The position numbers and the translations under genes are program-made. Source: Actinomycetes bacterium (GTDB taxonomy: Bacteria; Actinomycetota; Actinomycetes; Nanopelagicales; Nanopelagicaceae). Taken from it: a stretch of DNA of 34,778 bases. The stretch spans positions 1 through 34,778 of the forward strand of contig JANXME010000347.1 in NCBI GenBank assembly GCA_025354785.1, in the 5' to 3' direction. Every line of letters begins with the position of its first letter. Position 1 is the stretch's first letter. Under the pieces are notes generated by a model, which ran no database searches, had not been told where the DNA came from, and saw only the letters and a list, made by a program, of their open reading frames with translations. This document shows, in pieces, positions 1 to 34,778 of this stretch.

Positions 1-207
1 ATGCGCAACGTTCGTACGGTGGGTGAGCTCAAGGAGCTGCTCAAGAGCTACGAAGACCACCAGCCGATCGGGCTGTCGTACCACCAAGATGAGGGAATCG
101 GGGAGACTTTGGTCGTGATGGCCGACGACTCCCATCAGAAGGATGTTGGCTGGGTTGGCCTAGAGGTCTTCGACACCTCCGATCTGACCGACGACGAGAA
201 CACCTAG
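1..207 (+). CDS. Small phage protein, MKVKELI-type paralog 1
   Basis: 68-residue protein that begins at the first base of the window, so a longer upstream start cannot be excluded. The N-terminus (VGELKELLKSYEDHQPIGLS) follows the pattern of three other proteins here (starts 2178, 6362, 8353): a short helix with a Leu-Ile/Leu core, an acidic turn, then a hydrophobic strand. It differs from them in lacking the DP-x-x-E/D-V-V-V motif. The function of this phage-typical family is unknown. The acidic C-terminus ends just upstream of a sigma-54-like box. Confidence 0.6.
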   Translation: MRNVRTVGELKELLKSYEDHQPIGLSYHQDEGIGETLVVMADDSHQKDVGWVGLEVFDTSDLTDDENT

Positions 208-227
208 GGAAGTTCCGCAGACGACCC

Positions 228-243
228 CGGCACGACGCTTGCA
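228..243 (+). promoter_or_regulatory. Sigma-54-like -24/-12 promoter, copy 1
   Basis: Sequence CGGCACGACGCTTGCA, with GG and GC separated by exactly 10 bases. It lies in the gap after the stop at 207 and 48 bases before the ATG at 290. A start about 12 bases after the GC would give a short leader carrying the AAGGAG site. It belongs to a set of 13 similar boxes in the window. Confidence 0.7.
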
Positions 244-289
244 GCGCCGGGGCAGCACCCCACGCAGCACCAACCAAGGAGCACCCCGC

Positions 290-487
290 ATGGCTTGGCA
301 ACCTCTCACGTTCACGCAGACCAGTCAGGGCCTCAAACCCCTCTCGGACGTCCGCATTGGCGGGACGTTCATGTTCGAGGGGGAGCAGTGGCGGCGGTTC
401 GAAGGCGGGGTGCGCCGGCAGGTCGGCAGGGCCCCCAAGGTGCTCCGCCAGCTGGCGCTCTGCACGCTGGTCTACATCACGGTCTGA
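290..487 (+). CDS. Small protein of unknown function
   Basis: 65-residue protein (MAWQPLTFTQTSQGLKPLSD...). The ATG at 290 is chosen because AAGGAG lies just upstream at 277-282; an in-frame extension to 239 would run into the promoter box. The middle (GGTFMFEGEQWRRFEGGVRR) looks like a short beta-rich segment, and the C-terminus (CTLVYITV) is hydrophobic. I do not recognise the family. It is the first gene behind sigma-54-like box 1. Confidence 0.6.
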   Translation: MAWQPLTFTQTSQGLKPLSDVRIGGTFMFEGEQWRRFEGGVRRQVGRAPKVLRQLALCTLVYITV

Positions 488-494
488 GAGCGCG

Positions 495-533
495 CGGGAC
501 GGCCCAACGTAGGTTAGTTGGACTGCCCCTTGT
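495..533 (+). terminator. Intergenic hairpin with CTGCCCCTT tail
   Basis: CCAAC (504-508) pairs with GTTGG (517-521), followed by CTGCCCCTTGT. The block GCGCGGGAC..CTGCCCCTTG..CTTCAA recurs at 2421-2467 in front of another gene. It may be a weak terminator, attenuator or processing site ahead of the CAACCAAGGAG ribosome site. Confidence 0.4.
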
Positions 534-554
534 ACCTTCAACCAAGGAGTAACC

Positions 555-659
555 ATGGAAGTCGTCGTGTTCGCGGTGTCCTGTCTGGCCCCGGCGGCGG
601 TGATTCTCACCGTCTTCGGCAACGTCGCCCAGCGCATCTACCACGCGGTCCGGAGCTAG
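555..659 (+). CDS. 34-residue single-span membrane peptide
   Basis: Starts at ATG 555 behind a strong CCAAGGAG site. The product (MEVVVFAVSCLAPAAVILTV...) is almost entirely one hydrophobic segment at residues 2-22, followed by a short basic tail (QRIYHAVRS). It probably inserts in the inner membrane. Small single-span phage proteins can be lysis, superinfection or host-takeover factors; nothing here distinguishes these. It is followed immediately by the GTG-start gene at 661. Confidence 0.55.
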   Translation: MEVVVFAVSCLAPAAVILTVFGNVAQRIYHAVRS

Positions 660-660
660 C

Positions 661-834
661 GTGGACAAAATTACCCTTACCTTCACTCGCAGGGAGTTGG
701 AGGAATACGCGGAAATTCTTCGCGAGTTCCGCACCAAGCCGGGCGGCGACCTGAGCCTGTTTCGGCGGGTGGTCGACAACGCCGTCCTCGACTTGCTCGT
801 CCACATCAACGGCAAGCTGGCAGAGAGGAGCTAG
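661..834 (+). CDS. 57-residue helical protein, GTG start
   Basis: The frame begins with GTG at 661, one base after the previous stop, with GGAG upstream inside the preceding gene. The product (VDKITLTFTRRELEEYAEIL...) starts with a strand then predicted helices rich in Glu, Arg and Leu, ending HINGKLAERS. The TFTRRELEEYAEILREF segment resembles small DNA- or protein-binding helical phage proteins, but I cannot name a family. The tight spacing suggests translational coupling. Confidence 0.5.
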   Translation: MDKITLTFTRRELEEYAEILREFRTKPGGDLSLFRRVVDNAVLDLLVHINGKLAERS

Positions 835-836
835 GC

Positions 837-905
837 ATGTTCTTGCTCGGCCTGATGTTGGTAGCGTTCGTTGTCATTTCCACCACGTGTGGAAGGGAAG
901 AATAG
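837..905 (+). CDS. 22-residue membrane peptide with terminal Cys
   Basis: Starts two bases after the previous stop. The product, MFLLGLMLVAFVVISTTCGR followed by EE, is a hydrophobic segment ending in STTCG. It closely resembles the N-terminus of the 42-residue protein at 6233 (hydrophobic stretch, then CATCGFESE), so it is probably a shorter paralog. The Thr before Cys is not a classical lipobox, so a transmembrane peptide is as likely as a lipoprotein. Confidence 0.45.
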   Translation: MFLLGLMLVAFVVISTTCGREE

Positions 906-930
906 AACTGAGTTGGTTCGTAGGAGGGCT

Positions 931-949
931 GGCAGGTGCCGAACCTGCC
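931..949 (+). terminator. Hairpin GGCAGGT/ACCTGCC
   Basis: A 7-base-pair stem with a 5-base loop, followed by CGCTTTCTC. It sits between the stop at 905 and the AATCAAGGAG ribosome site near 970, the same placement as the other intergenic hairpins here. Confidence 0.45.
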
Positions 950-982
950 CGCTTTCTCGTACCCACCAATCAAGGAGCCGTA

Positions 983-1039
983 ATGATGCGGGTGGCCTTT
1001 GATTTTGGCAGCCTGGACGGCGGCGCCCTCATCAGGTAA
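983..1039 (+). CDS. 18-residue peptide
   Basis: A clear CAAGGAG site at 971-977 precedes ATGATG. The short frame (MMRVAFDFGSLDGGALIR) ends at TAA 1037. It could be a real micropeptide or a leader whose translation influences the structured region downstream. No homology can be judged at this length. It is the last gene before an 800-base gene-poor gap. Confidence 0.35.
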   Translation: MMRVAFDFGSLDGGALIR

Positions 1040-1049
1040 GGACCCCAAT

Positions 1050-1072
1050 GACCAGGCGGGGCAAGCCTGGTC
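1050..1072 (+). terminator. Hairpin GACCAGG/CCTGGTC
   Basis: A 7-base-pair stem with a 9-base loop, directly after the 18-residue frame. There is no long T tract, so it may be structural rather than a terminator. Confidence 0.35.
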
Positions 1073-1089
1073 CCAAGCTGTAAAGGTAA

Positions 1090-1120
1090 TTGACATTCGA
1101 ATAATTTCGAAAATACCTGC
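1090..1120 (+). promoter_or_regulatory. Possible sigma-70 promoter with TTCGAA repeats
   Basis: TTGACA at 1090-1095 is a perfect -35 hexamer, but the -10 region 16-18 bases later (AATACC/TACCTG) is weak. Two TTCGAA palindromes, at 1096-1101 and 1106-1111, sit one DNA turn apart in the spacer, which would suit a dimeric regulator. If active, it would transcribe the 7-codon frame and the pseudoknot region. Confidence 0.3.
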
Positions 1121-1202
1121 AGCAGCCTGTAAACATTACATATGCCCTCCGGTAAGCATTAATCGCTCAGCACCGGGGTCGAAAATCCACAAGGAGGTCG
1201 CA

Positions 1203-1226
1203 ATGCCCCACAACGACACCAGCTAA
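1203..1226 (+). CDS. 7-codon leader peptide MPHNDTS
   Basis: A perfect AAGGAGG site at 1191-1197 is spaced correctly before ATG 1203, and the frame stops after seven codons. The stop lies four bases before the outer stem of the interleaved repeats at 1231-1351. Strong initiation signals on such a short frame are typical of regulatory leaders, although no obvious stalling motif is seen. Confidence 0.4.
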   Translation: MPHNDTS

Positions 1227-1228
1227 CC

Positions 1229-1352
1229 CACCAATCGTCATCGTCGCGGTTGGGTAGCCTCCAAACCAAAGGACGTACGGGACCGTGAGGAGTGTTTAGA
1301 TGTCTTAGGTGGAGGCTACCCCGCGTCCCGTACGTCGGCAAACCCGATTGGG
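1229..1352 (+). ncRNA. Structured RNA with long pseudoknot topology
   Basis: Two perfect inverted repeats are interleaved. GGGTAGCCTCC (1252-1262) pairs with 1311-1321 (11 base pairs), and GACGTACGGGAC (1272-1283) pairs with 1325-1336 (12 base pairs). The order A-B-A'-B' is that of an H-type pseudoknot. An outer stem, CCAATCG (1231-1237) with CGATTGG (1345-1351), encloses both. No coding frame fits. Stems this long and this close together are very unlikely by chance, so a functional RNA or a protein-binding DNA structure is likely. I do not recognise the RNA class. Confidence 0.6.
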
Positions 1353-1636
1353 TGTTCATCCGCCGGGGAGAAAACAACCTCCCAACGTACGCTAGCGGGT
1401 TAAGCGCGCCGGGGAGCTAAGGTCAAAGTCTACAAAGGTAGGGGAGGGGCTGACCGGTTATGTTTGTAGCTGTTGGTAGAAAGGCGCTTGCACTTGTCCG
1501 GGATTTTCCTTACTTCCTTAGCTTTTAACACCCCGTGCGGCAAGGTAACATAGGGTGTCTAGGAGGGCTGAGGAGGGGCTGGGGCATTTCGGTGACCACC
1601 GGAAAGAGCGCTTGGAGGGGTGTGCTTCCCCCCGGC
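1353..1636 (+). other. Gene-free region with further pairing
   Basis: No convincing gene. A 10-base direct repeat CGCCGGGGAG occurs at 1361 and 1407. GGTCA (1421-1425) can pair with 1451-1455 and CTACAAA (1430-1436) with 1463-1469, again interleaved. ACACCC (1528-1533) pairs with GGGTGT (1553-1558). A GGT/ACC-centred hairpin lies near 1586-1604. A large structured RNA covering 1040-1640 is possible. Confidence 0.4.
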
Positions 1637-1745
1637 GGGCACGGCTCTTGCAAAAGGAGGGGCAGCGGGCGGCGACGGGGAGGGGAAGGAGAGGGGGAAC
1701 CGGGTGCGGGGAGGGGCGGAGGCATGACCCCCTCGGGGCGGGCGG
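1560..1745 (+). other. Strongly purine- and G-rich tract
   Basis: The + strand holds many runs of three to five G separated by one to four bases (for example around 1655-1720), interrupted by a CCCCCC block at 1628-1633. The runs could form G-quadruplexes in DNA or RNA. The open frames across it are low-complexity Arg/Gly and are not credible genes. Confidence 0.45.
1637..1652 (+). promoter_or_regulatory. Sigma-54-like -24/-12 promoter, copy 2
   Basis: GGGCACGGCTCTTGCA, with GG and GC 10 bases apart, inside the G-rich tract. The next credible gene starts at GTG 1840, so the leader would be about 175 bases and G-rich. Confidence 0.6.
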
Positions 1746-1747
1746 CC

Positions 1748-1812
1748 GGAAGGTCGGTAAACATTTCTTAAGGAGCTTGGGTTGGGCCGGAACTGGTAGC
1801 CCCGACCTTTCC
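1748..1812 (+). other. Long-range inverted repeat before the ribosome site
   Basis: GGAAGGTCGG (1748-1757) pairs with CCGACCTTTCC (1802-1812) with one bulge. Together they enclose an unused AAGGAG at about 1770. The downstream arm ends shortly before the CCAAGGAG site used by the gene at 1840, so folding could affect its translation. Confidence 0.4.
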
Positions 1813-1839
1813 TTGTCCCCTTAACCAAGGAGCGTAACC

Positions 1840-2112
1840 GTGGACAGCATCACCCGGATGCACAAGCAAGAGCTCGATTGGCTTGCTGGATTCAAGTACA
1901 CGTGGAAGGTCACCTACGACGGCCGAACCTGGGTGCACATATCGAACCAGATCCGCCCCACCGAGGGCATGGAGAAGATCCCGTACTACGTGTTCGATTG
2001 GCTCGACTTTTGGGGTGACATCAACCTCGTGGGCGGCCCGGTCGTTTGGGAAGATACCCGGCACGGCATCCGCATGGAGTATATCGGCGAGATCTGGCGC
2101 CCCGAAGAGTAA
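1840..2112 (+). CDS. 90-residue protein of unknown function, GTG start
   Basis: GTG at 1840 follows TTAACCAAGGAG with good spacing; no ATG serves better. The product (MDSITRMHKQELDWLAGFKY...) is rich in Trp and Tyr (WKVTYDGRTWVHISN, YYVFDWLDFWGD, IWRPEE), suggesting a compact beta-rich domain. I do not recognise the family. It is the first gene downstream of sigma-54-like box 2 and the G-rich leader. Confidence 0.7.
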   Translation: MDSITRMHKQELDWLAGFKYTWKVTYDGRTWVHISNQIRPTEGMEKIPYYVFDWLDFWGDINLVGGPVVWEDTRHGIRMEYIGEIWRPEE

Positions 2113-2120
2113 ACCGCACT

Positions 2121-2146
2121 GACCGGGCTGCGTGATTAGCCCAGTC
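2121..2146 (+). terminator. Hairpin GGGCT/AGCCC
   Basis: A 5-base-pair stem (2125-2129 with 2138-2142), extended by outer GAC/GTC pairs, between the stop at 2112 and the CCAAGGAG site at 2165. It belongs to the same series of pre-gene hairpins. Confidence 0.4.
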
Positions 2147-2177
2147 CCACGTACCAACACTTAACCAAGGAGTAACC

Positions 2178-2414
2178 ATGAACGTGCGCGAACTGATGGA
2201 AGTACTCAGCAAGGCAGATCCGGAGATGGAGGTCGTGGTCGAGGACCACAGCAGCGAGTACTTCAGCGGAATCGAGTATCGAGGGACCGGCGTTCGGGAG
2301 GTCGCCCCGTCCCAGGAAGACGAAGGCGCAGGTTGTTGGGGGCCTTTGGAAGGGGCGCTCGTGTTGGCGCAGACCCACGAGTCGGTTGCGCGAGATACGC
2401 CCGGCGACGATTGA
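2178..2414 (+). CDS. Small phage protein, MKVKELI-type paralog 2
   Basis: 78-residue protein starting MNVRELMEVLSKADPEMEVV. The N-terminus carries the family pattern: short helix, DP-x-x-E, then a run of valines. It is shared with proteins at 6362 and 8353 and more distantly at 1. Proteins starting this way are common in phages but have no assigned role. The C-terminal half (EDEGAGCWGPLEGALVLAQT) differs from the paralogs. The start is set by TAACCAAGGAG upstream. Confidence 0.7.
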   Translation: MNVRELMEVLSKADPEMEVVVEDHSSEYFSGIEYRGTGVREVAPSQEDEGAGCWGPLEGALVLAQTHESVARDTPGDD

Positions 2415-2428
2415 GGCTGCGCGGGACC

Positions 2429-2449
2429 GCCTGACGCAACTAGTCAGGC
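2429..2449 (+). terminator. Hairpin GCCTGAC/GTCAGGC with CTGCCCCTT tail
   Basis: A 7-base-pair stem with a 7-base loop, followed by TGCCCCTTGTTGCTTCAA. The whole block resembles that at 490-540, indicating a duplicated regulatory element. Confidence 0.5.
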
Positions 2450-2499
2450 TGCCCCTTGTTGCTTCAATACAGGTTCAACCCGCAGGCGGAGGTAGCACA

Positions 2500-2772
2500 A
2501 TGAGGCAGATTCGGTACATGTCTGAACGAGATGGCGCGGTACTCGATAGCTCGCGTTTCCGGCAGCGCATCGAGACGTCGATTGCGGAACTCAGGACTCG
2601 GCTGGTTGAGGCGGAGATTTTCCGAGGTAAATACGCGGCCGGGTGTATTCAGGCTGGCGATACCTTTCTCGACTTCAGCGTGGTTGTGGAGGCGGGCTAC
2701 GACCGCACCGGCCCCGACTTGATTTCGGCCGAGGTGTTCGACGATGGCAAGGAGGACGCAAATGAGCCGTAG
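2500..2772 (+). CDS. 90-residue protein of unknown function
   Basis: ATG 2500 is preferred over the in-frame extension to 2386 because a GGCGGAGG site lies just upstream and the extension would cover the hairpin at 2429. The product (MRQIRYMSERDGAVLDSSRF...) has a helical section (RQRIETSIAELRTRLVEAEI) followed by a beta-rich part (GDTFLDFSVVVEAGYDRTGP). Its end overlaps the next gene by 11 bases, implying coupled translation. Confidence 0.65.
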   Translation: MRQIRYMSERDGAVLDSSRFRQRIETSIAELRTRLVEAEIFRGKYAAGCIQAGDTFLDFSVVVEAGYDRTGPDLISAEVFDDGKEDANEP

Positions 2773-2980
2773 CGACAAGTTGTGGTCAGAACTCAGTAAA
2801 GAAGAGAAGCAAGAGGAGAAGAAGGAGTTCATGGTTGGCTGGATGGTTGAGACGGGAGACACCCAAGAGGTCGCCAGCCTGATGTGGGGCGAGTACCTCA
2901 ACCAGGAGGGTTACACCAGCCGCGACGAGCAGATTGCGCAGCGACGGGACCTTGCATACGAAGCGGGACGACTCCGATGA
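2762..2980 (+). CDS. 72-residue charged helical protein
   Basis: ATG 2762 lies right behind an AAGGAGG site inside the preceding gene. The product begins with a dense Glu/Lys helix (WSELSKEEKQEEKKEFMVGW) and continues with MWGEYLNQEGYTSRDEQIAQ. It looks all-alpha and soluble, and I do not recognise the family. It overlaps the genes on both sides, consistent with one translational unit 2500-3183. Confidence 0.65.
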   Translation: MSRSDKLWSELSKEEKQEEKKEFMVGWMVETGDTQEVASLMWGEYLNQEGYTSRDEQIAQRRDLAYEAGRLR

Positions 2981-3183
2981 AGATCGCGGAACTCAAGGCA
3001 CGGTTGGTCAAGGCCGAACAGGCGGCCGAGATCTGGCGCGTGGTCAATAACCTGCGTACCAGTGACAATTGGCAGGGTCTTGAGCTACTCGCCCAGAGAC
3101 TCGACGCGGTAGCGGTCCAGCTGACCAAGGAATCTGGAACCGATTACACAGACATCGTGGAAGAGTTCGAGCTTGGCGATTGA
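2977..3183 (+). CDS. 68-residue helical protein
   Basis: ATGA overlap with the previous stop sets the start. The product (MKIAELKARLVKAEQAAEIW...) begins with a heptad-like helix, then WQGLELLAQRLDAVAVQLTK and an acidic tail (DIVEEFELGD). It could form a short coiled coil or helical bundle. No family recognised. A possible 21-codon TTG frame (3173-3238) ending near the next gene is too weak to list separately. Confidence 0.6.
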   Translation: MKIAELKARLVKAEQAAEIWRVVNNLRTSDNWQGLELLAQRLDAVAVQLTKESGTDYTDIVEEFELGD

Positions 3184-3239
3184 GTGCATAGAGGTCGAAG
3201 AGTTCGAAGATCAGGTCTGTCTCTGGAGGGAGGTGTAAA

Positions 3240-3665
3240 ATGGCTGAGATCGAGATTACCGAGGAGCAGCGTGTAGAGATTATCGCTGCTATTAAGAAGT
3301 ACCGGAACGGGAAGATAACGCTGATGAAGTTTCTGAGCATCGTGGGGTTCGGCGACGACTCTGGGCTCGTCGAAAACCATCAAGTTGCCCTCTTTGAAGT
3401 AGAGGGCAACACAGTCGACCACGCATTGGAGTTGGTTGGCGTGGAGGAACCGGAAGATGACGATCCCGAGCCGGTTGATCCTCGGCCGAAATTCACGTTC
3501 GAGCTCGTAGAACGGATCAGAATCGCCACCACGGTGGAAGTTCATGCCGACACCGAGCAGGAAGCAATGGACAAGGCGTTCAATGAGGCTGACGCAGACC
3601 TCGACGTTGCGCCGGGCTGGGAAGTCAACATCGAAGACTCGTGGATTGAAAAGGTAAAAGTCTGA
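3240..3665 (+). CDS. Two-part protein with DpnD/PcfM-like C-terminus
   Basis: 141 residues behind GGAGGGAGG. Residues 1-75 (MAEIEITEEQRVEIIAAIKK...) are mostly helical; an acidic linker near residue 80 (EEPEDDDPEPVDP) follows. The end (RIRIATTVEVHADTEQEAMD...) matches the beta-alpha pattern V-x-V-x-A-D/E-T/S-E-x-E-A of small phage and plasmid proteins of the DpnD/PcfM type, also seen at 7528 and 12909. Function unknown. A strong terminator-like palindrome follows. Confidence 0.65.
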   Translation: MAEIEITEEQRVEIIAAIKKYRNGKITLMKFLSIVGFGDDSGLVENHQVALFEVEGNTVDHALELVGVEEPEDDDPEPVDPRPKFTFELVERIRIATTVEVHADTEQEAMDKAFNEADADLDVAPGWEVNIEDSWIEKVKV

Positions 3666-3673
3666 GGATGTGC

Positions 3674-3710
3674 GGGTGAGCCCAAACATGTTTGGGCTCA
3701 CCCTTATTTT
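3674..3710 (+). terminator. Perfect 30-base palindrome plus T-rich tail
   Basis: GGGTGAGCCCAAACA (3674-3688) is followed directly by its exact reverse complement (3689-3703), then TTATTTTC. A 13-base-pair or longer stem with a U-rich tail is a good rho-independent terminator. It closes the 3240 gene, and the next gene has its own CAAGGAG site. Confidence 0.75.
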
Positions 3711-3733
3711 CTCAATCGAGATCAAGGAGACAC

Positions 3734-4186
3734 ATGCCCACCTGGAATGACTGCCAAGCTGCTTATGCCAAACACCCGCATGAAGTTTGCTGCATTGGAG
3801 CGGCTCTTTCAGCACGCGACGTATGGAGTGATGGAGAGGATTGGAGCTTAGCAGCGTTGTGGGCGATTGATTGTGCTGAAAGGGTTGCAAAAGGAGATGC
3901 TGCCGACGCTGCCAACGCTGCTGCCGACGCTGCCAACGCTGCTGCCAACGCTGCTGCCTACGCTGCTGCCTACGCTGCTGCCTACGCTGCTGCCTACGCT
4001 GCTGCCATCGAGCGCCTACCACTCACTGTCGGTATTTGGGGTAAATGGGAGGAGGCGCACGGCATCGCGAAGGCAGGCGACTACCTCATGCGCATAGACC
4101 CCGTTGACGGAGCAATCACCTTCGTTGAACGAGAAGATTTGGAGCCTCACGAGTTGATTGCCCTCGACGAGATTCTGGAGCGGTAA
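3734..4186 (+). CDS. Ala-rich tandem-repeat protein
   Basis: 150 residues; ATG 3734 follows ATCAAGGAGACAC. Residues 1-55 (MPTWNDCQAAYAKHPHEVCC...) contain Trp, Cys and an acidic turn (WSDGEDWSLAALWAIDCAER). Residues about 56-92 are repeats of Ala-Ala-Ala-X with X = Asp, Asn or Tyr, including four AAAY units. The C-terminus (VGIWGKWEEAHGIAKAGDYL) is an ordinary folded domain. The layout resembles bacterial Imm5-like putative immunity proteins with AAAY helices, but that is resemblance only. The repeat is coded by a 12-base tandem repeat, so its length may vary. Confidence 0.7.
   Translation: MPTWNDCQAAYAKHPHEVCCIGAALSARDVWSDGEDWSLAALWAIDCAERVAKGDAADAANAAADAANAAANAAAYAAAYAAAYAAAYAAAIERLPLTVGIWGKWEEAHGIAKAGDYLMRIDPVDGAITFVEREDLEPHELIALDEILER
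3899..4009 (+). repeat. 12-base tandem repeat in coding sequence
   Basis: Four perfect copies of GCTGCTGCCTAC at 3950-3997, flanked upstream by degenerate GCTGCCGAC/GCCAAC units. The 12-base period keeps frame, so slippage would add or remove AAAY units without breaking the gene. Confidence 0.9.
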
Positions 4187-4206
4187 TTTTTTTTTTTTTT
4201 TTTTTT
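4187..4206 (+). repeat. Homopolymer of 20 T
   Basis: Twenty consecutive T begin at the base after the TAA stop of the Ala-rich gene. No stable hairpin precedes it, so it is not a standard terminator. It may be a slippage site, an unusual transcript end or an assembly artefact. Confidence 0.9.
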
Positions 4207-4245
4207 GCAACGTAGCAAGGAGATACGCCATGGAACGCAACATTT

Positions 4246-4455
4246 GTGTATTATCAAGTTCAGCCATCCCACGGCTTTTACGGAGCCCGCATCTGGGTGT
4301 CGTGGTCCTCCATCACGCCGGAGGTACGTGAGGGGCTGAACGCCCACTCCAAGTGGGGAGGTGCCGACAAGCGCGACCAGACCGGGCAATCGTGGGAGTT
4401 TGGCGAAGATCAGTTGTGGGAGGCATGCAGCTTCCTCAACTGCATCGGTCGTTGA
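4246..4455 (+). CDS. Small protein, probable frameshift near the start
   Basis: The frame from GTG 4246 gives a credible 69-residue protein (MYYQVQPSHGFYGARIWVSW...). However, the well-placed AAGGAGATACGCC site belongs to ATG 4230, which is in another frame and stops after 33 codons. Removing one base near CATTTGTG (4241-4248) would join them as MERNIVYYQVQ.... A sequencing indel, a pseudogene or ribosomal frameshifting are possible; the nearby 20-T run makes an error plausible. Function unknown. Confidence 0.5.
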   Translation: MYYQVQPSHGFYGARIWVSWSSITPEVREGLNAHSKWGGADKRDQTGQSWEFGEDQLWEACSFLNCIGR

Positions 4456-4466
4456 TCCTCCACGGC

Positions 4467-4482
4467 TGGCACGCCGCTCGCA
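4467..4482 (+). promoter_or_regulatory. Sigma-54-like -24/-12 promoter, copy 3
   Basis: TGGCACGCCGCTCGCA: a perfect -24 half and a -12 half with one change (TCGCA). It lies in a gap 66 bases before the ATG at 4548. Confidence 0.65.
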
Positions 4483-4500
4483 AAGAATCCACAGCAGGAT

Positions 4501-4520
4501 CCGGCGCAATCCCGCGCCGG
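4501..4520 (+). other. Leader hairpin CCGGCGC/GCGCCGG
   Basis: A 7-base-pair GC stem with a 6-base loop, placed in the predicted leader between the sigma-54-like box and the AAAGGAG site of the 4548 gene. It could stabilise the 5' end of the transcript. Confidence 0.5.
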
Positions 4521-4547
4521 TAATCAACGCAGCAAAGGAGATACACC

Positions 4548-5003
4548 ATGGACAGCAAGACCCCGATCAGCCTCATTGACATGAAGAACGCCATCAAGGC
4601 GAACCTCGGCACCCCGCAGAGCAACGCGAACGCTGCCAAGACCCTCGCCGGGACTCAGTTCTTCGCTGAGAACATCAAGGGAGAGTTCGTCATCGCCACC
4701 CTTCTCCCCGACCTCAGCCCGAAGGGCAAGCTCACCGCCAGCCTCAAGTGCGCGGTCGACGGATGCGACAGCGTCCACGTCCGGGAGATGAGCGACTGGC
4801 ACCAGTCCCTCAAGTGCGCGATTCACGCGGAGGCCAGCAAGGCGAAGCTGACTCCCGAGGAGAAACAGCAGCGCGCGGTTGCGAAGGCCCAGGCCTTCCT
4901 CGCCGCCAACGCGGCGCAGGCTGTCCCGCCCACGCTGCGCAGCGGTCCGACCCTCGACGCCATCGAGGCTGCTGAGGCTGCCGCCGAGCAGAACGCGAGC
5001 TAG
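4548..5003 (+). CDS. Zinc-ribbon-like protein, paralog A
   Basis: 151 residues from ATG 4548 behind AAAGGAG. The core (KLTASLKCAVDGCDSVHVRE, then MSDWHQSLKC) has Cys spaced as in small zinc ribbons and a conserved SDWHQ. The 207-residue protein at 23612 shares KGKL/GKLQAS, a Cys, H-x-R-E and SDWHQ, so the two are paralogs. The Ala/Glu-rich C-terminus looks helical. Codons are markedly GC-rich, and both copies have their own sigma-54-like promoter, suggesting high expression. Function unknown; DNA or RNA binding is plausible. Confidence 0.75.
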   Translation: MDSKTPISLIDMKNAIKANLGTPQSNANAAKTLAGTQFFAENIKGEFVIATLLPDLSPKGKLTASLKCAVDGCDSVHVREMSDWHQSLKCAIHAEASKAKLTPEEKQQRAVAKAQAFLAANAAQAVPPTLRSGPTLDAIEAAEAAAEQNAS

Positions 5004-5017
5004 TATCGCGGCAGGTT

Positions 5018-5068
5018 GGGGTGGTCAACCACCCCTCCTTGCTCAACTTCCTGAAATTGGTCAGGGAG
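5018..5068 (+). repeat. Two-hairpin element, copy a
   Basis: Hairpin 1, GGGGTGGT/ACCACCCC (5018-5035), is followed by TCCTTGCTCAA. Hairpin 2, CTTCCTGA/TCAGGGAG (5048-5068), is followed by GTCAAGGAG, the ribosome site of the gene at 5087. The layout matches the copies at 5285, 6165 and 7716. Confidence 0.7.
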
Positions 5069-5086
5069 TCGTCAAGGAGCATTAAC

Positions 5087-5272
5087 ATGCGTGAAGACTA
5101 CACTCGCCCGGCGCGTCGTCCACTCCCTCCCTCAGAGATTGATACGGCTTGGCAGGCTTTCACCCGAAAAGTGGAGCTGAATGAACTGCGCCGTGAGCGT
5201 GGACTCGGTGCGATCTACTTGACCGAGGACAAGACCCGTAGCGAACTGATCAAGATCACGGCGGTGAAGTAG
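5087..5272 (+). CDS. 61-residue basic protein
   Basis: ATG 5087 follows GTCAAGGAGCATTAAC. The product (MREDYTRPARRPLPPSEIDT...) has a basic, proline-rich start, a helix (WQAFTRKVELNELRRERGLG) and ends LIKITAVK. Charge and size would suit nucleic-acid binding, but no family is recognised. It lies between two copies of the two-hairpin element, so it may be expressed as a single-gene unit. Confidence 0.6.
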   Translation: MREDYTRPARRPLPPSEIDTAWQAFTRKVELNELRRERGLGAIYLTEDKTRSELIKITAVK

Positions 5273-5284
5273 CAGTCACAAGCT

Positions 5285-5334
5285 GGGCAGGGCTAATCTG
5301 CCCTTCTTGCTCGTTCCACCGAATCTCTCGGTGG
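5285..5334 (+). repeat. Two-hairpin element, copy b
   Basis: Hairpin 1, GGGCAG/CTGCCC (5285-5303), then TTCTTGCTCG. Hairpin 2, CCACCGA/TCGGTGG (5316-5334), with loop ATCTC, then TTTGTCAAGGAG and ATG 5351. Confidence 0.7.
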
Positions 5335-5350
5335 TTTGTCAAGGAGTTAC

Positions 5351-5623
5351 ATGCGCAAGACCACCAAGATTCGTACCGGCCTGCACACCTACAACGTCGG
5401 TGACGGCGAGGCTGTCAAGCGGGTTGAGTACAAGCAGACCCGCGTCCAGAAGATCGTATCCCCCAAGAAGGGCACGTCAGCGCTGGGTAGCCGCTTCATC
5501 AAGGGGCAGGAGATTGTCCACATCTCCAGCAGCCGCGCCACCGGAGAGGTCTTCACCCTGACTCTGGGCGACCTCTACAAGCTCATTAACAGTCGCAGCC
5601 ATCGCGCCCTCAAGCGTATCTGA
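5351..5623 (+). CDS. 90-residue basic beta-rich protein
   Basis: ATG 5351 right behind CAAGGAG; an in-frame TTG at 5336 is less likely. The product (MRKTTKIRTGLHTYNVGDGE...) is strongly basic and alternates strands and turns (QTRVQKIVSPKKGTSALGSR, FIKGQEIVHISSSRATGEVF), ending in a helix (LGDLYKLINSRSHRALKRI). A nucleic-acid-binding role would fit but is not shown. The stop overlaps a possible downstream start (TGATG at 5621). Confidence 0.6.
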   Translation: MRKTTKIRTGLHTYNVGDGEAVKRVEYKQTRVQKIVSPKKGTSALGSRFIKGQEIVHISSSRATGEVFTLTLGDLYKLINSRSHRALKRI

Positions 5624-5649
5624 TGCAGATTGGGGAGTTGGATCACCAA

Positions 5650-5904
5650 ATGAGCATCTGGCAGCTGTTGTACGAATTGGGCACGACTACGGTCGCGCTC
5701 TTGGCAGCCTGCCTAGTCGGGCAGGGCATCAAACTGGCAGTCCAACGCTGGACCAACCGTGGAGCCACCCAAACATGCAGACCGACATCATCGCCCGTAA
5801 TCTCACCAAGTGGCGCAAAGAACAAGACTCCAAGCAAGCCAAAGTCGCTGTCAGCCGGGCATCGAGCACTGGGAGTCACATGGAAAGGCGCTCGCGCTCG
5901 GTAA
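5650..5904 (+). CDS. Single-span membrane protein
   Basis: ATG 5650 has GGGGAG upstream; an in-frame ATG at 5623 overlaps the previous stop. Residues 5-25 (QLLYELGTTTVALLAACLVG) form a transmembrane segment, followed by a polar Pro/Ser/Lys-rich tail. The tail overlaps the next frame (5775-6005) by 130 bases and looks low in information, so the true gene may be shorter or the region may carry an indel. Function unknown. Confidence 0.45.
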   Translation: MSIWQLLYELGTTTVALLAACLVGQGIKLAVQRWTNRGATQTCRPTSSPVISPSGAKNKTPSKPKSLSAGHRALGVTWKGARAR

Positions 5905-6005
5905 GCGGCCCACCGAAGTTCAAGAAGTTGGTCGAGTACGAAGCGGCGAACGGCGTGAAGGGTTGGATGACGGCTCCCGGTGGAGTCAGCGTCGAAGGTA
6001 AGTAA
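5775..6005 (+). CDS. 76-residue basic protein, overlapping frame
   Basis: ATG 5775 has GTGGAG at fair spacing. The start (MQTDIIARNLTKWRKEQDSK) and the end (FKKLVEYEAANGVKGWMTAP) look like real protein; the middle (RASSTGSHMERRSRSVSGPP) less so. In another frame the middle reads GIEHWESHGKALALGKRP, so two compensating indels are possible. It ends eight bases before the tRNA-like hairpin at 6013. Confidence 0.45.
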   Translation: MQTDIIARNLTKWRKEQDSKQAKVAVSRASSTGSHMERRSRSVSGPPKFKKLVEYEAANGVKGWMTAPGGVSVEGK

Positions 6006-6012
6006 GCAGATT

Positions 6013-6042
6013 GGCGGGGGTTCGACTCCCCCGCCTCTCTTT
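6013..6042 (+). other. Orphan tRNA T-arm-like hairpin, or terminator
   Basis: An 8-base-pair stem GGCGGGGG/CCCCCGCC encloses TTCGACT, exactly the T-loop consensus of tRNA (G53-TTCGAnY-C61), followed by TCTCTTT. I find no matching 5' acceptor, D or anticodon arm upstream; GAGAGGT at 5543 could pair but lies inside a gene. It may be a terminator, the remnant of a tRNA, or an attachment core copied from the 3' end of a host tRNA or tmRNA gene. Confidence 0.5.
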
Positions 6043-6164
6043 GGCCAGAGCTCCGTTAATGGATGTCAACGCTAGCCCTCTTCTGGGCGAAACGGACCGG
6101 AAATGACCGGCAGGCCAGCATAGTCATCGTAGGCTAAGGAGCTAATCGTGAAATCTATCTGATT
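6043..6164 (+). other. Gene-free spacer with a 4-codon frame
   Basis: Contains small stems (GCCC/GGGC near 6076-6088, CCGG/CCGG near 6097-6110). An AAGGAG site is followed by a minimal frame GTG-AAA-TCT-ATC-TGA at 6148-6162, which ends just before the next hairpin. No protein gene is seen. The strong ribosome site on a 4-codon frame recalls the 7-codon frame at 1203. Confidence 0.35.
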
Positions 6165-6214
6165 GGGGCAGGCAAGCCTGCCCCTCTTGGTCGACCCCAG
6201 CAATCTCGCTGGGG
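6165..6214 (+). repeat. Two-hairpin element, copy c
   Basis: Hairpin 1, GGGGCAGGC/GCCTGCCCC (6165-6184), then TCTTGGTCGA. Hairpin 2, CCCCAGC/GCTGGGG (6195-6214), with loop AATCTC, then TAGTCAAGGGG. It is the closest relative of copy d at 7716. Confidence 0.75.
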
Positions 6215-6232
6215 TAGTCAAGGGGTGAACAT

Positions 6233-6361
6233 TTGGTTTTTCTGGGTTTGTTCGGCATTGCTTTCATCGTCATCTGCGCCACCTGTGGGTTCGAGAGTGA
6301 GCCACCCCATCCGCCCAAGCCTCGCTACAAACCGAAGTACTTCGCTGGACGGAGGCCGTAA
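6233..6361 (+). CDS. 42-residue membrane peptide, TTG start
   Basis: No ATG fits; TTG 6233 lies seven bases after AAGGGG. The product (MVFLGLFGIAFIVICATCGF then ESEPPHPPKPRYK...) has one hydrophobic segment (1-19) with Cys-Ala-Thr-Cys at its end, and a proline-rich basic tail. The N-terminus resembles the 22-residue peptide at 837. It could be a membrane anchor or a lipid-modified peptide. The stop TAA overlaps the next start by a base. Confidence 0.5.
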   Translation: MVFLGLFGIAFIVICATCGFESEPPHPPKPRYKPKYFAGRRP

Positions 6362-6532
6362 ATGAAAGTAAAAGATTTGATTGATCAGCTGCAGTGCTAT
6401 GATCCCACACTCGATGTGGTGGTATCCGGTGGTGGCGACTACGCCAACGTGGTCAAAGTTGTTGTCGGCGCTCACTATTCTGGACCCTTGGTAAATGTGT
6501 TGGAGCTCTACGGATTAGGAGGAGCCATATGA
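6362..6532 (+). CDS. Small phage protein, MKVKELI-type paralog 3
   Basis: 56 residues starting MKVKDLIDQLQCYDPTLDVV. The DP-x-L-D-VVV pattern places it with the proteins at 2178 and 8353. A glycine-rich turn (SGGGDYANV) and a C-terminal strand (PLVNVLELYGLGGAI) follow. Stop and next start overlap (ATATGA). Function unknown. Confidence 0.65.
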   Translation: MKVKDLIDQLQCYDPTLDVVVSGGGDYANVVKVVVGAHYSGPLVNVLELYGLGGAI

Positions 6533-6744
6533 AAGATCCGGCTACAGACGAGGAGATTGACGAGTTCCGCAAGAAATTCTGTCAGTTGAATTACCTCGAT
6601 CGCTACCGGGTCGCCTACGGTGATTCACCGGGCGACCTTCTTGACTTGGCCGTATGCAAGTTTGCCGAAGCAGAAGATGAGGACGAGGCCAAGGATCTCA
6701 TGGACGCCGTTGATGAGGCGCTCGCCAACCCCAGTAAACTTTGA
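6529..6744 (+). CDS. 71-residue acidic helical protein
   Basis: ATG 6529 overlaps the previous stop and has AGGAGGAG upstream. The product (MKDPATDEEIDEFRKKFCQL...) is very acidic, with helices around FAEAEDEDEAKDLMDAVDEA. It looks soluble and all-alpha. Acidic small phage proteins sometimes mimic DNA or bind host enzymes, but nothing specific supports that here. Confidence 0.6.
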   Translation: MKDPATDEEIDEFRKKFCQLNYLDRYRVAYGDSPGDLLDLAVCKFAEAEDEDEAKDLMDAVDEALANPSKL

Positions 6745-6758
6745 CCAAGGAGGAATGA

Positions 6759-7013
6759 ATGCTTTACGTGAAATACGCAAAGAAGACCTATGATGTCGAG
6801 CTCCAGTGGCATGTCGGGAACAAGCCGGTTCTGGATCAGCTTGAGGGTGACACTGAGGGTGTCCTCAACCACGTTGTTGAGGTTTATGCCGATGGCGACG
6901 AGCTGGATTACATCCGCAGCACGTTCGACCGGTTGCCGATCAAGGTTGGTCGCACCTGTGTGTGGCATGGCGAAATGGCGAAGTTCATCGTTGTCAACCT
7001 GGGGAATCCATGA
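6759..7013 (+). CDS. 84-residue protein of unknown function
   Basis: ATG 6759 follows CCAAGGAGG by five bases; an ATG at 6755 is in a dead frame. The product (MLYVKYAKKTYDVELQWHVG...) alternates strands and helices with a charged middle (DQLEGDTEGVLNHVVEVYAD). It ends KFIVVNLGNP and overlaps the next gene by ATGA. No family recognised. Confidence 0.6.
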   Translation: MLYVKYAKKTYDVELQWHVGNKPVLDQLEGDTEGVLNHVVEVYADGDELDYIRSTFDRLPIKVGRTCVWHGEMAKFIVVNLGNP

Positions 7014-7531
7014 AAGTCGAAATCTACTGCTACCGGGGTCCGAACTACTACGGGTTCGGGCTTACTCCTGAGGCTGCCGTCGCGCAGGCTGTGCAGGCTG
7101 GTATGCGTCGCGACAAACTGTATCAGAACTACATGATGACACGTCTTCCGGAGGGAGTTAACAATGTCTACGTTGACGACTTCGGAGGACTTAACTGGGA
7201 TTTCCCCAAAGAGATGGCGACGATCGACATGGAGTCGATTACGTCCAGGCCGGGCGCTCGCCTTTACCTCAATTCCAACACTGACAAATGGCAGGAGGAG
7301 GAGATCGCTTACCACAAGCCGAAAGGCGAGCCGCAGCTGCTGCATGTGCGGATCGAGGGTTGGATCGAGAGGCCATTCGCCGCTCATGAGGCCAGTGGAA
7401 CTTCAGGTGAGGAGTTCATGATGGAATGGGCCGAAACCGTGGACGCGCCGCGTCTTGCGCAAGAGCTTTATGAGAACGGCGATTACGAGATCTTCCTCAC
7501 CCCATTGAGCAAGTATAAGGCGGGGCGATGA
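7010..7531 (+). CDS. 173-residue protein of unknown function
   Basis: ATGA overlap sets the start. The product (MKVEIYCYRGPNYYGFGLTP...) opens with a strand-turn-helix unit (EAAVAQAVQAGMRRDKLYQN) and contains aromatic-rich stretches (YVDDFGGLNWDFPKEMATID, RIEGWIERPFAAHEASGTSG). The C-terminal part (ELYENGDYEIFLTPLSKYKA) is again mixed alpha/beta. It is probably a single globular domain, and I cannot assign a family. It is part of the coupled block 6362-7707. Confidence 0.6.
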   Translation: MKVEIYCYRGPNYYGFGLTPEAAVAQAVQAGMRRDKLYQNYMMTRLPEGVNNVYVDDFGGLNWDFPKEMATIDMESITSRPGARLYLNSNTDKWQEEEIAYHKPKGEPQLLHVRIEGWIERPFAAHEASGTSGEEFMMEWAETVDAPRLAQELYENGDYEIFLTPLSKYKAGR

Positions 7532-7707
7532 GATACCTCGTCCATCTGCGAAGGACCACGGTGGAAGACGTGGTTGTCAACGTGGAGGCTGAGTCAGAAG
7601 ACAAGGCTGAAGTGGAGGCCAAGACCATCATCGAGAACGGTGGTGGAGATGACTGGGATCTTGACGATGACAATCTCGACGTAGTGTCGGTCGAAGAAGC
7701 CGGCTAG
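7528..7707 (+). CDS. DpnD/PcfM-like small protein
   Basis: 59 residues, start set by the ATGA overlap. MRYLVHLRRTTVEDVVVNVE, then AESEDKAEVEAK..., shows the strand-strand-helix pattern with V-x-V-E-A-E-S-E-D-K-A typical of DpnD/PcfM-type proteins, followed by an acidic segment (DDWDLDDDNLD) and a last strand (VVSVEEAG). The C-terminus of the 3240 protein and the 12909 protein look related. Function of the family is unknown. Confidence 0.6.
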   Translation: MRYLVHLRRTTVEDVVVNVEAESEDKAEVEAKTIIENGGGDDWDLDDDNLDVVSVEEAG

Positions 7708-7715
7708 CAAGGAAT

Positions 7716-7765
7716 GGGCAAGGAAACTTGCCCCTTCTGCTCAGCCCCAGCAATCTTGCTGGGGC
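7716..7765 (+). repeat. Two-hairpin element, copy d
   Basis: Hairpin 1, GGGCAAG/CTTGCCC (7716-7733), then CCTTCTGCTCA. Hairpin 2, GCCCCAGC/GCTGGGGC (7744-7765), with loop AATCTT, then AGTCAGGAG and ATG 7783. Hairpin 2 is almost identical to that in copy c. Confidence 0.75.
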
Positions 7766-7782
7766 AGTCAGGAGTTTCACGA

Positions 7783-7986
7783 ATGACTAAACATGAAATT
7801 CGCAAAGCTGCCAACGCTGCACGTGATGTTCATCCGATGTTGCGGTATGGACAAGCGATCTTCAATGCGGTCTACAAGGACCAGCCGCAAGCCGCAGAGA
7901 GGCTCATAGACACCAAGTTGGATTGTTTCCACGAAGACGGTGTGGTTGAGTCTTTCCTCGATAACATTTACGGACTGGGTGAATAA
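7783..7986 (+). CDS. 67-residue helical protein
   Basis: ATG 7783 follows CAGGAG directly after two-hairpin copy d. The product (MTKHEIRKAANAARDVHPML...) is mainly helical (RYGQAIFNAVYKDQPQAAER) and ends DNIYGLGE. No family is recognised. It heads a coupled run of small genes to 8825. Confidence 0.6.
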   Translation: MTKHEIRKAANAARDVHPMLRYGQAIFNAVYKDQPQAAERLIDTKLDCFHEDGVVESFLDNIYGLGE

Positions 7987-8175
7987 ATGTCTAGTTTTAA
8001 AACAGGATGGGGGCTGTTCAAGATGCTTCTACAGCCCCTTCTCATGAGGTTTCGTAGAAAGCTGAAGGAGTTCGCCTGTTTCCACGATGAATGTGTATCT
8101 CGCATCGAGTGGTCTGGGATCTACATCATCTGCTCCAAGTGCAGGAAGACCGTTCGATGCATTATCAAACTATGA
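7987..8175 (+). CDS. Small zinc-ribbon-like protein
   Basis: 62 residues starting directly after the previous stop. The N-terminal half is basic and hydrophobic (LFKMLLQPLLMRFRRKLKEF). The second half has C-x-H-x(3)-C and, further on, C-S-K-C plus a final Cys (ACFHDECVSRIEWSGIYIIC, SKCRKTVRC), suggesting one zinc site. It overlaps the next zinc protein by ATGA. Confidence 0.55.
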   Translation: MSSFKTGWGLFKMLLQPLLMRFRRKLKEFACFHDECVSRIEWSGIYIICSKCRKTVRCIIKL

Positions 8176-8363
8176 CCTACTGCGTCCAATGTGGCTGGGA
8201 TGGCAACGTTCATCAATATGGTTCGAAAGGCAATGATCTCTGTAGCAGATGTTTTGCTAACGAACTGGCTGATGAACCTCGCCAAGATGTGTATCTATTT
8301 AGTCAACACCAAGTCACGATGACTCGTGACCAACGTATGCCAGAGGAGAACAATGAAAGTTAA
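8172..8363 (+). CDS. Small zinc-ribbon protein
   Basis: 63 residues; the ATGA overlap at 8172 is preferred to an in-frame ATG at 8091 that would bury the previous gene. Two knuckles, C-V-Q-C-G and C-S-R-C-F (MTYCVQCGWDGNVHQYGSKG, NDLCSRCFANEL), are spaced like a four-Cys zinc ribbon. The C-terminus is polar. Likely nucleic-acid or protein binding; function unknown. Confidence 0.6.
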   Translation: MTYCVQCGWDGNVHQYGSKGNDLCSRCFANELADEPRQDVYLFSQHQVTMTRDQRMPEENNES

Positions 8364-8556
8364 GGAACTGATCAGGCTGCTGGCTCTCCGAGATCCGGAA
8401 GCAGAAGTGGTTGTCCCTCATGATGAGGAATGGAATTGGCTTGAGCCGATCGGCTGTGCTACACGTCATAAGGTGGTGCACAATGTTAACGGGCACCCTG
8501 ACAGCAACAACGAACCGATGAAGGTGGTTATCCTGCTCCCTTGGAATGGAGAATGA
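8353..8556 (+). CDS. Small phage protein, MKVKELI-type paralog 4
   Basis: 67 residues, MKVKELIRLLALRDPEAEVV with the family DPE-x-E-VVV pattern. It has an acidic and aromatic middle (PHDEEWNWLEPIG) and a final strand (MKVVILLPW). It overlaps the genes on both sides. It is the most typical member of the four-copy family in this window. Confidence 0.65.
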   Translation: MKVKELIRLLALRDPEAEVVVPHDEEWNWLEPIGCATRHKVVHNVNGHPDSNNEPMKVVILLPWNGE

Positions 8557-8825
8557 CCATGAAGACTTGTCGATGTTTCAGCACTCTGGTGGCCGATGGC
8601 ACACCTTTTTGCCAAGAATGCGGCTATCAGCCTTCTCACTGCCGGTGCGACCACACCACCACCAATTGTTTTGATGCGGCCCTAGTGCGCGCCAAAAACA
8701 GGCTCACGGCGGCCCAAGCCGCCAGAGACGCGGCGCACAAGACCGCCGTATTGGCGGCAAAGACATGGGGCCAGGCTTTGACTGAATGGATGGTATTGGA
8801 CGCTGAGAAGATCAACTTTTTGTAA
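8553..8825 (+). CDS. Cys/His-rich protein with helical tail
   Basis: ATG 8553 overlaps the previous stop; ATG 8559 is an alternative. Residues 1-40 hold many Cys and His (C-R-C-F, FCQECGYQPSHCRCDH), probably one or two zinc sites. Residues 45-85 are an alanine-rich helix (RAKNRLTAAQAARDAAHKTA). Function unknown; it closes the coupled block before sigma-54-like box 4. Confidence 0.6.
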   Translation: MTMKTCRCFSTLVADGTPFCQECGYQPSHCRCDHTTTNCFDAALVRAKNRLTAAQAARDAAHKTAVLAAKTWGQALTEWMVLDAEKINFL

Positions 8826-8841
8826 TTCGGTGCTTAATCAC

Positions 8842-8857
8842 TGGCACGACGCCTGCA
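8842..8857 (+). promoter_or_regulatory. Sigma-54-like -24/-12 promoter, copy 4
   Basis: TGGCACGACGCCTGCA, perfect -24 half and CTGCA at -12, 10 bases between GG and GC. It sits in a clean gap between the stop at 8825 and ATG 8899. Confidence 0.7.
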
Positions 8858-8898
8858 GAACCATCACGCAGCAATCACACAACCGCAAGGAGCATCAA

Positions 8899-9150
8899 AT
8901 GAAGGAAGTCACGTTCACCGTCCGCAAGGAAACCAAGCTCTACCTCGTTTGCGACGAGGACGGCGATAAGGCCAATCAGGCGATCGGTGCCCTCAACGTC
9001 AAGAAGTCGCTCTTCCCCGGCGTCACGGTCGGCGGCAAGGTGTCAGTCAGCCTCAATACTCCCACTCCACCGGTCATCGGCATCGGGCTGGGCGCGGTCA
9101 CCGCCACCGACGTCGACAGCGCGCCGTACGGGTTGGTGGTCACGCCGTGA
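8899..9150 (+). CDS. 83-residue beta-rich protein
   Basis: ATG 8899 behind CAAGGAGCATCAA, 42 bases after the promoter box. The product (MKEVTFTVRKETKLYLVCDE...) is beta-rich; a Gly/Pro-rich end (TPTPPVIGIGLGAVTATDVD) may be flexible. Codons are more GC-rich than in its neighbours, as for the other genes placed first behind such boxes. No family recognised. GTGA overlap with the next gene. Confidence 0.65.
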   Translation: MKEVTFTVRKETKLYLVCDEDGDKANQAIGALNVKKSLFPGVTVGGKVSVSLNTPTPPVIGIGLGAVTATDVDSAPYGLVVTP

Positions 9151-9506
9151 AGTGTGAGATCTGCGAGGACCCAACTGATAGTAAGATCCAGGCTTCATGT
9201 GGCCATGGATCTTACATTTGTCTGGAGTGTCAAGATGAATGTGAAGAATCACTCAAGGCAGATATTTGTCTGGGCTGCCAAGAGTCGCATGACGAAGACT
9301 ATGAGGGAGAAGATGTGCCCCTCAAGCCGGTGGTCGAGTTGATTGGAACCGACAGCAATGCGTTTTCGATCATCGGTAAGTGCATGAAGGTCGCACGCAA
9401 GGCTGGCTGGGACAAGGCGACTCAGGACAAGGTGCGGGACGAGATGATGTCTGGCGACTATGACCACGTTCTCCAGACCGCCATGAAGTATTTCGAAGTG
9501 GAGTAA
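9147..9506 (+). CDS. RING-like Cys-rich domain fused to phage GDYDHVLQT domain
   Basis: 119 residues from GTG 9147, overlapping the previous stop. Residues 1-47 contain C-E-I-C, then C-G-H-G, C-L-E-C, C and C-L-G-C, spaced like a RING or B-box type zinc fold. Residues 60-119 (VELIGTDSNAFSIIGKCMKV..., SGDYDHVLQTAMKYFEVE) match a family common in phage small proteins, of form G-x-D-x-NAF-x-I-x-G and SGDYDH-x-L. Function of either part is unknown. Confidence 0.7.
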   Translation: MKCEICEDPTDSKIQASCGHGSYICLECQDECEESLKADICLGCQESHDEDYEGEDVPLKPVVELIGTDSNAFSIIGKCMKVARKAGWDKATQDKVRDEMMSGDYDHVLQTAMKYFEVE

Positions 9507-9509
9507 ATC

Positions 9510-9758
9510 ATGTCCTCACACTTTGTTGTAATGCGCTGGAATGGCCATGACTACGATGATAGCGTTGATTATGTTGACGCCGTATTCGACAGTCTCGCAC
9601 TGGCGGTAGAACATTGTTTGAGAGTGGAACCACTTGTAATGTACAGAACCGATGTATTGCCGAGGAACGAGGCTTACTCGATCGATGAGTTTCTGGGTGC
9701 AACATGTTTGCGTAGCTTTACTTGGGAAGGAACTGAAGTTCCACACTCACTATACTGA
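9510..9758 (+). CDS. 82-residue protein of unknown function
   Basis: ATG 9510 follows the previous stop by three bases. The product (MSSHFVVMRWNGHDYDDSVD...) reads as a single alpha/beta domain with an acidic early part and a helix (AVFDSLALAVEHCLRVEPLV). It ends FTWEGTEVPHSLY. No family recognised. Confidence 0.55.
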   Translation: MSSHFVVMRWNGHDYDDSVDYVDAVFDSLALAVEHCLRVEPLVMYRTDVLPRNEAYSIDEFLGATCLRSFTWEGTEVPHSLY

Positions 9759-9769
9759 GGACACACCAA

Positions 9770-9997
9770 ATGTTCGTCAAGAAGAATACTGAGATTCCCG
9801 TTGGCTTCAAGATCACCAAGTGCCCACCGATGCCTGCGGCCGGCAAGTCGATCTATCGCTTGGAGGTTGAGGAAGAGGAGCGGCTCATCGCGGCTGCACA
9901 GGTGTCCGTCAAGGACACCCATACCTGCCAGACGCCGAGCAAGGAAGGCATGTTGTGCATGGAATGCGAGACGACCAAGACCGCCAAGGCTGGGTGA
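9770..9997 (+). CDS. 75-residue protein of unknown function
   Basis: ATG 9770 after a GAGGACACACCAA leader. The start (MFVKKNTEIPVGFKITKCPP) is beta-like. The middle is a charged helix (YRLEVEEEERLIAAAQVSV). The end carries three Cys (HTCQTPSKEGMLCMECETTK) that could bind metal. No family recognised. Confidence 0.55.
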   Translation: MFVKKNTEIPVGFKITKCPPMPAAGKSIYRLEVEEEERLIAAAQVSVKDTHTCQTPSKEGMLCMECETTKTAKAG

Positions 9998-10001
9998 CTC
10001 C

Positions 10002-10289
10002 ATGGGCGGGTTTGAGAAGACGCAAGACAGCAAGGTAACTGCATTAGTGAAGCAGGGCGCTCACGGCTGGATTCAGTGGAAAGGTACTGCCGTGTGTATG
10101 GATGTTCATTGTACTTGCGGCGAGCACACACACATCGACGATGAGTTCGCCTATTTCGTTAGGTGTGGCGCGTGTGGAAAGACATGGCAATGTAATCCGA
10201 ACATCGAGTTGATTGAAGCATCTGTCCAGGACCTAAAGGGCGCATGTGAACCTGTGTTGTCGATGACTGACGGGAGTAATGACCGCTAG
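10002..10289 (+). CDS. Phage protein of the DSKVTALVKQGAHGWIQWKG family
   Basis: 95 residues; ATG 10002 follows the previous stop. DSKVTALVKQGAHGWIQWKG, then VCMDVHCTCGEHTHID and FVRCGACGKTWQC, match a small phage protein type I recognise by its VCMD-x-HC-x-CG and CG-x-C signature. The four Cys in two pairs indicate a zinc ribbon. Its function in phages is not established. Confidence 0.7.
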   Translation: MGGFEKTQDSKVTALVKQGAHGWIQWKGTAVCMDVHCTCGEHTHIDDEFAYFVRCGACGKTWQCNPNIELIEASVQDLKGACEPVLSMTDGSNDR

Positions 10290-10301
10290 TTGCGGTCCCA
10301 T

Positions 10302-10359
10302 GGGCTGGCCGGTGGTATTGAGAAGCACCCCTACTCGGAGAGAGTCGATCCGGCAGCCC
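10302..10359 (+). terminator. Imperfect hairpin with TATTTTA tail
   Basis: GGGCTG(G)CCGG (10302-10312) pairs with CCGGCAGCCC (10350-10359) with one bulge, followed by CTATTTTAC and then the CAGGAG site of the 10378 gene. It may be a weak terminator or leader structure. Confidence 0.45.
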
Positions 10360-10377
10360 CTATTTTACAGGAGCCCT

Positions 10378-10995
10378 ATGAAGACTAAAATTGTCGGAAT
10401 GCTCGCTGGACTGGCTCTTGCTTGTGGCGACTCCAATCCAATTGACAATGTGCTTGGACCGCAGCTGAAAAATTTCCCAAATCAGTGTGGCGCGGTCGAA
10501 GTATATGGTTTTTCCCACTCGGCAGGGGTCGCCAATTGCGCTTACATCCGCAAGGCTGTATTGCTTTCACGCGAGATTTTGTGGCAGGCTGGACTGTGGG
10601 CTCCAGCTGGGCCGCATGGCCATGACCAAAGTGTCAGCCAATTTCAGCTGTATGTCCACGACACGTTTGGTTGGACCGACATTTGGAGTCGTCAGATTTC
10701 GGGTGAAACAAATCGCGGCACCACCTCAATCGAGGTAAACGACGACCTATCTTCGCTGCTACATGAAGAAATCCACGTCATGCTGGGCCAGGATGGCGAT
10801 AATCACGATAATTGGGATAAGCTCGGCTACTATGGGTTGGACACCTACTTTTCAAATCAAGTTGGAGATGGTATGGCGTGGAATTGCGCAACCGGTCGTG
10901 GCATGACGCGTGCAATGGTGGATTCGCTCCGCGATTCCGGGCGGCCCATCGACGAGTTTTTGATCAAACACCCCGACTGCCTGAATAAGGAATAA
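10378..10995 (+). CDS. Secreted HExxH metallopeptidase-like lipoprotein
   Basis: 205 residues; ATG 10378 has CAGGAG upstream, and an in-frame extension to 10279 lacks a signal. Residues 1-15 (MKTKIVGMLAGLALA) are a signal sequence, with Cys16-Gly-Asp as likely lipidated start (ALAC is a weak lipobox). HEEIH at 129-133 followed by GQDGDNHDNW (His143) resembles a zincin active site. The HExxH-x(9)-H spacing is longer than the metzincin HExxHxxGxxH. The role may be modifying the host envelope or an exported phage factor. Catalysis is inferred, not shown. Confidence 0.65.
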   Translation: MKTKIVGMLAGLALACGDSNPIDNVLGPQLKNFPNQCGAVEVYGFSHSAGVANCAYIRKAVLLSREILWQAGLWAPAGPHGHDQSVSQFQLYVHDTFGWTDIWSRQISGETNRGTTSIEVNDDLSSLLHEEIHVMLGQDGDNHDNWDKLGYYGLDTYFSNQVGDGMAWNCATGRGMTRAMVDSLRDSGRPIDEFLIKHPDCLNKE

Positions 10996-10999
10996 GACA

Positions 11000-11218
11000 T
11001 TGATCCTTCAATTTATGGTCGGCATGTTGGCAGTGGCCATGACGATTCTCATTTTAAATTTTGTGGGATTCTTGGCAAGATCCTTCGAAGAGTATCCAAA
11101 CTACCTGGACCTGGAGAATGTGGTCATTGGCATACTCATCTTGGTGTGGTTGTCTTTTGCGACGGTCGTAGCGTGGTTTGTTGGCGGTTGCATCATCAAA
11201 ACAATCATTTCCTTGTAG
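11000..11218 (+). CDS. Two-span membrane protein, TTG start
   Basis: TTG 11000 follows AAGGAATAAGACA and the previous stop; ATG 11015 is an alternative. The product has two hydrophobic segments (MVGMLAVAMTILILNFVGFL and VVIGILILVWLSFATVVAWF) joined by an acidic loop. It is probably an inner-membrane protein. The role is unknown; the neighbouring secreted lipoprotein suggests an envelope-related module. Confidence 0.55.
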   Translation: MILQFMVGMLAVAMTILILNFVGFLARSFEEYPNYLDLENVVIGILILVWLSFATVVAWFVGGCIIKTIISL

Positions 11219-11230
11219 GAGAGCCCGAAA

Positions 11231-11689
11231 ATGTCGAAACTACTGAGTGACGCGACTGAAGCAGAATTGGAGTCGCAGCTGAAGGCCAGGAAGAAATCCA
11301 GATGTAACAATCCTGTCGGCACCTGGACGATTAAGACCGAGGGTGATTGCGAGGGTAAGAGTATTAAGACGATTGCTACGGAAACTGGGCATGTTGGTGA
11401 TCTTCTCTTGAAATACGCCGCTACGGCATACTACACCCTGTGGGCCGAATTAGTTACCGGAGCAGTGGACTCGCTTTACACTACGCCCAATACGGCGTCG
11501 GTAGCCGCAAGCACTTTCCCATTAGAGCCAGCGCTGGATCGTCTTACTACAGTGACCAATGTTGTTAGTGTTGACGAGATTATTCAGATAAGGAAGTTTT
11601 TGGGCGAGGAATTTGAGGTTGTGCGCGGTATCATGTTCCGTAGCGTCGTCATTTCTAAGAGGCTCCCCTCATGGGCTCGGACTACTTAG
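11231..11689 (+). CDS. 152-residue protein of unknown function
   Basis: ATG 11231 after GGAGAGCCCGAAA. The product (MSKLLSDATEAELESQLKAR...) starts with a helix and a basic Cys-containing turn (KKSRCNNPVGTWTIKTEGDC). It then has a helical middle (LLLKYAATAYYTLWAELVTG) and a strand-rich end (SLYTTPNTASVAASTFPLEP, VVRGIMFRSVVISKRL). The short motif LYTTPNTA recurs as LYTTPKDA in the protein at 11943. No family recognised. It overlaps the next gene by 19 bases. Confidence 0.55.
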   Translation: MSKLLSDATEAELESQLKARKKSRCNNPVGTWTIKTEGDCEGKSIKTIATETGHVGDLLLKYAATAYYTLWAELVTGAVDSLYTTPNTASVAASTFPLEPALDRLTTVTNVVSVDEIIQIRKFLGEEFEVVRGIMFRSVVISKRLPSWARTT

Positions 11690-11946
11690 TGGAGTGGGAT
11701 ACCGACGCGACTGATATTCCTATTTGTAAGAATAAGGTACATGACATTTCGTGCATCCTGTGGTACAAGCATACGCCAGAGCAGAAGGCAACCTTTACTG
11801 ACCCTCCATCATCCGATCCAGAATCCCTGCCTAGACAGGAACGCATTACGGATCGGCACATACTACAACCCTACGAGACACCCCCGCCACCTTCGTTTAA
11901 GAGCCGTAGAACCAAGAAACCCAAAACCAAAGGACGCCGAAAATGA
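11671..11946 (+). CDS. 91-residue protein with basic proline-rich tail
   Basis: ATG 11671 lies inside the end of the previous gene, behind AGAGGCTC. The product (MGSDYLVEWDTDATDIPICK...) is acidic first, then has a basic tail (PPPPSFKSRRTKKPKTKGRR) that may be disordered and could bind nucleic acid. No family recognised. ATGA overlap with 11943. Confidence 0.55.
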   Translation: MGSDYLVEWDTDATDIPICKNKVHDISCILWYKHTPEQKATFTDPPSSDPESLPRQERITDRHILQPYETPPPPSFKSRRTKKPKTKGRRK

Positions 11947-12155
11947 CCAAGTTTTTCACGCTTTACAGCTGTGGTGAGCCGGTTGTAGTTGCGGTTGGTG
12001 ATGCGTTTGTGGTGCCGCTTTACACTACGCCCAAGGACGCCGAAGAGGCGTTGATGTTTTACATTCATGAGGGAGCCAAGCTCGGATTTGACGACACTGG
12101 CACGTCCATCGAGGAAGTCACCATGGCACGTCCTGTGCAACCTGTATCCGCGTGA
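11943..12155 (+). CDS. 70-residue alpha/beta protein
   Basis: ATGA overlap sets the start. MTKFFTLYSCGEPVVVAVGD then AFVVPLYTTPKDAEEALMFY has a two-strand then helix layout similar to DpnD/PcfM-like proteins and to 12909 (MSKFFKLYVRR...). The end carries a sigma-54-like box in its coding DNA. Function unknown. Confidence 0.6.
   Translation: MTKFFTLYSCGEPVVVAVGDAFVVPLYTTPKDAEEALMFYIHEGAKLGFDDTGTSIEEVTMARPVQPVSA
12124..12139 (+). promoter_or_regulatory. Weaker sigma-54-like box
   Basis: TGGCACGTCCTGTGCA: perfect -24 half, GTGCA instead of TTGCA, correct 10-base spacing. It lies inside the last codons of the 11943 gene, before the membrane peptide at 12152. Confidence 0.35.
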
Positions 12156-12244
12156 AAACTGACACCGGACTGCCCGAAGCCATTTATATGATGGTCTGCG
12201 TGCTGGCGATCGTCGTGGGCATCGTTTTCTTCCTATGGATTTAA
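12152..12244 (+). CDS. 30-residue membrane peptide, GTG start
   Basis: GTG 12152 overlaps the previous stop (GTGA). The product (MKTDTGLPEAIYMMVCVLAI, then VVGIVFFLWI) is a short polar start and one transmembrane segment. It is probably inserted in the membrane and expressed by translational coupling. Function unknown. Confidence 0.5.
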   Translation: MKTDTGLPEAIYMMVCVLAIVVGIVFFLWI

Positions 12245-12254
12245 GCATGGTCAG

Positions 12255-12626
12255 ATGGGAGCGCTGGATTGTGATTTTCGGTGTGTACCTGACCATCATG
12301 GATTGGGATGGTCACACTGCAGGAAATGCATGAAGACGTTGATGGGACATGGCGCCACTGTGATTGAGATTACGCACGTCGCCATGATTTGGGAGGGTAA
12401 GCTCTACTCTCTACCTAAACCCAATCGCCACCACAATCTAATCCAGATGGCTTTTGCCGAGACGGGGCATCCTGTCTATCAAAGTTGGCAGGGATTCTTA
12501 GATAGCAACGGCAAGTTTGTGGGTCGGAAGGAGGCTTATAAAACCGCTTTAAAGGCGTGTCAGCTGGACATAATGCGCCCCAAGACTTGCCCACTACACT
12601 TATTGTTTTCAGAGGATATCTGGTAA
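12255..12626 (+). CDS. Phage protein with YSLP-RHH and QGF motifs
   Basis: The well-supported part (from Met at 12330: GHGATVIEITHVAMIWEGKL, YSLPKPNRHHNLIQ..., QSWQGFLDSNGKFVGRKEAY, then A-x-x-x-A-C-Q) matches a widespread small phage protein of unknown function. The start is uncertain. From 12255 an extra Cys/His segment is added (CVPDHHGLGWSHCRKC). Alternatively a 28-codon hydrophobic frame at 12247-12333 ends with an ATGA overlap onto 12330. Confidence 0.65.
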   Translation: MGALDCDFRCVPDHHGLGWSHCRKCMKTLMGHGATVIEITHVAMIWEGKLYSLPKPNRHHNLIQMAFAETGHPVYQSWQGFLDSNGKFVGRKEAYKTALKACQLDIMRPKTCPLHLLFSEDIW

Positions 12627-12925
12627 TGACTCGAAAAGAATTTGAGAGTTTAGTTAAAAAACTTAACCCATGCCAAACGGGAATGGCACGTCTGCGTCAT
12701 GCCAAGGGCACGGTGCTCCAGGTGCTCAAGGAGTATGCTGCCTGTGAAGCTCATCCCAGGTGGCTGTTAACAGATCGACAACGGTTGCTAGATCAAGATT
12801 TTGCATGGCTTGAATTAAATGTTCGCAGTCTATCTCTACCGATGTATAGTGATGGTGTCAGTCGTCCTGCGCATAGGGCCGCCAAGCGTCTTATAGTCGA
12901 GCTCAAGCGTGTCAAAATTTTTTAA
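12626..12925 (+). CDS. MTRKEF-family protein, paralog 1
   Basis: 99 residues; ATG 12626 overlaps the previous stop region. MTRKEFESLVKKLNPCQTGM then RLRHAKGTVLQVLKEYAACE and FAWLELNV define a family present five times here (also 13129, 13388, 14820, 15341). Shared features are an N-terminal helix, Cys or Ser followed by x-x-G, GTVLQVLK, and an aromatic D-x-x-WL. This recalls the short C-x-E-A-x-x-W...DWLLW proteins of phages and myxobacteria. Function unknown. Confidence 0.65.
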   Translation: MTRKEFESLVKKLNPCQTGMARLRHAKGTVLQVLKEYAACEAHPRWLLTDRQRLLDQDFAWLELNVRSLSLPMYSDGVSRPAHRAAKRLIVELKRVKIF

Positions 12926-13118
12926 GCTCTATGTGCGTCGCCAACTGTACATGGAAGTAGTCATAGAAGCCAATTCCAAAAATGAGGCGCAACGTCTACT
13001 TGGTCGAGATATCATAAACCGTACCGGTCGATATGATCTCCGTTGGATTGGTAACCATGAAGATTTTGTAACCCTGATTTGTGAGATAGATAAAGATGGG
13101 AAAGCAATTCCTGATTAA
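12909..13118 (+). CDS. DpnD/PcfM-like small protein, GTG start
   Basis: GTG 12909 inside the end of the previous gene. MSKFFKLYVRRQLYMEVVIE, then ANSKNEAQRLL, has the strand-strand-helix pattern with E-A-N-S-K-N-E-A, as in the 7528 protein. The end (DFVTLICEIDKDGKAIPD) is a further strand pair. Function unknown. Confidence 0.55.
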   Translation: MSKFFKLYVRRQLYMEVVIEANSKNEAQRLLGRDIINRTGRYDLRWIGNHEDFVTLICEIDKDGKAIPD

Positions 13119-13128
13119 GGAGTCCACA

Positions 13129-13386
13129 ATGACACGTAAAGAGTTTCATAAGTTGGTCAAGTCCCTGCATCCTTGCGCAGATGGCATGCGCCGCCTTCGT
13201 GCCAAAAAGGGGACAGTGTTGCAGGTGCTCAAACAATATGCCAAACACGAGCGTGTTTGGAATCCCCACAAACGCGGATATAAAATGAATTGTGATTTCT
13301 GCTGGTTACGCAATATGGTCTGTTGGTGGCGTACCACAATCTGTAAGATGATTTATAAGCAAATGAAACGCGCCAAGGTTATCTAA
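13129..13386 (+). CDS. MTRKEF-family protein, paralog 2
   Basis: 85 residues; ATG 13129 follows AAGGAGTCCACA. MTRKEFHKLVKSLHPCADGM then RLRAKKGTVLQVLKQYAKHE is nearly the same as paralog 1 over 40 residues. The second half is Trp/Cys-rich and basic (NCDFCWLRNMVCWWRTTICK). Tandem duplication with 13388 is likely. Confidence 0.65.
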   Translation: MTRKEFHKLVKSLHPCADGMRRLRAKKGTVLQVLKQYAKHERVWNPHKRGYKMNCDFCWLRNMVCWWRTTICKMIYKQMKRAKVI

Positions 13387-13387
13387 C

Positions 13388-13699
13388 ATGACTAAAAAAG
13401 AATTTTGCTCATTGATTTCAAAGCTTAAACCGTGTGATGAAGGGTTGGTCCGCCTGCGCAACTCGCCAGGAACTCTGAGACAGGTACTGAAGCGGTATGC
13501 ATCGTACAAGATCAACTACAGTTCCCATAGCCCTCAGCAGTGTGGTAGACACCGCCGCGCAATCGATTTTGATTGGTTGCTCCATATCGTAGAAATGAGC
13601 ATTTATCATCTGGGTTATGATATCAGGGTACTCAAAAAGATTATGGCAGAGCTAGATCGCACCCTGCCGAATGTGCAGCGGCAACCACGTCCCTATTAG
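13388..13699 (+). CDS. MTRKEF-family protein, paralog 3
   Basis: 103 residues starting one base after the previous stop. MTKKEFCSLISKLKPCDEGL then RLRNSPGTLRQVLKRYASYK shows the family pattern, and FDWLLHIVEMSIYHLG the aromatic second half. The C-terminus is basic and proline-rich. It is followed within five bases by sigma-54-like box 5. Confidence 0.65.
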   Translation: MTKKEFCSLISKLKPCDEGLVRLRNSPGTLRQVLKRYASYKINYSSHSPQQCGRHRRAIDFDWLLHIVEMSIYHLGYDIRVLKKIMAELDRTLPNVQRQPRPY

Positions 13700-13703
13700 A
13701 CAC

Positions 13704-13719
13704 TGGCACGCCCATTGCA
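13704..13719 (+). promoter_or_regulatory. Sigma-54-like -24/-12 promoter, copy 5
   Basis: TGGCACGCCCATTGCA, an exact match to the RpoN consensus TGGCACG-N4-TTGCA, in the gap between 13699 and ATG 13748. Confidence 0.8.
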
Positions 13720-13747
13720 TTTCTTCTTGTCTCCAGGAGAAGAGTCG

Positions 13748-14107
13748 ATGGTACACTTGCTCGCCGCGATGCTTGTCGTTAGTCCACCGAGGCCCCGGAC
13801 GGTGCCAGTCGTTCTCAAGCATTGTTTGACTCAATGTAAAGACGGTTACGATGACAGTGTACGCAGGTGTTGGTATGACGAAGCAAAATCTTGCAAAATC
13901 GAGTGTGTTGTCACACGTTGGCGACAATGTCTCCCAACAGTGGTGGTGTTGGGTAATTGGAACCCAACTCCTGCAGATTATCTGCCAGAGTCTTACGATT
14001 TTGTCCAATATCCGCCAGATACGTTTGTCTCGCATCTCGCAGATTCACCTGAACCAGAAACTCCGACATATCACTTTAGCGGCCATTTCGGCGTCGTGAA
14101 GGAATAA
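13748..14107 (+). CDS. 119-residue Cys-rich protein, possibly exported
   Basis: ATG 13748 behind CAGGAGAAGAG, 29 bases after the promoter box. The N-terminus (MVHLLAAMLVVSPPRPRTVP) is a short hydrophobic segment that could act as a signal or anchor. Six Cys follow within 50 residues (HCLTQCKDGYDDSVRRCWYD, SCKIECVV), an even number that would suit disulphides after export. The end is proline-rich and acidic. No family recognised. Confidence 0.55.
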   Translation: MVHLLAAMLVVSPPRPRTVPVVLKHCLTQCKDGYDDSVRRCWYDEAKSCKIECVVTRWRQCLPTVVVLGNWNPTPADYLPESYDFVQYPPDTFVSHLADSPEPETPTYHFSGHFGVVKE

Positions 14108-14109
14108 CT

Positions 14110-14349
14110 ATGGCAAATTTGCTCAAGCAGGATCTGGTTGGCAAAATGGTAGTACTTAATAAAGAGGCGTTTGACGAGCCTTTTTCGGAGGCTGATCGTA
14201 CCTGCAAGGTGATTGGTGGGTTCGGGTCAAACGACATGGACATTGACGACCCGCGCTGTCTTTCACGTCGGGGCGGTGCGTTGTATGTTGAGTGGCCCGA
14301 TGGTTCGTCGGGCGCGTTCCGTGGTCTGGACGTGGAGAAACTAGCATGA
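14110..14349 (+). CDS. 79-residue beta-rich protein
   Basis: ATG 14110 follows AAGGAATAACT. The product (MANLLKQDLVGKMVVLNKEA...) is beta-rich with VIGGFGSNDMDIDDPRC, then GGALYVEWPDGSSGAFRGLD. It looks like a small barrel-type domain. No family recognised. ATGA overlap with the next gene. Confidence 0.6.
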   Translation: MANLLKQDLVGKMVVLNKEAFDEPFSEADRTCKVIGGFGSNDMDIDDPRCLSRRGGALYVEWPDGSSGAFRGLDVEKLA

Positions 14350-14546
14350 GCGTCTTGGCGATCATGGCAATGACGAGCATCATGGATACGCCCGGTCCGC
14401 AAGAGCGTGTTGATGTGCCCGTTCGGCGGGTGCGGTCGTCGCACACACACCCGTTCGAGACGACGGCCCAAGCGCGCGACAGAAAGAAACTAGAGCGGCA
14501 ACGTAAAAAGAAGGCCCGCGCCGACCAGCGCCGGATAGAAAGATGA
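14346..14546 (+). CDS. 66-residue basic protein
   Basis: ATGA overlap sets the start. The product (MSVLAIMAMTSIMDTPGPQE...) has a short hydrophobic start, then a strongly basic tail (RDRKKLERQRKKKARADQRR). The tail probably binds nucleic acid or is disordered. Function unknown. Confidence 0.55.
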   Translation: MSVLAIMAMTSIMDTPGPQERVDVPVRRVRSSHTHPFETTAQARDRKKLERQRKKKARADQRRIER

Positions 14547-14570
14547 TCTCAGAGCCACGAAACGAATAGT

Positions 14571-14586
14571 TGGCACGGCCATTGCA
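14571..14586 (+). promoter_or_regulatory. Sigma-54-like -24/-12 promoter, copy 6
   Basis: TGGCACGGCCATTGCA, exact match to the RpoN consensus, in the gap between 14546 and ATG 14632. Confidence 0.8.
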
Positions 14587-14631
14587 CACCGGGACGGGGC
14601 CACGCAGTTCAGCGCCAACCAAGGATCAATA

Positions 14632-14823
14632 ATGAATACCCGTCTCATCCCAACCGATTTCGGTTTCGAGATTCACCTCCGAATAGTTGATAACGACTCC
14701 AGGTCGCCGTTCAAGCAGTTCGGCACGGGTGTGGGTGTAACCATGGAGCAACATCTGGGCCGCGAACTTACTCCGGCAGAGCTAAAGTCGTTGGCTACCA
14801 ACAAGTATGTGGAGATTGCATGA
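14632..14823 (+). CDS. 63-residue protein of unknown function
   Basis: ATG 14632 behind CCAAGGATCAATA, 46 bases after the promoter box. The product (MNTRLIPTDFGFEIHLRIVD...) has strands early and a helix later (GRELTPAELKSLATNKYVEI). No family recognised. ATGA overlap with the MTRKEF-family gene at 14820 puts that gene in the same unit. Confidence 0.6.
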   Translation: MNTRLIPTDFGFEIHLRIVDNDSRSPFKQFGTGVGVTMEQHLGRELTPAELKSLATNKYVEIA

Positions 14824-15299
14824 CCCGCAAAGATTTTTTGAAAATCTTGAGGAAGTTAGACGCTTGTGGTGAAGGTTACGACACTGCTGCAGCCTCCAAA
14901 GGCGCAGTCTTCACAGTGGCGAAGGCGTGGAGGGACTCATACGGCTGGACGTGTGTACGTCAATATTATGACTGGTTAAAGCAAGAGCTCGACTCGCCGG
15001 GCAACCTGACCCGCAAAGAATACGCCCAGATGGTCGACTTGATGCATCGCCTTGAGCCAAATTTTATGACCCGGGCTGAAAGAGCAAAAAAGATAGACCT
15101 CGAAGATACATTGAATGAAATTACCTGTAGTCTAAGTACTGCAAGAAGTATGTTAAACGACGCCCAAGATCTAGAAGACTCAATCAGATCGGACCTAGAA
15201 AACGCCCATGCAGATACGAAGATGTATACGAAAGAAGTGAGAGAAAAAACCATTCGGGGACAAAAGTTGGAGAATGAGCTTAAGCGATTCGATAAGTAG
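14820..15299 (+). CDS. MTRKEF-family protein with coiled-coil tail, paralog 4
   Basis: 159 residues. MTRKDFLKILRKLDACGEGY then KGAVFTVAKAWRDSYGW and YDWLKQEL shows the family pattern over residues 1-60. Residues about 85-159 add a long charged helix with heptad features (EDTLNEITCSLSTARSMLND, AQDLEDSIRSDLENAHADTK), probably a coiled coil. It is the only one of the five paralogs with this extension. Function unknown. Confidence 0.65.
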   Translation: MTRKDFLKILRKLDACGEGYDTAAASKGAVFTVAKAWRDSYGWTCVRQYYDWLKQELDSPGNLTRKEYAQMVDLMHRLEPNFMTRAERAKKIDLEDTLNEITCSLSTARSMLNDAQDLEDSIRSDLENAHADTKMYTKEVREKTIRGQKLENELKRFDK

Positions 15300-15340
15300 C
15301 AAATTTGCAAGGTTGTTAAACCAAAGGAGAAGTAAATAAT

Positions 15341-15601
15341 ATGCGTAGAGTTGATTTTGTTGAAGTGCTGAAGAAGTTAGGTGCCAGTCCCGAGGGTATT
15401 GAGGCTGTCAGCCGAGTTCCCGGTAAGGTGACTCAGGTTGCACGAAAGTTTGCACATCCGCGTGGTCGAGGTGCGCCGGTCAAGCGTCAGTATTTTGATT
15501 GGCTGGTCGAGCAAGTCGCGACCATCAACACCGCTCTGACTCCGTTCGAGCAGAGCGAGGTTACGCAGATCGTCACTAACGCCGACACCGTTCGGCAGTA
15601 A
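15341..15601 (+). CDS. MTRKEF-family protein, paralog 5
   Basis: 86 residues; ATG 15341 behind AAAGGAGAAG. MRRVDFVEVLKKLGASPEGI then VPGKVTQVARKFAHPRGRGA and YFDWLVEQVATI keeps the family layout, but the usual Cys is replaced by Ser. Codons are more GC-rich than in paralogs 1-4. It is followed by a long gene-free stretch with hairpins. Confidence 0.65.
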   Translation: MRRVDFVEVLKKLGASPEGIEAVSRVPGKVTQVARKFAHPRGRGAPVKRQYFDWLVEQVATINTALTPFEQSEVTQIVTNADTVRQ

Positions 15602-15835
15602 ACATTCACAAGGACTAGGGGTTTAGGTGGAGCCGGCCTAAACTTGCGGAGATAACTTCTTCCAACAGAGCAATCCTTGACTATATAAACCCGGTTTGGC
15701 GAATTGGAACCGGTGCTCTAAATATTCGCTCAGTACGCAAGGGCTAAATCTTTATCATAAATCTAGCTGGTCCCAACCAGAGAGCACTGGTTTAGATTTA
15801 GCCTTTGCGCATTGATTTACACAATGGAGAATACA
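15602..15835 (+). promoter_or_regulatory. Gene-free regulatory region with three hairpins
   Basis: GTTTAGG/CCTAAAC (15621-15643); CCGGTT/AACCGG (15691-15713); and a 16-base-pair stem (15736-15751 with 15794-15809, one G-T pair) enclosing CTGGT/ACCAG (15767-15780). TATATAAA at 15682 could be a -10 element with TTCCAA as -35, and the CCGGTT repeat just downstream could be an operator. No gene is seen. Confidence 0.5.
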
Positions 15836-16165
15836 ATGAATTTTGGAGAACCAAAAAGTCTAGATGCAGCCTTTGCAGATTTGACTGTCCCACAGCGATT
15901 CGTATATCTGTTGTTGAGTATCCCGCTTACTCCGATACATGGGCTGGTGTTCTCATGTCTATGGAATTGGTTCCTTGTGCCGCTCGGTCTGATTCATGTC
16001 AGCTGGATTCATATGCTTGGTGTCGGACTCGTCACGTACGGTCTTACCAGCACATACGGCGCTGCGACCAAATCGGTCGATAGTGCATTCGAATATGTCG
16101 TTGGGCGATACATGTTTTTGGGAGTCATCCTTCTTGAGGGCTGGATTGTCCATGCACTCATGTAA
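15836..16165 (+). CDS. Multi-span membrane protein
   Basis: ATG 15836 has GGAGA upstream; ATG 15824 is an alternative. 109 residues (MNFGEPKSLDAAFADLTVPQ...) with hydrophobic segments near 22-42 (FVYLLLSIPLTPIHGLVFSC), 43-68 (NWFLVPLGLIHVSWIHMLGV) and the C-terminus (YMFLGVILLEGWIVHALM). It is probably an inner-membrane protein with three spans. No family recognised; neighbours are also membrane or lipoproteins. Confidence 0.6.
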   Translation: MNFGEPKSLDAAFADLTVPQRFVYLLLSIPLTPIHGLVFSCLWNWFLVPLGLIHVSWIHMLGVGLVTYGLTSTYGAATKSVDSAFEYVVGRYMFLGVILLEGWIVHALM

Positions 16166-16179
16166 CAACGGAGAGTAAA

Positions 16180-16377
16180 ATGTCACTGTTTAATGTTTGT
16201 GTTTTGGCGTATGTATTTATCGCCGGCATGATGTTCAATAGTATGCTGGAGGTTGAGGACGACAAACGCACGCCTCTTGCGCGGATGTCAATCGGTGTGA
16301 TTAAGCTAGGCGGATCATCTGTCTGGCCGCTGGTGGCATTTATCACGTTCATGGATTCGCTCGGGAGTTATTTATGA
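16180..16377 (+). CDS. Two-span membrane protein
   Basis: ATG 16180 behind CGGAGAGTAAA. The product (MSLFNVCVLAYVFIAGMMFN...) has an N-terminal span, a charged loop (EVEDDKRTPLAR) and a second span (GGSSVWPLVAFITFMDSLGS). ATGA overlap with the lipoprotein gene at 16374 suggests they act together at the envelope. Confidence 0.6.
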   Translation: MSLFNVCVLAYVFIAGMMFNSMLEVEDDKRTPLARMSIGVIKLGGSSVWPLVAFITFMDSLGSYL

Positions 16378-16613
16378 AGTTAGCAGTCTTTGCGCTGTGC
16401 ATGTTTACGGGTTGCGCGACCACCACCGCTCCCCAACGTCGAGTGATGACCAACAATGAGGAGTTCGCCAATGCACCACCGACCTTCATTTTCACCGAAG
16501 CTATCAGACTAAATCGTGACCAGACTATTGTTTGTACATATCTGGCTAAGCGGAACGGATTCTTTTGCCAGACCCCACAGGAGTTTTTAGCGATGCAGTC
16601 TAAGAACCCGTGA
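16374..16613 (+). CDS. Small lipoprotein
   Basis: 79 residues. MKLAVFALCMFTGC is a short signal ending in a lipobox-like FTGC with Ala-Thr-Thr-Thr after the Cys, typical of Gram-negative lipoproteins. The mature part (FANAPPTFIFTEAIRLNRDQ, YLAKRNGFFCQTPQEFL) holds two further Cys that could form a disulphide. The small size would suit a superinfection or spanin-like role, but that is only a suggestion. Confidence 0.6.
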   Translation: MKLAVFALCMFTGCATTTAPQRRVMTNNEEFANAPPTFIFTEAIRLNRDQTIVCTYLAKRNGFFCQTPQEFLAMQSKNP

Positions 16614-16614
16614 T

Positions 16615-16630
16615 TGGCATGGTGGTTGCA
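16615..16630 (+). promoter_or_regulatory. Sigma-54-like -24/-12 promoter, copy 7
   Basis: TGGCATGGTGGTTGCA, correct spacing, directly after the lipoprotein stop and 26 bases before ATG 16656. Confidence 0.7.
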
Positions 16631-16655
16631 ATTTTTCCTGGTTGGAGGGGCACAC

Positions 16656-16796
16656 ATGGACTTGGTGTACGAGTTGGAAGAGGACGGGGACCCTGAATTG
16701 GCTGCGCTCATTCGAAAGGCTATCGAGGACAACACAACTACACAAGTTGATGAGGACGTTGAATATGAACGCTTCCTCAACAATGAAGGTATATAA
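16656..16796 (+). CDS. 46-residue acidic protein
   Basis: ATG 16656 behind GGAGGGGCACAC; an in-frame TTG at 16614 would overlap the promoter box and is rejected. The product (MDLVYELEEDGDPELAALIR...) is acidic and helical. It is the first gene behind box 7, and its TAA shares a base with the next start. Function unknown. Confidence 0.6.
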   Translation: MDLVYELEEDGDPELAALIRKAIEDNTTTQVDEDVEYERFLNNEGI

Positions 16797-17119
16797 TGAC
16801 GGTTAGTTTCCATTTGGACTACGCCGTTGAGGTTATTAACCCGGCCAATTCTGTAGAGTGGATGTACATAAGTATATATTCATCACTAGATGAAGCGACT
16901 AAGGTTGCGGACTCCATGCCGGGTGCAAGGGTACGTACGTTCACGGTGGCAACCTACAAGAAAGTTCTAGATGTGGCAAGCGAACCAGAAGTTAATATAA
17001 AGGATGGTGACGAAGATGGGTCCCAAGATGTTGAAGGTAGTTCTCCGCAAGCCAACGATTCGAGTGATGCGCACGCCGGGACCGTACAGCCAGTGGATCA
17101 TAGCATCTCGCTCCCTTGA
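16796..17119 (+). CDS. 107-residue protein, overlapping the next frame
   Basis: ATG 16796 overlaps the previous stop. Residues 1-68 (MTVSFHLDYAVEVINPANSV, YISIYSSLDEATKVADSMPG) look like a two-strand then helix domain. The Ser/Asp-rich end overlaps the 17004 frame by 116 bases and looks disordered, so an indel ending the gene earlier is possible. Function unknown. Confidence 0.5.
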   Translation: MTVSFHLDYAVEVINPANSVEWMYISIYSSLDEATKVADSMPGARVRTFTVATYKKVLDVASEPEVNIKDGDEDGSQDVEGSSPQANDSSDAHAGTVQPVDHSISLP

Positions 17120-17231
17120 CAAGTTGGGTCGCCGAACCGTTAACTTTCTGGGTGCGTTCGTGACGCGAGAAGATGCACGTGCTTCAGCACAGGTGCTCAA
17201 ACGTATTTTTGAGGTAGAAAACGATGACTGA
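17004..17231 (+). CDS. 75-residue basic protein
   Basis: ATG 17004 (AAAGG nearby) or 17016. The product (MLKVVLRKPTIRVMRTPGPY, SQWIIASRSLDKLGRRTVNF) is basic with strands, then a helix (TREDARASAQVLKRIFEVEN). It looks more protein-like than the overlapping end of the previous frame. Function unknown. It overlaps the next start. Confidence 0.5.
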   Translation: MVTKMGPKMLKVVLRKPTIRVMRTPGPYSQWIIASRSLDKLGRRTVNFLGAFVTREDARASAQVLKRIFEVENDD

Positions 17232-17379
17232 CTGTCGCGAAGCCCTGAAGGTCCTAAACGCAGCCATCGTCAAATTTAACAATGCATGTGCTGATGAAAA
17301 TTCCGACAAACTTTGTGCTTGTCAAAAACTTCATGCCACCATCAAGGAGATTGGTGTGACCGCCGAGCCATGCCAATAG
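17224..17379 (+). CDS. 51-residue Cys-rich helical protein
   Basis: ATG 17224 overlaps the previous stop. The product (MTDCREALKVLNAAIVKFNN, then ACADENSDKLCACQKLHATI) has five Cys in two helices, possibly a disulphide- or metal-stabilised hairpin. It ends three bases before the CCA-adding enzyme gene, so the two are probably cotranslated. Confidence 0.55.
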   Translation: MTDCREALKVLNAAIVKFNNACADENSDKLCACQKLHATIKEIGVTAEPCQ

Positions 17380-17382
17380 TCT

Positions 17383-18588
17383 ATGAAACTTCATTTCCAG
17401 GACGTGCCGATTCGGGTGTTGGATGTGATACGTACCCTGCAGGAGCATAAGCACCAAGCATATCTGGTGGGCGGGTGTGTGCGTGACATGCTCATGAGTG
17501 TCACTCCCAAAGATTGGGATGTGTGCACCGACGCGTTGCCAAAGCGGGTGATGAAGTATTTTCTGAGGACTATTCCTACCGGAATCGACCATGGGACAAT
17601 TACCGTGAATTCTGGTGGAGAAATGGTCGAGGTTACCACTTTCAGGTCTGAAAGCGGATTTACCGATGGTCGCCGCCCAGATGAGGTTGAGTACGAAATC
17701 GACATTAACGCAGATTTGCTGCGTCGCGATTTTACCATGAATGCAATCGCATGGGATCCAATCTTCAATGTGTTGGCTGACCCCTTCGATGGACAAGGCG
17801 ACATTGAGCGCAGAGTGATCCGTGCGGTTGGAGATGTCAACAAGCGCTTTAAGGAAGATGGGCTGCGTTGTATCCGTGCGATTCGGTTCCAAACTCGCAT
17901 GGGCTTTGAAATAGAGCCTGAAACGCATGCAGCAATCGGCGCCAACCTGGAGACCTTCGCTAAGGTTTCGATTGAGCGTCGCCAAGATGAATTTTTCAAG
18001 ATTCTAGTTATGCCCAACGCTCAAGAAGGGTTGATCGAACTGTGTGAAACGGGGCTGCTTGACCACATCCATCCGATGTTAAGCCAAAATGGGTGTTATA
18101 CCTGCCTGAACAATGTTAAGCCGACTGTAGAAATGCGGTTGGCGGCGCTGTTTTGCTCTTACGCCAATAGTTACATTAGCGATGAGGATTTACTCACCCC
18201 ACTTAAACTCCCTGCCAAGATGGAGGCATTTATTTTGACCGCACGTGAGCAAAAGTGTGTGCCGGGGAGACTAGGTCCAGTTGCAGACAGAGATATTCGC
18301 ATATGGATTCGCGCATGCGGGGACATTGATGCGAACGAATTGTTGGATATGTATGCAGCACTGACAGGTGAGAGTCCCAATAATTTTTTTAGAGTGCGCG
18401 GTCTTATTACACAACAGCCGCGCAAGTTGGCTTTGGATGGACATGAAATCAAGGAAGAATTGGGTTTGGCTAAACCAGGACCTTTGATTGGCAAGGCGAC
18501 CAAAATGTTGTGGTCTTTGGTTTTGGGTGATCCAAATATGAATACGCCCGAAATGCTGCGTGCCGCGCTGAGAGAGTACCATGAATAA
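17383..18588 (+). CDS. cca: CCA-adding tRNA nucleotidyltransferase
   Basis: 401 residues with the class II nucleotidyltransferase signatures in order: YLVGGCVRD (28-35), DWD catalytic aspartates (44-46), RRDFTMN (114-120), DPFDGQGDI (133-141), and EDGLRCIRAIRF (158-169), which selects ATP/CTP. The helical body follows; no HD domain is seen at the C-terminus. It adds or repairs the CCA end of tRNA. A poly(A) polymerase of the same family is possible, but the window's complete tRNAs lack encoded CCA, which supports the CCA role. Length is normal for the family. Confidence 0.88.
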   Translation: MKLHFQDVPIRVLDVIRTLQEHKHQAYLVGGCVRDMLMSVTPKDWDVCTDALPKRVMKYFLRTIPTGIDHGTITVNSGGEMVEVTTFRSESGFTDGRRPDEVEYEIDINADLLRRDFTMNAIAWDPIFNVLADPFDGQGDIERRVIRAVGDVNKRFKEDGLRCIRAIRFQTRMGFEIEPETHAAIGANLETFAKVSIERRQDEFFKILVMPNAQEGLIELCETGLLDHIHPMLSQNGCYTCLNNVKPTVEMRLAALFCSYANSYISDEDLLTPLKLPAKMEAFILTAREQKCVPGRLGPVADRDIRIWIRACGDIDANELLDMYAALTGESPNNFFRVRGLITQQPRKLALDGHEIKEELGLAKPGPLIGKATKMLWSLVLGDPNMNTPEMLRAALREYHE

Positions 18589-18862
18589 CATGGCCGATGA
18601 TTTCCAGCGGCTGCTATATGACTTCCATGGTATCTCCGGAGTGTTCACATTCAAACACCCATGTGAAGGTATTGCCTGTGAAATCTGTTATAATGCCATC
18701 CGCGACTTCTTTAACAACTCCAACCCGCATGAGACTGAACGTGAATTCTGGTGTTATGATTGTGATACCTATGTAACTGTTACACGGCCAGATGGTGACT
18801 GGGTTAGTAAAGTGACCTGTATTGTCTGCGAAGAAAATCTCGCCGACAGCAATGGCACATGA
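18581..18862 (+). CDS. Zinc-ribbon protein with three CxxC pairs
   Basis: 93 residues; ATG 18581 overlaps the end of the previous gene. Three Cys pairs are spaced along the protein: C-E-I-C (IACEICYNAIRDFF), C-Y-D-C (EFWCYDCDTYVTVTRPDG) and C-I-V-C (VTCIVCEENLA). Two probably make one zinc ribbon. Adjacency to the CCA enzyme may mean an RNA-related role, but no direct evidence exists. Confidence 0.6.
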   Translation: MNNMADDFQRLLYDFHGISGVFTFKHPCEGIACEICYNAIRDFFNNSNPHETEREFWCYDCDTYVTVTRPDGDWVSKVTCIVCEENLADSNGT

Positions 18863-18868
18863 TTTGCT
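18853..18868 (+). promoter_or_regulatory. Weaker sigma-54-like box
   Basis: TGGCACATGATTTGCT, correct spacing, at the end of the 18581 gene and before the genes at 18859 and 18926. Confidence 0.4.
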
Positions 18869-18933
18869 GCCTGGATTGCTGGAGCCACCTATACTCATAC
18901 GGGAAAACAAACGGGAGCAAGATCGATGGCTGA
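18859..18933 (+). CDS. 24-residue Cys-rich peptide
   Basis: ATGA overlap with the previous stop. MICCLDCWSHLYSYGKTNGS then KIDG has three Cys and a His near the start, and its stop overlaps the 18926 start. It is short, but placed as a coupled gene; it also overlaps a sigma-54-like box, so it may not be real. Confidence 0.35.
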   Translation: MICCLDCWSHLYSYGKTNGSKIDG

Positions 18934-19156
18934 CCTGATTTTGACAAAGGAAGAAGAGAAGACCTTCAATGAGTGGCTGAAGGACCACCATGATAGATAT
19001 CATGGTGGTCGATATCCATACTCTGGAGCCGCTGGCGGAGCCATCTCCTTTCATTGGACCCAAACCGGCCTCGGCGACGAGACTACGGTCCACTGTGCCC
19101 ACTGCAAGAATAAACCCGAACACATCGGTCACTTAACCGACATCAGTCTATGGTAA
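18926..19156 (+). CDS. 76-residue Cys/His-rich protein
   Basis: ATG 18926 behind GGGAGCAAGATCG. MADLILTKEEEKTFNEWLKD is a helix. The rest has a His-rich stretch (DHHDRYHGGRYPYSGAAGGA) and a C-terminal site (VHCAHCKNKPEHIGH) with C-A-H-C and two His, probably binding zinc. No family recognised. Confidence 0.6.
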   Translation: MADLILTKEEEKTFNEWLKDHHDRYHGGRYPYSGAAGGAISFHWTQTGLGDETTVHCAHCKNKPEHIGHLTDISLW

Positions 19157-19199
19157 AGGAATACTTGATGATTAAGCATCATTGATCTTAGGAGGCTAT

Positions 19200-19517
19200 A
19201 TGGCTGACAAAATAAAGAAACTTGAGATTCCAGTCGTCATAAATAAGATGACATGTTCAGATTGTGGCGTAGCATTTGGCGTGCCCGAATACTACGAAAC
19301 GACCCGCAAAAGCGACCACAAAACCTTCTATTGCCCCAATGGGCACGGTTTGACCTTTACTGGCAAAACTGATCAAGATACGATTAAAGACCTGAATTTA
19401 CAGCTAGATGCGCTCAAAGCAATCCTTAAATGCATATCTGATATAGAGATTGGCGTTGTGTTTAACAAAAATTCGCTAGAGATGGCGGTCCAACTTGCTA
19501 AAAGTGGTCTAAAGTAA
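19200..19517 (+). CDS. Zinc-ribbon plus helix phage protein
   Basis: 105 residues; ATG 19200 behind TAGGAGG. VINKMTCSDCGVAFGVPEYY then HKTFYCPNGHGLTF matches a phage family in which C-x-x-C and C-P-N-G-H precede a helix. The helix here (TIKDLNLQLDALKAILKCIS) is shorter than the coiled coil often seen. Probably a DNA- or protein-binding accessory factor; function not established. Confidence 0.65.
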   Translation: MADKIKKLEIPVVINKMTCSDCGVAFGVPEYYETTRKSDHKTFYCPNGHGLTFTGKTDQDTIKDLNLQLDALKAILKCISDIEIGVVFNKNSLEMAVQLAKSGLK

Positions 19518-19732
19518 TGCAAGCGGTCGTGAAAATATATATCGATAAGGAAGTTGCTAGTAGGCTGAAGGCGCTGGGTATTTACATGGAGAGGGACGGC
19601 GTCCTAGATATTGATGGTATTCAAGAATACAACATACTAGAAGAGACTCATCAGCAAATCTTGCTATATTCCAAAACTGGCTTTGCCGATTTGACCTTTG
19701 AAGAGTTCATACGAGCTATCAATGACAAATGA
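19517..19732 (+). CDS. 71-residue protein of unknown function
   Basis: ATG 19517 shares a base with the previous stop. The product (MQAVVKIYIDKEVASRLKAL...) begins with a strand and helix and ends DLTFEEFIRAINDK. It could be a small alpha/beta domain. No family recognised; it overlaps the next start by 11 bases. Confidence 0.55.
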   Translation: MQAVVKIYIDKEVASRLKALGIYMERDGVLDIDGIQEYNILEETHQQILLYSKTGFADLTFEEFIRAINDK

Positions 19733-19880
19733 AGAGAGAAAAGAAGAGCACCGCAAGTGGTTGGCTGAATTGATGCGCGCCAAGTTAGAAGAATGGAAAA
19801 TTCATCCAGGACCAGTTGCATACCGACCAGCACTTGGCATGACTCTTGAATTTCATAAGCGAAAGGATCGCTCGAACTAA
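19722..19880 (+). CDS. 52-residue basic helical protein
   Basis: ATG 19722 inside the end of the previous gene. The product (MTNEERKEEHRKWLAELMRA...) is a charged helix with a short basic tail (LEFHKRKDRSN). Function unknown; coupled to both neighbours. Confidence 0.55.
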   Translation: MTNEERKEEHRKWLAELMRAKLEEWKIHPGPVAYRPALGMTLEFHKRKDRSN

Positions 19881-20329
19881 TGACACCGCCCGAATGGTTA
19901 ATTAACGTCGCAAAGAACAATTTGGTGGTAGCAGCATATATGAAGATGTGGCCTGTTGGCGAGTCTGACTGCGCCGCGTTTTTTGAGGCATTGGCTCAGG
20001 AACTGGCTCAGCAGGGAGCAGATCAATCTAGAGAATACGACCGTTTGGCTTTTGCAGCTAATGGGTTTTGTCTCGCCGTTGATGCAGCCGGCGTACATCA
20101 GCGTCGTGGACGTGGTGGTCAACAGGTGTCATTTCATGGCGATTTTGCCAGCATTACGCCATCGTCGCTAAGCCGACTGGAATGGCACGCAAGAAATATG
20201 CGAGATAACAAGGACAATCTTGAATACGCTATCTCTTTTATGGAGAAACAGGAACAAGATCTGCGTGCCGAAATTGCTACACTGGAAAGAAAGCTTAATG
20301 CCTTGATGGCTGAGAAGACAATCAAATGA
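19880..20329 (+). CDS. 149-residue helical protein
   Basis: ATG 19880 shares a base with the previous stop. The N-terminal half is mixed (MTPPEWLINVAKNNLVVAAY, FFEALAQELAQQGADQSREY); the C-terminal third is a long coiled-coil-like helix (FMEKQEQDLRAEIATLERKL). Possibly oligomeric. No family recognised. Four-base overlap with the next gene. Confidence 0.6.
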   Translation: MTPPEWLINVAKNNLVVAAYMKMWPVGESDCAAFFEALAQELAQQGADQSREYDRLAFAANGFCLAVDAAGVHQRRGRGGQQVSFHGDFASITPSSLSRLEWHARNMRDNKDNLEYAISFMEKQEQDLRAEIATLERKLNALMAEKTIK

Positions 20330-20661
20330 CAATTAAAGACATGGCACAAGAGGTCGTAGAAAAGATAGTGGAGCGTGAACTTGCTCCGGATATCGTCTTG
20401 GATATGGTGGGCGAGGTGTTAAACAACGAATACGACATAGCCGGAATCGCCACCGAACACATCGAGGAGATGGTTAAAGACTTAGATCCAGATGACGCCA
20501 TTTGTTCAGCTATTCAAGATAATCTTGACCTTGATGATAAGATCGAAAAATATCTTGCGGCTAGGGTCGACGAGCTCCTTGAGGCTGCTATTGACGAGCT
20601 CGATTTGGACGAAATGATTCAGGTGGCAATCGAAGACAAGCTTCAGGAACTTATTGAGTAA
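20326..20661 (+). CDS. 111-residue strongly acidic helical protein
   Basis: ATGA overlap sets the start. MTIKDMAQEVVEKIVERELA and the rest are built of short amphipathic helices repeating D-L-D-D/E motifs (DLDPDDAICSAIQDNLDLDD, ELDLDEMIQVAIEDKLQELI). The strong negative charge would suit a DNA mimic or scaffold-like factor, but this is inference from composition only. Confidence 0.6.
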   Translation: MTIKDMAQEVVEKIVERELAPDIVLDMVGEVLNNEYDIAGIATEHIEEMVKDLDPDDAICSAIQDNLDLDDKIEKYLAARVDELLEAAIDELDLDEMIQVAIEDKLQELIE

Positions 20662-20666
20662 ATAAA

Positions 20667-20963
20667 ATGAATAAGTATAATAAGTTGATCAAGCAGTTAA
20701 AGAAAATGGCTAAAACAATTGACCGCCTAGAAATGGTAGTCAAGTTTATAGCTCCACGATGTTCACACTGTGGACTTGGGATGGTGGTGCGTCAAAACTC
20801 GTATACCAGTAAGCTATTTTATGGATGTGCGCTATATCCTCATTGTAAAGATATGACTGGGTTATGCATGAATCTGGAGTGTCACCCTGCGCAACACCCA
20901 CATGGATATCATGGTGTCTCTAAACCACATGCGTATGTTAAGATTCATAAGGTTTTGGTCTGA
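20667..20963 (+). CDS. Topoisomerase-type zinc finger protein
   Basis: 98 residues. After a basic helix (LIKQLKKMAKTIDRLEMVVK), CSHCGLGMVVRQ then FYGCALYPHCKD fits the four-Cys zinc finger of bacterial topoisomerase I C-termini (C-x-x-C...C-x-x-Y-P-x-C). The end is His-rich (HPAQHPHGYHGVSKPHAYVK). Likely a single-stranded DNA- or protein-binding factor. The stand-alone form is small compared with topoisomerases. Confidence 0.65.
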   Translation: MNKYNKLIKQLKKMAKTIDRLEMVVKFIAPRCSHCGLGMVVRQNSYTSKLFYGCALYPHCKDMTGLCMNLECHPAQHPHGYHGVSKPHAYVKIHKVLV

Positions 20964-20997
20964 TTATGGACTACGATGGCGACTGCCCTTTCTAAAC

Positions 20998-21013
20998 GGG
21001 CACGCCGATTGCA
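20998..21013 (+). promoter_or_regulatory. Sigma-54-like -24/-12 promoter, copy 8
   Basis: GGGCACGCCGATTGCA, correct spacing, in the gap between 20963 and ATG 21047. TTGCA is followed by AAAA, fitting the W preference after the -12 GC. Confidence 0.7.
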
Positions 21014-21046
21014 AAAACCAATGGGACACACCACAGGAGCGACCCA

Positions 21047-21331
21047 ATGAGCGGTGAAATTCGACACAGTGGCGGTGAGTATGTTGACTCAGGGCTTCGA
21101 GACGTGAACGGCAAGCCCATCGAAAAATGGGTACGATCTTCCACCGAGGTGAAGTGCTGTGACGAGTGGGTATATTGCGGCGGCTTCACCAACACCTGTC
21201 CGTCCTGCGGGACCGACTACAACATGTCTGGTCAGCAACTTGCCCCTCGCAGCCAGTGGGGTGAAGACACTGGTGAGTCTCTGGCTGACATTCTCGACAT
21301 TGACTCCGGATGGGAATATGAAAATCGTTAA
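21047..21331 (+). CDS. FTNTC-DYNMSGQ phage protein, paralog A
   Basis: 94 residues; ATG 21047 behind ACAGGAGCGACCCA. EVKCCDEWVYCGGFTNTCPS then CGTDYNMSGQQLAPRSQWGE and DTGES are the signature of a widespread phage protein with a zinc ribbon and a DYN-x-SG tail. Its function is unknown. It is about two-thirds identical to the protein at 25996, and both have their own sigma-54-like promoter. Confidence 0.8.
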   Translation: MSGEIRHSGGEYVDSGLRDVNGKPIEKWVRSSTEVKCCDEWVYCGGFTNTCPSCGTDYNMSGQQLAPRSQWGEDTGESLADILDIDSGWEYENR

Positions 21332-21339
21332 GGTGCCAC

Positions 21340-21672
21340 ATGACTGCCTACTTCACGACCACCATTTCGCGGCCAATCCCCAATAGTGAAGACGAAGTAG
21401 AAATCGAAATCGCTGTGTTTGGCGATTACGAGCCATTCGTCCCCGCCCGCGTTAGTGGGCCACCGGAGGATTGCTACCCTTCTGAAGGCGGTTACGCTCA
21501 AGATGTGTATGCAGTGTTTGACGATGAGGGTAATGACCGGCTGATCCCACTTACCAAAGAAGAACTCGACAGTTTTGAAGAACCGATGGCTCAAGCAATT
21601 ATGGATTGTGAAGAAGCCGCCTATGAAAGGGCTATGGAGAATCGTTATGACGCAGACAAAACTCGCGACTGA
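21340..21672 (+). CDS. Phage protein with GPPEDCYP motif
   Basis: 110 residues starting at ATG 21340. An N-terminal strand pair (DEVEIEIAVFGDYEPFVPAR) is followed by GPPEDCYPSEGGYAQDVYAV and a helix (LTKEELDSFEEPMAQAIMDC). G-P-P-E-D-C-Y-P/A is common in small phage proteins of unknown role. It overlaps the next gene by 26 bases. Confidence 0.65.
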   Translation: MTAYFTTTISRPIPNSEDEVEIEIAVFGDYEPFVPARVSGPPEDCYPSEGGYAQDVYAVFDDEGNDRLIPLTKEELDSFEEPMAQAIMDCEEAAYERAMENRYDADKTRD

Positions 21673-21820
21673 TGCCGTCCCGGCGCATACCCACGCCCCG
21701 CTTGGCCCCGTGCGAGCGCGCTTTAAACTCCTGCTCATGCGGGTGGTGCTCATCGGCCCGGTGGCCGCACTCATCGCGGATCGTATCGCGCACGCGCTCG
21801 GCTTTTGCCTAGGGTTCTAG
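21647..21820 (+). CDS. 57-residue membrane protein
   Basis: ATG 21647 in the end of the previous gene, or a later start. The product (MTQTKLATDAVPAHTHAPLG, RARFKLLLMRVVLIGPVAAL) has a hydrophobic span from about residue 29 and ends ALGFCLGF. The DNA is GC-rich compared with neighbours. Probably a small inner-membrane protein. Confidence 0.5.
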   Translation: MTQTKLATDAVPAHTHAPLGPVRARFKLLLMRVVLIGPVAALIADRIAHALGFCLGF

Positions 21821-21822
21821 TT

Positions 21823-22086
21823 ATGGCTAACCATTACGCAGGCGAAATTGGTGAATGTGATACCGGATTGTGTGGGCGATGCGCCTTCCGTACATACAAG
21901 ATTGTACGGTCGTATCCAGATTATGCTGGCCGATCCAGGTATGGATATAGAGCGAAGACGATTAGGCGTGGACTAAGTCTAGCGGCTGTCCGAGCGCATT
22001 GCGCCAATCCTGACGCATGCAGTATGACCACTACTAAGCCTCTGCGCAACGGCGAGAGATATTTCGACTCATACTATGAAGAGTAA
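21823..22086 (+). CDS. Phage protein of the YKIVR-GLSL-HC type
   Basis: 87 residues; ATG 21823 follows the previous stop. FRTYKIVRSYPDYAG then RRGLSLAAVRAHCANPDACS and YFDSYYEE match a very common small phage protein (tYkIvR...GLTLeEAqaHC.dP.tsS...wFDgYEE). Function unknown. An extra N-terminal Cys cluster (GECDTGLCGRCAF) is present here. Confidence 0.7.
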   Translation: MANHYAGEIGECDTGLCGRCAFRTYKIVRSYPDYAGRSRYGYRAKTIRRGLSLAAVRAHCANPDACSMTTTKPLRNGERYFDSYYEE

Positions 22087-22312
22087 CACTCGTGACATTT
22101 GTAGCAATTGCCATCCGAGGATGGCTGAGCATGCTACAGTATCTAAGTGTGATGATTGTAGGAGTGAAAACGAACCACCCTACAAAGAATTGCTCAATAA
22201 AGTACGCCAAGATGACGGACAGTGCACATACTGCCCTCCGAACAAGGGTGAAAACACACCACGTCGTGCCAGACATGGCTCCCAAAAGTCTAGAAAGAGG
22301 GATAAACGATGA
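22076..22312 (+). CDS. Cys-rich basic protein
   Basis: 78 residues; ATG 22076 inside the end of the previous gene. C-S-N-C, C-D-D-C and C-T-Y-C pairs (DICSNCHPRMAEH, VSKCDDCRSENEPP, GQCTYCPPN) indicate zinc binding; the tail is basic (RRARHGSQKSRKRDKR). Another frame across this stretch lacks such features. Function unknown; ATGA overlap with the HD gene. Confidence 0.55.
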   Translation: MKSNTRDICSNCHPRMAEHATVSKCDDCRSENEPPYKELLNKVRQDDGQCTYCPPNKGENTPRRARHGSQKSRKRDKR

Positions 22313-22863
22313 AACTGAACGATAAGTTGATTGTAGCGAAGAAATTCTCCGCGATGATGTTTGAGGATTTAGGGAAGCGTTATGGCGATGCTCCTAACGA
22401 CCACCCATATTCTAAGCATACACAAGATGTTGTAGATGTGCTGCTGTCGTTTGGCATAACTGACCGTGACATTTTGGCGGCTGCATATCTGCACGATACG
22501 TTGGAAGATACCCCGGTCACAAAGGCAATGCTAAGCGAGTTCTTTGGAGACACGGTGGCTGACTATGTTGATTCAGTAACCGACATGCCCGGCGCGAATC
22601 GCAAAGAACGCAAGGCTGCAACATATCCTAAGACTCGTGCCAACCCAGTCGGCATTCAGATAAAACTGGCTGATCGCATTGCGAATGTGCAATTTTCCAT
22701 TCTTACCAAGAACGAGCGAATGTTTCGTATGTACTATAAGGAGCGTATTGAATTTGACAAACAACTACGAACCGACGACCACCCCCGTATGTGGGAATCA
22801 CTTGATTATCTGATGTACACTGGATTGCCGCACATTAAAGGAGAACTTAACCCGCATGAATGA
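22309..22863 (+). CDS. SpoT/MESH1-like HD hydrolase
   Basis: 184 residues. The set His37 (SKHTQD), His62-Asp63 (YLHDTLED), Glu66-Asp67, and Asp122/Asn126 (IKLADRIANV) is that of the (p)ppGpp hydrolase HD domain of RelA/SpoT and of MESH1. VTDMPGANRKERKAATYPKT also fits. There is no synthetase or TGS domain, so it is a stand-alone small alarmone hydrolase candidate. It could lower host (p)ppGpp during infection. Another nucleotide such as NADPH is an alternative substrate. The start is set by the ATGA overlap. Confidence 0.8.
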   Translation: MKLNDKLIVAKKFSAMMFEDLGKRYGDAPNDHPYSKHTQDVVDVLLSFGITDRDILAAAYLHDTLEDTPVTKAMLSEFFGDTVADYVDSVTDMPGANRKERKAATYPKTRANPVGIQIKLADRIANVQFSILTKNERMFRMYYKERIEFDKQLRTDDHPRMWESLDYLMYTGLPHIKGELNPHE

Positions 22864-23228
22864 AATTCCAACAAAACGTGTCTGGTTTGTTGCTTGTGGA
22901 TGTTATCGACAAGGATGGGTGGCGGAATATCTTGAAAAGAGGGATTGAAAATTGGCCCACAGATGGCAGCCGCCCGTATATATGCGGGCCTCCTTGGGAG
23001 CCCGCCGTGCTTGATCTACCAAACTGTAAAGCCATCCATGCCGAAGGAGTTAAGTGCCCCCGGTGTGGGCATTGGCATATGGTGAGTGTAAATTGGGATA
23101 ATTGGTGCGATCGATGCTGCCGTGTCTTCATTGAAGAATATCCTGACCACGAGTACACCTTCTCTATCAAAGAAGCCTACCGCGTCCAACGTGAGAGATG
23201 GCATGTTGGCGAATATGCTACAAAATGA
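22860..23228 (+). CDS. Zinc-ribbon protein of unknown function
   Basis: 122 residues from ATG 22860, overlapping the previous stop. The middle (VKCPRCGHWHMVSVNWDNWC then DRCCRVF) has a clear C-P-R-C...C-D-R-C zinc ribbon. A second frame from ATG 22856 codes 30 residues (MNEIPTKRVWFVACGCYRQG...) that also look real, so the first 30 codons are uncertain or the genes overlap. Function unknown. Confidence 0.55.
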   Translation: MKFQQNVSGLLLVDVIDKDGWRNILKRGIENWPTDGSRPYICGPPWEPAVLDLPNCKAIHAEGVKCPRCGHWHMVSVNWDNWCDRCCRVFIEEYPDHEYTFSIKEAYRVQRERWHVGEYATK

Positions 23229-23246
23229 CACCCAGCGTAAATCTTA

Positions 23247-23528
23247 ATGCTCACTAATATATCCAAAGCACATGTGACCACCCCAAATCTAGATAAAGAA
23301 CGATACATCGCCTGGGATGGTCATTGTTTCTATCTAGATAAATATAGTGGCAAGACATTTGTCCACTCTGTATGGTGCAGATGTAGGCACAAAAACCAGT
23401 TGCATACCGATGATATGCCTGAAGATATGAAAGTGGCAGCTTTCATATGGAATAAAGCGAACTTTGTGGCCATACCTCTGCAAGAATTCCTCGAAAAGAT
23501 TTATGTCGATTCCAAATCGCCTCCTTAA
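23247..23528 (+). CDS. 93-residue protein of unknown function
   Basis: ATG 23247, with no strong ribosome site. The product (MLTNISKAHVTTPNLDKERY...) has WDGHCFYLDKYSGKTFVHSV and C-R-C (VWCRCRHKNQLHTDDMPEDM). It is a single small alpha/beta domain with possible metal ligands. It ends just before sigma-54-like box 9. Confidence 0.5.
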   Translation: MLTNISKAHVTTPNLDKERYIAWDGHCFYLDKYSGKTFVHSVWCRCRHKNQLHTDDMPEDMKVAAFIWNKANFVAIPLQEFLEKIYVDSKSPP

Positions 23529-23532
23529 TCGG

Positions 23533-23548
23533 TGGCACCACGATTGCA
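23533..23548 (+). promoter_or_regulatory. Sigma-54-like -24/-12 promoter, copy 9
   Basis: TGGCACCACGATTGCA, followed by AAAA. It lies in the gap between 23528 and ATG 23612. Two small hairpins (GGCA/TGCC near 23569 and GGCC/GGCC near 23588) lie in the leader. Confidence 0.7.
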
Positions 23549-23611
23549 AAAAGTCGTTGTACTGGTGGCAATAATGCCTCCAAGACCGGCCACACGGCCA
23601 GGAGTTGCAAA

Positions 23612-24235
23612 ATGGAGTCGATTCGTTCAGTTGAGGTTGTGAAGGCGGAAGTGGATGCGAAGCTCAAGACGAAGGAGAGTGTCGCGGGTATGCAGTTCAT
23701 CAATTCGAAGGGGTCCGTTGGAACCATTCTGGAGGCTCTCTCAGGGCGCGGCAAGCTCCAGGCGAGCATGACCTGCGTGGAGGGCGGACCTGACCACATC
23801 CGGGAGCGCTCCGACTGGCACCAGTGCTACCTTTCGCCGGAGAAGGCGAAGAATAAGCCGCGCAAGACCGGCGGTCCGAACACCGGCATGTCGCTCCGCA
23901 CTCCGGATGGCACTCTGCTCAGCTACAAGGCGATCGTCGAGGATGACAGCGATGAGGTGAAGGCCGCGAAGGAGCTCAACAACGAGGCGTTCGCCACCGC
24001 CAAGATGGCCCGTGATGCCGCCGAAGCTGTCGAGAAGACCAACAAGGTGACTCTTCGCGCTCAGAAGCAGGAAGAGGCACGGCAGGTCCGCAAGGCCGCA
24101 AAGGACGCGGAGACGGCTGCCGCATTCAAGGCGAGCGCGAGCAAGCTGAAGGAGTACGCGGACAGCATCGGCGCGAAGGTGTCGCCCAATGCCCCGCAGG
24201 TCAGCGAGTCGACGGACGAGACGGTCCAGGCGTAA
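23612..24235 (+). CDS. Zinc-ribbon-like protein, paralog B
   Basis: 207 residues; ATG 23612 behind CAGGAGTTGCAAA. Residues 35-70 (VGTILEALSGRGKLQASMTC, then DHIRERSDWHQCYLS) match paralog A at 4548 over the GKL...C...H-x-R-E-x-SDWHQ core. An added helical, Ala/Lys/Glu-rich region (DEVKAAKELNNEAFATAKMA, RAQKQEEARQVRKAAKDAET) may form a coiled coil. Codons are far more GC-rich than in neighbours, again suggesting high expression. Function unknown. Confidence 0.75.
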   Translation: MESIRSVEVVKAEVDAKLKTKESVAGMQFINSKGSVGTILEALSGRGKLQASMTCVEGGPDHIRERSDWHQCYLSPEKAKNKPRKTGGPNTGMSLRTPDGTLLSYKAIVEDDSDEVKAAKELNNEAFATAKMARDAAEAVEKTNKVTLRAQKQEEARQVRKAAKDAETAAAFKASASKLKEYADSIGAKVSPNAPQVSESTDETVQA

Positions 24236-24253
24236 TGGTGGTGAATTCTGGTT

Positions 24254-24274
24254 CCTTGCTCACGGAGAGCAGGG
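24254..24274 (+). terminator. Hairpin CCTTGCTC/GAGCAGGG
   Basis: An 8-base-pair stem with a 5-base loop, 19 bases after the 23612 gene. No T run follows. It may end the paralog B transcript or belong to the structured RNA region that follows. Confidence 0.4.
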
Positions 24275-24416
24275 GTAATTAGGGCATGCACTCCCTTTCC
24301 CGATTTATTCCCCGCTACAGGTTAGTTAAGGGTGGGCTTGCCAGTCCACGATGTTCTGCAGTACCTCGTGGAAATATCTGGGCCCAGTACCTTAGGCCGT
24401 CCAATTCGGCCGGTGG
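24275..24416 (+). other. Gene-free region with long hairpin
   Basis: A compound stem: GGGC (24334-24337) with 24382-24385, CCAG (24341-24344) with 24378-24381, and CCACGA (24346-24351) with 24366-24371. A second hairpin, GGCCG/CGGCC (24395-24411), follows. No gene fits. This may be the 5' part of the ncRNA ending at 24673 or a separate structured leader. Confidence 0.45.
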
Positions 24417-24673
24417 GGGTTGTGGGTGTGATAGGTTGTATAGAGGAAGTGTGGCCGCCGTGCACTGTCAGCGGCATGTGCATTGAGCTCCACCCAAAAA
24501 TAATTTGGGCTAAAACGTAAGCGAACACGGAATGCTCTATTGAGATAGCATGGTAGATAGGGGTGGTGCCCTGAAGTGCTGTGTAATGTAGATGTGAGAA
24601 CCGTAAGTAAGCCACACCTAGAGAGAACTAACCACCTTAATAGGCCGGGGTTCAAGTCCCCGGTAGCCCACCA
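24417..24673 (+). ncRNA. tmRNA-like RNA with tRNA-like 3' end
   Basis: The 3' end is a textbook T arm (CGGGG-TTCAAGT-CCCCG, 24646-24662), acceptor strand GTAGCCC, A and an encoded CCA (24671-24673). No normal D or anticodon arm lies just upstream. GGGTTGT at 24417 can pair with the acceptor strand (three G-U pairs), and GTGTGGC (24449-24455) pairs with GCCACAC (24611-24617) just before the T arm, as helix P2 does in tmRNA. CCCAAA/TTTGGG (24493-24509) and CCGC/GCGG stems lie between. No tag ending in ALAA is seen, so tmRNA is a candidate only; a tRNA with an insertion is the main alternative. Confidence 0.45.
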
Positions 24674-24678
24674 ATTCT

Positions 24679-24843
24679 ATGATTAAATATATCGTTATAG
24701 TTGATAAACACAACAAAAAAAGCTTTGAATCGTGGGATGACGCTAAGGCGTGGGCAGATGTTCAGGCGGCGCGCAAGAAGGTTAACAGTGTCATCATATT
24801 TTATGTAAGATCTAGTGATACCCATTCATACATACTCAAATGA
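24679..24843 (+). CDS. 54-residue protein of unknown function
   Basis: ATG 24679 begins five bases after the encoded CCA. The product (MIKYIVIVDKHNKKSFESWD...) has an N-terminal strand, a helix (DDAKAWADVQAARKKVNSV) and a last strand (IIFYVRSSDTHSYILK). ATGA overlap with the receiver-like gene. No clear ribosome site, which suggests that its message start is close. Confidence 0.55.
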   Translation: MIKYIVIVDKHNKKSFESWDDAKAWADVQAARKKVNSVIIFYVRSSDTHSYILK

Positions 24844-25250
24844 AGATTCTAATCTTAGATGATGACGATTGTCGTCACAATCGTTTCAAACTTCATCTAT
24901 TGGGGAACCATTTCCTCACGCACGCGCGAACATATGATGAGTTCGTGACGGCGATGATGACAGACACATTTGATGTGATTTTTCTCGATCACGATCTCAA
25001 TTACGAGGAGTATGTCTCCAAGGATAAAAATGGTTGTGAGCTCACTGGATATCATGCAGCACTTTGGATCGTGAAGAATCTCCAACTGGAGACTCGCCCA
25101 AATAACATCGTCATTCATTCACATAACATGGGTGGAGTGATCCAGATGTTAGGCATATTGAAAGATGCTGGATATAACCCAAAGATCTGGGAGTTCTCCC
25201 CAGCAGAGAATCCGCTAGAAGGTGCGGGACTAGGGCCGGCAAATGAGTAA
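24840..25250 (+). CDS. Receiver-like protein (cyclic-phosphate processing type)
   Basis: 136 residues. ILILDDDDCRHNRFKLHLLG has the acidic pocket (Asp7-Asp10) of a receiver fold and continues DVIFLDHDLN, where Asp50 takes the place of the phosphoacceptor and is followed by H-D-L-N. This matches the stand-alone cyclic-phosphate-processing receiver family (cpREC), found near RNA- or NAD-related enzymes, rather than a two-component regulator. VIHSHNMGG supplies further His. The proposed reaction is unproven here. Confidence 0.7.
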   Translation: MKILILDDDDCRHNRFKLHLLGNHFLTHARTYDEFVTAMMTDTFDVIFLDHDLNYEEYVSKDKNGCELTGYHAALWIVKNLQLETRPNNIVIHSHNMGGVIQMLGILKDAGYNPKIWEFSPAENPLEGAGLGPANE

Positions 25251-25295
25251 TGGAAGAGATTTATGAGCATCATCAAAAGCGAGATGCAGAACGGT

Positions 25296-25311
25296 CGGCA
25301 TGACGATTGCA
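25296..25311 (+). promoter_or_regulatory. Sigma-54-like -24/-12 promoter, copy 10
   Basis: CGGCATGACGATTGCA, correct spacing, in the gap between 25250 and the AlkB-like gene at 25347. Confidence 0.65.
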
Positions 25312-25346
25312 GAATGGTGTGTACCCCGCCACAAAGGAGTACCAAA

Positions 25347-25937
25347 ATGGAACTCGCAATCGAGCCGCCAGTCAAGTACACCGCCAATTTCCTTGGCGAA
25401 GATGTGTCGTCGATTTATACCAAAATGAGTGTGCTGCCTTGGGATAGGCACAGCGCAAACATGTATGGCAAGAAGATTGACATGCCGCGATTCTTCGTTT
25501 GGATGGGTATTCCACCGCTCAAGCTGTACGGGGCACCTGTGCCGACGATTGAGTGGACCCCAGAGGCTATCGATGTGCGCGAACGTGTCCAGAAAGCGAC
25601 CGGCGTGCTTTACGATAGCCTCAATATCAACATGTACCGGGACGAAAATGATTATCTTGGATGGCACATCGACCCGGAAGACGAGGGTCGGTGGGATTAT
25701 CCCATTGCCAGCGTAACGCTCGGTGCTGAACGACAGTTCCAGATGCGCCAATACATCAAGAATGAGGGCTCAAGTAAGAAGGTCCCGGTTGGCGACATCC
25801 ACAGCATCACGCTTGGCCATGGCAGCCTTCTGTTGATGCCGCCCGGCTTCCAAGCGGGCTGGTTACACCGCGCCCCTAAGAGCAATAAGAAATGTATCCG
25901 CCGCATTAACCTGACCTTCCGGCGTATGGCCCCCTAG
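25347..25937 (+). CDS. AlkB-like 2OG-Fe(II) dioxygenase
   Basis: 196 residues; ATG 25347 behind AAAGGAGTACCAAA. LNINMYRDENDYLGWHIDPE supplies His107 and Asp109 of the iron triad, WLHRAPKS gives His174, and RRINLTFRR the R-x5-R (186/192) that binds 2-oxoglutarate and substrate in AlkB. IASVTLGAERQFQMR also fits. Such enzymes remove methyl groups from DNA or RNA. In a phage this could repair its genome or tRNAs. The substrate cannot be read from sequence. It is first behind sigma-54-like box 10. Confidence 0.85.
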   Translation: MELAIEPPVKYTANFLGEDVSSIYTKMSVLPWDRHSANMYGKKIDMPRFFVWMGIPPLKLYGAPVPTIEWTPEAIDVRERVQKATGVLYDSLNINMYRDENDYLGWHIDPEDEGRWDYPIASVTLGAERQFQMRQYIKNEGSSKKVPVGDIHSITLGHGSLLLMPPGFQAGWLHRAPKSNKKCIRRINLTFRRMAP

Positions 25938-25941
25938 GGGC

Positions 25942-25957
25942 CGGTACGGCGGTTGCA
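25942..25957 (+). promoter_or_regulatory. Sigma-54-like -24/-12 promoter, copy 11
   Basis: CGGTACGGCGGTTGCA, correct spacing, four bases after the AlkB-like stop and 39 before ATG 25996. Confidence 0.6.
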
Positions 25958-25960
25958 GCA

Positions 25961-25987
25961 CCCGGTGTGGAACACAACCACACCGGG
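25961..25987 (+). other. 10-base-pair hairpin at the predicted start
   Basis: CCCGGTGTGG (25961-25970) and CCACACCGGG (25978-25987) form a perfect stem with a 7-base loop. It begins just after the -12 element, so the predicted transcript start lies inside it. It could be an operator, or a terminator for the AlkB-like transcript. Confidence 0.5.
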
Positions 25988-25995
25988 AGTCCAAA

Positions 25996-26280
25996 ATGAG
26001 CGAAATCCGACGTAGTGGCGGCGAATATGTTGACTCTGGATTGACTGATGCTGACGGCAAGAGCATCCAGAAGTGGCAGCGGTCAAAGGTTGAGGTGAAG
26101 TGCTGCGGCGAGTGGTTCCACTGTGGTGGATTTACCAACACCTGCGAATACTGCGGTGCCGACTACAACATGTCGGGTCAGCAGCTTGCCTCACGCAGCC
26201 AGTGGGGTGAAGACACCGGGGAGTCGGTTGACGACATCCTGAGTGTGGACACCGACTACGCGTCGTACGACGGAGAATAA
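25996..26280 (+). CDS. FTNTC-DYNMSGQ phage protein, paralog B
   Basis: 94 residues; ATG 25996 behind GGGAGTCCAAA. EVKCCGEWFHCGGFTNTCEY then CGADYNMSGQQLASRSQWGE is almost the same as paralog A at 21047; the ends differ (SVDTDYASYDGE). A recent duplication with its own promoter is likely. Function of the family is unknown. Confidence 0.8.
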   Translation: MSEIRRSGGEYVDSGLTDADGKSIQKWQRSKVEVKCCGEWFHCGGFTNTCEYCGADYNMSGQQLASRSQWGEDTGESVDDILSVDTDYASYDGE

Positions 26281-26282
26281 GG

Positions 26283-26513
26283 ATGTATCTAGTCACCTCC
26301 TATAGCGACACGTGGCTCATCGGCGCCATGAAGATCTTCAGTAAGAAGACCGCTGCTCGCAAGTATTACGAATCCGTACGAGCAGCGATCGGATATGCAG
26401 TCTGCTATCAGGTCCATAGCGATTGGACTCTGCCCGAGTTAATCTGGAATCATGTCTCCGATTTGAGGGAGGTCACTGGCTCGCCCGGAGTTGGCGAAGA
26501 CGAAGCTGGCTAA
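26283..26513 (+). CDS. 76-residue protein of unknown function
   Basis: ATG 26283 right after the previous stop (AAGG nearby). The product (MYLVTSYSDTWLIGAMKIFS...) has strands then a basic helix (KKTAARKYYESVRAAIGYAV) and an acidic end. No family recognised. Confidence 0.55.
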   Translation: MYLVTSYSDTWLIGAMKIFSKKTAARKYYESVRAAIGYAVCYQVHSDWTLPELIWNHVSDLREVTGSPGVGEDEAG

Positions 26514-26517
26514 GAAG

Positions 26518-26583
26518 ATGACTAAAGTTAAGGTTGGCACCATGAAGCGGGGCGATTTAATCGGCGTGTGGTCCGGGGAGTGA
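26518..26583 (+). CDS. 21-residue peptide
   Basis: ATG 26518, four bases after the previous stop with AAGAAG before it. MTKVKVGTMKRGDLIGVWSG then E reads like a small beta turn (G-T-M-K-R-G-D-L-I-G). It could be a real micropeptide or a decayed gene. The next gene starts two bases later. Confidence 0.35.
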   Translation: MTKVKVGTMKRGDLIGVWSGE

Positions 26584-26585
26584 AA

Positions 26586-26813
26586 ATGGCGAGTAAGACC
26601 AAGGCGAGTAAGATTGAGGTGATAGACCTTGCTAACGAACCTATGGTCTATGTTAACACTCAGGACTATAGGGATGCAATCGACGGCACCATGCCAGCTA
26701 CGCTGTTCTCGCTTGCGTATGACTGGATGGATAAACCACATCGGCTGGTCTACGACCTATGTAATGAGATTGATCGCCTTAGAGCGAAATATGAGGACCC
26801 CAATGGCAAATGA
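26586..26813 (+). CDS. 75-residue protein of unknown function
   Basis: ATG 26586 behind GGGGAGTGAAA. The product (MASKTKASKIEVIDLANEPM...) has a basic start, a strand (MVYVNTQDYRDAIDG) and helices (FSLAYDWMDKPHRLVYDLCN). It overlaps the next gene by 11 bases. No family recognised. Confidence 0.55.
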   Translation: MASKTKASKIEVIDLANEPMVYVNTQDYRDAIDGTMPATLFSLAYDWMDKPHRLVYDLCNEIDRLRAKYEDPNGK

Positions 26814-27078
26814 CTTTTACGAGGCCATATATGATGGCAGGTATACAACCAAACTCCGATGGGCGTCACATACTCAAGACCCAGTGGCCTGTAGGGCACA
26901 CAAGGAAGACGTATGTGCTTTGGAGGCCCTGTTTAAAACAGACCTCTTGGCTGAATATGACGTTACCAACAATCCAAAAGCTGATCTTTGCTATGCAAAG
27001 GCATGGGACATGGGACACGCCAATGGACTCCACGAGGTGGCGATGTATTTTGAGGATTTGGTAGGTCTGATCAAGTAG
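26803..27078 (+). CDS. 91-residue helical protein
   Basis: ATG 26803 inside the end of the previous gene. The product (MANDFYEAIYDGRYTTKLRW...) is mainly helical with HTQDPVACRAHKEDVCALEA and AKAWDMGHANGLHEVAMYFE. It is followed by AGGAGG and the HAD gene. No family recognised. Confidence 0.6.
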   Translation: MANDFYEAIYDGRYTTKLRWASHTQDPVACRAHKEDVCALEALFKTDLLAEYDVTNNPKADLCYAKAWDMGHANGLHEVAMYFEDLVGLIK

Positions 27079-27086
27079 GAGGTTGT

Positions 27087-27671
27087 ATGTCAAAGACTAA
27101 GAAAAAGAAACTGGTCGCCCACGACCTCGATGGATGCATGTGCGATTGGGATGGCGCTATGAAACGCGACCTGACTGCCATGCTATTGCCCGGTGAGGCT
27201 TCATTGCCACCCATTCTCGATCCAAATGTCCCTGAGTATCGGGACCGATGTGAAATTATCAAGGGCCGTCCTGGCTGGTGGCTAAACTTGGTGCCGCTTG
27301 CCAGCGGCTTCAAACTATATGAACTGGTCAAGGAAATTGGTTTCAAGAGCCAAGTCCTGACCAAAGGACCTCGACGTTTTCCAATGGCATGGGCAGAAAA
27401 GGTTCAGTGGTGTGCTGCCCATATGCCGGGCGTCGGTGTAAACATCGTAATGAACAAGGAACTTTTCAACGCGGATGTGCTCATCGATGATTTTCCTCCG
27501 TACAACATGAAATGGCTGGACCGCCACCCAAACGGCCTCGTAATTATGCCAGATCGCCCGTGGAATCAGTGGTGGAACCACCAGCGGGCATTTAGGTACC
27601 GGGATGGCGTAGAAGAGCCGGCAGATTTTCAATTGGTTAAAGCTGTTCTGGAAGCAAAGTTTAACGAATAG
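27087..27671 (+). CDS. HAD-superfamily phosphatase
   Basis: 194 residues; ATG 27087 behind AGGAGGTTGT. AHDLDGCMCDWD (Asp13, Asp15) is HAD motif I, VLTKGPR (Thr92) motif II and VLIDDFPPYN (Asp134-Asp135) motif IV; Lys105 or Lys123 could serve as motif III. The layout, with DDFPPYNMKWLDRHPNGLVI, resembles 5'(3')-deoxyribonucleotidases and other small phage nucleotidases. It probably removes phosphate from a nucleotide or sugar phosphate; substrate unknown. Confidence 0.75.
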   Translation: MSKTKKKKLVAHDLDGCMCDWDGAMKRDLTAMLLPGEASLPPILDPNVPEYRDRCEIIKGRPGWWLNLVPLASGFKLYELVKEIGFKSQVLTKGPRRFPMAWAEKVQWCAAHMPGVGVNIVMNKELFNADVLIDDFPPYNMKWLDRHPNGLVIMPDRPWNQWWNHQRAFRYRDGVEEPADFQLVKAVLEAKFNE

Positions 27672-27866
27672 GGACGCGAGTGCCCGTGGATTTTTGTAGT
27701 AAGGGTTTGTAAAACGCCTGAGTCAGTATGACCCAAAGCTACCTGTTCGGAGGAGGGCTAGTGTGCCTGGATACTCCGTCAGATCTTAAATAATCTGCTA
27801 TTGCTTTTGCTGCGGAGTCACAACCCACTGCTGTTTTTATGACGACGATAGGAAGAGGAGAAGAGT
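27672..27866 (+). other. Gene-free region with nested hairpin
   Basis: ACTCCG near 27773 pairs with CGGAGT near 27822, enclosing CAGAT/ATCTG with loop CTTAAATA. AT-rich stretches (TTTTTGTAGTAAGG, CTTAAATAATC) could hold a sigma-70-type promoter but no clear -35/-10 pair is seen. No gene fits; the sigma-54-like box is absent here. Confidence 0.4.
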
Positions 27867-28151
27867 ATGGATAGTGTAAAGAAGAATAGTGTTGACAATA
27901 AGGAAGAGTTAGAATCTCTTTTGTTTCAGATGCGCGAAGAAGGTAGTGGAACCACCAGATTGCAGTGGTTTTGCATGGTGTTGTTCGTTTCTGACCTTAT
28001 CTGCGGGTTGGTCGCACCGCAGATCAAGGCGTGGTATGGAGCGATTCCAGTTCTTTTCACGTTCGTAGTCTATCTGCTCAGCCTAGCAAACCAGCGCGCC
28101 AAGTTGGTTACCATTAACACTCTCTTGGAGCTCGGCCGTCGCATGTCGTGA
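27867..28151 (+). CDS. Two-span membrane protein
   Basis: 94 residues; ATG 27867 behind GGAAGAGGAGAAGAGT. A charged N-terminus (MDSVKKNSVDNKEELESLLF) is followed by two spans (WFCMVLFVSDLICGLVAPQI and AIPVLFTFVVYLLSLANQRA) with a short loop. Probably an inner-membrane protein with a cytosolic N-terminal helix. Function unknown. Confidence 0.65.
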   Translation: MDSVKKNSVDNKEELESLLFQMREEGSGTTRLQWFCMVLFVSDLICGLVAPQIKAWYGAIPVLFTFVVYLLSLANQRAKLVTINTLLELGRRMS

Positions 28152-28378
28152 AAACTCCGCCAATTGGACAGGTCGTTTGGCGGTCGGTTGGTGGCATGGT
28201 TGTTGCAGACTGGGTTTGTATGGTGCGAGTGGCACACGGCTGCCCAGATCCGAGGCATAAAAGGGCTTGTACGTGTGCAGATGAGGTGGGTGTGGTAAAA
28301 TGGGGTTTGACTGGCGACCGACATCAACCAGATGTTGATGCCTGGAAGGAGCGTGTGATTCCATGGTACTTTGGGTAA
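28148..28378 (+). CDS. Uncertain 76-residue frame over a promoter box
   Basis: GTGA overlap at 28148 would couple it to the previous gene. The product (MKTPPIGQVVWRSVGGMVVA...) has Cys and His (HGCPDPRHKRACTCADEVGV) and ends with a credible VKWGLTGDRHQPDVDAWKER. However, its first part contains a near-perfect sigma-54-like box (28192), so it may be noncoding leader for the 28363 gene or start later (ATG 28219). Confidence 0.4.
   Translation: MKTPPIGQVVWRSVGGMVVADWVCMVRVAHGCPDPRHKRACTCADEVGVVKWGLTGDRHQPDVDAWKERVIPWYFG
28192..28207 (+). promoter_or_regulatory. Sigma-54-like -24/-12 promoter, copy 12
   Basis: TGGCATGGTTGTTGCA, correct spacing. It is the only good copy deep inside an open frame. 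The next certain gene starts at 28363, 156 bases later. Confidence 0.55.
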
Positions 28379-28569
28379 GTAAAGGTGGTCGACGTCGTGT
28401 GCTTTATGATGGCACCTTCCTGAACTTTGAACATCTGTACACTCACAAAGGTAATTCTAAATGGGTGTCAATGGATTCGGCCACATTTTTGCACAGCCTC
28501 CCAACTAAGAAAGATGTTAAGGCCGTGTGGCCGACAACCCGCAAAGGAGGCACCTGGGATGAATATTGA
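28363..28569 (+). CDS. 68-residue basic protein
   Basis: ATG 28363 with GGAAGGAG upstream at slightly long spacing. The product (MVLWVSKGGRRRVLYDGTFL...) is basic and beta-rich, ending TTRKGGTWDEY. No family recognised. It overlaps the next start. Confidence 0.6.
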   Translation: MVLWVSKGGRRRVLYDGTFLNFEHLYTHKGNSKWVSMDSATFLHSLPTKKDVKAVWPTTRKGGTWDEY

Positions 28570-28711
28570 ACTCATCGTCGACCATGAAGGTCTTGAGATT
28601 TATGGATTGGTCGAGCACGGTAGTTTAGAAGACCGGGTGCTCTATGAGGGCTCTAAGACAGAGGTGTTGAGCTTTTATCTGGGCATGGTTGGCCCGCAGG
28701 CTGAGGCATGA
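28559..28711 (+). CDS. 50-residue acidic protein
   Basis: ATG 28559 with AAAGGAGGCACCTGGG upstream. MNIELIVDHEGLEIYGLVEH then GSLEDRVLYEGSKTEVLSFY looks like a small beta-hairpin plus helix. Function unknown; overlaps both neighbours. Confidence 0.55.
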   Translation: MNIELIVDHEGLEIYGLVEHGSLEDRVLYEGSKTEVLSFYLGMVGPQAEA

Positions 28712-28920
28712 GACTTATGACTCCGGGTGATGCTTTACAGTTCGTTGGGTGTCGGGTCCAGAAGCACTCTGGTAAGCCTTTTAAATCGACATTTATCACC
28801 GCCACGGTCGCTGGAGCAGTCTACTCACCATATCCAGGACGGTCCGATAGGGTGGCCTTTGTCTTCGAAGAAGATGATTCGATTGTTGAGTGTAATTTGC
28901 TGGATTTCGCCATCATTTAA
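28708..28920 (+). CDS. 70-residue beta-rich protein
   Basis: ATGA overlap sets the start. The product (MRLMTPGDALQFVGCRVQKH...) alternates strands and turns (STFITATVAGAVYSPYPGRS, VAFVFEEDDSIVECNLLDFA). It might be a small barrel. No family recognised. Confidence 0.55.
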   Translation: MRLMTPGDALQFVGCRVQKHSGKPFKSTFITATVAGAVYSPYPGRSDRVAFVFEEDDSIVECNLLDFAII

Positions 28921-28930
28921 GGAGTATAAC

Positions 28931-29404
28931 ATGTCTGAAGAATTGCCTATTGTCGAAAAGAAGACGTGCTTGGTGGCGCGTGGTATTCCCGGCGCCGGCA
29001 AGTCTACTCTTCTCTCTAAAAGGGCGCCCAACGCGCTTGTCTGTTCTGCTGACCACTTTTTTATCGGCGCGGATGGCAAGTATGTTTTCGACGCGTCGAA
29101 ACTGAGGGGTGCTCACGAAAGTAGTTTCAATAAATTCCGACTGGCGGTGGCCGGTGGCGCCCCAATGGTCGCAGTCGATAATACCAACCTCACTTGGTGG
29201 GAGATGGGACGATATGTCGAGCTCGCGCTTGGTGTCGGATATCAGGTTGAGGTGCTGGATGTGCAGACCCCACCGGACGTGGCAGCTGCGCGTGGCATTC
29301 ATGGTGTCCCGGCAGAGCACGTCCAGAAGATGGCGCGCAAGAAGCTTGAGGTACCGGAGAATGTTCGTGCCAATCCGAATTTCAAGTACACTACGATCAA
29401 GTGA
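28931..29404 (+). CDS. P-loop kinase of the polynucleotide-kinase type
   Basis: 157 residues; ATG 28931 behind AAGGAGTATAAC. RGIPGAGKST (18-26) is the Walker A loop; CSADHFF follows the lid-type Asp; MVAVDNTNLTWWEMGRYVEL (DNTN 83-86) and RGIHGVP are typical of the AAA_33/N4BP2L1-like branch of polynucleotide-kinase-like enzymes. It probably phosphorylates a nucleic-acid end or nucleoside; there is no phosphatase domain. The HAD gene upstream could supply that activity, but that is inference. Confidence 0.8.
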   Translation: MSEELPIVEKKTCLVARGIPGAGKSTLLSKRAPNALVCSADHFFIGADGKYVFDASKLRGAHESSFNKFRLAVAGGAPMVAVDNTNLTWWEMGRYVELALGVGYQVEVLDVQTPPDVAAARGIHGVPAEHVQKMARKKLEVPENVRANPNFKYTTIK

Positions 29405-29459
29405 GTCATCAATGCGGCGAACCTAGATAAATGTACGACCATGTTTGCCGCTGCCTGAT

Positions 29460-29475
29460 TGGCACGGTTCTTGCA
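29460..29475 (+). promoter_or_regulatory. Sigma-54-like -24/-12 promoter, copy 13
   Basis: TGGCACGGTTCTTGCA, an exact consensus match, in the gap after the kinase gene and 26 bases before the TTG at 29502. Confidence 0.8.
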
Positions 29476-29501
29476 ATTTCCCCGTGTGGAGGACGCCCCA
29501 T

Positions 29502-29648
29502 TTGTCATCGGAACAGTCTAAGAGCACCATAAAGAACACTCGTGAACTCATCGATAAGCTGTTGGAGGAGGCCCGCAACGACATAGAACAAGCGAAGGAA
29601 ACTCTCCGAAAGGCTGCCGCAGAACAAGGCCATAAAATCAAACTCTAA
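29502..29648 (+). CDS. 48-residue helical protein, TTG start
   Basis: No ATG fits; TTG 29502 follows TGGAGGACGCCCCA at normal spacing and sits just after sigma-54-like box 13. The product (MSSEQSKSTIKNTRELIDKL...) is one amphipathic helix with EARNDIEQAKETLRKAAAEQ, probably a coiled-coil-forming peptide. Function unknown. Confidence 0.6.
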   Translation: MSSEQSKSTIKNTRELIDKLLEEARNDIEQAKETLRKAAAEQGHKIKL

Positions 29649-29662
29649 CCACAGGACAGACG

Positions 29663-29971
29663 ATGAAGATCCTTGCAAAGGACCAGTTGGACGAGAATAT
29701 TGCTTTCGTTGATGAGTGTATTAGTCTGGGTGCGCACACGCCGCCAACCTTCATTCTTGCTGCTGATGTGGTACCTGAAGTGGGTGTGGTTGTGGTCGTC
29801 TTCTCAGATAGGACGGTCGCTTCGATGGAATTCAGTGAGTTCACCCCCAACCCGACTGCAACCCCAGACTTTTCTGACTTGGAAATCATCGATCATGGGC
29901 TGACGCTCCGTCTTGGGTCATACGAGGTCGATGTGGGAACCTTTATGAGCGGTTGGACCAACATAGACTAG
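29663..29971 (+). CDS. 102-residue beta-rich protein
   Basis: ATG 29663 follows ACAGGACAGACG. The product (MKILAKDQLDENIAFVDECI...) is beta-rich (VVPEVGVVVVVFSDRTVASM) with a Pro/Thr-rich linker (TPNPTATPDFSDLEIIDHGL). No family recognised. It ends seven bases before tRNA-Ile. Confidence 0.55.
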   Translation: MKILAKDQLDENIAFVDECISLGAHTPPTFILAADVVPEVGVVVVVFSDRTVASMEFSEFTPNPTATPDFSDLEIIDHGLTLRLGSYEVDVGTFMSGWTNID

Positions 29972-29978
29972 GGCTACA

Positions 29979-30050
29979 CGGCCCATAGCTCAGGGGTAGA
30001 GCAAGCACCTTATAAGTGCTAGGTCGTTGGTTCGAAGCCAACTGGGCCGA
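29979..30050 (+). tRNA. tRNA-Ile (anticodon UAU)
   Basis: 72 bases with a full cloverleaf: acceptor CGGCCCA/TGGGCCG, D arm with GCTC and AGAGC stem sides, anticodon stem AGCAC/GTGCT enclosing loop CTTATAA (anticodon TAT), and T arm GTTGG-TTCGAAG-CCAAC. It reads AUA. No CCA is encoded (the sequence continues CTATG), so CCA must be added, fitting the nucleotidyltransferase at 17383. It is packed between genes at 29971 and 30053. Confidence 0.93.
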
Positions 30051-30052
30051 CT

Positions 30053-30514
30053 ATGAATGATGCTGAGAAGAAAAAGTGGTTGGATGGTTATGAGTGTGGG
30101 CTCACGTGGCCCGATTCACATGACTACCGTCCAGGCGGGCCGTGGATCTATATGGCTTCTCGAAGAGATCAGCCCGAGCAAATAGATATGGAAATACAAT
30201 CTCGTCTAGAAAATGCGGCATGGCGTAGTGGTTGGGAGGTGGGCTTCGTGTGCGGCAAGTCGACTGGCATCCGGTTTACTCAAGCGCAGATCGATGCTAT
30301 TTGGGTCAAACACGACCGCGAATTGCAGGTAGTGCAAATCCGTACCACAATTCAAAAATTAACCAACTCGTATAATGAGTTGGTGGCTCGTGCTGGCGAG
30401 ATGCCAAAACTGGATGCTTGCGGTCCATATCGTTATATGGCGCAGCTTCTACTGACAGAAGCTGCCGGGAAGCTTAAAGAAGCTATTAATCAGCTGAATA
30501 TTAGCATTAAATAG
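30053..30514 (+). CDS. 153-residue helical protein
   Basis: ATG 30053 begins two bases after the tRNA. The product (MNDAEKKKWLDGYECGLTWP...) has a Trp/Tyr-rich first part (WLDGYECGLTWPDSHDYRPG, WRSGWEVGFVCGKSTGIRFT) with two Cys, and a helical second part (LQVVQIRTTIQKLTNSYNEL, KLKEAINQLNISIK). No family recognised. Confidence 0.55.
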   Translation: MNDAEKKKWLDGYECGLTWPDSHDYRPGGPWIYMASRRDQPEQIDMEIQSRLENAAWRSGWEVGFVCGKSTGIRFTQAQIDAIWVKHDRELQVVQIRTTIQKLTNSYNELVARAGEMPKLDACGPYRYMAQLLLTEAAGKLKEAINQLNISIK

Positions 30515-30531
30515 GGAATTGGCGCGATATA

Positions 30532-31377
30532 TTGAATTTACACAAGCATAACCAGGAACATACTGAAGAATCGCATCGAGAAAGGTGCTCTGATATGATA
30601 GAGGAATACAAACTAAATATGGGCAACATGAAGGGTGGTGTAGTGGTATACTACACCTCTAATGAGTTAGATGCACTCCATGAACAAGCTAAGGTGTCAT
30701 TTGAAAAGTTGTTGGCCTATAACAACGATTTGCGACTAAAATACTCCTCTGGGCTATGTAAAACAGATAAATATTATTATTTTAATCGAAATTTCGCAAG
30801 TGATTTAAAATTCTTGGGTACACATAATCTCCATAGTCACATGCTTCTAGACTATGGCAAGGAGATTCTTGCCTGTCTAGACGATAATGACAAGGAGATT
30901 GAGCGTGATATGAAAAAGAATGCCGAATTCGTTCGGCATTGCAAGAAAGATAATGTGAAATCTGCTGATTATTTTATGTGGCTTGTATATGAGCCGTGGA
31001 CGATTCCAGAGTATTACACAGATGCCGGCAATGTAATTGACACTTGGGTCGCACGTTGTATCTGGAAAGATTTAAAGTCCAAATGCAATCTCTGCAATGT
31101 ATCTATTTCACCTGGACGGCTTGTCGCGCATCAAGCATCAACGCAATGTGCAAATAAAGCTCTTAGCTATAAAGCTCATCAGGCGGGTTATGTGTATACG
31201 GCTAATCAGGCCATAGTCAGGGCGGTAAAAGCCGGAACACTGGTTGGCGAAAAGGTCCCAACCCACTACTCAATTTATGTGCCAGAGTGGACTATAAAGG
31301 CTGCCGAAATATATGCCAAAAACAAAGACTATGCTGGCATGTCTTTTGTAGAATTTGTTAACAGCATGAAACCATGA
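30532..31377 (+). CDS. 281-residue protein with C2HC zinc motif
   Basis: TTG 30532 gives the longest frame; ATG 30595 (MIEEYKLNMGNMKGG) is an alternative. It is the third-longest product here. The helical first half (FNRNFASDLKFLGTHNLHSH, EIERDMKKNAEFVRHCKKDN) is followed by C-N-L-C-x(11)-H-x(5)-C (CNLCNVSISPGRLVAHQAST, QC), a probable zinc site. The C-terminus (VPEWTIKAAEIYAKNKDYAG) is helical. The DNA is AT-rich. I do not recognise the family. Confidence 0.6.
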   Translation: MNLHKHNQEHTEESHRERCSDMIEEYKLNMGNMKGGVVVYYTSNELDALHEQAKVSFEKLLAYNNDLRLKYSSGLCKTDKYYYFNRNFASDLKFLGTHNLHSHMLLDYGKEILACLDDNDKEIERDMKKNAEFVRHCKKDNVKSADYFMWLVYEPWTIPEYYTDAGNVIDTWVARCIWKDLKSKCNLCNVSISPGRLVAHQASTQCANKALSYKAHQAGYVYTANQAIVRAVKAGTLVGEKVPTHYSIYVPEWTIKAAEIYAKNKDYAGMSFVEFVNSMKP

Positions 31378-31715
31378 AGAAGCCAACTGGTCGTCCATGT
31401 AAAGAATGCCCATTTAAGCGCACATCAATGCCCGGATATCTCGGAGCCTCTACAACACGCGAATTCCTTGAAACTACAATGGTGGATGTTGCCATGCCGT
31501 GTCATACTACAGTTGATTATGACAGCGCGGATTGGAAAGAGAATTTATCGGATGCTAAATTTTGTTCCGGTGCGCTGATATTTTTTCGAAATATTTATAA
31601 ATTATCTCGCGACTCGTCGCGACCGCGTCTTCAAACTAATAAAGGACTTGTATTTGGCACGCCGCTTGAATTTCTTGAACACCATGAGCGACATGATCCA
31701 ATCGACGAAGAATGA
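31374..31715 (+). CDS. DUF6283-like Cys-rich protein
   Basis: 113 residues; ATGA overlap. RPCKECPFKRTSMPGYLG, then MPCHTTVDYDS, KFCSGALIFFRN and FGTPLEFLEHHERH follow the C-x-x-CP-F/W-R...CH...C-x-G layout of DUF6283-like phage and actinobacterial proteins. Four Cys could hold a metal or iron-sulphur cluster. Function unknown. It overlaps the next gene by 32 bases. Confidence 0.65.
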   Translation: MKKPTGRPCKECPFKRTSMPGYLGASTTREFLETTMVDVAMPCHTTVDYDSADWKENLSDAKFCSGALIFFRNIYKLSRDSSRPRLQTNKGLVFGTPLEFLEHHERHDPIDEE

Positions 31716-31860
31716 ACTTACTCGCATCGAAGTAATTTACTTCCCCAAGAAATGTCCGAAATGTCAGTCAATTATGCGCACAGTCACCAAGATGAGCTAC
31801 TCTTGGTATGAGTGCACTAACGGTAGCTGCGGTTACGACTGCTGCTATATGCACAGGTGA
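31684..31860 (+). CDS. 58-residue zinc-ribbon protein
   Basis: ATG 31684 (or 31693) in the end of the previous gene. The product (MSDMIQSTKNELTRIEVIYF...) ends in a ribbon with C-P-K-C...C-x(4)-C (KKCPKCQSIMRTV, YECTNGSCGYDCCYMHR). Probably zinc binding. Function unknown. Confidence 0.6.
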   Translation: MSDMIQSTKNELTRIEVIYFPKKCPKCQSIMRTVTKMSYSWYECTNGSCGYDCCYMHR

Positions 31861-31863
31861 ATT

Positions 31864-32043
31864 ATGTATAATCGAGACGAATTAGAGCGTGAAATAATTA
31901 GGTCAGCGGTGAAGATGTTCGCTGACTACCACGTTCTCTACAAGAATATGTTGCGAGGCAATAAAGATAGCAATGAGGCTAAGCTTCTCAAGGCAGTCGA
32001 GCTTTATGAAGCACATAAGGATATCATACATGACAGTAAATAA
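31864..32043 (+). CDS. 59-residue helical protein
   Basis: ATG 31864, four bases after the previous stop. The product (MYNRDELEREIIRSAVKMFA...) is helical and charged. It is chosen over a different frame across the same bases because it starts in place and overlaps the 32030 gene by 14 bases, as usual here. Function unknown. Confidence 0.55.
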   Translation: MYNRDELEREIIRSAVKMFADYHVLYKNMLRGNKDSNEAKLLKAVELYEAHKDIIHDSK

Positions 32044-33331
32044 GAAGGTTCAGATTATTGGCGGTGGTACGATCGAGCATGTGGCGGCGCACCTGGCTCT
32101 GTCTGCTCCCGCATATGGTCAGACCGCTCGCAGATTGTCGGAGCTCGCTAAGGAACTATGTTACTCGCTCGACACCATCCTGACTTTGACCAAGATGGCA
32201 GGTGGGGATGTAATCGAGACTAATAGTGATGTGTCTCGTTGGGTTGCGAATATCATCAATGATCCGCTCACCAAGATTGTGTTCTTCAACGTGGCTCTGG
32301 TCGATTTCGGTGGCGCAGTATGGACGTTGCGTGACACGGATGTTGCGACCACAGAGTTTTGTGATCCGCTGCCACACGGTAAGTATGCTACCCGCCTGCA
32401 GAGTAATCTGAAGGATATCGATGGATATGCTATTGAGCTTATTCCGACTGACAAGATTGTAGATCGCATCCGGGCAATCCGTAAGGATATCACGTTGGTC
32501 GCGTTCAAGACTACATGCGGAGCAACGGAGGATGAACAGTACATTGCCGGCCTCAACCTGTTGAAGCGTGCCTCGTGCAATTTGGTATTGGCAAATGACG
32601 TCAAGACCCACGTGAATATGGTCATCACTCCCGAAGAAGCTAGATATCACGTCACCACTGACCGTGATGAGGCACTCCGTGGGTTGGTTGAGATGGCCAG
32701 CTTGCGCTCTCATCTTACATTCACCCGGTCCACTGTACTACAGGGAAACCCGATACCGTGGCAGTCAGAGTTGGTTCCGGACACCTTGCGTACGGTCGTC
32801 AATTATTGCATCAGCGAAGGTGCCTATAAACCTTTCAGAGGTGCGACGGTTGGACATTTTGCTTGTCGCCTGGAGGGTACACACGACGAGTTTTTGACGT
32901 CACGACGCAAGACCAATTTCAATGACCTGGACAAGCTGGGGCTTGTTCGTATCAAGACTGACGGGCCAGATTCGGTTATTGCTTATGGATCCAAGCCGAG
33001 TGTTGGTGGCATGTCTCAGCGGATTATCTTCAAAGAGCATGAAGGTTACGACTGTATCGCCCATTTTCACTGTCCCATCAGGCCCGGCTCCAAGGTCCCA
33101 ATCGTTTCCCAGCGTGAGTTTGAGTGTGGAAGTCACGAATGCGGCAACAACACATCCTCGGGTTTGCGAGAGTTTAGAGCAGGTGATCATAAGATCTTGG
33201 CTGTTTACCTTGACCAGCACGGACCGAATATCGTGTTTAAACGAGATGTTGACCCATACGCCGTCATCAAGTTCATAGAACAGAATTTTGATCTCAAGGG
33301 GAAGACCGGTGGGTTCGTCGAAATTAAATAG
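32030..33331 (+). CDS. CoaB-like domain fused to class II aldolase-like domain
   Basis: 433 residues; ATG 32030 is in frame and overlaps the previous gene, and a longer frame from 31973 lacks support. Residues 5-225 resemble the phosphopantothenate-cysteine ligase (CoaB/DFP) fold: QIIGGGTIEHV, KIVFFNVALVDFGG, LIPTDKIVDRIR, LVAFKTTCGATEDEQ, LVLANDVKTHVNMVI. Residues 235-433 resemble class II aldolase/adducin: GHFACRLEGTHDEFLTSRRK, SKPS, IAHFHCP (His345, His347) and DQHGPNIVF (His397), the zinc ligands of that fold. This pairing could make and then cleave or rearrange a nucleotide- or sugar-linked substrate. The true reaction is unknown. Confidence 0.65.
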   Translation: MTVNKKVQIIGGGTIEHVAAHLALSAPAYGQTARRLSELAKELCYSLDTILTLTKMAGGDVIETNSDVSRWVANIINDPLTKIVFFNVALVDFGGAVWTLRDTDVATTEFCDPLPHGKYATRLQSNLKDIDGYAIELIPTDKIVDRIRAIRKDITLVAFKTTCGATEDEQYIAGLNLLKRASCNLVLANDVKTHVNMVITPEEARYHVTTDRDEALRGLVEMASLRSHLTFTRSTVLQGNPIPWQSELVPDTLRTVVNYCISEGAYKPFRGATVGHFACRLEGTHDEFLTSRRKTNFNDLDKLGLVRIKTDGPDSVIAYGSKPSVGGMSQRIIFKEHEGYDCIAHFHCPIRPGSKVPIVSQREFECGSHECGNNTSSGLREFRAGDHKILAVYLDQHGPNIVFKRDVDPYAVIKFIEQNFDLKGKTGGFVEIK

Positions 33332-33420
33332 ACTTAGATTGCCCTTCGAGATGTCGATGCCCCGAAGTGGTGAAGCGCGTAAGGCAGCAAATCAAGCATA
33401 CTGAGATCAAGCGGAGAAAC

Positions 33421-33690
33421 ATGCAGATTCCCCTGAAGCTGTTGGAGCAATTAAGAAGTTCCTTGCCAGAGCAGGCACCAACTCCGCCTCCGCCACGGCG
33501 GCCAACGCTAAGGAATATAAAAGAAAAACCGCCCCAAAAATCCAAAAAAGAAAAGGCTGTTGTCCAACCTGTGGTCGCCCACGATAATGAGTGTCTCAGC
33601 TGTTGGGATCCAATATCAATTGGCAAGTTTCTATGTGAAGGTTGTATGCCCCACACCCAGTCAGGGGGAGATCTAGTCAATGGCTTGTAA
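33421..33690 (+). CDS. 89-residue basic protein with Cys site
   Basis: ATG 33421 behind GCGGAGAAAC; an in-frame GTG at 33367 is weaker. The product (MQIPLKLLEQLRSSLPEQAP...) has a short helix, a proline- and lysine-rich linker (PTPPPPRRPTLRNIKEKPPQ) and a C-terminal C-L-S-C...C-E-G-C site (NECLSCWDPISIGKFLCEGC). Possibly a flexible zinc-binding adaptor. Function unknown. Confidence 0.55.
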   Translation: MQIPLKLLEQLRSSLPEQAPTPPPPRRPTLRNIKEKPPQKSKKEKAVVQPVVAHDNECLSCWDPISIGKFLCEGCMPHTQSGGDLVNGL

Positions 33691-33958
33691 ATGTGGAAGT
33701 GGTCGTATTGCCGACTTGGGTGCCAAATGTAGCGACAATTTTGGTGTGTCGATTAGTTCACAAGATCACGAGGGTTATGTCCCGACCGATATGGGTATCG
33801 GCGGTGGAGATTACGTAAGATTGCAATGGTGTTTAGATTGTGGCCAGATTCAGGGCAAATTTCCACTACCAAAAACCGAACTGGAGCATAGGTTCGAATG
33901 TTGTGGTGGCAATGACGATTATCCTCAAACGCATTGCACAGATTGCCCAGACCGCTAG
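33680..33958 (+). CDS. Phage protein of the GYVP-GGGDYV-CLDCGQIQG type
   Basis: 92 residues; ATG 33680 overlaps the previous gene. ACKCGSGRIADLGAKCSD, then GYVPTDMGIGGGDYVRLQWC and LDCGQIQGKFPLP, match a common small phage protein with a zinc ribbon. The C-terminus adds a further Cys cluster (ECCGGNDDYPQTHCTDCPDR). Function unknown. Confidence 0.7.
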   Translation: MACKCGSGRIADLGAKCSDNFGVSISSQDHEGYVPTDMGIGGGDYVRLQWCLDCGQIQGKFPLPKTELEHRFECCGGNDDYPQTHCTDCPDR

Positions 33959-34117
33959 ATGCCAGACTCTTTAAAAGAATGTCTACTCGCACTTGGAGAG
34001 GCGTTCCTGTTCTCCTTGGTGGCAGGCATTGGCGCGGCTGTTGCAGAGGAACTGGTCGACCACGCGCGAAAGAAGCGCAAGCCCAAAAAGCGCAAGAAGG
34101 CGAGGAAGTCTCGATGA
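33959..34117 (+). CDS. 52-residue single-span protein with basic tail
   Basis: ATG 33959 directly follows the previous stop. A hydrophobic span (LALGEAFLFSLVAGIGAAVA) is followed by a basic cytosolic tail (HARKKRKPKKRKKARKSR). Small membrane proteins with such tails can bind DNA or ribosomes at the membrane. It overlaps the next start. Confidence 0.55.
   Translation: MPDSLKECLLALGEAFLFSLVAGIGAAVAEELVDHARKKRKPKKRKKARKSR
34030..34045 (+). promoter_or_regulatory. Weaker sigma-54-like box
   Basis: TGGCGCGGCTGTTGCA, one change from the consensus -24 half and correct spacing, but inside the 33959 gene, ahead of ATG 34114. Confidence 0.35.
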
Positions 34118-34383
34118 CCGAGAAGACGACTAACTACGATGAGAGAGTATATGTCGATAGCCCAGGCAAACTTCCTGAAGGTGACCATTACGCCCTCATT
34201 GAATCTACCTCAACTGATGACGGTTGGGGTGGGCGGCAGCCGGCCATACTCTATACCGCCTTCCTTACCCGCGCAGAATGGGAGTGGGAGATACAGCAGT
34301 TGATTAAACGTCCGCATACTTCCTTTAGGGCTATAGTCGTAAAGCCGGCTAAAGTCGAAACGGTTGTGAAAATAGGAGAGTAA
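34114..34383 (+). CDS. 89-residue beta-rich protein
   Basis: ATG 34114 overlaps the previous stop. The product (MTEKTTNYDERVYVDSPGKL...) has strands (DHYALIESTSTDDGWGGRQP), a helix (RAEWEWEIQQLIKRP) and a last strand (FRAIVVKPAKVETVVKI). No family recognised. Confidence 0.6.
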   Translation: MTEKTTNYDERVYVDSPGKLPEGDHYALIESTSTDDGWGGRQPAILYTAFLTRAEWEWEIQQLIKRPHTSFRAIVVKPAKVETVVKIGE

Positions 34384-34385
34384 GC

Positions 34386-34550
34386 ATGGTCTGGCTCGCA
34401 ATTTCAGCGCTTGTATACCTCTCAGTTGCTCTATGGATGGCTTGGCATAACGCAGAGTCGAGTTTAGCAGTCGCATGGCCGCTGGCTGTATTGTTCGTAA
34501 TCGCGTATCGGTCTGTACATTGGTGGTATAGTTTGGGGCAGCGTAAATGA
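34386..34550 (+). CDS. 54-residue two-span membrane protein
   Basis: ATG 34386 follows AGGAGAGTAAGC. MVWLAISALVYLSVALWMAW is one span and WPLAVLFVIAYRSVHWWYS the other, with a short polar loop and a basic end (GQRK). Probably in the inner membrane. Function unknown. Confidence 0.6.
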   Translation: MVWLAISALVYLSVALWMAWHNAESSLAVAWPLAVLFVIAYRSVHWWYSLGQRK

Positions 34551-34578
34551 GTCATAGCCCAATAGGGCAATAATGTAG

Positions 34579-34661
34579 GGGAGTGTGGTGGAACGGCATA
34601 CACACAGCACTCAAAATGCTGCGGGCTTACGCCCATGAGGGTTCGAGTCCCTCCACTCCCA
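34579..34661 (+). tRNA. tRNA-Leu (anticodon CAA)
   Basis: 83 bases with a long variable arm (CGGGC...GCCC), as in class II tRNAs. Acceptor GGGAGTG/CACTCCC, anticodon stem CAGCA/TGCTG enclosing CTCAAAA (anticodon CAA), and T arm GAGGG-TTCGAGT-CCCTC. It reads UUG. No CCA is encoded after the discriminator A, as for tRNA-Ile. Confidence 0.92.
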
Positions 34662-34696
34662 TCGTTGCTGCCTTGGTTAAATTGGAGTGTACGTTT

Positions 34697-34778
34697 ATGA
34701 TTGATCGCATTGAAATAGCGCTCAGATTGTTTCAAATTAATGTAACATATCTGGATAACGTATCATCTACCGCTGGTG
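34697..34778 (+). CDS. Partial gene running off the window
   Basis: ATG 34697 follows TTGGAGTGTACGTTT, with GGAG at workable spacing. The visible 27 residues (MIDRIEIALRLFQINVTYLD...) are too few to classify. The frame stays open to the window end. Confidence 0.4.
   Translation, partial: MIDRIEIALRLFQINVTYLDNVSSTAG

Follow-up and report, generated by a model that had tools for sequence, protein, structure and literature searches.

Background

In most known H-type pseudoknots, at least one of the stems is 3-7 pairs long. In phage messages, the translational operator of gene 32 in T4 and RB69 is an RNA pseudoknot that lies 5' of the ribosome site (PMC535899), while GOLLD and ROOL are large, ornate structured RNAs that contain pseudoknots and are known from phages and prophages, where they often lie close to tRNAs (PMC12286853). 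Here we describe two elements of one phage contig in which two long inverted repeats are interleaved in the A-B-A'-B' order of an H-type pseudoknot, both of them located in gaps that hold no recognisable gene. The reading that we favour, and hold tentatively, is that both are cis-acting, long-stem H-type pseudoknots of phage messages.

The contig

The window, that is, the whole stretch of 34,778 nucleotides analysed, corresponds to the complete contig C351 and belongs to a binned genome of 1.95 Mb. It has the look of phage DNA: its genes are short, numerous and mostly on one strand, the identified ones lying on the + strand, and they are accompanied by tRNA genes and by genes for a tRNA nucleotidyltransferase and for AlkB-like and polynucleotide-kinase-like proteins. 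The protein encoded at 31973-33331 is 56% identical to a protein of the 595-kb uncultured phage LR756511 and weakly matches both a CoaBC-like flavoprotein domain and a class II aldolase domain. When this protein and its LR756511 homologue were used as the alignment query, relatives were found in 26 IMG/VR viral contigs and, upon extended alignment, in 19 MAG contigs from very different phyla (labelled L009-L034 and L074-L092). The protein can be read either as the marker of a broad phage group or as partly a host gene, and the contigs that share it have little else in common with the window. Judging from the LR756511 match and from the large contigs that carry relatives of the protein, the phage itself is probably large. 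A tRNA-like RNA of about 169 nt is present at 24506-24674, with a 7-bp acceptor stem (TGGGCTA/TAGCCCA), a T arm, an encoded CCA and an abnormally long middle; it is called neither by ARAGORN nor by Rfam, and a tmRNA-like RNA and a tRNA carrying a large insert are both conceivable.

Element 1

Element 1 (1252-1336) is made up of two perfect inverted repeats, each with 12 of 12 Watson-Crick pairs, that are interleaved with connectors of 8, 26 and 3 nt over a total span of 85 nt:

1252-1263, + strand: 5' arm of stem A, GGGTAGCCTCCA, exact complement of 1310-1321
1272-1283, + strand: 5' arm of stem B, GACGTACGGGAC, exact complement of 1325-1336
1284-1309, + strand: 26-nt connector between B and A', with a weak hairpin (fold -2.9 kcal/mol)
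1310-1321, + strand: 3' arm of stem A (A'), TGGAGGCTACCC, pairing with 1252-1263
1325-1336, + strand: 3' arm of stem B (B'), GTCCCGTACGTC, 3 nt past A'

The first-pass annotation had described these repeats as perfect and ordered A-B-A'-B', which is exact, and as 11 and 12 bases long, of which the 12 is right and the 11 is also a 12. Its statement that they lie beyond chance holds as well. Indeed, chance would produce 0.075 perfect 12-bp inverted repeats within 90 nt over the whole window, and the stacking energy of the interleaved pair, -55.6 kcal/mol, was reached in none of 3000 dinucleotide shuffles of 1226-1360 (best -50.7, mean -27.7, sd 4.0). The enclosing third stem that had been proposed at 1231/1345 corresponds to a real 7-bp complement (1231-1237/1345-1351) that is not told from chance, and it was dropped for its low rank among the helices there and because a stronger local hairpin (1231-1238/1246-1253) competes with it.

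The surroundings of element 1, an 800-nt stretch (1040-1839), hold no recognisable gene above a few codons, and no gene start is close by. The 7-codon frame noted previously is present 5' of the element (ATG 1203 to TAA 1226, preceded by AAGGAGG) and has no counterpart at element 2; a two-codon frame with a ribosome-like site (GAGGAG-7 nt-ATG TCT TAG) is also held by the 1284-1309 connector. No terminator-like site was found downstream, and a large ornate RNA spanning the whole gap is unsupported, as folding z-scores beyond about 1380 are mostly unremarkable. Directly 3' of the element, the gene-free stretch 1428-1760 is the most G-rich of the contig; the 300-nt window from 1428 has the highest excess of G over C, and the sole G-quadruplex motif lies at 1659-1716.

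Element 2 and the rarity of the arrangement

Once element 1 was known, the whole contig was scanned for the best interleaved pair in 135-nt windows with a step of 30, and two places stood out, namely element 1 and 15691-15825. The latter contains element 2 (15707-15809), again in the order A-B-A'-B', inside the gap 15602-15835, with connectors of 16, 29 and 0 nt and a total span of 103 nt:

15707-15719, + strand: 5' arm of stem A, GAACCGGTGCTCT, 13 pairs, two of them G-U, with 15781-15793
15736-15751, + strand: 5' arm of stem B, CGCAAGGGCTAAATCT, 16 pairs, one of them G-U, with 15794-15809
15752-15780, + strand: 29-nt connector from B to A', with the hairpin CTGGT-CCCA-ACCAG at its end
15781-15793, + strand: 3' arm of stem A (A'), AGAGCACTGGTTT, pairing with 15707-15719
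15794-15809, + strand: 3' arm of stem B (B'), AGATTTAGCCTTTGCG, immediately after A'
15836-16165, + strand: gene for a small membrane protein, weak match to phrog_2169 (host takeover category, E 2e-4)

From the end of B' there are 17 nt to a GGAG ribosome site and 27 nt to ATG 15836. On the 5' side, the gap is preceded by the last of five small paralogous proteins encoded within 12626-15601 (at 12626, 13129, 13388, 14820 and 15341), which start with MTRKEF..L.KKL and for which searching recognised no relatives.

The stack energies of the two elements are -55.6 and -55.0, against -36.6 for the next best place on the contig when a short A'-B' link is required. Their letters are unrelated, and alignment leaves the two out of register. 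When related contigs (2.77 Mb, both strands) were shuffled locally and scanned in twelve passes, two hits at or below -50 were obtained. Thus, about 0.002 such elements are expected per window of this size and two are present, the expectation being somewhat optimistic in that the geometry limits were set after both elements had been seen; it does cover the search for element 2 for the fixed geometry used. This recurrence within one contig is the sole comparative evidence, and it suggests that the shape is under selection in both elements, since the independent second copy has different letters.

Searches for relatives

The regions of element 1 and element 2 matched no Rfam family at E values up to 10, including the ROOL, GOLLD and tmRNA models with which comparison had been suggested for element 1, and over the window only two tRNAs reached the gathering score. 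DNA searches found no relatives of element 1 in phages or plasmids, and for element 2 only a 24-nt chance match in phages. The binned genome returned nothing beyond the two elements apart from chance matches to element 2, one of which falls in a glyA-like gene, while the DNA of the element 1 region gave short chance matches only against IMG/VR records and LR756511. Searches with loop-sequence patterns in IMG/VR returned nothing or chance hits, 400 genomes of the host phylum gave weak matches only, and protein searches for close relatives yielded nothing for three proteins. Topology scans over 2.77 and 3.64 Mb of related contigs revealed no intergenic equivalent of either element. Their best hits were rejected, being inside long reading frames (L099, L027, L091) or repeat arrays (L156/L162), or looking like dispersed bacterial repeats (L090, L081). 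The array shared by the related viral contigs L156 (17982-18111) and L162 (14347-14476, both in reverse-strand coordinates) consists of alternating inverted repeats, AGTCTGTCCAAG and CTTGGGCAGACT, and lies partly outside long reading frames. With no homologue in the collections covered, the new class of free RNA that the first-pass annotation considered possible is unsupported.

Hairpins in the gene gaps

Strong hairpins (-16 kcal/mol or better) occur at 3.22 per kb in the gaps and 0.51 per kb in coding DNA, about six times richer, on the basis of our own gene annotation, which was guided by ribosome sites and in which further open reading frames were masked by hand. Twin-hairpin cassettes are found between genes at 5004-5086, 5273-5350, around 6163-6225 and at 7708-7782; the copies resemble one another in spacer (CCCTTCTTGCTC-like) and ribosome site (TCAAGGAG-like), which occupy fixed places, and have strong stems whose letters vary among the copies in a compensating manner that keeps the pairing. 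At 208-292, 486-557, 905-985, 2110-2180 and 2413-2502, single hairpins separate a stop codon from the ribosome site that follows (often ACCAAGGAG); their flanks are partly constant (GCGCGGGAC, CTGCCCCTTGT) and their stems are changed yet still paired. At 3674-3703, a terminator-like hairpin with 14 perfect base pairs and a loop of 2 nt (GGGTGAGCCCAAAC-AT-GTTTGGGCTCACCC), followed by TTATTTTCT, stands just 5' of gene 3734-4186, which itself contains a 12-nt repeat array (3855-4014) coding for Ala-rich AANAAAYAAAY repeats. The two proposed pseudoknots may represent the interleaved form of this habit of placing strong hairpins between genes.

Strand and folding

The three pairs of element 2 that depart from Watson-Crick are all G-U on the + strand; the opposite strand would have A-C mismatches there. 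The folding z-score of element 2 is -6.5 on the + strand versus -4.2 on the other. Element 1, being perfect, is uninformative on strand. As the identified genes also lie on the + strand, these features suggest, from three positions only as regards the pairs, an RNA that is read from the + strand together with the genes.

The topology is most naturally read as a long-stem pseudoknot, and the second copy with other letters favours selection on the structure; the two stems may pair at the same time. Nested folds in which only one of the stems pairs come to about -50 to -55 kcal/mol, and a rough estimate for the pseudoknot, given by stem stacks of about -55, the penalty of about 13 in standard parameters and small hairpins, lands somewhat above or near these values. 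Since the nested folds are about equally stable, the energies are compatible with a knot as well as with alternating hairpins. On geometric grounds, the A'-B' link of 3 or 0 nt would let the helices stack end to end on the A'-B' strand, with the first connector outside, or lie side by side. In element 2 the 16-nt connector could span a 29-bp stack, while the 8-nt connector of element 1 would hardly reach along a stack of 24 bp without a bend in the 3-nt link, and a side-by-side layout of two equal helices would fit.

Alternative explanations

The comparable stability of the one-stem folds is also what would be expected of an RNA switch, in which A:A' and B:B' are alternative hairpins and a ribosome, a protein or the speed of transcription makes the choice and so controls the message. 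This explanation, which we regard as possible but not probable, also draws on the upstream hairpin arm with which the 5' part of A can pair instead in both elements (1231-1238 and 15691-15697, respectively), and on the short translated-looking frame that precedes element 1. Competing arms in RNA switches usually overlap, whereas the four main arms here are separate and mutually compatible, and element 1 has neither a terminator-like site after it nor a close gene start.

It is unlikely that the elements are free, trans-acting small RNAs with the pseudoknot as structural core. The 800-nt stretch around element 1 would provide room for such an RNA, and its AT-richer start (1081-1150) could hold a promoter; however, no consensus sigma-70 promoter-like site was found in that stretch, element 2 is directly 5' of a ribosome site, and no Rfam family resembles either element.

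A function at the level of DNA, through paired sites for protein binding, recombination or replication, is judged quite unlikely. Element 1 is perfect as DNA, and the G-rich stretch 1428-1760, with its G excess and G-quadruplex motif, may in that case belong to a transcription-primed origin. Against this, the G-U pairing of element 2 preserves no DNA palindrome and element 2 has no G-rich stretch, the arms are 41-61 nt apart, unlike those of usual dimer operators, and GC skew does not switch at the element 1 site.

Finally, chance interleaving of inverted repeats is very improbable: coding DNA and repeat arrays of relatives (L099, L162, L091) contain a long interleaved pair now and then, but two in the gaps of one 35-kb contig far exceed the expectation given above, and a simple inverted duplication of A-B would give B'-A' instead of A'-B'.

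Proposed roles

If the elements are cis-acting pseudoknots, each would form an H-type knot with unusually long stems of 12 and 12 or 13 and 16 pairs, in which few or no nucleotides link A' to B' and 26-29 nt link B to A'. Carried in + strand messages, they would most likely act as compact roadblocks and protein targets, the roadblocks halting exoribonucleases or keeping adjacent genes apart. Element 2 may control the access of ribosomes to the next gene, either as a translation operator or as a stability block. Translational control is a fair guess in this case because the pseudoknot of the T4 gene 32 operator is also 5' of its ribosome site. Element 1 has no nearby gene start, and any role shared by the two would therefore be broader, such as message protection or the separation of neighbouring genes. 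It is a doubtful proposition that the two are the first examples of a new class, in which a long-stem pseudoknot of any sequence, with A' next to B' and both helices making a full turn or more, serves phages as a mechanical or protein-bound insulator between genes.

If the two stems do pair in one molecule, the resulting pseudoknots would be much larger than usual and kept by shape and not by letters, and searches based on sequence conservation would miss elements of such a kind. Scanning the gaps between phage genes for this topology, in the way applied to this contig, could reveal whether phages generally rely on such elements to keep their messages apart or protected.

Comparison with known systems

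GOLLD and ROOL are likewise structured RNAs encoded by phages, and the elements described here are far simpler and match no Rfam model. With the gene 32 operator of T4 and RB69, element 2 shares its position, the end of B' being 27 nt before ATG 15836, and element 1 does not; no gp32 gene is seen beside either element, and the pseudoknot component of the T4 operator has a total of about 28 nt, compared with 85 and 103 nt here. Classical H-type pseudoknots, such as those of frameshift signals, combine two interleaved stems with three connectors, as do both elements, in which, however, each of the two stems extends over a full helical turn or more.
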